Of a stretch of 47,476 nucleotides of DNA, positions 1-47,476 are shown piece after piece. Location of the stretch: NCBI GenBank assembly GCA_029258725.1, contig JAPDKE010000039.1:1-47476 (forward strand), in the 5' to 3' direction. The translations under genes were made by a program, and so were the position numbers. Below the pieces are notes generated by a model. That model searched no databases. It was not told the DNA's origin and worked only from the letters and a program-made list of their open reading frames with translations. The DNA is from a bacterium. Its GTDB lineage: Bacteria; Hydrothermota; UBA3072; JAPDKE01. The first letter of the stretch is position 1. Every line of letters begins with the position of its first letter.

Positions 1-149
1 GGAGAAGAAGATATATGCTTTCTTCCAGGTTCAATCCAGGAATATACCGCATCCCCCTTCCCCTTTCCCGCATGCCCCAGGGGATATACTTCCTCCTGTT
101 TGAATACAAAGAGCATAAAGAGAAAAGAAAAATAATGATGATAAGATAA
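1..149 (+). repeat. Left copy of a terminal inverted repeat
   Basis: Bases 1-149 match the reverse complement of 47328-47476 at 148 of 149 positions. The first 127 bases are identical, position 128 differs (A here, G in the other copy), and bases 129-149 are identical again. Identity ends right after the TAA at 147-149. The repeat is explained by coding sequence (see the partial CDS), so it is most likely two paralogous gene ends and not a telomere or an IS end. It probably continues outward past the contig edge. Confidence 0.95.
3..149 (+). CDS. 3' end of a T9SS-sorted secreted protein gene (partial)
   Basis: Only the last 48 codons plus TAA are present; the rest lies off the left edge. The frame starting at base 3 reads through without stops and contains NPGIYRIPLP, then MPQGIYFLLFEY, then a basic tail KRKIMMIR before the stop. 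This is the pattern of the type IX secretion C-terminal sorting domain (a GIY(F/L) strand, a charged turn, then a K-hydrophobic end). It parallels the C-terminus of the beta-helix protein at 42699-44819 (LPPGIYLVKFDVY ... QKLILLK). The only difference from the copy at the other contig end is a synonymous Arg codon, AGA against AGG. The N-terminal function cannot be known from this window. Confidence 0.75.
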   Translation, partial: RRRYMLSSRFNPGIYRIPLPLSRMPQGIYFLLFEYKEHKEKRKIMMIR

Positions 150-231
150 CCTGAAAAACCACTGAGAGACCATTATTTTTAAAGGTGGATACCACATGGA
201 GGAAATCAGTCAAAAAATTTTATATATTCCA

Positions 232-266
232 TTGACATTGTATGAAAATCCTTTTAACCTTTAATT
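232..266 (+). promoter_or_regulatory. Promoter of dgt, apparently leaderless
   Basis: TTGACA at 232-237, a 17-nt spacer, then TAACCT at 255-260. Six bases (261-266) separate the -10 box from the ATG at 267, so the expected +1 is the A of the start codon. No Shine-Dalgarno sequence precedes the ATG. Bases 150-231 hold no gene that I can see. Confidence 0.65.
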
Positions 267-1406
267 ATGATGACGCGTGAAGAACTTGAAAAGAGAGAAG
301 AGCAAATACTTGCTTCCTACGCAATGAAAAGCGGGGAGACAAGGGGAAGAAAATACGAGGAAGAACCTCCCCGCTTCAGAACCCATTACCAGAGGGATAG
401 AGACAGGATAATCCACTCCACTGCCTTCAGAAGACTTGAATACAAAACACAGGTCTTTGTGAATCACGAAGGGGATTATTACAGAACAAGACTTACCCAT
501 ACCATAGAAGTCCAGCAGGTTGCAAGAACCATTGCAAGGGCACTGAGATTGAATGAGGACCTGACAGAGGCAATAAGCCTTGCACATGACATAGGACATA
601 CCCCATTCGGACACGCTGGAGAGGAAATGTTGCACGAACTCATGAAGGATGATGGGGGTTTTGAGCACAACCTTCAGGGACTGAGGGTGGTGGATGTCCT
701 GGAGGAAAAATATCCTGATTTTCCCGGTCTGAATTTAACCTATGAGACAAGAGAAGGGATAATAAAGCACAAAACAAGCTACGATGCCCCATCTCCACCA
801 CCGGAATTTGACCCATCCCTCTCCCCCACCCTTGAGGCACAGGTTGTCAATATTGCGGATGAGATAGCATATAACTCCCACGACCTGGACGATGGGTTGA
901 AGGCAGGATACTTAACCCTTGAACAGCTTGATGAGGTTCCTCTATGGAGGGAGATTTTTGAAAAGATAAAAATAAAGGATAAGGAAAAAAGAATATATGC
1001 AACCGTCAGGATGCTCATATCCATGCAGATTGAGGATGTTATAAGGGCGACCGAAGAAAGAATCCGGAAACTCGGCATAGAGTCCGTTGAGGATGTCAGA
1101 CATGCTCCCGTACTGGTTGGGTTCAGCGAGGAAATGGAGGAGAAAAATAAAAAACTCAAGGAATTTTTGATGAAGAATCTCTACCGCCATTACAAGGTGT
1201 TAAAGATGCAGGAAAAGGCAAAGAGATACATAAAGGCTCTCTTTGATGTGTATCTCTCAGAACCGAGACAGCTCCCCGAACAGTTCCAGAAAAGGATAGG
1301 GAAGGATGGGAAAAAGAGGGTTATATGCGATTACATTGCAGGAATGACGGATAGGTTCGCTCAGGAGGAATACGCAAGACTCTTCCTCCCCTATGAGAAA
1401 ATGTAA
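267..1406 (+). CDS. dgt: dGTPase-like deoxynucleotide triphosphohydrolase
   Basis: This HD-domain enzyme is expected to cleave dNTPs to nucleoside and triphosphate, tuning cytosolic dNTP pools. At 379 aa it fits the shorter dGTPase-like type. Visible motifs are FRTHYQRDRDRIIHSTAFRR near residues 37-56, THT with H78, and the metal-binding HD pair H107-D108 in LAHDIGHTPFGH. A second ATG follows immediately (ATGATG), so the start could be one codon later. The gene is first in a long + strand series and overlaps the next gene by 14 nt. It has no ribosome-binding site, and its promoter sits directly on the start codon. Family assignment is firm; dGTP specificity is not shown by sequence. Confidence 0.9.
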   Translation: MMTREELEKREEQILASYAMKSGETRGRKYEEEPPRFRTHYQRDRDRIIHSTAFRRLEYKTQVFVNHEGDYYRTRLTHTIEVQQVARTIARALRLNEDLTEAISLAHDIGHTPFGHAGEEMLHELMKDDGGFEHNLQGLRVVDVLEEKYPDFPGLNLTYETREGIIKHKTSYDAPSPPPEFDPSLSPTLEAQVVNIADEIAYNSHDLDDGLKAGYLTLEQLDEVPLWREIFEKIKIKDKEKRIYATVRMLISMQIEDVIRATEERIRKLGIESVEDVRHAPVLVGFSEEMEEKNKKLKEFLMKNLYRHYKVLKMQEKAKRYIKALFDVYLSEPRQLPEQFQKRIGKDGKKRVICDYIAGMTDRFAQEEYARLFLPYEKM

Positions 1407-2493
1407 AATCCTTCACCGGTACATCCTCCGTGAGATTCTCTTACCATTTTTCCTGGGGTTCTGTGTCTTCACTTTTGTCCTCCTCATGGACAGATTCTTT
1501 GACCTTGTGGACCTTCTCATCGGGAAAGGGCTCGGATTCATATTTGTTTCAAAAATCTTCCTCTCTTCCCTCCCTTTCATCATAGCACTCACCATCCCCA
1601 TGGGAGTTCTTGTGGGAATAATATCGGGTTTTGGAAGACTCTCAGGAGACTCTGAAATTCTTGCGTTGAGAGCATCCGGGATAAATCCTGTAATTCTTCT
1701 TCCCCCCGTTCTTCTTTTTTCCCTTTTTATCACCCTTTCCATGAGCCTCTTCAACTCATGGGTCCTTCCATTTGCAAACTACCGCTCAAAGGAACTTCTA
1801 TATCGGGCGTCCTATAAAAGACCAACACTCAGAATAAGAGAAAGAACTTTTGTCCATCTTTACAAAGGATACACACTCTGGGCAGGAAGAATAGACCACA
1901 CAAGAAACGAACTTGAGGATGTGAGGATATATGAAAGGAAAAAGGGAGATATTCCCAGAATAATAACCGCAAAAAAAGGAAAGATGAAGGTTGAGGAGGA
2001 GAATCTGTATCTTTTCTTGGAGGATGGCGAAATACACGAACTTGAAAAATCCTCCCCTGAACTTTACCGAAGACTTCACTTTACCCGATTTTCCATAAAG
2101 ATTCCCTTGGGTCCATCCTATAAAACCGTAAAACCTGCAAGAACAAAAAGGGAATTATCGGTCCCTGAATTGATAAAAAGACTTAAAGGTCTAAAAAAAA
2201 GAAAGGTAAGATGGGCATACCTTGTTGAGCTGAATAAAAGGTTCTCAATCCCTTTTGCTGCAATTGTGTTTGTATTTACCGGAATTCCTGCAGGACTTAT
2301 GGCAAGAAGAGGAGGGCTTGGGATGGGGCTTTCTCTATCACTTTTATTCTTTGTAATTTACTACATCCTTCTCATAGGAGGGGAAGAACTTGGAACAAGA
2401 GAAATACTCCATCCAGGAATAGGAATCTGGTGGCCAAATCTATTTTTACTCCTTGTTTCCATCCCCCTTCTCAGAAAGGTCATAAGGTCTTGA
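1393..2493 (+). CDS. LptF/LptG family permease (LPS export)
   Basis: A 366-aa member of the YjgP/YjgQ family, a membrane subunit of the LptB2FG ABC transporter that extracts lipopolysaccharide from the inner membrane. The N-terminus reads LHRYILREILLPFFLGFCVF, followed by hydrophobic segments near residues 14-35, 55-80 and 100-120. A soluble, charged periplasmic jellyroll-like middle follows (about 125-270), and then a C-terminal group of membrane segments from about residue 285. Only one LptF/G gene is visible, so which paralogue it is cannot be told. It starts inside the end of dgt, implying translational coupling. Its presence indicates an outer membrane with LPS-like lipid. The downstream accB promoter overlaps its stop codon. 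Confidence 0.85.
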   Translation: MRKCKILHRYILREILLPFFLGFCVFTFVLLMDRFFDLVDLLIGKGLGFIFVSKIFLSSLPFIIALTIPMGVLVGIISGFGRLSGDSEILALRASGINPVILLPPVLLFSLFITLSMSLFNSWVLPFANYRSKELLYRASYKRPTLRIRERTFVHLYKGYTLWAGRIDHTRNELEDVRIYERKKGDIPRIITAKKGKMKVEEENLYLFLEDGEIHELEKSSPELYRRLHFTRFSIKIPLGPSYKTVKPARTKRELSVPELIKRLKGLKKRKVRWAYLVELNKRFSIPFAAIVFVFTGIPAGLMARRGGLGMGLSLSLLFFVIYYILLIGGEELGTREILHPGIGIWWPNLFLLLVSIPLLRKVIRS

Positions 2494-2518
2494 CTTTTAA
2501 AAGCCTTAAAGGTATTAT
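2490..2518 (+). promoter_or_regulatory. Promoter of accB
   Basis: TTGACT at 2490-2495, a 17-nt spacer and TATTAT at 2513-2518, overlapping the lptF/G stop codon. The expected +1 is near 2525, giving a leader of about 15 nt that contains the ribosome site GAGGTGAG before the ATG at 2540. This leadered start contrasts with the leaderless starts elsewhere in the window. Confidence 0.6.
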
Positions 2519-2539
2519 CTTCAAAAAGAGAGGTGAGAA

Positions 2540-3019
2540 ATGAGGATAGAATTTATAAAGAAACTTGTGGAGCTGCTTGAAAAAAGCGGGGTAAATGAGA
2601 TTGAAATATCCCGCTTTGGCACAAGAATAAGGATATCAAAGAACGGTGCAAGGGGTGTTGTGGTCCAGGCACCCCCTCCATCCCCACCGCCTCCACCCAC
2701 ACCGGCAGAGACGAAAAAAGAAGAGAAAAAGGTTGAAGAGAAGCCCGAGAAGAAGGAAGAAAAAAAGGAAAGAAAGAACCTTGTTGCAATAAAGGCACCC
2801 ATGGTTGGAACGTTTTACCGGGCACCTGCCCCTGATGCCCCACCCTATGTGGAGGTGGGAGACGTGGTAAAAAGAGGGCAGGTTGTGTGCATCATAGAGG
2901 CGATGAAGCTTATGAATGAGATTGAATCCGACGTTGACGGAAGGATTGTTGAGATTCTCGTCAAAAACGAGGAGCCCGTTGAATACGGGCAGGAACTTTT
3001 CCTGGTTGAGCCCATTTAA
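2540..3019 (+). CDS. accB: Biotin carboxyl carrier protein
   Basis: At 159 aa this is the biotin carrier of an acetyl-CoA carboxylase-type enzyme. The N-terminal 45 residues resemble the usual AccB head (IEFIKKLVELLEKSGVNEIE). A Pro- and Lys/Glu-rich linker follows (about residues 48-88), then the biotinyl domain with the attachment motif EAMKLMNEI, biotinylated on K123. It has its own promoter and SD site. The matching biotin carboxylase lies one gene downstream, with pilT inserted between them, which is an unusual order. No carboxyltransferase subunit genes are in the window. Confidence 0.93.
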   Translation: MRIEFIKKLVELLEKSGVNEIEISRFGTRIRISKNGARGVVVQAPPPSPPPPPTPAETKKEEKKVEEKPEKKEEKKERKNLVAIKAPMVGTFYRAPAPDAPPYVEVGDVVKRGQVVCIIEAMKLMNEIESDVDGRIVEILVKNEEPVEYGQELFLVEPI

Positions 3020-3028
3020 GGAGGAGCC

Positions 3029-4126
3029 ATGACCCTGAGAGAGATACTTGAAAAGATGGTGAGGGAGAATGCATCAGACCTTCATTTGAAGGTCGGACTC
3101 CCTCCCATTCTGAGAATAGACGGGAAACTGCATCCCCTTCCAACCGAACCCCTCACCCATGATGACATAAGAAAGTATGCAGCATCCTTAATGACAAAGG
3201 AGCAGCAGGAGCACTTTGTGAAGCACAAGGAGATAGACTTCGCTGTTGGAATCTCAGGTCTTGCAAGATTCAGGGTGAACATATACCTCCAGCGTGGAAC
3301 GATTGCAGTTGCAATGAGGACCATCCCGAGCTCTGTCAAGACCATTGAGGAACTCAATTTGCCTGTCATTCTGAAAGAACTCGCTGAGAAACCGAGAGGA
3401 CTCATTCTTGCGACCGGGACAACCGGAAGCGGTAAGTCAACGACACTCGCTGCGATGGTGGAACATATAAACACACACATGGCAAAACACATAATTACCA
3501 TTGAGGACCCGATTGAGTATCTCTTCAGGGATAAAAAATCCATAATATCCCAGAGGGAGGTCGGGACGGATACTGAATCCTTTGCAACTGCGCTGAGGCA
3601 CGTTCTCAGACAGGATCCGGACGTGATTCTCATAGGAGAGATAAGGGATGTTGAAACCATGGATGTTGCATTGAAGGCAGCAGATACGGGACATCTTGTT
3701 CTTTCAACCCTACATACCCTAAATGCAGCAGAGACCATAAACAGAATAATTTCTTTCTATCCCCCTCATCAGCAGCAGCACGTGAGGGTCCTGCTCGCCT
3801 CCACCCTCGTCGGGGTAATTTCATTGAGGCTTCTTCCCAGGGCAGACGGGAAGGGAAGAATACCTGCAACCGAGATAATGATCGCAACCCCCACGGTAAG
3901 GGAATACCTGCTTGACCCTGTAAAGACCCTCCTTATCCCACAGGCAATAGAGGAAGGGAATCAGTACGGAATGCACTCCTTTGACCAGTGCATAATGGAC
4001 CTTTACAAGCGTGGAATAATAGACCTTGAAACCGCAGTGAACTCTGCAACCAACCCCGACGAGTTCAGAATGAAACTCCGCGGAATCCAGCAGACGAGCG
4101 AGGTGGGCTGGGAGGCTTTCCAGTGA
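3029..4126 (+). CDS. pilT: Type IV pilus retraction ATPase PilT
   Basis: A 365-aa hexameric secretion-type ATPase expected to depolymerise type IV pili, driving twitching or adhesion. It begins with the PilT N-domain ([20 protein letters not shown]). Walker A is GTTGSGKST near residues 131-139, an Asp box [10 protein letters not shown] follows near 158-167, and the Walker B/His box region is [12 protein letters not shown] ... [14 protein letters not shown] near 195-235. Length is typical. An SD (AAGGAGGAGCC) precedes the ATG. Its stop overlaps the accC start. Pilus assembly genes are absent from the window, but mglA and chemotaxis genes lie a few genes downstream and could act on the same motility machine. 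Confidence 0.93.
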
Positions 4127-5472
4127 TAAAAAAGGTTCTCATAGCAAACAGAGGAGAGATTGCTTTAAGGGTAATAAGGGCATGCAAGGAGCTTGGAATA
4201 TCAACGGTTGCGGTTTATTCAGAGGCAGATAGGGATTCACTCCATGTAAGATTTGCGGATGAGGCTGTATGCATAGGACCTCCACCATCCAAGGAAAGTT
4301 ACCTTGTAATACCAAGAATAATTGCAGCAGCAGAGATAACCAACGCGGATGCAATCCATCCTGGATATGGATTCCTTGCGGAGAATCCTGCATTTGCAGA
4401 GGCGTGCAGAGACAACGACATTATTTTCATAGGTCCTTCAGCGGAGGCAATAGAACTTATGGGAGATAAGGCAAAGGCAAGGGAGGTGATGGAAAGGGCT
4501 GGAGTCCCCGTTGTTCCCGGAAGTGAGGGGACGGTTGAGAGTGTTGAAGAGGGGCTTGAAGTAGCAAAGGAGATAGGGTTTCCTGTGATGATAAAGGCAG
4601 CAGCAGGAGGTGGTGGAAAGGGAATGAGAATAGCAAGGGATGAAAGGGAATTTGAGGCATCGTTTGGAATGGCGCAGGCAGAGGCAAAGGCGGCATTCGG
4701 GGATGGAAGACTCTATGTTGAAAAATATATTGAAAATCCAAGGCATGTTGAGATCCAGGTTCTTGCAGATTCTTATGGAAATGTTATCCATCTCGGGGAG
4801 AGGGAGTGCTCAATCCAGCGAAGACATCAGAAGCTTGTTGAGGAAGCTCCCTCCCCTGCCGTGGATGAGAAATTGCGAAAGAAAATGGGGGAGGTTGCGG
4901 TTAAGGGAGCAAAGTCCATAGGTTATGTGAGTGCAGGAACAATGGAGTTTTTACTTTCTCCTGATGGAGAATTTTACTTCATGGAGATGAACACAAGAAT
5001 CCAGGTTGAGCATCCTGTAACCGAGCTTGTAACAGGAATAGATATTGTAAAGGAGCAGATAAAAATAGCCTCCGGTGAGAGGCTTTCAATAAAACAGAAG
5101 GACGTGAAGATATCAGGTCATGCGATAGAGGCAAGGATAAATGCAGAGGACCCGGATAAGGGATTCATGCCATCCACAGGGAAGATAGTTGCACTCCATC
5201 TTCCCTTAGGACCCGGGATAAGAATAGACACCCATATCTACCAGGAGTATGTGATACCCCCCTTCTATGACTCCTTACTCATGAAACTCATAGGATATGG
5301 AAGGGACAGGGAGGAGGCAAGACTGAGGTTAAAGAGGGCTCTTGAAGAAATGGTTATTGAGGGTGTGAAGACAACCATACCCTTCCATCTTAAGGTTGTT
5401 GAACACGAGGACTTCATAAAGGGAAATATAGATACAGGGTTCCTTTCAAGACTTGAATACGCTAAGGTCTAA
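4123..5472 (+). CDS. accC: Biotin carboxylase subunit
   Basis: A 449-aa ATP-grasp enzyme that carboxylates the biotin on AccB using ATP and bicarbonate. It starts at a GTG overlapping the pilT stop (N-terminus [19 protein letters not shown]). Visible motifs are [17 protein letters not shown] near residue 78, the glycine-rich ATP loop [14 protein letters not shown] near 159-172, the [15 protein letters not shown] catalytic/metal stretch near 288-302, and EARINAEDP near 339-347. Length equals that of the free-standing AccC subunit. It could serve acetyl-CoA carboxylase or a two-subunit pyruvate carboxylase; the missing carboxyltransferase genes leave this open. Confidence 0.94.
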
Positions 5473-6061
5473 ACTCTTACTCTACGGGATAACAGACAGG
5501 AGATACATAAGGGACCTCAGAAGGGCAATAAGAGAGGCACTTGATGGAGGAGTAACTGCGATACAGATAAGGGAGAAAGAACTTGCGGATGGGGAACTTT
5601 TGAGGGAGGTGGAGGAGGTGAAAAGGATAATGGAAAGGTATGATGCACTTCTTTTTGTGAATGACAGACCTGACATTGCTGTTCTTTCAGGGGCAGATGG
5701 AGTTCACCTGGGCAAGGAGGACCTTCCGGGAAAGAGGGTGAAGGAAACCTTCGGGATTCTGGTGGGAAAAACCGTGAAAAGGATGGAGGACCTTGAGGAG
5801 GTGGATTACCTTGCCTGTGGTCCCTTTTTCCCTTCCTCCACAAAACCTGGAAGTTTGCTCCCCATTTCCTTTCTTCAGGAACTCACCGGGAAGGTCACAA
5901 TCCCTGTGATTGCGGTTGGAGGTATAACCCATGAGAATGCTCATCTCGTTCTTGAAAAGGGTGCATGCGGAATTGCGGTATCCAGGTCCCTGTTTGAGGG
6001 AGATGTCTATGAAAATGCAAAAAAACTGAGAAAGGTGGTGGAGGAATATGTCGCTCATTAA
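5453..6061 (+). CDS. thiE: Thiamine-phosphate synthase
   Basis: A 202-aa TIM-barrel enzyme joining the thiazole and pyrimidine phosphates to thiamine phosphate. Motifs seen are LYGITDRRY at the first strand, AIQIREK near residue 40, [24 protein letters not shown] near 70-93, and [12 protein letters not shown] near 122-133. [10 protein letters not shown] near 149-158 carries the phosphate-binding glycines, and GIAVSRSLF lies near 171. The TTG start chosen overlaps the accC stop by 20 nt; a slightly later start is possible. No other thiamine genes are in the window. Its end overlaps mglA by 14 nt. Confidence 0.88.
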
Positions 6062-6650
6062 GTATGCAACGAAAGAGATAACCTGCAAAATCGTTTACTA
6101 TGGTCCAGGGAGGTCCGGGAAGACAACAAACCTGAAGTACATTCATTCAAGGGTCCCTGCAAGTAAAAAAACAGAACTCATGTCCCTTGCAACCGAGCGT
6201 GACAGAACCCTGTTTTTTGACTTTCTTCCCTTAGAACTCGGTAAATTTGGCGGTTTCACAACAAAATTCCAGCTGTACACCGTTCCAGGACAGGTTTACT
6301 ACGATTCAACCCGGAGGCTTGTCCTGCAGGGAGCGGATGGGGTTGTCTTTGTTGTGGATTCACAGAGAGAAAGACTCCAGGACAATGTTGAGAGTTTTGA
6401 GAACCTGAAAGAAAACCTGGAGAAAAACGGTTTATCCATATACACCATCCCTCTTGTGATACAGTACAATAAGCGCGACCTTGACGACATAGTCCCGGTT
6501 CAGGAACTTGAGGAGATAATAAACGTGCTCGGGGTCCCATCCTTTGAGGCGATAGCAATAATGGGAAAAGGGGTTATTGAAACATTCAAGGCAATAGGTT
6601 CCATGGTCCTGCAGGTGATAAGAAAAAAACTGGAGGGAAGCGGTGGATGA
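6048..6650 (+). CDS. mglA: MglA-family Ras-like GTPase
   Basis: A 200-aa small GTPase of the MglA family, which sets cell polarity and controls gliding or pilus motility in Myxococcus and Thermus. The N-terminus [20 protein letters not shown] is characteristic. The P-loop is GPGRSGKTTN near residues 19-28, switch regions include ERDRTLFFDFLPL near 50-62 and VPGQVYYDSTR near 79-89, and the base-specificity motif is NKRDL near 140-144. An SD (GGAGGAAT) lies inside thiE. MglB, the Roadblock-type GAP that usually accompanies MglA, is not in the window. The next two genes, a tandem AAA+ protein and a DUF4388 protein, overlap or nearly touch it and may be partners. Confidence 0.93.
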   Translation: MSLIKYATKEITCKIVYYGPGRSGKTTNLKYIHSRVPASKKTELMSLATERDRTLFFDFLPLELGKFGGFTTKFQLYTVPGQVYYDSTRRLVLQGADGVVFVVDSQRERLQDNVESFENLKENLEKNGLSIYTIPLVIQYNKRDLDDIVPVQELEEIINVLGVPSFEAIAIMGKGVIETFKAIGSMVLQVIRKKLEGSGG

Positions 6651-8409
6651 GATAGTTGTTGCTCCTTACAATGAAAAACTTATAAAATTGCTGGATTTCA
6701 TGAGGGATAATCCGGGTTATTACAATCCCATTTATATATCCGGTCCTTCAGGAATAGGAAAGAGTTTCATACTGAAGAAGTACTTTGAAAAACTTGATAA
6801 TGCAAGAATAATAAGCAGCATGGACTTTGAACCTGAAAAGGTAGAAGAATATCTGTCGCACAGATTTTTTGGGGTGGAGGACCTTCAGCTAATCCATGAA
6901 ACAAAGGAAATCATTCGCGGATTTGTGAGCCTCATTGACCATGCTCTTGAAAAGGACATTCAACTGGTATTCACCGGAGACAGACCCTATGAATTCCTCC
7001 CCCTTGATCCTTTAATAACCTCAAGGCTCGATGGCGGAATATCCATTGAACTTCCAGGTCTTGACCCTCGCTCCAGGGCAGTTCTTATAGCCCATCTCGG
7101 AAAGGACCTTTCCCCTGAACTCAGGGAAAAGATCATGGAAAAGGATATCACCAATGTGAGAAAGCTTATGGGAGAGATAAAGAAGGCGATGATAATGGGA
7201 ACGGTTGAGGAGGAGAAAAGAGAGGAGGTAAAAAGGGAGGAAAAGCCCGTTGATGACTTCTCAACCTTTGTTGAATCGGTAAAAGAAAGCATTCCCGAGG
7301 AAATAGTAGAAACATCGGAAGAGGAGAGGTTGAGAGAGGAGTACCGTCAGAAGCTCTATGTATGGGAGATGAAGGGATTCAAAACCGATAGATTGAAACG
7401 AGCGATGGAAGGGAAACTTGAAGACCTCACAAGGGAGTTTGTATCCTTCACAACCGATGTCCAGAGGCTTATAGAACTCCAGCGACGGTATGGATGCCTG
7501 GATGTTTCTTTTCTTACTCCAGAGGAGATGAGAGAAATAGAGGAGAAACTCTTTGACCCTGATGCCGTGATGGAGCTTGAGGAGAAGATATCCCGTCTTG
7601 AGCGGATGATGGAGAGAAGAAAGGAGTATGCAAAGAATCTCTCAAGAGACCTCACACTTGACACGTTCAAAGTGACACCCTCAAATCAGGATGCATATGA
7701 GGTTCTTTCTCATCTTCTTTCATCCCCACTTGAGGGAGAAAATCCAATTGTTATTGTTGGTTCAAGGGGAACGGGTAAGACCCATCTTCTGAATGCATTT
7801 GCACTTGAATTGACAAAGAACTATCCAAATTTACTCGTTGCCTACCTTTCCTATCATACATTCCTTGCAGAGGGAGATACCGTGAGAACAAAATATCAGG
7901 ATGCAAACATACTTTTCATAGACGATCTGCATCAGATAGTGATTCATGGATTTTCCAGAAATGCCTCCTATCTCATAAGCAGGGGAGTGAAAACGGGAAA
8001 GAGAATAATAGTTGGAACCGAACGTGCACCAGCATTTTTACCCATTGCGGAGGAGGTGAAGGATTTACTTCAAAAGGGAAAGGTTGTTTACCTCCAGTCC
8101 CCCGACCCCGAACTGAAGCGAATATTCATAGAAAAGATAGCATCAAGGTTTGAACTCTCGCTCTCTGAGGAAGAGAAAGAGGAAATGGTGAAAAAGATGA
8201 GGGGAGGGTTTTACGATATAGAGGAGCTCGTGGAGAAAATACTCTCAGGAGGCAGAGAAGAGGTGAAGGAGCCAATCCCTGAAAGGATAATATCCTTTGA
8301 GGAACTGGTTGAGGAAAAACCCGCCCCTGTTGAGGAGGAAGTGAAAAAGGTGGAGGGGCTCCTGCCCGAGTTGAAGGATCCATCAAAAAGAATGACAAAG
8401 GAGCCATAA
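6643..8409 (+). CDS. Tandem DnaA-like AAA+ ATPase protein with coiled-coil linker
   Basis: I do not recognise a named family for this 588-aa architecture. Residues 1 to about 190 form an AAA+ module like DnaA/Hda: Walker A GPSGIGKS at 34-41, a Walker-B-like FFGVEDLQLI, and a sensor region TGDRPYEFLPLDPLITSRLD. A Lys/Glu-rich coiled-coil stretch follows (about 190-345). A second DnaA-like module then carries Walker A GSRGTGKTHLL near 373-383 and Walker B ILFIDDLHQI near 423. A short acidic tail ends the protein. No DnaA domain IV helix-turn-helix is visible, so replication initiation is unlikely. It starts with GTG overlapping mglA by 8 nt, suggesting a shared job in polarity or motility signalling (inference). 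Confidence 0.7.
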   Translation: MDEIVVAPYNEKLIKLLDFMRDNPGYYNPIYISGPSGIGKSFILKKYFEKLDNARIISSMDFEPEKVEEYLSHRFFGVEDLQLIHETKEIIRGFVSLIDHALEKDIQLVFTGDRPYEFLPLDPLITSRLDGGISIELPGLDPRSRAVLIAHLGKDLSPELREKIMEKDITNVRKLMGEIKKAMIMGTVEEEKREEVKREEKPVDDFSTFVESVKESIPEEIVETSEEERLREEYRQKLYVWEMKGFKTDRLKRAMEGKLEDLTREFVSFTTDVQRLIELQRRYGCLDVSFLTPEEMREIEEKLFDPDAVMELEEKISRLERMMERRKEYAKNLSRDLTLDTFKVTPSNQDAYEVLSHLLSSPLEGENPIVIVGSRGTGKTHLLNAFALELTKNYPNLLVAYLSYHTFLAEGDTVRTKYQDANILFIDDLHQIVIHGFSRNASYLISRGVKTGKRIIVGTERAPAFLPIAEEVKDLLQKGKVVYLQSPDPELKRIFIEKIASRFELSLSEEEKEEMVKKMRGGFYDIEELVEKILSGGREEVKEPIPERIISFEELVEEKPAPVEEEVKKVEGLLPELKDPSKRMTKEP

Positions 8410-8410
8410 A

Positions 8411-9979
8411 ATGGCAATAATGGGTTCCTTAAAGGAAATGAGTTTGCCAGATGTCATTCAGATGCTCGCCCTTGGGAAAAAGAGCGGGGTCCTGAGTGTT
8501 ACAAACCGGGAGAATTTTGCATACATTTACTTTGAGGATGGAAAGATAATTGAGGCAAGGCTTGTGAGCAAGGAGAACAGAATAGGAGAGATACTTCTGA
8601 AAAATGGAATAATCACCGAGGAGGACCTCAAAAGGGCGCTTGAAATCCAGAAGGAAAAAAAGATTCCCCTCGGTGATATCCTGGTTGAGGAGGGAATCGT
8701 TGATGAAGAAAAATTAAGGGATGGATTGAAGAAACAGATAGAGGAAACGCTTTTCACCCTTTTCACCTGGGAGGATGGATACTTCAATTTTGAACCGGAG
8801 GTCTACCCCCAGGAAAAGCGGGTCCACATCCAGGTGAATCCCGAGGATATACTGCTTGAGGCTGCAAGACTCTTTGACGAACTCAAAGTCACCAGACTCC
8901 CTGACAGGGACATGATTCTCATTCCTGAAAATCCCGATGTTGAGATGGATGAGAAGGAAAGAAGGATTTTCTCCTTAATTGATGGAAAAAGGTCTGTGGA
9001 GGAAGTCGTTGCAGCAAGCGGTGATGAAGAATTTGAGGTAATGAAGGTTATCATCTCTCTCCTGGGTAAAGGGGCAATAAGGGAGGGAGAGAAGAAAAAA
9101 CTGACAAGGGAAAAAGAGCTTGCAAGAATAGGAGAACATGAAAATCTGGGGATTGCCTTTCTGGAGATGGACATGCTTGATGAGGCAGAAAGGGAGTTCA
9201 GAAGGATAGTTGAGATAGACCCATCTTCACTCTCAGGGAATTTCTATCTTTCTCTTGTGAAGTTCAGGAAGAAGGAATATGAGGAGGCGGAGAGATTGCT
9301 TAAAAAACTCATTGAGCTCGGACAGCGCAGACCAGGCGTATATGCAAATCTTGCATGTATTCTTGAGGCGCAGGAAAGACTTGATGAGGCAGAAAGGATT
9401 TTGACAGACGCCCTTCAGAACTATCCTGAGAACTTCCACCTGCTTCTCAACATGGGAATTATAAAACTCAAAAAAGGAAACCTTGAGGATGCCTTTTTAT
9501 ACCTTGAGAAGGCAAAGGAGATAGACCCTTCATCTTATCTTTCCTACTTTTACCTCGGCTATGTTCTTGCATCCATGGGAAAAGTAGCAGAAGCCCTGGA
9601 CATGATGCTAAGGGGAGCCGAGCACAAGCCTCAGGACCCTGCATACTTTCACAACCTTGCAAGACTTTATGAGGAGACCGGAGAGCTTGAACGGGCAGAG
9701 GAGATGTACAAGCGTGCAATTGAAATGGATAAGGAATTTCTTCCCTCACTCCATGCACTTGCGGAGTTTTATTACAGGAACGGGTTCTTTGACCTCGCAA
9801 AGGAGGTTTATGAAACTCTTGCGGAAAAGGAGGAGAACTGGGAGGTATTCTTTAAACTTGGAAACATCTACTACCGGGATGGGGAAAAGGAAAGGGCAAA
9901 AACCGCATGGGAGCATGCACTCAAACTCAATCCTGAAAGTGAGATAATAAAGAAAAACCTGAAACTTGCAGAAGGATGA
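8411..9979 (+). CDS. DUF4388 domain protein with TPR repeats
   Basis: A 522-aa soluble protein. Residues 1 to about 150 match the DUF4388/PATAN-type domain found in response-regulator and gliding-related proteins (MGSLKEMSLPDVIQMLALGK, then GVLSVTN and YFEDGKIIEARL, followed by an IGEILLKNGIITEEDLKRAL helical repeat). From about residue 235 a run of tetratricopeptide repeats follows, each with a pattern such as AEREFRRIVEIDPSS or AEEMYKRAIEMDKE, about eight units. It should be a cytoplasmic scaffold. It sits between the MglA/AAA+ pair and cheR; the cheR start overlaps its stop (ATGA). A second in-frame ATG at 8420 is an alternative start. Specific function unknown. Confidence 0.75.
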   Translation: MAIMGSLKEMSLPDVIQMLALGKKSGVLSVTNRENFAYIYFEDGKIIEARLVSKENRIGEILLKNGIITEEDLKRALEIQKEKKIPLGDILVEEGIVDEEKLRDGLKKQIEETLFTLFTWEDGYFNFEPEVYPQEKRVHIQVNPEDILLEAARLFDELKVTRLPDRDMILIPENPDVEMDEKERRIFSLIDGKRSVEEVVAASGDEEFEVMKVIISLLGKGAIREGEKKKLTREKELARIGEHENLGIAFLEMDMLDEAEREFRRIVEIDPSSLSGNFYLSLVKFRKKEYEEAERLLKKLIELGQRRPGVYANLACILEAQERLDEAERILTDALQNYPENFHLLLNMGIIKLKKGNLEDAFLYLEKAKEIDPSSYLSYFYLGYVLASMGKVAEALDMMLRGAEHKPQDPAYFHNLARLYEETGELERAEEMYKRAIEMDKEFLPSLHALAEFYYRNGFFDLAKEVYETLAEKEENWEVFFKLGNIYYRDGEKERAKTAWEHALKLNPESEIIKKNLKLAEG

Positions 9980-10749
9980 ACGAGATTGAGTATCTCAAGG
10001 ACACGCTGAGAAAACTCACGGGATTTGACGCAGAACACTACAAGGAAAGACCCTTCAAGAGAAGGGTGAGGGTGAGGATGAGGGCAAGGAAAGTAGAGAG
10101 TTTTAAGGAATATGCAGAGCTTTTGATGAGGGACAGAGAGGAGATAAGGAAACTCCTGGATACTCTTACAATCAACGTATCCCGATTTTTCAGAAATAAG
10201 GAAACATTTGACTTCATTGAAAAACACATCTTTCCACTTTTCCCGGATGGATTGAGGATATGGAGTGCTGGATGCGCAACCGGTGAGGAACCATACTCCC
10301 TTGCAATTTTACTCATGGAGAACAGAAAGGAAAAAAATTCAAAAATTCTTGCATCGGATATAGACGAGAATGCATTGAAAAAGGCACAGGAGGGAATTTA
10401 TCCACTCCTTTCCTTTACCGAGACACCGGATTACATCAAAAATACTTATTTCATGGAGATAGAGGATGGAAAATGGGAGATAAAGGAAAGTGTAAAGGAA
10501 CTGGTTGAGTTCCACTGCTTTGACCTTGCAAAAATTCCCGGAGATTTCCGGGATTTTGACATCATCATGTGCAGAAACGTCCTCATCTATCTTTCAAGGG
10601 AATTTCAGGAAAACCTCATAAGGGAGTTCCACAGAAGGCTTAAAGATGGAGGATTCCTCATCCTTGGGAAGGTGGAGATGCTTGTTGGGGATACCAGAGA
10701 CCTTTTTTATGCACTTGAACCAAAAGAAAGGGTTTACCGGAAGCTATGA
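9976..10749 (+). CDS. cheR: CheR chemoreceptor methyltransferase
   Basis: A 257-aa SAM-dependent methyltransferase that methylates glutamates on methyl-accepting chemotaxis proteins. It has the N-terminal helical domain (about 1-70, with TINVSRFFRNKETF near 56-70), then the Rossmann methyltransferase fold with IWSAGCATGEEPYSLA near 94-110, FDIIMCRNVLIYL near 193-206 and LKDGGFLILG near 221. Length fits a plain CheR without TPRs. ATGA overlaps join it to genes on both sides. Its substrate is probably the membrane receptor at 14440-16128. Confidence 0.93.
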   Translation: MNEIEYLKDTLRKLTGFDAEHYKERPFKRRVRVRMRARKVESFKEYAELLMRDREEIRKLLDTLTINVSRFFRNKETFDFIEKHIFPLFPDGLRIWSAGCATGEEPYSLAILLMENRKEKNSKILASDIDENALKKAQEGIYPLLSFTETPDYIKNTYFMEIEDGKWEIKESVKELVEFHCFDLAKIPGDFRDFDIIMCRNVLIYLSREFQENLIREFHRRLKDGGFLILGKVEMLVGDTRDLFYALEPKERVYRKL

Positions 10750-11222
10750 AGAAGATAGTGAGAATAGCAGACATGGCAGTGGGAAAGGCTCCCGAGGTTA
10801 TCTCAACCTACGGGCTTGGTTCATGTGTTGCAGTCATTCTTTATGACCCCGATAAAAAGCAGGGAGGGGTCTTGCACTTTGTCCTTCCTGAAAGAATGAG
10901 AAAGAATACCGAGAATCCTTTGAGATATGGGGAAGACGGTGTGAGGATACTTATAAGGGAAATGGAAAGGATGGGCAGCAGAAAAGGCAATTTAAGGGCA
11001 AAGATAGTGGGTGGTTCCACCATGTTTGCCTCTTTCATAAAAAACCCTGAGGAGGCGATAGGAAAAAGAAATGTAAGAAAGGCAAGGGAAATACTTGAAA
11101 AGGAGGGGATAAGGATAGTTGCAGAAGATACAGGAGGAGACTACGGAAGGTCCCTTGATTTCTACCTGAACGATGGAAGGGTTGTTGTCAAGTCTTATGC
11201 AAGGGGGGAGAAGGTTATATGA
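10746..11222 (+). CDS. cheD: CheD chemoreceptor glutamine deamidase
   Basis: A 158-aa enzyme that deamidates glutamines of chemoreceptors. The catalytic residues are readable: T21, C27 in the TYGLGSCVAV stretch and H44 in GGVLHFVLP, the same residue numbers I recall for Thermotoga CheD. GGSTMF and the C-terminal GRSLDFYLNDGRV fit the family. In many bacteria CheD is controlled by CheC and CheY, neither of which is in this window. Translationally coupled to cheR and cheB by ATGA overlaps. Confidence 0.92.
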   Translation: MKKIVRIADMAVGKAPEVISTYGLGSCVAVILYDPDKKQGGVLHFVLPERMRKNTENPLRYGEDGVRILIREMERMGSRKGNLRAKIVGGSTMFASFIKNPEEAIGKRNVRKAREILEKEGIRIVAEDTGGDYGRSLDFYLNDGRVVVKSYARGEKVI

Positions 11223-12238
11223 TAAGGGTTCTTGTGGTGGATGATTCTGCCTTTATGAGAAAGGTGATAAGGGACATTCTTGAGGAGGACCCAGAAATAG
11301 AGGTTGTGGGAACCGCAAGAAATGGAATACAGGCAATAAAACTTGTCAGGGAACTCAAGCCGGATGTTGTCACAATGGACGTTGAGATGCCAAAAATGAA
11401 TGGGATAGAGGCTCTTGAGATAATAATGAAGGAAAATCCGGTACCCGTTATAATGGTGAGTGCATATACCAGAGAAGGGGCTGGAATAACCATAGAGGCG
11501 CTTGAAAAGGGGGCGTTTGATTTTGTTCCAAAACCTGGAGGACCCATCTCCCTCAACATGCACAGGGTAAAGGATATCCTTCTGGAGAAGGTAAAGGCAG
11601 GGGCTCTTGCAAACATAGAGCCCCTTTTCAGAAAAATAAAAAGTAAAAAAATAAGAAAGGGAGAGGCAAAGGAGACAAGGGATAAGATCGTTGTCATTGG
11701 AACGTCAACAGGAGGCCCGAGGGCGCTCTCTTTAGTCCTTCCCTCCATTCCAGAGGATTTTGAGGCTCCAATCCTTGTTGTGCAGCACATGCCAAAGGGA
11801 TTCACGGAAAGTTTTGCAAAGAGACTGGATGAGGTGTGCAGGCTGAAGGTGAAGGAGGCAGAGGATGGGGAGCTGATAGAGCCGGGGAAGATTATAATAG
11901 CAAAAGGAGGGAAGCACATGGAGGTGGAGGAGGGCAGGATAAAACTCAAGGACACCCCTCCTCTGCATGGGGTTAAGCCTGCAGTGGACCCTCTCTTCAT
12001 ATCCGCTGCAAGACACTACGGGGAAAAGACCGTTGGAGTGGTATTGACCGGAATGGGAAAAGATGGTAAACTCGGGGTGGAGGAGATAAAGAGACACGGA
12101 GGGAAGGTAATAGTGCAGGACAGGGAAACCTCTGTTGTCTTCGGGATGCCGAAGGCGGCGATAAGCACAGGCAAGGTTGATGAGGTTCTTCCTCTTGGGA
12201 GAATAGCAGAGGGAATAGTGAGGATGGTGAGAGAATGA
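11219..12238 (+). CDS. cheB: CheB protein-glutamate methylesterase/response regulator
   Basis: A 339-aa two-domain protein that removes methyl groups from chemoreceptors when phosphorylated. The receiver domain (1-120) has DD8-9, the phosphorylated D54 in VTMDVEMPKMNG, and K105 in VPKPGG. A linker follows, and then the esterase domain with the catalytic triad S163 (GTSTGGP), H190 (VVQHMPKGF) and D282 (TGMGKDG). All key residues are present. It is the only receiver-domain protein in the window; neither CheA nor CheY is here, so its phosphate donor must be encoded elsewhere. Confidence 0.95.
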   Translation: MIRVLVVDDSAFMRKVIRDILEEDPEIEVVGTARNGIQAIKLVRELKPDVVTMDVEMPKMNGIEALEIIMKENPVPVIMVSAYTREGAGITIEALEKGAFDFVPKPGGPISLNMHRVKDILLEKVKAGALANIEPLFRKIKSKKIRKGEAKETRDKIVVIGTSTGGPRALSLVLPSIPEDFEAPILVVQHMPKGFTESFAKRLDEVCRLKVKEAEDGELIEPGKIIIAKGGKHMEVEEGRIKLKDTPPLHGVKPAVDPLFISAARHYGEKTVGVVLTGMGKDGKLGVEEIKRHGGKVIVQDRETSVVFGMPKAAISTGKVDEVLPLGRIAEGIVRMVRE

Positions 12239-12978
12239 CAGGGTTAAGGGAAAAGTTTGAAAGGATAAAGGCAAAAAAGGATAAAAAAGAGATAGAGGAG
12301 TTCCTCTCAGAACTCAGAAAGGCAAAGGAGGAGATAGAAAGACTGGAAAGGGAGGCAACCCAGTTGCTTGGGGGTGGGGAGGTTGCACGCTTCGCACACC
12401 TCATGCGCTCAACCCCTGTCAATCTCCTCACCCTGAAGGATAGGGGATGGAATCTCATAGTGAATGAGGAGTATGAGGAGGCAATAAAGGTTCTGAGAAA
12501 GGCATCGAAACTTGCACCACAGGACGTTGATATTCTTATTCTTCTCGGATGGGCATACACAAATGCAAAGAGATACGATGAGGCAATGGCAGTTTACCAG
12601 AGGATATTGAAAATGGATCCGAATAATGAAATGGCGCGGGTTAACCTTGGATACATAAGTTATCAGCTCGGAATATTTGGAGAGGCAATAGAAAGATTTT
12701 CAAGAATAATAAATACGGGAAAGGACAAAAAGGCAAAACTCTATGCCTGCTATTACATGGGAAGGGTATATCTGGATAGAGAAATGTACCGGGATGCGGT
12801 TGAATTCTTTGAGCGTGCAATTGAAATGGGACCCAATCTGTATGAGGCTTACTATTTCCTGGGAATAGCATACCGGAGGATGGGGAAAGAGGAAAAGGCA
12901 AAAGAGGTCTGGAACGAACTCATAAAGAGAAATCCTTACAACAAGTGGGCAGAGGCAGCAAAGGAGGCAATGAAATGA
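12235..12978 (+). CDS. TPR repeat protein in the chemotaxis cluster
   Basis: A 247-aa soluble protein. The first 45 residues are a Lys/Glu-rich coiled coil. Four or five tetratricopeptide repeats follow from about residue 70 (for example EEAIKVLRKASKLAPQD, DEAMAVYQRILKMDPNN, RDAVEFFERAIEMGPNL, EKAKEVWNELIKRNPYN). It has no signal peptide, so it likely works in the cytoplasm as a scaffold. ATGA overlaps tie it to cheB and to the following ATPase gene. Function beyond protein binding cannot be told. Confidence 0.75.
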   Translation: MTGLREKFERIKAKKDKKEIEEFLSELRKAKEEIERLEREATQLLGGGEVARFAHLMRSTPVNLLTLKDRGWNLIVNEEYEEAIKVLRKASKLAPQDVDILILLGWAYTNAKRYDEAMAVYQRILKMDPNNEMARVNLGYISYQLGIFGEAIERFSRIINTGKDKKAKLYACYYMGRVYLDREMYRDAVEFFERAIEMGPNLYEAYYFLGIAYRRMGKEEKAKEVWNELIKRNPYNKWAEAAKEAMK

Positions 12979-13778
12979 TAGAGGAATACTGGGGGCTTAA
13001 GGAAAAACCATTCTCAAACACCCCGGATACACGGTTTCTTTACCGGACCGGTGAGTTTGAGGAGGCTCTTGCGAGGCTTCTTTACAACATAAAAGAGATA
13101 GGAGGGGGATTGACTGTGATAACCGGGGAGATAGGAAGTGGCAAAACATTTCTTGCCTTTGCACTCATGGAGAAACTCAAGGAAGAAGGATATCCTGTTG
13201 CACTCATAACCAACCCCACATTTTCTCCAACAGGACTTTTAAGGGAAATGGCGTATTCCTTTGGACTTGAAAAGGTTCCAAGATACAGAATGCAGATTCT
13301 CAAGCTATTGAGGGAGTTTCTTGAAAAGAACGGAAAGGTCGGGGTGCTCATCATTGATGAGGCGCAGATACTCAAACCATCCCTGCTTGAGGAGATAAGA
13401 TTGCTTCTGAATCTTGAAACCCCGAAAACAAAACTTTTGCAGATAGTTCTCTTTGGACAGCCTGAATTGAAGAAAAAGATAAACCGGATGCCCCAGGTGC
13501 GTCAGCGCATAAATGTGAGATACCACCTCGGTCCAATGGATGAGGAAGAGACAGAGGGATATATCCTCCACCGATTGAAGGTTGCAGGATGCACACGCAG
13601 GATATTCACCGTTGATGCAATAAAGGAAATACACCGGTATTCAGGGGGGATACCCAGGGTTGTGAATAATCTTGCGCAGAATGCACTTTTTGTTGGATAC
13701 GTTCAGGAGAAGAATGAAATAGATGCTGAGATAATAAAGGATGTTGCAGCAGACCTTGAAATGGAGGAAGAGGAATGA
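12975..13778 (+). CDS. ExeA/GspA-like AAA+ ATPase
   Basis: A 267-aa ATPase of the ExeA/AAA_22 family. The start is the ATG overlapping the TPR gene stop, giving the classic N-terminus MIEEYWGLKEKPFSNTPDTR. Walker A is GEIGSGKT near residues 46-53 and Walker B is VGVLIIDEAQ near 117-126. A sensor stretch (QIVLFGQPELKKKI) and an arginine-rich region (QVRQRINVRYHL) follow, then a winged lid ending at about 265. ExeA proteins often carry a peptidoglycan-binding tail; none is present here. Inside a che cluster and downstream of pilT and mglA, it may help assemble or position an envelope machine, which is inference only. Confidence 0.82.
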   Translation: MIEEYWGLKEKPFSNTPDTRFLYRTGEFEEALARLLYNIKEIGGGLTVITGEIGSGKTFLAFALMEKLKEEGYPVALITNPTFSPTGLLREMAYSFGLEKVPRYRMQILKLLREFLEKNGKVGVLIIDEAQILKPSLLEEIRLLLNLETPKTKLLQIVLFGQPELKKKINRMPQVRQRINVRYHLGPMDEEETEGYILHRLKVAGCTRRIFTVDAIKEIHRYSGGIPRVVNNLAQNALFVGYVQEKNEIDAEIIKDVAADLEMEEEE

Positions 13779-14443
13779 AGAAGAAAAGGAAGGTGAGCTT
13801 TAAAAAGGTTCTTCAGGAGGAAACAGAAAGAAAGGAAAAGAAAGAGGAGAAAAGAGAGCCTGAAAAAATAGAGGTGGAGAAGAAAGTTGAGGTAAAAAGG
13901 GAGGAAGCCGAATCCCGGAAGGCAGAGATAAAACCCCCGGAAAAAAAGGTTATAGAGGAGCCTGCAAAAAAAGAGCGCCCCGAGATTTTTGAGGTGGTTA
14001 TATTCCCTCTATCTTCTGAACTCTACGCAGTCCCTGTGGATGTGGTTGAAGAGATAGTGAACTTTCGTGAACTTATATTTGTTCCAAATCTCCCATCGTA
14101 CGTTGCGGGATTGATGGAATTGAGAAACTTTATTATCCCCATAATAGACCTCATGGAGAAATTTGGTTTTGAAAGGAAGGTTAAAAGGGAGGAGTCTTCA
14201 ATCCTTATAATAAATATAAAGGGAAACCCCATTGGATTTCTTGTGGAAAGGATATCAAGCATAGAAAAATTCCGCTCGGATGAAATACTTGAACTTCCTC
14301 CGGTTTTCTCGGAGGATGAGAAAAGATACCTTGAGGGGTTACTCAGAAAGGAGGAAAAACTCATTGTTCTTCTCAATCCTGACGGACTGCTCACACGTGA
14401 GGAACTTGCATCCCTTCAGGAGTTAAAAAAGGAGAGGATATGA
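13775..14443 (+). CDS. CheW-domain protein with charged N-terminal extension
   Basis: A 222-aa protein. The first 70 residues are almost all Lys, Glu, Arg and Pro, a disordered or coiled linker. The remaining 150 form a CheW-like domain: [48 protein letters not shown] and [22 protein letters not shown] contain the family's beta-barrel landmarks, each shown here only in outline. CheW couples receptors to the kinase CheA. Two CheW proteins flank the receptor gene, so they may feed different arrays or compete. ATGA overlaps join it to both neighbours. Confidence 0.85.
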
Positions 14444-16128
14444 GGAAAGTAATAAACAGGTTTATTCTCCTGACAAATGGGATTGCATTTCTTGTTGGAG
14501 TTCCATCCGTCATATGGCTGTTCCCGATAATTGCAGAACTTTCACACAAAGAAACCCTGGCGGTTGCAAGGTGGGGAGGGCTTTTGGCAATTTTACTCGC
14601 AATAGAGTACGACCTTCTCCACCGCTGGAGGATGGAGAAAATACTGAAAAACAGGTCATTTGAGTCTTTTCTTTTAACCCCCATCATCTCATCCCTTCAT
14701 CTATTCCTCCATTATTTTGGTGTGGTTTCTGTTGTGGCAATCATCCTGAAAATCTTATATAAAACCTCAGGGATTTATCTTGCAAGAGGAATAGGTGGAG
14801 GGCTTGCTATAGGTCTGATGGTAGCCCTTTTTGCATACAGCATTGCCCACCTCATCCTGCTTCCGGAGTTCAACAAAATAAGTGAAAGGGTCAGGACCAG
14901 AAAACTCATGCTTCTGCCCAAACTTTCCATAGGGCTCTTTGTCTCTCTTTTCTTCATGCTCTTCACAGGATACCTCATCTCCCGTTCTGCATGGGGATGG
15001 ATATTCGCAGCTCTCCCCTTAGGTGGCGCTGCCCTTTTCCTCATTCTTCTCCTCACCCCTTTAAAAACCCTTCTCTCCTCCTTCCGGAGCCTTGGGGAGG
15101 AAAATCCTGACCTCACAAAAAGGCTTGTCCTCAGAACAGGAGATGAGTTTGAGGAGCTTGCAGAGTGCTTTAATGAATTCACTGGAAGAATAAAGGAAAT
15201 CGTGCGGTCCATAAAAGAGGATTCAGACACAATAAAGGGAATCTCAGAGAATCTTTCAAGTTCTTCAGAGGAGGCAGGGGCATCTCTTGGTGAGGTTGCA
15301 AAGAGTGTGGAAGAACTTGCAGGGGAGGCGCAAAAATCATCCCAGAGGGTTGAATCAATAAGATACGAGGCAGAAAAGGTTGCATCCCTTGCTCAGAGCA
15401 TAGATACCCAGATGAAGATGGCACTCTCTTCCTCTTCCAGTGCAAACAGGCTTGCATCGGAGGGTCAGGAAGGTGCTGAGCGTGCTGTCTCTGTTATGGA
15501 GGACATATTTAAAGGAACAGGAGAGGCGGCAAAAAAGATGGAAAACCTGATAAAAGCATCCCAGGAGATTCAGGGAATAACATCTTTAATCTCGGAAATA
15601 TCTGAACAGACAGACCTGCTTGCATTGAATGCCGCTATTGAGGCAGCAAGGGTTGGGGAGCAGGGCAAGGGATTTGCTGTTGTTGCGGAAGAAATAAGAA
15701 GGCTCGCGGTTGAGACCGCAAACTCGGTTGAGAAGGTCGGGAAGATAGTGGAAAATATAACCTATGCACTCAGAGAGGTGGGGGATGCAATAACCAGGAA
15801 TGCGGAAATGGTGGAGAGAGGAATGGAAATGGTGGAGGAGACGAAGAAGAAACTGGAGGAGATAGCAAAATCAATAACCTTAACAACCACGATGGTCAAG
15901 AATGTTTCAAAGGCTGCGGGAGAGCAGACAGACTCAATAAACAAACTCTTTGGTTCTGTTGAGGACATGATAAATATATACGCCTCAACTGCTGCAAGCA
16001 TCCAGGAAATCTCTGCATCCCTCCAGGAACAGATGGCATCCATGGAGGAACTCCAGGCGATGGCGCAGCATCTCATGGAACTTTCAGAAAAAATGGAAAA
16101 GGGAACAAAAAGATTCAGAATAGAATGA
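14440..16128 (+). CDS. Methyl-accepting chemotaxis protein with multi-pass membrane N-terminus
   Basis: A 562-aa receptor. The N-terminal 210 residues hold about six hydrophobic segments (near 8-30, 45-60, 85-108, 120-145, 165-185, 190-210) and no sizeable periplasmic ligand domain. A HAMP-like stretch (about 205-260) follows, then a long helical signalling domain. Its hairpin tip, near residues 386-425, includes [17 protein letters not shown] and [15 protein letters not shown], the CheA/CheW contact site. Without an extracellular sensor it may sense membrane state, energy status or an integral partner. It is the sole MCP in the window and presumably the substrate of CheR, CheB and CheD. Confidence 0.9.
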
Positions 16129-16550
16129 AGGCTCTTCTTTTTTCCTTAGGGGAGGAATTGCTCGGGATACCCATCGAAGAGGTGAGGGAACTTGTAAGGA
16201 TAAAGGAACTTGAACACCTCCCGAGACAGCCAAAGTGGATAAAGGGGATAATAAAACACAGGGAAAAGGTCTATCCCGTTGTTTCCCTCTCATCCATTCT
16301 TGTGCTTGAGGAACCTGAAAAGCTCATAGGTCTTGTTCCCTATCGCGACCTTCCGTTCATCCTGGGAATAGGAAACATCCTGGGAATATTTGATATCGAA
16401 CTCAGGGCGGAACGCATGGACCTCCTTCCCTCTGAATACATGCTCGGGATAGGTGAACACGAGGGAAAACTCGTTCTCATCCTAAACATTGAGAAATTGC
16501 TTGAAAAAAGAAGGCTCAAAAGGCTTGAGAAAATCTCAAAGAGGAAGTAA
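16125..16550 (+). CDS. cheW: CheW adaptor protein
   Basis: A 141-aa single-domain CheW coupling protein. Landmarks are [20 protein letters not shown] at the N-terminus, [26 protein letters not shown] near residues 27-52 and the C-terminal strand [13 protein letters not shown]. It has no charged extension, unlike the other CheW upstream of the receptor. The start overlaps the mcp stop (ATGA). Together with CheW at 13775 it should link the receptor to a CheA kinase encoded elsewhere. Confidence 0.88.
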
Positions 16551-16956
16551 TCTCCTTCTCTCTCTTTGTGGAACAGGCTACATAAAAGGCGGTGGAACAC
16601 TTGCATCCCTTGAGGTTCTTCTCCTCCTCTTTTTCTTCCCCTCTTTTTCCATTTATCTCTTTATCCTCTCTCTCCTCACAGGAGTTGTTTTAACATGGAA
16701 CATGGAGGACAGGTCCTGGATAGTTCTCGACGAGGCATGTGGAATGTCTCTTGCACTTGTCTTTCTCAAAAAAAATCCATGGCTTTATCTTTCTGCCTTT
16801 TTACTCTTTCGTGTGTTTGATATATGGAAACCTCCTTTTTTAAAGAAACTTGAAAAATTAAAAGGAGGGATTATGTGGGACGATGTTGTTGCAGGTGCAA
16901 TTGCAGGTATTTTAACCTCAACAGGGGAGGTGATATGGAGGCATCTTTACTTGTGA
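16525..16956 (+). CDS. pgpA: Phosphatidylglycerophosphatase A-like membrane enzyme
   Basis: About 143 aa. PgpA removes the phosphate from phosphatidylglycerophosphate to make phosphatidylglycerol. The family signature is visible: GTGYIKGGGTLASLEVL (the GxGxxPxAPGTxGS-like start, partly degenerate), an acidic loop DRSWIVLDEACGM, and FRVFDIWKPPF then MWDDVVAGAIAGI near the C-terminus. Four hydrophobic segments fit an inner membrane protein. The TTG start at 16525 is my choice; a TTG at 16489 in the same frame would add 12 residues, and both overlap cheW. Ribosome sites for either are weak. Confidence 0.8.
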   Translation: MRKSQRGSNLLLSLCGTGYIKGGGTLASLEVLLLLFFFPSFSIYLFILSLLTGVVLTWNMEDRSWIVLDEACGMSLALVFLKKNPWLYLSAFLLFRVFDIWKPPFLKKLEKLKGGIMWDDVVAGAIAGILTSTGEVIWRHLYL

Positions 16957-18116
16957 TAGGGGATGAGGTTGTGAGTGGGCTTGTTAAAGAAATAAATATA
17001 ACCCTGCTTTCCAGGATACTTGAAAAATACGGTATTAAGGTGAGGATGGGATTATGCGTAAGAGACCATCCGGATGAGATAAAAAAGGGACTTGATGTCC
17101 TGATGAAACAGACAGAACTTGTAATCCTCACAGGTGGTCTGGGTCCAACACCAGATGACATAACCTTAAAAACCGTGAGTGAATATTTTAACCTCTCCCT
17201 CGTTGAATCCCCGGAACTTCTTTCCTCTCTTCCCTGTAAGTTAAGGACCCAGGCAATGGTCCCTGAGGGTGCAGAATATTTCAAAAATCCATATGGAACA
17301 GCCCCAGGATTTCTCATTGAGAAAGAGAAAAGCAGAATAATCCTTCTTCCAGGCGTTCCATCCGAGGCAGAGGCAATTTTACCGGAAATTCTTGAATACA
17401 TGGGATTGAAGGAGGAAAAAATAAAGGTGGTGATAAGAACATTTGAAATACCTGAGGTAAGGATTCTTGAGGTTCTATCCGCGGTTCTATCTCCTCAGGA
17501 AATAAAGGGGCTTTCCTTCCTTCCTGGAAACGATGGGGTGAGGATATGGATAAAGGAGGGAGACGTTGAGGATATAAGGGAAAGGATATACGATGTCCTT
17601 GAAGATTACATCTATGGTGAGGGGGATGAGACACTGGAAAAAGTTGTGGGAAGAATGCTTAAAGAAAGAGGGTTTACCCTTGCATGCGCTGAATCATGCA
17701 CCGGAGGGCTTTTAATGGACCTCATAACCAATGTTCCAGGAAGCTCTGAATACTTCATGGGAGGGATTGTTTCGTATTCAAATGAGTCAAAGATAAGGGA
17801 ACTCGGGGTGAGGAGAGAAAGCCTTGAAAAACACGGAGCGGTGAGTGAGGCTGTTGCAAAGGAGATGGCACAGGGAGTAAGAGAACTCTATGGAACGGAC
17901 TTTGGTCTTTCAACAACAGGGATTGCAGGTCCAACGGGAGGAACCGGAGAAAAACCTGTTGGACTTGTCTGGATGGGAATATCCGCCCGGGATGAAACAA
18001 GAGCACAGCGCAGGGTGTTTAAAGGTAAGAGAAGGGATGTGAAGGAAAAGGCAGTGTATTTTGTTCTTAACATGTTGAGAAAATACATACTTGACTTGGA
18101 AAGAACTTCTGGTTAA
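16935..18116 (+). CDS. cinA: CinA family protein (NMN amidase/ADP-ribose pyrophosphatase type)
   Basis: A 393-aa two-domain protein. The N-terminal MoCF-like domain (1-165) shows LVIGDEVVSG and LTGGLGPTPDDITLK. The C-terminal CinA domain (about 235-393) shows LACAESCTGGLL, GGIVSYSN and TTGIAGPTGGTGEKPVG, typical of the nicotinamide mononucleotide deamidase used in NAD salvage. The start at 16935 is preceded by GGGGAGGTGAT, and the residues before it do not fit the family. It overlaps pgpA by 22 nt. Confidence 0.9.
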   Translation: MEASLLVIGDEVVSGLVKEINITLLSRILEKYGIKVRMGLCVRDHPDEIKKGLDVLMKQTELVILTGGLGPTPDDITLKTVSEYFNLSLVESPELLSSLPCKLRTQAMVPEGAEYFKNPYGTAPGFLIEKEKSRIILLPGVPSEAEAILPEILEYMGLKEEKIKVVIRTFEIPEVRILEVLSAVLSPQEIKGLSFLPGNDGVRIWIKEGDVEDIRERIYDVLEDYIYGEGDETLEKVVGRMLKERGFTLACAESCTGGLLMDLITNVPGSSEYFMGGIVSYSNESKIRELGVRRESLEKHGAVSEAVAKEMAQGVRELYGTDFGLSTTGIAGPTGGTGEKPVGLVWMGISARDETRAQRRVFKGKRRDVKEKAVYFVLNMLRKYILDLERTSG

Positions 18117-18125
18117 TATGGAGCC

Positions 18126-20816
18126 ATGAAGGTCCTGGTTGTTGGTTCCGGAATCGCAGGGATTGTCGCCTCCGTTGAGGCGGCAGAAAAGGGGCATGAG
18201 GTTGTACTGGTTGAGAAAAAACACTTTGCAGGAGGTATGCTCCCCAGGCTTGATATTCAGTTTCCAACCGATGCATGTGGGGCATGCCAGATTTATCCAT
18301 TTACAGGGGAATTTCCCGATTACTGTTTGAAAAGGCTCTTCCATCATCCAGACGTAAAGGTTATAACCGGAGGGGAGATAGAGGAAATAGAGGGTGAGGG
18401 TCCATTTAATGTGAGGATAAAAATAATCCCGAGGGGAGTAAATGAAGACTGCACTGCGTGCAGGAAATGCGAGGAGGTGTGCCCTGTTCCGGGGGCCATT
18501 TACATGGAGTATCCCAGGCCGCACCCGGTTAGATTTGCAATAGACTGGGACAGGTGCACCCGGTGCGGAAAGTGCGTTGAGGTTTGCCCTGAGAATGCAA
18601 TAGATCTTGATGAGGAGGAAAAAACAGAAGAAATTGAGGTTGACGCAATAATTTACACAACGGGATTTGAGGAGATAGACCCCGAAACCCTTAAAGAATA
18701 TGGATATGGAAAGTATCCGGATATTGTGACATCCATTGAGTTTGAGGAGATGCTTTCCGGAATGGGAGAATTTAAGAGACCTTCTGATGGAAGGGTTCCT
18801 GAAAAAATTGCCTTTATCCAGTGTGTTGGTTCAAGGGATGTGAGGAGAAATCCAGATTGCTCATGTGTATGCTGCATGTTTACCCTGAAGGAGATACATT
18901 TGCTCAAAAAACATTATCCTCAGACGCAGGCAAAGGTATTTTACATGGACATGAGAACCTATGGAAAGGGATACTACCGGTACTTCCTGAATACCGATGC
19001 GGAATTCATTCCCGTGAGAACTCCAGGAATATGTGAGAGGGAGGGGAAACTCATACTCAGATACGAAAAAGATGGTAAATTTCATGAGGAGGAGTTTGAC
19101 CTGGTTGTCCTCGCGGTTGGAGAGAAGAGAACATTTGAGCACGAAACCCATCCGTTTATTCCTGTGAAGGCTCAGGAGGGGATATGGGTTGCAGGGAGTG
19201 CCTCTGGTCCCAAGGACCTTGCAGATACCGTTGTTTCCTCACTTGCCGCAACCTCATTCCTTCCTGCAAAACCAAAGGAAATTGAGGAGAAAAAAGAAGG
19301 GAATACCGGGGTTGTTGTATGCACATGCAGTGGGGTTATACCATGGGGTTTTGAAAATCTCAATCCCGGGGTTCCCTGGATAAAGGTGGAGCATCTTTGC
19401 AGGAGAGACAGGGAGAAGGTAAAGGCGTGGATTGAAGAGAATGAGATAAAGAGACTTGTGCTTGCAGGATGCACCCCCTATGTCCTTTACAGGATTGCCC
19501 GGGAACTGGGGGTTTCCGGAATATTTGTGAACATAAGGGAGGGGATACTCTGGAGGGGTGGAACGGAGGAGAATGCAAGGGAGGAGATAGAGAGGGCAGT
19601 AAGAAGAGTGCTTGGTAAGGAGGAAAAGGAAGTATGGTTTGAGCCTGTGAGGAAGGTGCTTGTTATAGGCGGGGGGATAGGTGGTCTTGTGGCGGCAAAG
19701 AATATTGCTGAGCATGGAATTCCTGTGGTTCTTGTTGAGAAAGAAAAACTGGGTGGAAGGGGATGGAAGGTTAAGAGGTTGCTTACCGGTGAGGAGGTAA
19801 GACCCTGGCTTTCCTCCCTTATTGAGGAGGTTAAAGAAAAGGTTGATGTGAGAGAGGGTGTTGAGGTTAAGGGTGTAAATGGGGCGCTCGGGAATTTCAG
19901 GGTTGAGTTTTCCGATGGAAGTGAGGATACATTTGGAGCCGTGGTTGTTGCAACCGGAGCGAAGGATTATACACCGGAGGAGTATGGGTATGGAAAAGAT
20001 CCAAAGGTAATAACCCAGACGGAGTTTGAGGAAAAACTGGAAAAAGAGAAGCCTGGAACGGTTGTCATGATTCAGTGTGTGGGTTCAAGAAATGAGAAAA
20101 GACCTTACTGCTCAAGGGTTTGCTGTTCCCAGGCAGTAAAGAATGCATTGAGATTGAAAGAAATTTCTCCCTCTTCCAGGGTATTTATCCTCTATCGTGA
20201 TATGATGATGTATGGAAAAAAGGAAAGGCACTATACAGAGGCGAGGGAAAAGGGAGTTATATTTATAAGGTATGAGGAAGAGCCACAATGGGATGGGGAG
20301 AGGGTGGTGGTGAAGGACCTTATCCTGGGTGAAGAGATAGAGATAAAGCCTGACTATCTTGTCCTTTCAGCGGGAATGGTTCCTGAGAATTCCCTTGCCG
20401 AGATTCTGGGAATAGAACTTACCGAGGATGGATGGTATAAGGAGATGAATCCGAAGTTCAAGCCTCTTGAGGCGCGACCCGGAATATTCCTAGCAGGGAA
20501 TGCACAGGGTCCCGGGGATATACCTGAAACCGTCACAAAGGCACTTGGGGTTGTGGCTTCTGTTGTGAGGATTCTCTCAGGACCTGTTAAGGCAAAGGGA
20601 AGGATATCCATCACGAAAGAGAGGATATGTGCTGGATGTGGAATATGCGTGGATGTCTGTCCTTATGGAGCAAGGTATCTTTTGGAGGAGAGGAAAATAG
20701 CAGGGGTTCATTACCATATATGCCAGGGATGCGGTACATGTGTATCCGCATGTCCTTCAGGGGCATGTGAACTGACCGAGATGGGAAGCAAAGTAATGAT
20801 GGAGGTTCTGAGATGA
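18126..20816 (+). CDS. hdrA: Fused double HdrA-type flavoprotein with four ferredoxin clusters
   Basis: This 896-aa protein contains two HdrA units end to end. Unit 1 starts directly with an FAD Rossmann motif (VLVVGSGIAGIVAS) and has C51/C54 in DACGACQIYP. A pair of [4Fe-4S] ferredoxin motifs follows near residues 109-119 (CTACRKCEEVC) and 144-154 (CTRCGKCVEVC). Unit 2 opens near residue 398 with the HdrA N-domain (VVCTCSGV, then EHLCR and LAGCTPYV). A second FAD motif (VLVIGGGIGGLVAA) lies near 513, and a C-terminal ferredoxin pair (ICAGCGICVDVC and ICQGCGTCVSAC). HdrA is the electron-bifurcating flavoprotein core of heterodisulfide reductase-like complexes. hdrC and hdrB follow by overlap, making a complete HdrABC set. 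No hydrogenase, MvhD or methanogenesis gene is present, so the electron donor is unknown. Confidence 0.88.
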   Translation: MKVLVVGSGIAGIVASVEAAEKGHEVVLVEKKHFAGGMLPRLDIQFPTDACGACQIYPFTGEFPDYCLKRLFHHPDVKVITGGEIEEIEGEGPFNVRIKIIPRGVNEDCTACRKCEEVCPVPGAIYMEYPRPHPVRFAIDWDRCTRCGKCVEVCPENAIDLDEEEKTEEIEVDAIIYTTGFEEIDPETLKEYGYGKYPDIVTSIEFEEMLSGMGEFKRPSDGRVPEKIAFIQCVGSRDVRRNPDCSCVCCMFTLKEIHLLKKHYPQTQAKVFYMDMRTYGKGYYRYFLNTDAEFIPVRTPGICEREGKLILRYEKDGKFHEEEFDLVVLAVGEKRTFEHETHPFIPVKAQEGIWVAGSASGPKDLADTVVSSLAATSFLPAKPKEIEEKKEGNTGVVVCTCSGVIPWGFENLNPGVPWIKVEHLCRRDREKVKAWIEENEIKRLVLAGCTPYVLYRIARELGVSGIFVNIREGILWRGGTEENAREEIERAVRRVLGKEEKEVWFEPVRKVLVIGGGIGGLVAAKNIAEHGIPVVLVEKEKLGGRGWKVKRLLTGEEVRPWLSSLIEEVKEKVDVREGVEVKGVNGALGNFRVEFSDGSEDTFGAVVVATGAKDYTPEEYGYGKDPKVITQTEFEEKLEKEKPGTVVMIQCVGSRNEKRPYCSRVCCSQAVKNALRLKEISPSSRVFILYRDMMMYGKKERHYTEAREKGVIFIRYEEEPQWDGERVVVKDLILGEEIEIKPDYLVLSAGMVPENSLAEILGIELTEDGWYKEMNPKFKPLEARPGIFLAGNAQGPGDIPETVTKALGVVASVVRILSGPVKAKGRISITKERICAGCGICVDVCPYGARYLLEERKIAGVHYHICQGCGTCVSACPSGACELTEMGSKVMMEVLR

Positions 20817-21286
20817 TTTCCTTTGATAAACTTGACCCCTCCTTTCCGCAGGAGGTGATGAAGGAGCCGGGAGGGGAGTATCTTTTGAGGTGTTTTGCAT
20901 GCGGGACATGTGCTGCCACATGTCCGGTAAGGGAAATAGAGGAGACCTACAATCCCAGGAAAATAATAAGGATGGTTGTGCTGGGAATGAGGGATGAGGT
21001 TCTGAAAAGTGATTTTATCTGGCTGTGCAGTGCATGCTACATGTGCCAGGAGAGATGTCCGCAGGATGTCAGGATAACCGAGCTCATAAATGCGATAAAG
21101 AATGTTGCGGTGAAGCATGGATATATTCATCCCTCCTATACTGCACAGCTCGATGCCCTCAAAAACTTCTCACGCCTCTACGAGGTTGGAGAATTTGAGA
21201 ACAAGAAAAGGGAACGCATGGGGCTTCCTGCACTTGATGTAACCAGGGCATCCGATGTCGTGGAACTCCTGGGAGGTGAGGGATGA
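20813..21286 (+). CDS. hdrC: HdrC-like iron-sulfur subunit
   Basis: A 157-aa soluble protein with two [4Fe-4S] ferredoxin-type motifs: CFACGTCAATCP near residues 27-38 and CSACYMCQERCP near 71-82, followed by ITELINAIKNVAVKHGY typical of HdrC. It passes electrons between HdrA and the HdrB active site. ATGA overlaps join it to hdrA and hdrB. The short C-terminal helix region (KKRERMGLPALDV) also fits the family. Confidence 0.9.
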   Translation: MISFDKLDPSFPQEVMKEPGGEYLLRCFACGTCAATCPVREIEETYNPRKIIRMVVLGMRDEVLKSDFIWLCSACYMCQERCPQDVRITELINAIKNVAVKHGYIHPSYTAQLDALKNFSRLYEVGEFENKKRERMGLPALDVTRASDVVELLGGEG

Positions 21287-22140
21287 GGTATGCCATATTC
21301 CTGGGATGCACGGTCCCTGTAAGGGCTCAGAATTATGAAATTTCGGCAAGAAAGGTGTGCGAGGCACTCGGGATAGAACTGGTTGACCTTCCCCAGTTCA
21401 GGTGCTGTGGTTATCCTGTAAAATCCGTTGATTTTGAAAAGTTCGTTTTACTTGCTGCAAGGAACCTTGCGATAGCGGAAAAGGAGAATCTTCCTATTTT
21501 AACCCTGTGCAACGCATGCACGGTAACCCTCACCGAGGCAAATGAGGAGTTGAAGCATTCGGAGGAGTTGAAAAAGAAGGTAAATGAGAAACTTTCCAGG
21601 TTCGGCCTTTCCTATGAGGGAAAGGTTGAGGTGAAGCATATTGTAAGGGTTCTTTATGAGCTCAAGGATAAAATAGAGATAAAGAGAAAGATAGAGGGGT
21701 TTAAGGCTGCAACTCACTATGGATGTCATTATTCAAGACCCTCCCTTGTTTATGAGTTTGATGACCCTCAGTATCCCCATACCCTTGATGAACTCGTTGA
21801 ACTCACAGGGATTGAGGTTGTTCCCTATGAGGAACCGTATCTCTGCTGTGGGGGTGGGTTGCTTGGGATAAAGGAGGACCTCGCTTTGAGACTCACAAAG
21901 AAGAAACTTGACCGGATAAAGGGAAAGGTGGATCTGCTTGTATCCATCTGTCCCTTCTGTTCCATCATGTACGAGGGAAATCAGAAAAAGATTGAGAAGC
22001 AGTTTGAGGTTGAATACGGAATTCCTGTTGTTTACTATACTCAACTGCTTGGACTTTCTCTTGGATTCTCACCGGACGAGCTCGGGTTCAAACTCCAGCG
22101 AATAAAGCCAAGAAAACTCATGGAAACCTTCAACGCGTAA
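21283..22140 (+). CDS. hdrB: HdrB-like CCG-domain subunit
   Basis: A 285-aa subunit with two cysteine-rich CCG domains, which in heterodisulfide reductases bind the non-cubane clusters that split a disulfide. Domain 1 shows FLGCTVPVRAQNYE, FRCCGYP and CNACTVTL; domain 2 shows YGCHYSRPS, YLCCGGG and SICPFC. All expected cysteines are present. In a bacterium without coenzyme M the disulfide substrate is unknown. The GcvH-like lipoyl protein encoded next is a plausible dithiol/disulfide partner (inference). Confidence 0.9.
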   Translation: MRYAIFLGCTVPVRAQNYEISARKVCEALGIELVDLPQFRCCGYPVKSVDFEKFVLLAARNLAIAEKENLPILTLCNACTVTLTEANEELKHSEELKKKVNEKLSRFGLSYEGKVEVKHIVRVLYELKDKIEIKRKIEGFKAATHYGCHYSRPSLVYEFDDPQYPHTLDELVELTGIEVVPYEEPYLCCGGGLLGIKEDLALRLTKKKLDRIKGKVDLLVSICPFCSIMYEGNQKKIEKQFEVEYGIPVVYYTQLLGLSLGFSPDELGFKLQRIKPRKLMETFNA

Positions 22141-22153
22141 AAAAGGAGGGATT

Positions 22154-22573
22154 ATGGCAGATGTTCAGGGATATAGCCTTCCTGATGACCTTTATTATCA
22201 CAAGGAACACATGTGGGTGAGGGTTGAGGGTAACAAGGCTGTTGTCGGGATGGACGATTTCTCCCAGAAACTTGCGGGAGAACTGAGCTATGTGGAGCTT
22301 CCCGGGGAGGGGGATGAGGTCTCCCAGGATGAGGTTGTTGGAACCTATGAGACGGGTAAGTGGATGGGTAAACTCTATGCACCCGTCTCAGGGACTGTTG
22401 TGAAGATAAATACCGAGGTTGAGGATGAACCATCCCTGGTGAATGAGGACCCTTATGGGAAGGGATGGCTCTTTGAGATTGAAATGTCCAATCCTGATGA
22501 GGTAAACAACCTCATGCGTGGAGAGGCTGCAGTAAAGTGGCTTGAGGAGGAGATAAAGAAGCATGTTAAGTAA
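22154..22573 (+). CDS. GcvH-like lipoyl carrier protein linked to Hdr genes
   Basis: A 139-aa lipoyl-domain protein with GcvH architecture. The lipoylated lysine should be K69 in YETGKWMGKL. Glycine-cleavage H proteins usually have an ESVKA-like context, whereas ETGKW resembles what I recall of the lipoate-binding (LbpA-type) H-like proteins found beside sulfur-oxidising sHdr operons. The N-terminus LPDDLYYHKEHMWVRVEG is also family-like. A strong SD (AAAAAGGAGGG) precedes it, 13 nt after hdrB. No glycine cleavage P, T or L genes and no lipoate-attachment enzymes are in the window, so context favours a role with HdrABC. A true GcvH is the alternative. Confidence 0.8.
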   Translation: MADVQGYSLPDDLYYHKEHMWVRVEGNKAVVGMDDFSQKLAGELSYVELPGEGDEVSQDEVVGTYETGKWMGKLYAPVSGTVVKINTEVEDEPSLVNEDPYGKGWLFEIEMSNPDEVNNLMRGEAAVKWLEEEIKKHVK

Positions 22574-23294
22574 AAAGAAAGGGGTGGGACAACCCACCCC
22601 TTTTCTCAGCATTGTAATTCCCGCCTATAACGAGGAAGAAAATATAAAAGACGTCATTGAGAAATCTGTAGAATTTGGCAAAAAACTGGGGAAACCCTGC
22701 GAGGTGATTGTAGTAGATGATGGAAGTAAGGACAGGACTTTCCATATTTGTAAAGAACTGGCAGAAAAATATCCGGAGCTCAGATGCATAAGGCATGAGA
22801 GAAATAAAGGAAAGGCCGGGGCACTGAAGACGGGGTTTAAAGAAGCAAAGGGAGAGTATATTTTTTATACTGATGCAGACAATCAGTATGATATAAACGA
22901 ACTGCTTCAATATATCAATCTGTTTGGAAAATACGATATTCTCAGTGGATACCGGTTGAATAAAGCGATTTCCCCATTCCGCAGGTTTGCTTCCTGGCTG
23001 TATAATGTAATAGCAAGAAAATTGCTTGGAGTGAAGGCAAGGGATATTGAGTGTGCTTTTAAGGTTTTCAGGTCGAAAGTGATAAAAAATATCCCTATCA
23101 AAACCAAGGGATTTATGGTGGAAACCGAAATACTTGCGCGGGCTACCGTGTGCGGGTACAGTATCCACGATATTCCGGTGCATCATTACGCAAGAAGGAA
23201 GGGAAAGACAGCGGTTAGCCCATTAAAGGAAGCGTTGCGTTCTCTTCTAGGGCTTTATCTTATCAAAAAGGAAATTTTGAAAATAAAGAAATAA
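22563..23294 (+). CDS. Family 2 glycosyltransferase (polyprenyl-phosphate sugar type)
   Basis: A 243-aa GT-A enzyme. Motifs are LSIVIPAYNEEENI, VIVVDDGSKDRT near residue 51, FYTDADNQYD carrying the DxD metal site near 99, and the C-terminal RRKGKTAVSPLKEA stretch seen in dolichyl/undecaprenyl-phosphate sugar synthases. A short hydrophobic tail may touch the membrane. It would transfer a sugar to a lipid carrier or build a surface glycan. The ATG at 22563 overlaps the lipoyl gene stop. A GTG at 22584, inside the hairpin, is the only later start before the catalytic domain. By eye its codon use is more A/T-rich than the neighbouring operon, possibly an insertion. Confidence 0.85.
   Translation: MLSKKKGVGQPTPFLSIVIPAYNEEENIKDVIEKSVEFGKKLGKPCEVIVVDDGSKDRTFHICKELAEKYPELRCIRHERNKGKAGALKTGFKEAKGEYIFYTDADNQYDINELLQYINLFGKYDILSGYRLNKAISPFRRFASWLYNVIARKLLGVKARDIECAFKVFRSKVIKNIPIKTKGFMVETEILARATVCGYSIHDIPVHHYARRKGKTAVSPLKEALRSLLGLYLIKKEILKIKK
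22578..22603 (+). terminator. GC-rich hairpin over the start region of the glycosyltransferase
   Basis: AAAGGGGTGGG at 22578-22588 and CCCACCCCTTT at 22593-22603 form a perfect 11-bp stem with a 4-nt loop, preceded by an A-rich run and ending in TTTT. It lies just after the lipoyl gene stop (22571-22573). It resembles an intrinsic terminator for the hdr operon, but it also encodes codons 6-14 of the next gene. The T run after the stem is short, so termination may be partial. Confidence 0.5.
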
Positions 23295-23307
23295 AAAGGA
23301 GGATGCA

Positions 23308-25143
23308 ATGCTTTTTCTCTTTCTCTGTCTCTGGTGGAATACCTCATGGAAATTCCGTATGCCACTTTATATAAAAACGGACACCATCTATCATGATGCG
23401 GTGGTGAAGGTCTCTTTGGATTACTTTCCCTTTCATCTTTATCATCCTGATGGAAATGAATTGAGGGTGGTCCATCATAATAAGCTTCTTCCATTCTGGA
23501 GAGAACGCTGGGAAGAAAATGGTATTAGAGTATGGATAAAAATGGATACTCTTAAACCGGTGGATACTATTTACTTTTACTATGGAAATCCTGATGCGGA
23601 GGATGTTTCGGATCAGAATGCTATTCTTGTCTTTTATGATGACTTTGAAGATGAAGATGTAAGTGACTGGGTAGTGGGAAATAACTCCCCAGAAATTGAG
23701 CCCGCGGTTGAGGATGGAAGACGTGTTATAAAAATCTATGCTGACAGGAACTGGGAGTGGGTTTACAGGAGATTAGCGGTACTGGTTCCTTTTACAGTGG
23801 AATTTGACCTGAAATGGGCATCAGGCTCCATAGGGCTCATGCTGAGAAGGGACGGAGAATGTACCACAGGATACAGGGATGCGGAAATATACGGAGATTG
23901 CTATGCTCATTATGTGAGTTTTAATGGGTATTCAAACTATCCAGGACAGCATCCCGCAACCCCGTGGAAGGATTCCCTCTGGCACCATGTAAAATTTGAG
24001 GTAGATATTACGGAAATAAGAATATTTGTGGATGATAGTCTGGTAAGAACCTGGAATGGCCCTTCACTGGATGATATCTGTCTAAATCAGATATGCGTTG
24101 AAGCCCACCGTAACTGTGGAAACGGAATAGGATTTTTTGACAATATAAAGGTGATACCTTCCCCCATTTCATGCACCATCACCCCGGGAGAGGAGGAATT
24201 TCTTCTTCCTTTTGTTATCTTCCCTGATACCTTTTTCTTCATCTCTCCTGGAGATACAATTGAATATTCCTTTCTTGTCCTTTCGGATACCACAGACCCA
24301 ATACGCGTAAACTTTGAAACCTATCACACCTCTTCGGGCTGGAAAGACACGATACTCCTTGAGGATACCGACTTTGATGGAAGACCGGATGGAGGAACCT
24401 TTGAGGACTCTCTCTACGTTCCGGTAAGAATATATTCTCCTCTGGAAGAAGGGGTTGACACCTTTTACCTTGCAGGATTTCTGGATGACAAATCCGATAC
24501 CGCGATGGTTTTCATCTACTCCACAGCAAGTAAATTTTCCATCTCAACCCCCGAAACTCTTTACTCTGCAGAGGTAAATGAGGGAGTTGATGTTCCTCTT
24601 ATCCTTTCCGTTCCTCTCATAACCTCGGATGTGTCTTTAAGACTTGAAGGAAATCTCTCAGGATGGGAGCTCTCTCCGGGAGAGGGTGTGGAGGTTGAAG
24701 ATAGTATGTTTGTTGTTCGCATGGTAAACGGGGTTGATACGGTGTATCTGCATTTCACACCCCCCTATGAGGGAATAGTTGCTCCATCGTTAACTCTTGA
24801 TTGCATTGCATCCCTTTTATCTCCATCATATCTCATGGATACATGCCGGATAAAACTTACTGCATGGGGAGAGGTGCAGATACACAACTATCCAAATCCC
24901 TTCTCGGAAAAGACCACCTTCGTCTTCTATCTCCCTGACCTTATGCCCGTGGACCTCACCGTTTACACAAGGGATGGGAGAAAGGTCATAACCCTCATCC
25001 ACGGAGAGATGGGGAAGGGAATGCATACGGTTGAATGGGATGGAACAAATGCAGCAGGAAGAAAAATTGCGCCAGGGGTCTATCTTTACATCCTTAAGGC
25101 AGGAGGAAGGAAGATAATAAAAAAGGCAGTGAGGTTGCCATGA
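23308..25143 (+). CDS. Secreted DUF2341 / concanavalin-like protein with T9SS sorting domain
   Basis: A 611-aa exported protein. After a very short hydrophobic head (MLFLFLCLWW) comes WNTSWKFRMPLYI, the usual opening of DUF2341. A concanavalin/LamG-like region follows (about 110-290: VFYDDFEDEDVSDW ... GIGFFDNIKVIP), then Ig-like beta-rich repeats. The C-terminal sorting domain (about 525-611) has NYPNPFSEKTTFVFYLP, VYTRDGRKV, HTVEWDGTNAAGRKIAPGVY and an ending KKAVRLP. SD AAAAGGAGG precedes the ATG. The signal peptide lacks a clear basic n-region, so its start or export mode is uncertain. The PorV-like gene overlaps its stop. Ligand unknown; carbohydrate binding is a guess. Confidence 0.82.
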   Translation: MLFLFLCLWWNTSWKFRMPLYIKTDTIYHDAVVKVSLDYFPFHLYHPDGNELRVVHHNKLLPFWRERWEENGIRVWIKMDTLKPVDTIYFYYGNPDAEDVSDQNAILVFYDDFEDEDVSDWVVGNNSPEIEPAVEDGRRVIKIYADRNWEWVYRRLAVLVPFTVEFDLKWASGSIGLMLRRDGECTTGYRDAEIYGDCYAHYVSFNGYSNYPGQHPATPWKDSLWHHVKFEVDITEIRIFVDDSLVRTWNGPSLDDICLNQICVEAHRNCGNGIGFFDNIKVIPSPISCTITPGEEEFLLPFVIFPDTFFFISPGDTIEYSFLVLSDTTDPIRVNFETYHTSSGWKDTILLEDTDFDGRPDGGTFEDSLYVPVRIYSPLEEGVDTFYLAGFLDDKSDTAMVFIYSTASKFSISTPETLYSAEVNEGVDVPLILSVPLITSDVSLRLEGNLSGWELSPGEGVEVEDSMFVVRMVNGVDTVYLHFTPPYEGIVAPSLTLDCIASLLSPSYLMDTCRIKLTAWGEVQIHNYPNPFSEKTTFVFYLPDLMPVDLTVYTRDGRKVITLIHGEMGKGMHTVEWDGTNAAGRKIAPGVYLYILKAGGRKIIKKAVRLP

Positions 25144-25958
25144 TATTGATGTTATTCTTCACCGGAGAATGGGCATTCCCCCAGACACTTTACGATATTC
25201 CCGCAAGGGAAATAGCAATGGGTGGGGTATCCGGCATAACAGGTAGTCCGGGGGCTGTCTGGTACAATCCAGCTGCTCTTGGGAACCTGGAACATTCTTC
25301 CCTTTCTATCACAGGAGAACTCAGGAGTTACGGGGAGATGAATGGTGGAATATTCTATTTCTACCATGAAGACCTGTCTTCTTCAGGAATATTCCTGGTG
25401 GTAAATCAGATGCAGGGAATAGAACTCTGGAGTGAGGAAAATGAATCCCTTGGAACAGCATCCTCCAAAAGCTTCCTTGTAGCCTTTCCCATTGCCTATA
25501 CATTCAGCAAAAATCTCACAATGGGAATTCTCTGCAAGTACATCTCTGAAAATCTCATAGAAACATCCCTTACAGCCCTTTCCGGGGATGCGGGTCTCCT
25601 TCTTTCCTTCCCCCCATTCCATGCAGGAATATCGGTAAGAAACGTGTATGGGGTTATACACAACATAAAATGGACATCTCCTTTAAGAGAGATAAGGGTG
25701 GCATTTGCAAGGGAAAGTGAAAATCTTACCGGAGAAATGGACCTTTACTGGAGGGGAAATTCTCCAGGAGTTTCTCTCGGTGTGGAGTATATGGCAGAGT
25801 GGGTGTATCTCAGGGCAGGATTTTCATGGCTGGACACATGGAGGATATGCACGGGTCTGGGAGTAAAGGAGGAAAATTTCTCCCTTGATCTCGCATTTAC
25901 CGTAAACGACCTTTCCTACCGGACGTCCTTCTCCTTTACCTGGTTTATGTCTCATTAA
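25140..25958 (+). CDS. PorV/UPF0164-like outer-membrane beta-barrel protein
   Basis: A 272-aa protein. The N-terminus (PAREIAMGGVSGIT, then GAVWYNPAALG) is the hallmark of PorV/UPF0164 family barrels, which in T9SS organisms shuttle cargo to the attachment complex. Alternating hydrophobic strands run to a C-terminal aromatic strand (TSFSFTWFMSH). The signal peptide is short (MILMLFFTGEWAFPQ). It begins by ATGA overlap with the T9SS-sorted gene, suggesting a dedicated cargo/outer-membrane pair. Its stop is only 7 nt from the stop of the convergent ymdB gene, with no terminator hairpin between. Confidence 0.75.
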   Translation: MILMLFFTGEWAFPQTLYDIPAREIAMGGVSGITGSPGAVWYNPAALGNLEHSSLSITGELRSYGEMNGGIFYFYHEDLSSSGIFLVVNQMQGIELWSEENESLGTASSKSFLVAFPIAYTFSKNLTMGILCKYISENLIETSLTALSGDAGLLLSFPPFHAGISVRNVYGVIHNIKWTSPLREIRVAFARESENLTGEMDLYWRGNSPGVSLGVEYMAEWVYLRAGFSWLDTWRICTGLGVKEENFSLDLAFTVNDLSYRTSFSFTWFMSH

Positions 25959-25965
25959 ATGACTT

Positions 25966-26763
25966 TCATTCCTTTTTTACCCTTATCTCTATCCTCTCAA
26001 TGTATTCAGTCTTTCCTTCCGCAATCTCCACGTAAACCCCCTGAAATCTCAAATCCTTCTTTGCCGGTTCAAATTTTCTGGGCAACTGTTTTATTATCCT
26101 TTCTATTGCGATTTCCTTTTTCATTCCTATAACCGAATCAAAAGGACCTGTCATTCCGACATCGGTTATAACCCCTGTTCCTCCCGGAAGAATGGCCTCA
26201 TCTGCTGTTGGAACATGGGTATGGGTTCCAAATATTGCAGCAACCTTCCCGTCCATGAAATGAAAAAAGGCTATCTTCTCAGCGGTTGCCTCTGCATGAA
26301 AGTCAATAACAATATTTTCAACCTCCTCTCTTAACTTCTCAACAATATCTCTTCCAACCCTGAATGGACAGTCTATTGGGTCCATGAAGACCCTTCCCTG
26401 TAAATTCACAACCCCGAGTTTTTTCCCGTTCTTTTCGATAATGCAGTATCCCCTTCCCGGCGCTCCAGGGGGATAGTTTGCGGGTCTCAGGACCCCTGAA
26501 CACTCCTCTATCTCCTTTATAAACTCCTTCCTGTCCCACACATGATTTCCAGTGGTTATGCAGTCTATTCCGTATGAATGGAGTTTCCCCACTATATTTT
26601 TTGTAAGCCCAAATCCGCCTGCTGCATTTTCCCCGTTTGCTATTACAAAATCAAGTTCCCTTTCCTTTATGAGTTGAGGAATAACCCGGGAGGCAACATA
26701 CCTCCCGGGCTTTCCTATTATATCCCCAACAAAAAGAAGTTTTATCTTACTTTGCGTATTCAA
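25966..26763 (-). CDS. ymdB: YmdB-family metallophosphoesterase
   Basis: A 265-aa phosphodiesterase. Visible metal-site motifs are [44 protein letters not shown] and [10 protein letters not shown], all family-typical. YmdB hydrolyses 2',3'-cyclic nucleotides and influences biofilm/motility choice in Bacillus. The TTG start overlaps the end of rny by 17 nt; rny-ymdB adjacency is widespread. It is the last gene of the - strand operon. Confidence 0.9.
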
Positions 26764-28309
26764 CAGCCCTCTTCTCCCTTATAACCGTCACCTTTATCTG
26801 CCCCGGATACCTCAGTTCCCTCTGAATCTTCTCTGCAATCTCGGATGCAAGTGTGGATAGGTCCTCATCAGATACCCTGTCAGGCTCCACTATTATCCTT
26901 ATTTCTCTTCCCGCCTGCATTGCATAAGCCTTCCCAACACCATCAAATGAGGATGCTATCTCCTCAAGTTTCTCCACACGCTTTATGTATGCCTCAAGGG
27001 TCTCCCTTCTTGCTCCCGGTCTTGAGCCTGAAATTGCATCCGCGGCCTGAATCAGAACCGCTATAGGGCTTTCAGGCTCAACCTCCTCATGATGTGCGGC
27101 AACAGCATTAACAACCACAGGATCCTCCCCATACCTTCTCAGGATATCCGCACCTATGAGTGCGTGCGTCCCCTCGTGGTGCTGGTCAAGTGCCTTTCCG
27201 ATATCGTGCAGGAGACCTGCACGCTTTGCAGTCAAAACATCAAGTTTCAGCTCCCCTGCCATTATCCCTGCAAGGTATGCAACCTCCTTTGAATGCAATA
27301 GAACATTCTGCCCGTATGAGGTCCGGTACTTCAGCCTTCCAAGGAGCTTTTTTATCTCAGGATGAAGGTCAGGAATACCGAGTTCAAGTGCCGTCTCCTC
27401 ACCCACATTCCTTATTATCTCCTCCATCTCTTTCTTGGTCTTCTCAACAACCTCCTCAATCCTTGCAGGATGTATCCTTCCATCCTTTATGAGTTTCTCA
27501 AGCGCAATCCTTGCTATCTCCCTTCTTATCGGGTCAAAAGAGGATATCGTGACCGCCTCCGGTGTATCGTCAACAATAACCTCAACTCCGGTAAGGGTTT
27601 CAAATGTCCTTATATTCCTTCCCTCTCTCCCTATTATCCTTCCCTTCATATCATCGTTTGGCAGGTCTATGACAGATACCGTGGTCTCAACCACATGGTC
27701 CGTTGCACACCTCTGTATTGCCTCTGATATTATTCTCTTTGCCTCCTTCTCCGCCTCCTCCTTTGCCTTCTCCTTTATCTCCCTTATAAGCTGCGCCGCC
27801 TCACGCCTTGCCTCATTCTCAAGACTGGAAATGAGCATCTGTTTTGCCTCCTCCCTTGTCATTCCTGAAATCTCCTCAAGTTTTTTCGTCTGCTCCTCAA
27901 TGAGCTGTGTGTATCTTTCCTCCTTCGCCCTTACAGCCCTTTCGCGTTGCTGGAGTTCCCTTTCCCTTCGGTAGAGTTCCTGTTCCTTTTTTCCAAGGAG
28001 TTCCGACTTTCTGTCAAGAGCATTTTCCTTCTCCATTATCCTTCTTTCCCGATGCTGCAGGTCCTTCTTTACACTCCTTGTCTCCTTCTCAAACTCAATC
28101 CGCATCCTGTCAAGGGTATCCCTCGCCTCCCTCCTCGCCTCTTCCTTTATGTGCTCTGCCTCGCGCTTTGCCTCGGAGATTATATCCTCTGCCGATTTTA
28201 ACGCCTCTTTTCTCTTTTTCTCCTTTATCTTATCGGAAAGAATGTAACCAAGAAGGAAGAAAATCCCTGAAAAGAGCAGAAGAAGGATGATAAATACAAG
28301 AACGTTCAT
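26747..28309 (-). CDS. rny: Ribonuclease Y
   Basis: A 520-aa membrane-anchored endoribonuclease that initiates mRNA decay. It has an N-terminal membrane helix (1-22), then a long charged coiled coil (about 25-195), a KH RNA-binding domain (around [15 protein letters not shown]) and an HD domain ([18 protein letters not shown]). Length and order match the family. The SD GAGGTGGA precedes the ATG. zapA lies 37 nt upstream and ymdB overlaps downstream, a gene order tied to RNA turnover and division. Confidence 0.96.
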
Positions 28310-28346
28310 GCTCCACCTCTCTTTCTATTTCCAGGAGGGGAGCCTT

Positions 28347-28583
28347 TTATGGGAGAAGTTCCCTGAGCTTCTTTATCTTCTTCTCAAGCCTGAATATTCC
28401 CTCCGCAAGATTGAGGGAGAGAAGGACCGCAGCCCTTGTATCCGATATGTAAGGGTCCTTCTCCTTTATATTCCTCAGAAGACCGTCCACACGGGAGGCA
28501 ATCTCTCTTGCCTCCTCCTCGGGACGGTCGGTTATCAATCTATATTCCTGACCCATTATTTTCACTTCTATCTTTCTCTCCAT
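28347..28583 (-). CDS. zapA: Cell division protein ZapA
   Basis: A 78-aa ZapA: the N-terminal strand KIEVKIMGQEYRL, the turn DRPEEEAREIASRVDGLL, and a C-terminal coiled coil (AEGIFRLEKKIKKLRELLP). ZapA bundles FtsZ filaments at mid-cell. It starts 7 nt after the stop of a 59-aa coiled-coil gene, which could be its partner. In many bacteria zapA is followed by a 6S RNA gene; the 37-nt gap here is too short for one. Confidence 0.9.
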   Translation of the reverse strand: MERKIEVKIMGQEYRLITDRPEEEAREIASRVDGLLRNIKEKDPYISDTRAAVLLSLNLAEGIFRLEKKIKKLRELLP

Positions 28584-28590
28584 AAAAGGC

Positions 28591-28770
28591 TCACCCCTCT
28601 ATCTGTTTTAGTTTTTCTATAAGTTTCTCTATGCGCTCCCTGACCTCCCTCTCCCTCTCCCTTGCCTCCTCAAGTTCGCGCCTGAGGGAGGCATTCTCCT
28701 CCCTGAGCCTTCTAAGCTCATCAATTGCAGCATCTATTATCCTTTCCAGTTCCTCAAGTGAAGTCATCAT
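28591..28770 (-). CDS. Small coiled-coil protein, ZapB-like candidate
   Basis: A 59-aa open reading frame between pheT and zapA. Its ATG overlaps the pheT stop (ATGA), and an SD AAGGAGG lies 5' of it. The translation is a nearly continuous coiled coil, with LEELERIIDAAIDELRRLRE followed by ENASLRRELEEARERE and a Lys/Glu tail. A second ATG follows immediately. ZapB is a small coiled-coil partner of ZapA in Escherichia coli; position and shape suggest a similar role, but sequence homology cannot be shown by eye. Confidence 0.7.
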   Translation of the reverse strand: MMTSLEELERIIDAAIDELRRLREENASLRRELEEAREREREVRERIEKLIEKLKQIEG

Positions 28771-30725
28771 AGCCTCCTTAACTCTATTCCTTCATCTTCA
28801 AGCTTCCTTATTATCTCCTGAACCTCATGCTCAACCTCATCGTCCGTGAGGGTTCTTTCCGGGTGTCTGAACACACATGAAAAAGTCATGCTCGTGTATC
28901 CTTCGGGTATATTCTTTCCCCGGTATATGTCTATAACCTCAACACGCTCAAGATAAGTGGCTTCTCTTATAACCCTCAGGACATCCTCGCATCTCTTTCC
29001 TGCTGGAACTAAGAAGGAGAGGTCTCTCTTTATATGCGGGAACCTGGGAAGAGGAACAAACTCTTCAGGCTCTCTCAGCTCAAGCAGGGATGCGTCAAGT
29101 TCAAAACCATACGCATGCTCAATCTCATATCTCTCAACAAGTTCCCTCTTTATCTCACCCAGGTATCCGTAACACCTTTCATTTACCCATACTCCCAGGC
29201 ATGTGCCTTCATCAAAAAGCGGGTCCTTTTCATCCCTGAGTTCAAAAGGAATCCTCATCAGAGTAAGAAATTCCTCCACCGCTCCCTTAACATCGTAGAA
29301 ATCGTATTTCCTTCCAGAATACCAGGTCTTTTTCTCCTCACCCACAAAGAGTCCTGCAATCTTTATCCTTTCTTCCGAGAGGAACACCTTTCCAGCCTCA
29401 AATATCCTTATGTCTCTTATCTGGTGGTTAAGATTGTACCTTGCCACTGAAAGAAGCCCCGGGATAAGGGTCGTGCGCATAACGTTTTTCTCAGGCCACA
29501 TGGGATTTTTCAGCCTCCTTCCCTTCCTTCTCTCATCCTCTTCAGGCAGGAACGCAACATCCTCTGGATTCATGAACGGAATTGGATAGACCTCAAAGAG
29601 ACCAAGCCCGGAAAGCACGCGCTTTGCCTGTCTCAGGATTTTTCCGTTATCGTAAACAGGCTCAGATGAAATAACTCTTACGCTGGATGGAACCCGCTCA
29701 TACCCGTATATCCTTGCAACCTCCTCCCATACATCCACCTCCTCATGTATATCCCTTCTCCATCGTGGTGGTATGACCTTCCCATCCTCAACCCTGAACC
29801 CAAAGGGCTCAAGCCAGTCTTTAACATCCTCATCCTTTATCTCTATCCCAAGCAGTCTCTTTCCAAAAGATACACTTATCTTAACCGGCTTCCTTCCTTC
29901 AGGTTCAGGGAGGGTGTCCTCCATTCCCTCCACCACCTCACCACCCGCAACCTCCCTTATGAGTTCAAGAGCCCTTCTCAGGGCAACGGGAACCACGTAT
30001 ACATCCCCTCCCCTCTCAAACCTGTAGGATGCCTCGGTGGAAATGTTTAAGATTTTCCTGCCCCTTCTCACCCTTATCGGGTCAAAGTATGCGGACTCAA
30101 GCAAGACATCCCGGGTTTCCTCATCTATCCCGCTGTCCTCCGCCCCCATTATTCCCGCAAGTGCCACCGGCCTTTCAGCATCGGCAATCACTAGGATTTC
30201 TGGGTTGAGTTCTCTCTCCACCCCATCCAGGGTTGTTATTTTTTCCCCGTCCCTTGCCCTTCTTACAACAATTTTTCCCTTTATCTTCTCTCTATCAAAA
30301 GGATGGAGAGGCTGACCGAGTTCAAGCATAACATAGTTTGTTGCATCAACCACGTTGTTTATGGGGTTTATCCCGGCAAGTTCAAGTCTGCGCGCCATCC
30401 ATTCAGGGGATGGACCAACCTTCACACCCTTTATCAATCCCAGCGTATATCTCGGGCATCCCTCTTTATCCTCAACCTCCACAGGGAAAACATTGCGAAC
30501 AGGGAAGACAGCCTCTATGTTCTTTTTTAAAGGTTTTCCCGTTTTTCCTGCAATCTCCCTTGCAATCCCGATAACCGAAAGAAGGTCGGGTCTGTTCGGG
30601 GTTATCTCAAGGTCCAGGACACCATCCCCGTATCCCTCAACCCCTATTCCCAGGTTATCAAGCACATCCACAAAATCCTGTGGCAGTTCAACCCATTCCT
30701 CAAGCCATTCAACCGGAAGTTTCAT
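28767..30725 (-). CDS. pheT: Phenylalanyl-tRNA synthetase beta subunit, short form
   Basis: At 652 aa this is clearly shorter than the usual roughly 800-aa bacterial PheT. The start [15 protein letters not shown] runs to VEGYGDGVLDLEITPNRPDLLS, leaving out the roughly 110-residue EMAPII/OB-type tRNA-binding insert normally present there. B3/B4 (with GRAYRF-like partner elements in pheS), B5 and the C-terminal anticodon-binding FDX-ACB domain (FPHIKRDLSFLVP to the end) are retained. It overlaps pheS by ATGA and the coiled-coil gene downstream. The protein probably functions, since the missing domain is dispensable for catalysis in some lineages. Confidence 0.92.
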   Translation of the reverse strand: MKLPVEWLEEWVELPQDFVDVLDNLGIGVEGYGDGVLDLEITPNRPDLLSVIGIAREIAGKTGKPLKKNIEAVFPVRNVFPVEVEDKEGCPRYTLGLIKGVKVGPSPEWMARRLELAGINPINNVVDATNYVMLELGQPLHPFDREKIKGKIVVRRARDGEKITTLDGVERELNPEILVIADAERPVALAGIMGAEDSGIDEETRDVLLESAYFDPIRVRRGRKILNISTEASYRFERGGDVYVVPVALRRALELIREVAGGEVVEGMEDTLPEPEGRKPVKISVSFGKRLLGIEIKDEDVKDWLEPFGFRVEDGKVIPPRWRRDIHEEVDVWEEVARIYGYERVPSSVRVISSEPVYDNGKILRQAKRVLSGLGLFEVYPIPFMNPEDVAFLPEEDERRKGRRLKNPMWPEKNVMRTTLIPGLLSVARYNLNHQIRDIRIFEAGKVFLSEERIKIAGLFVGEEKKTWYSGRKYDFYDVKGAVEEFLTLMRIPFELRDEKDPLFDEGTCLGVWVNERCYGYLGEIKRELVERYEIEHAYGFELDASLLELREPEEFVPLPRFPHIKRDLSFLVPAGKRCEDVLRVIREATYLERVEVIDIYRGKNIPEGYTSMTFSCVFRHPERTLTDDEVEHEVQEIIRKLEDEGIELRRL

Positions 30726-31726
30726 CTCAGCCCCTCTATGAACCTCAAATCGTTCTCATAGAAGTTCCTTATGTCGTCTATTCCGTACCGGAGCATTGCT
30801 ATCCTTTCAACACCCATTCCAAACGCGAATCCCGTCCATTGGTAAGGGTCTATTCCAACCCCTCTCAAAACCTCTGGATGAACCATCCCGCATCCTGCTA
30901 TCTCCACCCATCCCGTGTATTTACACACCCTGCATCCCTTTTCTTTACAGAAGGGACAGGATAGATGAACCTCCGCCGATGGTTCTGTGAAGGGGAAGTA
31001 ATGGGGAACAAGTTTTATTCTTGTCTCCTTTCCAAAGAGTTCCTTCCCGAATGCCTCAAGGGTTCCCTTGAGGTCGGAGAAGGAAACATCTCTATCCACC
31101 CACAGTCCCTCCACCTGGTGAAAGACCGGGGAGTGGCTCGGGTCAAAGGGGTCAAACCGGTATGCCCTTCCGGGAGAGATTATCCTCAAGGGTGGTTTTT
31201 TCTTCTCCATCACCCTTATCTGCACCGGGGATGTATGGGTCCTCAGGAGGTTTCCATCCTCAAGGTAGAAGGTATCGTGGAGGTCTCTTGCAGGATGATG
31301 TTCGGGGGTGTTGAGGGCGGTGAAGTTGTAGTAGTCTGTTTCTATTTCGGGACCATATTCAACCGAGAACCCCATTCGCATAAATATATCAACTATCTCC
31401 TCCTCTATCCTTGTCAGGGGGTGGAGCGCACCTGTTTTGGGTCTTCTTCCAGGAATGCTCGTGTCTATTTTTACCTTCCTTACCTTTGGAAGTGTCTTCC
31501 TTTTCTCCTCAATTTTTTCTTCAACCTCCCGCTTGAGCGCATTCAGCAATTTTCCCGCAAGCGGTCTTTCCTCGGGTGGAAGTTTTCCTATGGACCTTAT
31601 AAGCCCGGTTATCTCCCCCTTTTTCCCCAGAAGGGATACCCTTGCACGCTCAAGCTCCTCGGAGGATTTTACATCCTCTATGAGTTTTAATGCTTTTTCT
31701 CTCAGTTTTTCTATTTTATCCTGCAT
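30722..31726 (-). CDS. pheS: Phenylalanyl-tRNA synthetase alpha subunit
   Basis: A 334-aa class II catalytic subunit. The N-terminal coiled coil (1-90) is followed by [54 protein letters not shown] (motif 2 region) and [19 protein letters not shown] (motif 3) near the C-terminus. A cysteine group, [17 protein letters not shown], is a zinc-like knuckle common in this family. It overlaps the rplT end by 11 nt and pheT by 4 nt. Confidence 0.96.
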
Positions 31727-32075
31727 TCAGTGCGTTCCTTGCAACCTCAACAAGTTCCCTGAATCCGTCGGGGTCGTGCATCGCCAGGTGGGCAAGGGAC
31801 TTCCTGGAGAGTTCCACTCCGGCCTTTTTCAGTCCATTTATAAAGGTGGAATAATTCATTCCATGCATCCTGCATGCCGCGTTTATCCTCACTATCCACA
31901 ACCTCCTGAAGTCTCTCTTCCTTCTGCGTCTGTCCCTGTATGCATACACGAGTGCCTTCATCACCGCCTGGCGGGCAACCCGGTAGCAGTTTTTCCGCTT
32001 TCCCCAGTACCCCTTTGCCCTGCGGAGCCACTTCTTTCTCCTTCTTCTGGTCTGGGGTCCTGCTGTTACTCTCAT
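31716..32075 (-). CDS. rplT: Ribosomal protein L20
   Basis: A 119-aa large-subunit protein needed early in 50S assembly. The highly basic N-terminus ([18 protein letters not shown]) and the C-terminal globular part ([20 protein letters not shown]) are typical. SD TAGGAGGTGAGG precedes the ATG. It sits in the infC-rpmI-rplT order conserved across bacteria and overlaps pheS. No clear L20-binding leader structure was identified. Confidence 0.97.
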
Positions 32076-32085
32076 ACCTCACCTC

Positions 32086-32283
32086 CTATGAGAGAAGTAA
32101 CCTCTTTATGCGCTTTTCCTCCCCGGGAGATACGGTGGCAGGTTTGCTCAATGCCCTTTTTCTTCTCCCGGGCTTTCCGGTCATGAGGTGGCTCTTGAAT
32201 GCCCTTCTCCTCATGACCTTTCCCTTCCGGGTTATCCTGAACCTCTTTGCTGCCCCTTTATGAGTTTTCCCTGGTTTTGGCAT
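32086..32283 (-). CDS. rpmI: Ribosomal protein L35
   Basis: A 65-aa basic protein. PKPGKTHKGAAKRFRITRKG at the N-terminus and the lysine/arginine-rich remainder (RRRAFKSHLMTGKPGRRKR) match L35. SD GGAAGGTGAG lies inside the infC end; the gap from the infC stop is 3 nt. Neighbours infC and rplT confirm identity. Confidence 0.96.
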   Translation of the reverse strand: MPKPGKTHKGAAKRFRITRKGKVMRRRAFKSHLMTGKPGRRKRALSKPATVSPGEEKRIKRLLLS

Positions 32284-32286
32284 ATC

Positions 32287-32799
32287 TCACCTTCCTTTCT
32301 TTAAAGGTATGAGTATGAACTGATAACCCCAGTCTTCTTTTTTCATCTTTCCATCAACCCTTGCAAGGTCCTTTGTCTCCTCCACAACCCTCTTTGCAAG
32401 TTCCTCAGCACGCTCAGGATGTATCATCTCCCTTCCTCTCATTCTGATAACCACCCTCACCCTGTGATTGTCCTCAAGAAATTCCCGTATGTGTTTGAGT
32501 TTTACCTGATAGTCGTGTTCATCTATGTTTGGTTTCATTGTGATTTCCTTGAGCGTTGTCTGTTTCTTCTTTGCCTCGCGCTGTTTCTTCTGCTCCTCAT
32601 ACAGGAACTTTCCATAGTCCATTATCCTGCATACCGGCGGATTTGCATTCGGTGCAACCTCAACCAGGTCAAGCCCTTCCTTTCTTGCTCTCCACATCGC
32701 CTCTCTTATGTCCACAACACCTATCTTCTCTCCATTTTTTCCAATAAGCAGAACCCTGGGTGCCACAATCTCTCTATTAACCCTGTGCTTCTTTACTAT
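32287..32799 (-). CDS. infC: Translation initiation factor IF-3, ATA start
   Basis: IF-3 binds the 30S subunit and rejects wrong start codons. The conserved N-terminus HRVNREIVAPRVLLIGKNGE can be read only if translation starts upstream of the GTG at 32766. In that frame a TGA lies at 32805-32803, so the start must be inside the next few codons; no ATG, GTG or TTG exists there. The ATA at 32799-32797 is 6 nt after the SD GGAGG (32810-32806), an ideal spacing, giving 170 aa. Escherichia coli infC famously uses AUU and is repressed by its own product, so a non-canonical start here fits that logic. The gene overlaps thrS by 23 nt. The middle and C-terminal domains (KPNIDEHDYQVKLKH, RVVIRMRGREM) are intact. 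Confidence 0.93.
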   Translation of the reverse strand: MVKKHRVNREIVAPRVLLIGKNGEKIGVVDIREAMWRARKEGLDLVEVAPNANPPVCRIMDYGKFLYEEQKKQREAKKKQTTLKEITMKPNIDEHDYQVKLKHIREFLEDNHRVRVVIRMRGREMIHPERAEELAKRVVEETKDLARVDGKMKKEDWGYQFILIPLKKGR

Positions 32800-34693
32800 C
32801 CTTCACCTCCTTTTTTATCATTTCAATAACTTCCTCAACCCCAAAACTTCCCATGTCTCCCTTCTTTCTCCTTCTAACGGAAACCTTTCCTTCCTCCATT
32901 TCCTTTCTACCTATTATAATCATGTATGGAATTTTCTCAAGTTCTGCTTCCCTTATTTTGTAACCTATCTTTTCGCTCCTTTTATCAAGTTCAACCCTTA
33001 TCCCCTCTTTCTTCATCCTTTCAAAAATCCGGACTGCATAGGGAATGTTCTCATCGGTTATGGTCATTATCCTTGCCTGGACAGGAGAAAGCCAGAGAGG
33101 GAAATCCCCTGCGTAGTGCTCTATAAGCCCTCCTATGAATCTTTCAAATGAGCCAAGCAGTGCGCGGTGAACCATGTAAACATAATGTTCCTTTCCATCG
33201 GGTCCCATGTAGGTTACATTGAACCTTCTCGGGAGGTTGAAGTCAAACTGGATGGTTGGTCCCTGGTGGTATCTTCCAAGTGCGTCTTTCAGTTTCATGT
33301 CAATCTTTGGACCATAGAAAACCGCCTCACCTTCCTCAACCCGGTATGGAAGCCCCATCTCCTCAAGAGCTTTTTTCAACGCATTTTCCGCCATCTCCCA
33401 TTCCTCATCGCTTCCCGCATATTTTTCTTTGTTTTTCGGGTCCCTCACCGATAAGGCTATTCTATACTCATGATAACCAAATGTGCGCATCATAAAGAGG
33501 ACAAAATCTATGGTATTCTTTATCTCATCCTCAATCTGCTCAGGGGTGCAGAATATGTGCCCATCATCCTGGGTGAATCCACGAACCCTTATTGCCCCGT
33601 GAAGAACCCCCGAGCGTTCATATCTGTAAACAGTTCCCAGTTCTGCATATCTTAAAGGAAGGTCCCTGTAACTTCTCTTTTTGGATTTGTAAATAAGAAT
33701 GTGAAATGGACAGTTCATCGGTTTTATCACATATTCCTCTTCCCCTATTTTAAACACATACATGTTTTCCCTGTAGTAATCCATATGCCCTGAAATCCTC
33801 CAGAGTTCACCCCTTGCTATGTGGGGGGTGTAAACCAGGTTATATCCCCTCTTCTCATGTTCCTCTATCCAGAACTCCTCAATAATCCTCCTTATCTTTG
33901 CCCCCTTTGGATGCCAGAGCAGAAGTCCAGGACCCACCTCTGGATAGAAACCAAATATATCAAGCTCCTTTCCGAGTTTCCTGTGGTCCCTCTTTTTTGC
34001 CTCCTCATAATTTTTCAGAAATTCCTCAAGCTCCTCTTTTTTCGGGAACGAGATTCCATAAACCCTCTGGAGGCTTTCCCTTTTTTCATCCCCCCTCCAG
34101 TATGCACTTGAAAAGGAAAGGATTTTTAATGACTTTATCATCCCTGTTGATAAAACATGGGGTCCTTTGCATAAATCAACAAACTCCCCCTGACGGTAGA
34201 TGGTTATCTCCCCCTCCATCTCCTCAATGAGTTCTAATTTAAACTTCTCACCCCTCTCCTCAAAAATCCTTTTTGCCTCCTTTTTTGTAACAGCCTTCCT
34301 CTCAAGGGGAAGGTCCTCCTCTACTATCTTTCTCATCTCACATTCTATTCTTTCCATATCCTCAGGAACAAATGGGTTTTCCACCTCAAAATCGTAGTAG
34401 AACCCCTGTTCAATTGCAGGACCTATGCCAAGTCTTGCAGGAAATAGCCTTTTCACTGCCTGTGCGAGGATATGGGCGGTTGTGTGCCAGAAGGCTTCTT
34501 TCCCTTCGGGGGTTGAGAAATCCAGAAGTTCATATTCTCCCTCTTTAATGGGGGTATGAAAATCAACAACACCCTCCTCAGAGCGGGCAACAAGGGCTTC
34601 TTTCCACTCCTGAGGAAGAATATCTTTTATTCTGGTACCTTCTTTTATTTCAAATTCTTTTTCTTCCCCTCTGAAACGCAGCCTTATTCGCAA
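32777..34693 (-). CDS. thrS: Threonyl-tRNA synthetase
   Basis: A 638-aa class II synthetase with TGS domain (1-60), editing domain with HTTAHILAQAV, catalytic core (MNCPFHILIYKSKKRSYRDLP, RYERSGVLHGAIRVRGFTQDD) and anticodon domain with LDKRSEKIGYKIREAELEKI. The TTG at 34693 is preceded by AGGAGGTTTA, giving the normal N-terminus LRIRLRFRGEEKEF. Reading further upstream would run into the tRNA-Val gene and is rejected. Only 21 nt separate it from the tRNA 3' end, so both probably share one promoter. It heads the infC-rpmI-rplT-pheST operon. Confidence 0.95.
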   Translation of the reverse strand: MRIRLRFRGEEKEFEIKEGTRIKDILPQEWKEALVARSEEGVVDFHTPIKEGEYELLDFSTPEGKEAFWHTTAHILAQAVKRLFPARLGIGPAIEQGFYYDFEVENPFVPEDMERIECEMRKIVEEDLPLERKAVTKKEAKRIFEERGEKFKLELIEEMEGEITIYRQGEFVDLCKGPHVLSTGMIKSLKILSFSSAYWRGDEKRESLQRVYGISFPKKEELEEFLKNYEEAKKRDHRKLGKELDIFGFYPEVGPGLLLWHPKGAKIRRIIEEFWIEEHEKRGYNLVYTPHIARGELWRISGHMDYYRENMYVFKIGEEEYVIKPMNCPFHILIYKSKKRSYRDLPLRYAELGTVYRYERSGVLHGAIRVRGFTQDDGHIFCTPEQIEDEIKNTIDFVLFMMRTFGYHEYRIALSVRDPKNKEKYAGSDEEWEMAENALKKALEEMGLPYRVEEGEAVFYGPKIDMKLKDALGRYHQGPTIQFDFNLPRRFNVTYMGPDGKEHYVYMVHRALLGSFERFIGGLIEHYAGDFPLWLSPVQARIMTITDENIPYAVRIFERMKKEGIRVELDKRSEKIGYKIREAELEKIPYMIIIGRKEMEEGKVSVRRRKKGDMGSFGVEEVIEMIKKEVKDSKEAQG

Positions 34694-34714
34694 TAAACCT
34701 CCTGAGATAAAAAA

Positions 34715-34791
<77 letters not shown>

Positions 34792-34802
34792 ACCCATATA
34801 CA

Positions 34803-34831
34803 TTTATAAGCAATTTCTCTCATTTTGTCAA
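34803..34831 (-). promoter_or_regulatory. Promoter of tRNA-Val and the thrS operon
   Basis: On the - strand TTGACA lies at 34831-34826 and TATAAA at 34808-34803 with a 17-nt spacer. The expected +1 is near 34796, about 5 nt before the mature tRNA. No other promoter is evident between the tRNA and thrS. Confidence 0.75.
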
Positions 34832-34928
34832 GTGTTAAGTAAGGCATCGGCGGCATGCCAGAAGTACATCCCATTCACTTTTTGCAGACAGGCTATGAAT
34901 ACGGGATATGGAAGGGATGGGTGTGGTA

Positions 34929-34963
34929 TTGACAATCATGTGGACTTTTAGTATCTTTCAAGT
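34929..34963 (+). promoter_or_regulatory. Promoter of ndk, apparently leaderless
   Basis: TTGACA at 34929-34934, a 17-nt spacer and TATCTT at 34952-34957, then exactly 6 nt to the ATG at 34964. No SD is present. The expected +1 is the A of ATG. It diverges from the tRNA/thrS promoter; the 94 nt between them show no other feature I recognise. Confidence 0.7.
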
Positions 34964-35377
34964 ATGGAAAAGACCTTCATGCTCATAAAGCCCGATGGAG
35001 TGGAGCGGAGGCTCATCGGGAAGGTTATTGAGCGGGTCGAAGATGCGGGATTTAGAATTGTTGCAATGCACATGGAGCATCTCACCCGCAAAAAGGCGGA
35101 GGAATTATATGCTCCCCATCGGGGGAAGGATTTTTTTGAGGGTCTTGTTGAGTTTATGATATCAGGTCCTGTTGTGGGACTTATCCTTGAGAAGGAGAAT
35201 GCAATAGAGGATTTGAGAAGACTTGTCGGGAAAACCGATCCCGCTCGTGCGGATGTGGGAACGATAAGACATGATTTTGGAATGAGCATAAGAAAGAATG
35301 TGGTTCATGCATCCGACTCTCCGGAAAATGCATCAAGGGAAATAAAGATCTTTTTTGAGGAAAAATGGACAGAATAG
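34964..35377 (+). CDS. ndk: Nucleoside diphosphate kinase
   Basis: A 137-aa enzyme exchanging the terminal phosphate among NTPs. Motifs are TFMLIKPDGVERRLIG at the N-terminus and the active-site H115 in NVVHASDSP (the usual G in HGSDS is A here, a known variation). IRHDFG precedes it. It is the first gene of a + strand operon and has no ribosome-binding site, in keeping with a leaderless message. It overlaps ackA by 13 nt. Confidence 0.95.
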   Translation: MEKTFMLIKPDGVERRLIGKVIERVEDAGFRIVAMHMEHLTRKKAEELYAPHRGKDFFEGLVEFMISGPVVGLILEKENAIEDLRRLVGKTDPARADVGTIRHDFGMSIRKNVVHASDSPENASREIKIFFEEKWTE

Positions 35378-36636
35378 TCCTGACCCTTAACTGCGGTTCA
35401 TCTTCTGTTAAATATCTGCTTTACAACTGGGATAAAAGAACCCCACTTGCAAGGGGGATTGTTGAAAGGGTTACCATAGGTGGTTCCTTTATAAGACACA
35501 GGCATCCTGAAAAGGGTGAGATAAGAAAGGAATATGAGTGCCCCACCCATAAGGAGGCCATAGAACTCATACTCTCCATGCTCACCCACCCGGAATACGG
35601 GGTAATAAAGGACTATAAGGAGATATCAGCGGTGGGGCACAGGGTTGTCCATGGAGGAGAGAGATTTACACATTCGGTTCTCATAGATGATGAGGTCCTC
35701 CAGACCTTTAAGGAACTCTGCGACCTTGCCCCCCTACACAATCCTCCAAATGTCCTGGGAATTGAGGCTGCAAAAAAGATCCTTCCCGATGTTCCCCATG
35801 TTGCTGTTATTGACACGGCATTCCATCAGACCATGCCCCCCCACTGTTACATATACGCAGTCCCCTACGAATGGTATGAGAAATACAGGGTAAGGAAATA
35901 TGGATTCCATGGAACATCCCACCTTTATGTCTCAAGAAGGGCTGCGGTCTTACTCGGGAAGAAGCCAGAAGAGGTGAACCTCATAACATGCCATATTGGA
36001 AATGGTGTGAGCTTTACCGCAATAAAAAACGGAAAATCTTACGACCATTCCATGGGCTTCACCCCTCTTGAAGGGCTTGTTATGGGAACCAGGTCCGGGG
36101 ATATAGACCCTGCTATTGTTGGATTCATAGCAGAAAGGGAAAATCTCACAGCACAGGAAGTCATAAATATCCTGAACAAGAAGAGCGGGGTTCTGGGTAT
36201 AACCGGAAAGTACACGGATAGAAGGGATATTTTGAAGGCTATGGAGGAGGGAGATGAGCGTGCGCGCCTTGCATTTGAGATAGAGTGCCATCGCATGAAG
36301 AAATACATAGGTGCATACATGGCAATCCTGGGAAGGGTTGATGCTATTGTGTTCACTGCAGGGGTTGGAGAGAAGGGATGGGAGACAAGGGAGAGGGTTC
36401 TTGAGGGAATGGAGCATCTTGGAATAAAACTTGATAGGGAAAGAAACAGACAGGCAGTTTCCAGGGATAAGGAATCCATAATCTCAACCGACGATTCTCC
36501 TGTTAAGGTCTTTGTGATACCAACGGATGAGGAGATAGTGTTTGTTGAGGATGTTATTGCAATTATAGAGGGAAGATACGACATCCCGACGCGCTTCCGG
36601 TACTCGTTTGAGGACCCTTCGTATGTGAAAAAGTAA
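35365..36636 (+). CDS. ackA: Acetate kinase
   Basis: A 423-aa ASKHA-fold enzyme making ATP and acetate from acetyl phosphate. Motifs are LTLNCGSSSVKYLLYN, VGHRVVHGGERFT, VAVIDTAFHQTMPP, YGFHGTSHLYVS, CHIGNGVSFTAI, MGFTPLEGLVMGTRSGDIDP and VFTAGVGEKGWETRE. Slightly longer than the common 400 aa, with a C-terminal tail. No phosphotransacetylase gene is in the window. Suggests fermentative substrate-level phosphorylation. Confidence 0.95.
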   Translation: MDRIVLTLNCGSSSVKYLLYNWDKRTPLARGIVERVTIGGSFIRHRHPEKGEIRKEYECPTHKEAIELILSMLTHPEYGVIKDYKEISAVGHRVVHGGERFTHSVLIDDEVLQTFKELCDLAPLHNPPNVLGIEAAKKILPDVPHVAVIDTAFHQTMPPHCYIYAVPYEWYEKYRVRKYGFHGTSHLYVSRRAAVLLGKKPEEVNLITCHIGNGVSFTAIKNGKSYDHSMGFTPLEGLVMGTRSGDIDPAIVGFIAERENLTAQEVINILNKKSGVLGITGKYTDRRDILKAMEEGDERARLAFEIECHRMKKYIGAYMAILGRVDAIVFTAGVGEKGWETRERVLEGMEHLGIKLDRERNRQAVSRDKESIISTDDSPVKVFVIPTDEEIVFVEDVIAIIEGRYDIPTRFRYSFEDPSYVKK

Positions 36637-36649
36637 GAAAGGGGGTAAA

Positions 36650-39454
<2,805 letters not shown>

Positions 39455-39458
<4 letters not shown>

Positions 39459-40033
39459 AACTCAAAGCAAGAAAAACCTACAGGCTCGGGGTTGGCATCT
39501 TATTTCCCCTGATTTACTATTTCTCGCCCAATAAAATTGTGGTTGAGATGTTCATTGCCTATCTGCTTGGAATTATGACCACGATAGAGGTTGTAAGGAA
39601 GATAGCCCCCGTATTCTGGAGCACAATGGCAAAGCATTCAAAGGGAATTCTCAAAGAGGAGCCGGGAAAGATAACCGGAACAACTGCGTATCTTTTATCA
39701 TGTTTTATCATTATCGCTGCCTTTCAGAAATACATTGCGATAACCGCCATTCTCTTTCTTCTCTTTGGGGATATGGCAGCAACCCTTGTTGGTGTGAGGT
39801 TTGGGAGGATAAAGTTTTTTGGCGGGAAGAAGTCCCTTGAGGGAAGCCTTGCCTTCCTTGTTACCTGTCTCATCATAGGGTATCTTTTGAGATTTATCTT
39901 CCCTGAACTCGGTGTTGCCAAGATACTCTGGGGTTCACTTGGTGCAACCATAATTGAGGCAATACCACTTCCCATAGACGATAACTTCACCGTGGGGATA
40001 GGGACTGCCCTTATTTTATGGCTTGTGCCCTGA
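39455..40033 (+). CDS. Dolichol kinase / phosphatidate cytidylyltransferase-like membrane protein
   Basis: A 192-aa polytopic protein. The stretch LLFGDMAATLVGVRFGR followed by FFGGKKSLEGSLAFLVTCL and then IPLPIDDNFTVG is the signature of the SEC59/DGK1/VTE5 family, which uses CTP to phosphorylate polyprenols or diacylglycerol, or forms CDP-lipids. About six membrane segments. Overlaps plsY by 4 nt, fitting phospholipid recycling. The precise substrate is unknown. It is the last intact gene before a decaying region. Confidence 0.8.
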
Positions 40034-40289
40034 TATTTTCTCTTGCGATAACTCCCGTGGAGGTAAAGGGAGTTAAGAGTGCATGGGAAGTAAAGTTCCA
40101 ACAGGCAATTGATACGCCTGTAGAGACATCAAATTGGGAAAAACAGGGGAATGTGTGGACAGAAAAGAGAGGGATTTACATCTGGAGGAAAGGCAAAAAG
40201 GAATGCCTTATCCCAGAGATACTGCCTTTGTTTTCAGAAAAATCCATCGAATCTTTCGTCTATTCCCTATCCCGAATTTGCACGAGAAA

Positions 40290-40446
40290 GGAAAAGTAGT
40301 AAATGCTGATATTATAAAAGGACTTCATCCTGTTCTTGACAGTATGGTTGTAGAAAAGGCAAAGGAAATTGAATCTGCCCCTGCCACATTTCACGGAAAA
40401 ACCCGTGCCTTTTAATGTGCTTCTTCCTGTGATGTATAAAATTCCT
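40290..40446 (+). pseudogene. Remnant of a TonB C-terminal domain, frameshifted
   Basis: In one frame bases 40290-40400 read EKGKVVNADIIKGLHPVLDS and then a helix up to FHGK. One extra A in the A-run at 40397-40401 then shifts the frame, and the sequel KPVPFNVLLPVMYKI continues in the next frame. Together they match the end of TonB-family proteins (G-x-V ... LD ... GKPV ... V..P). A fragment with PYPEFARE just upstream, near 40265, is in yet another frame. The rest of 40034-40680 holds only short open stretches (one of 93 codons at 40018-40299) that I cannot assign. Decay is more likely than a single sequencing error. Confidence 0.6.
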
Positions 40447-40680
40447 CAAAGGTTAAAAAAGCAATTTTGGCCCTCTCCCCATCTGCTTTATTCTTTTAAC
40501 TTGAGTCCACATCCCGGAAGGAGTAAAAGAAATATTTTGGGAGTTGTGGTAAGAAAGAGATTAAAAAGAGGCTTCCGTTTAAATGTTCTGGCAATCCCTT
40601 AAAGGCGGAAGGGTCGATTTTCCTCAGAAGTAATCTTTCCGGGCAGAATCACATAAATTGTGAACTGATGAATATTCCGA

Positions 40681-41808
40681 TCAGGTGTTTATCCCCTGTT
40701 CACAGAACTCCTGAAAGGAATATGATGTATAATGAACCTTCTCCTTTTCTTTAAAAAACCGTTTATACCTCCATTCCTCTTCTTCTTTTTGATATAAGGG
40801 TTTCCCTTCGTGATTATTAATGATAAATATCTCCGGAGTTGAGCCTTTGTTTATTTCCGTTCTTTTCAATAAATACTTAATATGAACATCTGCATCGGGA
40901 AAAGAATATCCACAAAAGAAGATCCTTCTGGCGCGGGTTAGAACGCTCTCTGCTTTTCTCCATATTTTTTGGAGAAAGAAATTGGACATCACTTTAAAGA
41001 ATGTGGGTGGAATGATTATGGGAATCATTTCTCCTCCGCACATATCACAGTATTGGGGCTCAAAGACAAGTTTTGCAACCCTTTTTTCGAGGGGAGTAAG
41101 GGTAAGGCTTATGCATGTGGGACAGTAAAGCCAGTTTAAGGAACCGTGGAGTTTAAGCAGGAAAATGGATTTTTTGGGGTCGGGCCTCTCCCAGTATTTT
41201 ACGCTCTCAATCTTTCTTTCAAAATTCGTAAACTCCACCCCATAATCAACATGGTATTCCGGGAAAAGTTTTATAAGGGCGTTGTCTATAAGAATATCGT
41301 AGTTGAGGCTTATAAAGCATGTTTTTGAAAGTCTTTTTTCTTTTTTCAGTCTGTTTACCAGAATCTCATGGTATTGGGGTGTTGTCTCCAGTTTTTTATC
41401 CAGCACTATGGCAATAAGGAAGATAAGGTCCTCCCTTATCTGCTGGATAAGGGGTTTAGCAGGGGAGAAACTGTAATCTCTAAAACTTTCCTGTCTATTT
41501 ATGGATAATTCAAGTATTCCAAGAATTTCCTCAAAACTCGGGAAGGAGATATTCTCCACCTTGCGTTGGTTAACATTTATGCCAAAAAATGCGTTAAAAA
41601 ATTTTACCAGGCGGGTGTTAATTTCGCTGTTTGTATAGGGTATTTCTCCATCCTTATAGAGCCTGAAATACTCTTTAAATAAAGCTCCCTGAACCGGGGC
41701 TCCTTCGGAGGCAGATGCACCTGCACCAAGAAAGATAACATCTTCTATCTTCTCTATCTCTTCCTCCTTTTGGTATATGTTAAAAAATTTTTTTGAAAAA
41801 ATCAACAA
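40681..41808 (-). CDS. SIR2-like NAD-binding protein with zinc ribbon
   Basis: A 375-aa protein of the SIR2 superfamily. GAGAS at residues 28-32 binds NAD, SLNYD (N169/D171) and KLHGS (H221, the catalytic histidine) are present, and a four-cysteine zinc site lies at C229, C232, C254 and C257. GYSFPDADVHI near the end completes the fold. Bacterial SIR2-like proteins of this type are often NADases in antiphage systems, but no partner gene lies nearby, so a stand-alone sirtuin-type enzyme is also possible. The TTG start is poorly supported and the true start is uncertain. It is A/T-rich and sits among broken genes, suggesting acquisition. Confidence 0.78.
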   Translation of the reverse strand: MLIFSKKFFNIYQKEEEIEKIEDVIFLGAGASASEGAPVQGALFKEYFRLYKDGEIPYTNSEINTRLVKFFNAFFGINVNQRKVENISFPSFEEILGILELSINRQESFRDYSFSPAKPLIQQIREDLIFLIAIVLDKKLETTPQYHEILVNRLKKEKRLSKTCFISLNYDILIDNALIKLFPEYHVDYGVEFTNFERKIESVKYWERPDPKKSIFLLKLHGSLNWLYCPTCISLTLTPLEKRVAKLVFEPQYCDMCGGEMIPIIIPPTFFKVMSNFFLQKIWRKAESVLTRARRIFFCGYSFPDADVHIKYLLKRTEINKGSTPEIFIINNHEGKPLYQKEEEEWRYKRFFKEKEKVHYTSYSFQEFCEQGINT

Positions 41809-41814
41809 CTTTTC

Positions 41815-41850
41815 TTGAAAGTAAAAACCAAGGCCTTTATAATTGTGTTG
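41815..41850 (+). promoter_or_regulatory. Promoter of the broken potassium-channel gene
   Basis: TTGAAA at 41815-41820, a 17-nt spacer, TATAAT at 41838-41843, then 7 nt to the ATG at 41851 with no SD. It matches the leaderless pattern seen at dgt, ndk and the histidine kinase gene, although the gene it serves is no longer intact. Confidence 0.55.
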
Positions 41851-42691
41851 ATGGCTGCAAGTTTAAAGAAAAACTTTCTTACAATCCTATTGCTCATCGT
41901 TGCCCTTATGGTTATGGGGTTATAGGGTATGAGATAATTGAAAGATGATCATTGCTCGACGCAATATATATGGTTGTAATAACCCTTACAATGGCAGGTT
42001 TCAGGGAGGTCCATGGACTTTCAAGACCTGGTATGATATTCACCGTCTCTCTTATTCTCTTGGGAACGGGTGTTCTTTTTTATGGTCTTTCAACTTATAA
42101 TATGTGGTGCAGGTAAGACCGGAAAATATGTAATTTCCGAGCTTGTAAAGGCAAAAGAAGACTTTGTTGTTGCGGATACAGACCCTGAAAAGATAAAAGG
42201 GCTTTCCCCTAACGTCATTTTTATAGAGGGAGATGTAACGCACGATTCGGTATTGAGGGACGCTGGTATTGAAAAGGCAAAGGGACTTGTTGCAACCCTT
42301 CCTACCGATGCCAAAAAACATCTTTCTGGTTGTTACTGCAAGGAGTTTAAATCCCAGCCTGAGAATAATAACCCAGTGTCTTGAGGAAAAAACCATTCCC
42401 AAGATGATAAAGGCTGGGGCGGATAGGGTGGTTTCACCAACCATGATAGGAGGCCTGAGGATTGCCTCTGAACTTATAAGACCTGCTGTTGTAAACTTCC
42501 TTAACCTGATGCTGAGGGATGGGAAGGGACCCCTGAGGGTGGAGGAGGTAAGAGTAAAAAGAGGCTCTCCTTACGAGGGCAAAACCTTTAAACCGCCTCT
42601 TAAGGAAAAACTCCAGGCTGATGATTCCCGGATACTCCTGGGAGAGATGGAGGCCTGCAGAGCAATTGAAAGGGAGATATTGAAGGGATAG
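41851..42691 (+). pseudogene. Broken potassium channel with TrkA-N/TrkA-C domains
   Basis: The pieces read, in order, as a membrane helix (NFLTILLLIVALMVMG), a pore region (VVITLTMAGFREVHGLSRPG) and second helix (MIFTVSLILLGTGVLFYGLS), then a TrkA-N NAD-binding domain (LIICGAGKTGKYVISELV ... VIFIEGDVTHD), then a TrkA-C-like end. Four lesions separate them: a lost G in the run at 41916-41919 leading to TAG at 41923, a TGA at 41946-41948, a missing linker before 42097, and an extra A in the run at 42313-42318. Restoring these joins a normal bacterial Kch-type gene. The homopolymer shifts alone could be sequencing errors; the nonsense codon and linker loss argue for real decay. Confidence 0.8.
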
Positions 42692-42698
42692 AGAAGGA

Positions 42699-44819
42699 TT
42701 ATTTCAACAGGATAAGTTTTTGCGTTCTCGAGTAGTCAAGTTTACCCCTCTCTGCATACACATCGAATTTGACAAGGTATATTCCTGGTGGTAACCCTAA
42801 GGTGCAGATTTTCACCTGATGATATCCAGGTCTCTTTTTACCATTATAAAGCACTTTTACTATCCTGCCGGCTGTATCATAGAGTTTTATCGATACCACA
42901 CTCATACCCGGGCAGTAATAGGGTATTACACCTGTTCCGGATAAGAGAATTGGAGTTGTCCGGAATAAATACATTGACAGGTCCTGTTCCTGAATGCCTG
43001 CTACACCTGCTTTATATTTAACCAAAAATTTCTTTGATGTGTCAGCATTGGAGACAATCCATATATTATCACCTGCGGAGTCTACTCCTATCCGCTGATA
43101 TATATCATCCATTCTTATACTGTCGGTATTTATCCGCTCAATCACACAAACTTTGCCACGATACACACCGGAATTTGTATCCGTCTCCATAAGTGCAACC
43201 GCCACCCCTGCTGGATATTTTGTTGAACGAATTATAGCCACTGCAGCCTCACATATATCCGGCCTCTGGTCCGTTCCCTGTACCTCTATATAGAGTGTGC
43301 ATGGCGCACCAATAGAATCAACCGGTGTCACCCAGTCGTTCCCGTAATTATTCACAGATGATATGGTAACAGGCTCACCTGCCACACCCTGTACGAAATC
43401 ATCATGCCAGCCGGCATGGTCACTCGGTCCGTATATTAAAGCTGAGATTTCTGTAGAATCGGTATACCACCAGAAGTTATCCGTGAGGTCGAGGGTAACC
43501 CCGCTATTATTAAGAATTTCTGTATCGGGCTGATATGTGTTGTAATAGACATTTGAGGAATTTAATTTAAATGTAACACCTGAGTCCGCATCCTGTGCTA
43601 TGTATGCAAGTCCGGATACATTATCAAGCCTTGAACCGTTGTCTACGATAAAGCAACTATCTATAATTACCTTGCTGTACAGTGTATCATGAACAACCCC
43701 TCCATAACTTGCAATGTTGTTGGCAAGGACACAATTTTTAAGGATCACAGATGAATGATAGCGTATGGAAAGAGCACCGCCACAGTACCCAACAGAGTTA
43801 TCGTAAATGGTGTTATTGATGAGCTGGAACGATGAGGAATCTGCGATGTAAAACCCACCACCATAGTCAGATGCCAAGTTCTCCTGGATTATATTACCGG
43901 TAACCTCCGGGGATGAATAATACCTTATACAAAACCCTCCACCATTTCCATCAGCAGAGTTTCCCTTAATTATGTTTCCGATGACCCGTGGGGATGCATA
44001 ATACTCAATGTGGAAACCTCCACCATCCCAGTCAGCGAAGTTGTTCTGGACTGTATTATTGGTGATTACGGGTGATGCAAAATAACTGATGAAAAAACCA
44101 GCGCCCCATTCTGCCTGATTTTCCCGTATCATATTTCCAGAAATCTGCGGTGATGACTCGTCAGAGATATAAAGTCCACCACCATATATGGCGGAGTCGT
44201 TCTGGATTATATTATTGATAACCTGGGGTGATGAATACTCGCAAATGTAAAGCCCGCCACCATTCCACTGAGCAGAGTTTCCCTCAATTATATTACCGCT
44301 AACCCTGGGGGATGAATGACAGATGTAGATCCCGCCTCCATAATAAGCATGGTTATCCACTATCCTGCAGGACTCAATCACAACGGAGGAATAATTACAA
44401 TATATTCCAGCACCATAATAATGGGGATAAGAGCCTCTCGCCCTCCCACCTTTTATCGTAAATCCCTTCACAACTGCTCTGCAGTCCAAGGTATCTAAGT
44501 AATCGCAGAATATCACATGCCAGGCAGTATCTTCACCCGATGCACTCACTGCGGTGAGTGTGCAGCCTTCTGCACCTGTCTGGCCCATCAGTACAACCGA
44601 ATCCTGCATTATAAGACCCACGGTGTCATTGATAAACAGGTGGTAAGTTCCGCTGCCAAGCATAACTGTGTCAATATATCCGGATGTCACTGCCGACCCG
44701 TGTGCAATATTCACATATTTCTGGACACTATCACCCTCTGCCCCCAGCGTGTCAACCTGCCAGATCCTTGCATAAGTTGATACAACTACTACTGCATAGA
44801 TACAAATAAGTTTACGCAT
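42699..44819 (-). CDS. Secreted right-handed beta-helix protein with T9SS sorting domain
   Basis: A 706-aa exported protein. A signal peptide (MRKLICIYAVVVVSTYA) is followed by a parallel beta-helix built from 26-27-residue rungs (residues about 136-372) with patterns such as GGGLYICEYSSPQVINNIIQ. A linker of Ig/fibronectin-like character follows. The C-terminal sorting domain (about 625-706) has KLYDTAGRIVKVLYNGKKRP, LPPGIYLVKF and the ending QKLILLK. SD AAAGGAGGTATT precedes the ATG. Such helices often bind or cut polysaccharides, but no catalytic site is obvious. It is convergent with the broken channel gene (7 nt apart). Confidence 0.85.
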   Translation of the reverse strand: MRKLICIYAVVVVSTYARIWQVDTLGAEGDSVQKYVNIAHGSAVTSGYIDTVMLGSGTYHLFINDTVGLIMQDSVVLMGQTGAEGCTLTAVSASGEDTAWHVIFCDYLDTLDCRAVVKGFTIKGGRARGSYPHYYGAGIYCNYSSVVIESCRIVDNHAYYGGGIYICHSSPRVSGNIIEGNSAQWNGGGLYICEYSSPQVINNIIQNDSAIYGGGLYISDESSPQISGNMIRENQAEWGAGFFISYFASPVITNNTVQNNFADWDGGGFHIEYYASPRVIGNIIKGNSADGNGGGFCIRYYSSPEVTGNIIQENLASDYGGGFYIADSSSFQLINNTIYDNSVGYCGGALSIRYHSSVILKNCVLANNIASYGGVVHDTLYSKVIIDSCFIVDNGSRLDNVSGLAYIAQDADSGVTFKLNSSNVYYNTYQPDTEILNNSGVTLDLTDNFWWYTDSTEISALIYGPSDHAGWHDDFVQGVAGEPVTISSVNNYGNDWVTPVDSIGAPCTLYIEVQGTDQRPDICEAAVAIIRSTKYPAGVAVALMETDTNSGVYRGKVCVIERINTDSIRMDDIYQRIGVDSAGDNIWIVSNADTSKKFLVKYKAGVAGIQEQDLSMYLFRTTPILLSGTGVIPYYCPGMSVVSIKLYDTAGRIVKVLYNGKKRPGYHQVKICTLGLPPGIYLVKFDVYAERGKLDYSRTQKLILLK
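43704..44414 (-). repeat. Imperfect 78-81-bp coding repeats (beta-helix rungs)
   Basis: Nine or so rungs, each about 26-27 codons, recur in frame. The (S/A)SP turn falls at protein residues 169-171, 196-198, 222-224, 248-250, 275-277 and 302-304, with GGG(L/F) and N-N-I-I-x-x-N blocks at constant offsets. This is a protein repeat, not a CRISPR array or a satellite. Confidence 0.85.
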
Positions 44820-44876
44820 AATACCTCCTTTCGATGATTAGAGTGAACGCTGTTTCATCAGCTGTATCTTTCTTTG

Positions 44877-44906
44877 ATGTTACACTAAAAATATTTGATT
44901 TGTCAA
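44877..44906 (-). promoter_or_regulatory. Promoter of the beta-helix gene
   Basis: On the - strand TTGACA at 44906-44901, an 18-nt spacer and TAACAT at 44882-44877. The predicted +1 near 44870 leaves a leader of about 50 nt with a full SD, unlike the leaderless genes. Confidence 0.55.
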
Positions 44907-44912
44907 GCTCGC

Positions 44913-45263
44913 GATTCAAATTGGATGTTTTTACTTATGGGAATACTCGCATTTAACATCCTTATATGGCTCAGGTTATTTTATCTTCCGTCTCTTTATA
45001 AGAAGCATATGACAAAGAGGATGAGGTATCGTCTGATAAATATTCCCGGGAGGGCGGTTCAGAACAGCAAGGGGGTGAGTCTTTACCTTATGGAGGAGCA
45101 TGCGGCGATATTTCAAGAGATTTATCACATTATAATGGATAAAAAGACAGGGAGATTGTGTTTTGCTAAAGGGATTGAAGCCCTGATATGGAAGTCATCT
45201 CCCCCAAATATATTCCTCTTTACCCCCATCTTTAACCTCCTCAACCCCAGAATGAATTTTTAA
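44913..45263 (+). pseudogene. C-terminal remnant of an IS1380-type transposase
   Basis: About 115 codons survive: NWMFLLMGILAFNILIWLRL, then LPSLYKKHMTKRMRYRLINI and IPGRAVQNSKGVSLYL, then AAIFQEIYHIIM. This order matches the end of DDE group 1 (IS1380-like) transposases. The catalytic core and N-terminus are missing; upstream sequence runs straight into the beta-helix promoter. No terminal inverted repeats were found. It is a fossil, not an active element. Confidence 0.72.
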
Positions 45264-45282
45264 TGCAGGATTGAGGAAAATA

Positions 45283-45864
45283 TTAGTTGGCAGTCCCGTA
45301 ACCACGAGGAGTAACTCTCTTTCTTACTACACTTACCCTTCCAAAAGGAGAAACAATTTCCCTTTCTGCCCCCTTCATCCTTCCATAATAAAAAAGCACT
45401 CCTCCGGGGTTCAGAAATTCAAAAACAAGAGACGATGGCTTTACCCCTCTTAAAAGAAGAGAGTCAAACTTCCCCCTTCCTTCTTTCCAGTCCTCTGCCC
45501 TCATATTCACCACCTCCATATCCACCCCCAGAAAATGTTTCATGTGAAACAGAAAAACACTCTTTTTTGTCTTTGACTCAAGGAGAGTGAGTTTTATCCG
45601 CGGTTTTAATATCTTTATCGGGATTCCAACCACCCCCCCTCCAGCACCAAAGTCAAGCACCTTCCCCCGAACCTCATGAATTGGAACAAGAGAGGAAAGT
45701 ATGAGCAGCTCTGGTTCTTTCTTTCTCCTTGAGATAAGATTCACCTTTTCATTCCATCTCAAAAGCTCCTCAAGATAGGCAACAAGCAAATCGAGCATTT
45801 TTTCTGTAAAAGATATATTCAGGACCACAAGACCCTTCCTCAGTGTTTCACGTGAAACACTCAT
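45283..45864 (-). CDS. rsmG: 16S rRNA (guanine-N7) methyltransferase RsmG
   Basis: A 193-aa SAM-dependent enzyme that makes m7G in 16S rRNA (position 527 in Escherichia coli). It shows LEELLRWNEKVNLIS, the SAM loop VLDFGAGGGVVGIPIKIL and LLLRGVKPSSLV. The first codons are formed by a parS palindrome (MSVSRET). It overlaps the DUF5683 gene by ATGA. In many genomes rsmG is followed by parA and parB; here a transposase remnant on the opposite strand follows instead. Confidence 0.92.
   Translation of the reverse strand: MSVSRETLRKGLVVLNISFTEKMLDLLVAYLEELLRWNEKVNLISRRKKEPELLILSSLVPIHEVRGKVLDFGAGGGVVGIPIKILKPRIKLTLLESKTKKSVFLFHMKHFLGVDMEVVNMRAEDWKEGRGKFDSLLLRGVKPSSLVFEFLNPGGVLFYYGRMKGAEREIVSPFGRVSVVRKRVTPRGYGTAN
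45536..45551. promoter_or_regulatory. Second parS-like site inside rsmG
   Basis: TGTTTCATGTGAAACA matches the parS consensus TGTTTCACGTGAAACA at 15 of 16 positions, 308 bp from the perfect site. Closely spaced parS copies are common near replication origins. It encodes part of FLFHMKHFL, so protein constraint could contribute. Confidence 0.65.
45844..45859. promoter_or_regulatory. parS site at the start of rsmG
   Basis: TGTTTCACGTGAAACA is a perfect copy of the broadly conserved ParB-binding parS palindrome. The symmetry extends to 20 bp (45842-45861). It overlaps the first codons of rsmG and the stop of the DUF5683 gene. It suggests that this locus lies near the chromosome origin and is bound by ParB. 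Confidence 0.88.
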
Positions 45865-46184
45865 TGTATCTTCAGCCTCAGGGAAACACTCTTTTCTTCC
45901 GGATTTACCTCCAGTTCCGGCTTTATTCCGTAAAGGTTTGCATCCACGTAGGCATCCGCAGCAGAGAAAAGGAGGGTTATGAGGGACCAGAAGAGGTATG
46001 TGTATCCCTCATCCTCGTTTCCCTCTGCGTATCCCTGATAGCACCGGTAAAAGCAGTAAATCTCAATCCCCCCTATGGCTATTCCTTTAAGATAATTCCC
46101 GGTATAAAACTGTCCCCCTCCGGGGAGAAGGAGAGAAAGAAATACTGCGGTTTTAACCGATTTTGAAAAAAGGAGAAGTATCAT
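45861..46184 (-). CDS. DUF5683-type small membrane protein
   Basis: A 107-aa protein with two hydrophobic stretches. LLLPGGGQFYTGNYLKGIAI near residues 19-38 and SAADAYVDANLYG near 74-86 are the DUF5683 hallmarks; a short basic-acidic tail follows. The function of the family is unknown. It is joined by ATGA overlaps to the histidine kinase gene upstream and rsmG downstream, so all three are one transcription unit. Confidence 0.78.
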   Translation of the reverse strand: MILLLFSKSVKTAVFLSLLLPGGGQFYTGNYLKGIAIGGIEIYCFYRCYQGYAEGNEDEGYTYLFWSLITLLFSAADAYVDANLYGIKPELEVNPEEKSVSLRLKIQ

Positions 46185-47260
46185 AGCGGAAGGTATATTC
46201 TCACGGTTGTTCCCTTATCAACCTCGCTTTCCACCTCTATCTTCCCGTCGTGGTCCTCCACAATCTTTTTCACTATGGTCATTCCCAGACCTGTGCCCCC
46301 ACTCTTTCCATGGGTGAAGAAAGGTTCAAAAAGTCTTGAAAGGACCTCTGGAGGCATCCCCTTTCCCGTGTCTTTAACCTCAACCACAGCATACCTTCCT
46401 TCTTTTTTCACATTTACATCGATCCTTCCCCCTTCCTCCATCGCATCCCTTGCATTTCCTATGAGATTTTGTAATGCTCTTCTTAGTTTAAGTGGGTCAA
46501 CCTCTGCCTCCACATCCTCTCCCTTTACATCCACAACCACATTCTCCGATGCAAGTTCCTCCCTCATGGGGTCAACGGTTTCCTTCACAAGGGTAAGAAG
46601 ATTGAGCCTTACCGGCTTGAGGTGCTGTCTTCCTCTCGCAAATTCAAGAACATCCTCTATCATCTGAAGAAGGACTTCGGTCTGCTGGGATACAATGGAG
46701 AGGAATTCCTCTCTTTCCTTATGGGTGAGGTCCCTTCTTCTCAGAAGTCCGGTATATCCCTTTATAACCGAAATGGGTCCCTTGAGGTCGTGTATTACGG
46801 TCTCTGCCATCTTTCCTATGGTTGCAAGCCTCTCCTCATGGAGAAGGTGTTCAATCATTTTCCTGTTTGTATCCCTCACTCTCGCTGAAAGAACCTTTAA
46901 AATCTCAAGGGCTGCCTTTGGATATTTTTCAAGCATGGAAAGAAATGTCTCTTTATCAATCTCAAGAACCGCAAGAGGGGTGAGTGCCTTTATGGTGGCG
47001 GAACGTTCCTTCTCTTCAATCAGTGCCATCTCTCCAAAGAAATCCCCTTTTTCCAGAACCGCAATCTCCTTTCCCCTCCTGAGAACCTGTGCCTTTCCTT
47101 CCTTTATTATGTAAAACTTATCACCCGGCTCATTCTCCCTTACAATCTCCTCTCCCTCTTTAAATTCCCTCTCCTTTAGTCTCTCCACCACCCACTCAAG
47201 GGCATCGGGTGGGAGAAAGGAGAAAAATGGGTTTTCCTTAACCAGTCTCCTTTTTTCCAT
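46181..47260 (-). CDS. Sensor histidine kinase with N-terminal cyclic-nucleotide-binding domain
   Basis: A 359-aa soluble kinase. Residues 10-130 form a Crp-like cNMP-binding domain (EGEEIVRENEPGDKFYIIKE, GDFFGEMALI, ERSATIKAL). A HisKA dimerisation helix follows with H157 in VIHDLKGPIS, then the HATPase domain with NLIGNARDAMEEGG, VKDTGKGMP and GGTGLGMTIVKKIVE. No membrane segment or receiver domain is present, and no response regulator is adjacent. It has a consensus promoter touching its ATG and no SD, so its mRNA should be leaderless. It heads the DUF5683-rsmG operon; the ligand could be a cyclic nucleotide or another small molecule. Confidence 0.9.
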   Translation of the reverse strand: MEKRRLVKENPFFSFLPPDALEWVVERLKEREFKEGEEIVRENEPGDKFYIIKEGKAQVLRRGKEIAVLEKGDFFGEMALIEEKERSATIKALTPLAVLEIDKETFLSMLEKYPKAALEILKVLSARVRDTNRKMIEHLLHEERLATIGKMAETVIHDLKGPISVIKGYTGLLRRRDLTHKEREEFLSIVSQQTEVLLQMIEDVLEFARGRQHLKPVRLNLLTLVKETVDPMREELASENVVVDVKGEDVEAEVDPLKLRRALQNLIGNARDAMEEGGRIDVNVKKEGRYAVVEVKDTGKGMPPEVLSRLFEPFFTHGKSGGTGLGMTIVKKIVEDHDGKIEVESEVDKGTTVRIYLPL

Positions 47261-47294
47261 ATTTCCATTATACCCCTCCAGCTTCCTCTGTCAA
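47261..47294 (-). promoter_or_regulatory. Promoter of the histidine kinase operon, leaderless
   Basis: On the - strand TTGACA at 47294-47289, a 16-nt spacer and a perfect TATAAT at 47272-47267, followed by exactly 6 nt and the ATG at 47260. No SD precedes the ATG. Confidence 0.75.
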
Positions 47295-47327
47295 CCTTCA
47301 ATTTCCTCAATAACTCTTGGAATTATT

Positions 47328-47474
47328 TTATCTTATCATCATTATTTTCCTTTTCTCTTTATGCTCTTTGTATTCAAACAGGAGGAAGTATATCCCCTGG
47401 GGCATGCGGGAAAGGGGAAGGGGGATGCGGTATATTCCTGGATTGAACCTGGAAGAAAGCATATATCTTCTTCT
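47328..47474 (-). CDS. 3' end of a second T9SS-sorted protein gene (partial)
   Basis: The reverse-strand frame reads the same 48 C-terminal residues as the left contig end, including NPGIYRIPLP and MPQGIYFLLFEY, ending in KRKIMMIR and TAA. The Arg codon AGG replaces AGA, a silent change. The body of the gene lies beyond the right edge. Sequence after the stop differs from the left copy, so the two ends belong to different loci. Confidence 0.75.
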   Translation of the reverse strand, partial: RRRYMLSSRFNPGIYRIPLPLSRMPQGIYFLLFEYKEHKEKRKIMMIR

Positions 47475-47476
47475 CC
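47328..47476 (-). repeat. Right copy of the terminal inverted repeat
   Basis: Reverse complement of bases 1-149 with one mismatch, at 47349. The outermost 127 bases are identical in both copies. Identity stops at the TAA of the encoded T9SS domain. Probably continues past the contig edge. Confidence 0.95.

Follow-up and report, generated by a model that had tools for sequence, protein, structure and literature searches.

The described system which most closely resembles the one reported here is ParABS of Thermus thermophilus HB27, where one 16-bp parS lies inside gidB (rsmG) and is specifically bound by ParB in gel shifts; according to the available text of that report, gidB directly precedes parA there, and the distance between parAB and oriC is about 6 kb (PMC4409726). 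For P. aeruginosa, the accessible part of the respective study places nine of ten parS sites most likely within coding sequences and states that ParB binds better if the CACGTG core is intact (PMC4368675). P. aeruginosa and B. subtilis share the same 16-bp consensus and possess an origin-proximal cluster of about ten sites, as far as the sections at hand go (PMC4368675, PMC4409726, PMC7333895), while species with a single parS such as Xanthomonas campestris are known as well (PMC7333895, in its available passages). In excerpts from three papers it is further reported that a single high-affinity parS near the origin is sufficient and that coding sequence is a frequent location of parS (PMC4368675, PMC7022226, PMC7333895). 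Among open-licence PMC articles, with figures and supplements outside the search, we found none joining parS and ParB with rsmG under that name, none joining parS, ParB and WOR-3, and none containing the 16-mers or 14-mers with a CATGTG core described below.

The window, by which we mean the whole analysed stretch of 47,476 nucleotides, corresponds end to end to contig C19 of a draft genome of 53 contigs and 2,112,086 bases (2.11 Mb). In it, rsmG (gidB) occupies positions 45283 to 45864 of the minus strand and codes for a divergent, probable 16S rRNA methyltransferase G of 193 amino acids, which scores 93.1 bits against the Pfam model GidB (PF02527, cut-off 27) and 88.3 bits against NCBIfam TIGR00138, under its cut-off of 99.5. 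A search with the 16-bp palindromic parS consensus TGTTNCACGTGAAACA reveals a perfect match (TGTTTCACGTGAAACA, 16/16, 45844-45859, no strand assigned) covering gene bases 6 to 21 of rsmG and a second, parS-like site (TGTTTCATGTGAAACA, 15/16, 45536-45551, likewise unstranded) within codons 105 to 110 (gene bases 314 to 329), the spacing between the two being 308 bp. The perfect site constitutes the core of a 20-bp palindrome (45842-45861) in which 10 bp are paired on each side of the centre with no mismatch. The one mismatch of the internal site resides in its core, which reads CATGTG instead of CACGTG. An earlier note on this DNA had described both sites, and their coordinates proved correct; its statement that the perfect one overlaps the rsmG start holds insofar as the site is situated inside the 5' end of the gene, but the start codon itself is not covered since the site lies 3' of the ATG rather than across it. 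If up to three mismatches are allowed, the window contains two matches versus 0.16 expected by shuffling, with 2 of 100 shuffles giving two. Mapping across the draft genome, as proposed in that note, yields no match with one mismatch or fewer besides the two rsmG sites, and a reversed pattern used as control gives none at this level. Two further sites with two mismatches, on contigs C13 and C14, were set aside as chance matches because the reversed control also yields one at that number of mismatches.

Within the window neither parA nor parB adjoins rsmG, in agreement with the earlier note. The genome contains one match to the ParB family, located on contig C4 (C4:11573-12100; TIGR00180, 187.9 bits, cut-off 58.45), so that the presence of a parB gene somewhere in the genome, on which the note had made its suggestion depend, is confirmed. 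The gene is intact and codes for 262 amino acids, and the best match of its product in the PDB is 1vz0 Spo0J (E 1.1e-58, aligned over residues 5 to 205), which we take to be the Thermus protein. Inspection by eye reveals what we presume to be the DNA-binding and CTP-binding motifs of ParB. Upstream of parB and overlapping with it, a ParA-family gene is present whose product of 272 amino acids is 57-68% identical to ParA-family genes beside parB at six loci of relatives; among the NCBIfam ParA equivalogs it reaches no cut-off, the best score being 107 of 180. Downstream of parB there follow an M42-type peptidase gene and a NAD synthetase-like gene, both named by sequence reading without a search. 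A frame of 1068 amino acids belonging to the SMC family is found on contig C24, and dnaA-dnaN on contig C34.

Judging from these sequences we consider it very probable that the two palindromes represent the centromere (parS) of the chromosome and belong to a ParABS system with its parA-parB operon elsewhere, namely on contig C4. The system is of an ordinary, known type in an uncommon but old layout. As in Thermus thermophilus HB27, to the extent that system is covered by the available text, parS lies within gidB/rsmG, and the ParB protein finds its best PDB match in Spo0J; unlike there, parAB is on another contig and two candidate sites are present instead of one. Some resemblance also exists to Noc, a ParB paralogue: the Noc model is the best-scoring NCBIfam model for the C4 protein (234.4 bits), yet the cut-off of 315 is not reached, and a lysine is present at the permissive position 179. 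In contrast to Noc and its NBS sites, the protein carries Arg (in GKDRS, GKDR...N) and Gly (in EGHAR) at the equivalents of R173 and G201 rather than Gln and Arg, and its sites are parS and not NBS; neither the Q, K, K, R residue set nor a Noc score above cut-off is found. These position equivalents, including 179, were assigned by motif reading against PMC7383237, the available portion of which terms the Arg and Gly parS-type pair absolutely conserved in extant ParB.

We extended the search to 40 genomes, comprising the present one (G000), nine others from its class and 30 from elsewhere in the phylum, using the strict pattern TGTTYCAYGTGRAACA and its reversed form as control. The family of the present genome (f1) has no second member among the 40. 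Strict parS is found in 32 of the 40 genomes, the present one included, with one to three copies each, while the control yields none in any genome. These numbers (two sites here) differ from the about ten reported, in the passages available to us, for P. aeruginosa and B. subtilis. In 21 of the 32 genomes a site is at most 10 kb away from rsmG; in seven further ones (G011, G012, G022, G028, G033, G034, G037) it lies on the dnaA contig within 60 kb, and in another two (G023, G026) beside parAB. The remaining two, G016 and G036, have their strict site near none of rsmG, dnaA and parAB, the parS contig of G016 carrying no dnaA, rsmG or parB and the site being 28 kb from the nearer contig end. A ParB match is present in 36 of the 40 genomes; parS occurs in 31 of these 36 versus one of the four without such a match. 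The five with a ParB match but no strict parS are G009, G015, G018 (below cut-off), G032 and G038. G014 (90% complete) shows two perfect parS beside rsmG (L102:4912-5032, G014:C153) and no ParB-family match; a contig may be missing or its ParB may have gone unrecognised. A lone site with one mismatch in G010 was treated as chance because this genome has no ParB match and the site is off the rsmG contig.

We regard the internal site as a probable secondary parS. Against this it may be held that the perfect site alone is parS and that the 15/16 match arose by chance from the RsmG sequence, which we consider possible but rather doubtful. The internal site encodes the peptide LFHMKH (residues 105 to 110), and among 17 aligned RsmG proteins Leu105 is invariant while His107 and Ile108 (Ile or Met at 108) are common, so that the protein itself accounts for part of the motif. 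In line with a chance origin, synonymous draws of this RsmG produce the same one-mismatch site in 111 of 4000 cases, and the 16 other RsmG genes all lack a site at this position. Phe106, however, is unique at its column, where 12 of the 16 others possess R, K or E. Moreover, the CATGTG core recurs in five of the 40 genomes (this one, G026, G031, G036, G037), and in three of them such a site lies 56 to 308 bp from a perfect-palindrome site (109 bp in G026, 56 bp in G031). In G037 two CATGTG sites are the only ones, no perfect site being present, and the nearer is about 0.6 kb from dnaA, although the copy in G036 resides on a contig without dnaA or rsmG. Six of the eight class relatives with parS furthermore possess another site immediately after the rsmG stop codon, exact in five genomes of family f3 (G002 to G005 and G007) and with one mismatch in G006. 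Third sites follow further on in G006 and G007, G008 has an extra site before its kinase gene about 1.5 kb off, and G001 has a single parS. If the internal site is bound, weak binding of ParB is to be expected because the intact CACGTG core matters in P. aeruginosa, according to the accessible part of PMC4368675.

Within the class, rsmG and parS are both present in nine of ten genomes, G009 (75% complete) showing neither, and in all nine parS is located at the rsmG 5' end. In each of these nine, parB and parS are found on different contigs, and the DNA examined shows neither parA nor parB up to a distance of 5.5 kb from parS, that of G006 and G007 ending 0.8-1.7 kb behind the last site. The separation of parS from parAB hence looks class-wide. 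In G002 and G004 parS is more than 42 kb away from either contig end; the distance to parB is merely bounded, however, because several of the class contigs are short. In the present genome the perfect parS is 1.6 kb from the right contig end, and parB could therefore be only about 13 kb away. The ends of this contig (1-145 and 47332-47476) are near-identical inverted copies of about 145 bp which recur where contigs C37 and C3 begin. They perhaps represent the 3' portion of a gene present in several copies, at which the assembly was interrupted. Since the last 145 bp or so consist of this repeat, the contig end can be joined neither to C34 nor to C4, and its neighbour cannot be named.

The earlier note had regarded parAB as replaced by a transposase remnant and accessory genes and had suggested a rearrangement by mobile DNA. 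In its most specific form, this would mean that in the present genome an IS1380 insertion together with accessory genes recently drove parAB out of an original rsmG-parAB arrangement. A transposase remnant does exist: at 44895-45263 (plus strand), converging on the 3' end of rsmG, there is a C-terminal fragment of an IS1380-family transposase which matches NF033539 over model positions 352 to 417 of 419 (E 4.5e-9; 35.4 bits, cut-off 180 unmet) and PF13701 with an E of 2.6e-5, under cut-off. Past this fragment a beta-helix protein and then a SIR2-like protein are encoded in AT-richer DNA. A displacement is also suggested by six further phylum genomes (G012, G013, G020, G024, G029, G039), in which about 1 kb separates rsmG and parB. 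Nonetheless, since the nine class genomes share the split, the local IS1380 fragment appears to be a bystander lying outside the system. The genes downstream of rsmG differ between the relatives, encoding PNPase and S15 in G001, a ROK protein in G002 and G004, ThiN-AIRS in G005, a lactate-racemase-type protein in G008 and unmatched ORFs in G003 and G007, and none of the ten ORFs inspected downstream of rsmG in seven of the eight relatives (without G006) matches a transposase in Pfam, four of the ten matching no family. A recent displacement by mobile DNA is thus very unlikely. The adjacency of rsmG and parB in the six other phylum genomes and in Thermus rather suggests that the split arose early in the class; in view of the same six genomes, "replaced", the word used in the note for parAB, may still fit a much older event.

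In the window, the perfect site is preceded by a DUF5683 gene (45861-46184, minus strand; Pfam 29.3 bits, cut-off 26.7) whose stop codon overlaps the rsmG start as ATGA, and this in turn by a gene for a histidine kinase with a cNMP-binding domain (46181-47260, minus strand), the first of the kinase-DUF5683-rsmG run. DUF5683 is located directly upstream of parS/rsmG in all nine class genomes with parS. The histidine kinase is found in front of it in G000, G001 and G008, whereas G002 to G006 possess a MutS_V/Smr protein (mutS2-like) and a CvpA-type protein there, as named by Pfam for G002 and by clustering for the other four; the contig of G007 stops at DUF5683. Outside the class, DUF5683 is paired with parS in G012, G035 and G036, the last of which carries, between DUF5683 and rsmG, a 15/16 site of a different type.

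The position of the site relative to the reading frame differs between the genomes. In the eight class relatives parS spans gene bases 2 to 17, across the start codon, and reads ATG TTT CAC GTG AAA CAN, i.e. MFHVKH; for G004 the start codon was set at the parS site although the frame stays open further upstream. Here, the same 16-mer is placed 4 bp further in and reads MSVSRET, and the MFHVKH frame would meet a stop. G035, from outside the class, has its rsmG frame open through the site in the same reading as here (NVSRETL), with no in-frame ATG, GTG or TTG before the site. In G017 the site is situated at the rsmG 3' end in the third frame, and in G019, G025 and G036 upstream of rsmG. Since the frame differs between this genome and the eight relatives, it is the DNA rather than the peptide which is kept. 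Beyond the carriers tested, the FHVKH peptide is found in none of the remaining RsmG among the 17 aligned. If protein and local codon use are held fixed, synonymous draws yield the exact site in 67 to 210 of 4000 cases for ten relatives and in two of 4000 for the rsmG gene of this genome; this set of 11 genes (this one, the eight class relatives, G014 and G030) was picked as site carriers, the genes are related, and codon use was partly taken from little sequence (344 codons for G007), so that the draws tell no more than that the DNA is not dictated by the peptide. A selection at the level of peptide or RNA, with RsmG needing an N-terminal MFHVKH or the palindrome acting as a translational hairpin at the DUF5683-rsmG junction, would agree with the site overlapping or adjoining the DUF5683 stop and rsmG start and with its encoding MFHVKH in eight class relatives, but is hardly credible given three reading frames plus upstream positions across genomes, fixed synonymous positions in the site carriers, and occurrences of the site or its TGTTCC/GGAACA variants upstream of parA (G023, G026) and near dnaA (G022, G028, G011, G033).

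The earlier note had further suggested an origin-proximal locus, with GC skew as a check. In this genome dnaA (C34) and parS (C19) are located on separate contigs. The GC skew of the window and of stretches from C34, C4, C13 and C14 tracks gene direction and shows no replichore signal, the sense-strand skew being positive for genes of both directions (0.17, 0.23). It gives no indication of a position far from the origin, yet it is uninformative in the window because it follows the gene strand. Among the genomes examined, parS and a full-length dnaA share one contig in 11, and subtraction of the positions of site and DnaA domain gives distances of 0.4-57 kb, namely 33 kb in G002, 14 kb in G004, 0.4 kb in G011, 15 kb in G012, 6 kb in G020, 1.6 kb in G022, 1.6 kb in G028, 0.5 kb in G033, 57 kb in G034, 0.6 kb in G037 and 6 kb in G039. 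A change in the sign of GC3 skew near dnaA is clear in G022 and noisier, in 5-kb steps, in G004 and G002, and lies 1.6 kb (G022), 14 kb (G004) and 33 kb (G002) from parS. On account of these parS-dnaA distances, proximity of parS to the origin is likely in the present genome as well, in keeping with the suggestion of the note.

From the arrangement we infer the following course of events for the ParABS system. ParB supplied by the C4 operon would bind the perfect site at the rsmG 5' end and probably also the CATGTG site 308 bp further into rsmG, the latter more weakly, if at all. Once bound, ParB would clamp and, with CTP, slide onto the flanking DNA and recruit SMC, and ParA would move newly copied origin regions apart. 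The site would have stayed at the DUF5683-rsmG junction, near dnaA in those relatives where the distance can be measured, with parAB elsewhere. ParB acts in trans, and its separation from parS therefore need not have cost anything.

A further-reaching reading appears plausible to us though short of probable: the class, of WOR-3-type bacteria, may anchor its centromere at the rsmG 5' end independently of parAB, with secondary parS arising and being kept inside or just behind rsmG, such that the rsmG body would act as a cassette for the centromere, with the encoded protein adapting to the DNA site. New sites would then have been placed directly after the stop codon in one family and, in the present genome, in mid-gene at the cost of an unusual residue, which we put forward just as tentatively. 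Beyond the single locus, candidate centromere sites are now supplied for an uncultured phylum, and the results suggest that parS can remain at one constant landmark (rsmG, near dnaA) with parAB located elsewhere. The parS copies embedded in one and the same gene in different frames represent a natural series, which bears on the reasons for the clustering of parS sites and for their varying number, a question raised in the available text of PMC7333895. In draft genomes of the phylum, parS could serve to mark the origin.

Some additional observations concern the RsmG proteins and the remainder of the window. The RsmG proteins of the class are short and reach 72-102 bits against the GidB model, those of the rest of the phylum reaching 87-174 bits; possibly, the function of the class proteins is relaxed or altered. 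The SIR2-like protein mentioned above (40681-41808, minus strand) resembles SIR2 proteins of defence systems (PADLOC Aga_SIR2, E 7.3e-13), its score against NCBIfam SIR2_antiphage being far under cut-off. At 6643-8409 (plus strand) a protein of 588 amino acids is encoded, the second half of which harbours a DnaA-type ATPase domain (PF00308, 92.4 bits), while a second P-loop is located close to the beginning of the protein. The same cluster codes for a Ras/Arf-like GTPase, a DUF4388-TPR protein and CheR. Elsewhere in the phylum, PF00308 is matched by frames of about 590 to 890 amino acids, several of them with two matches per frame.
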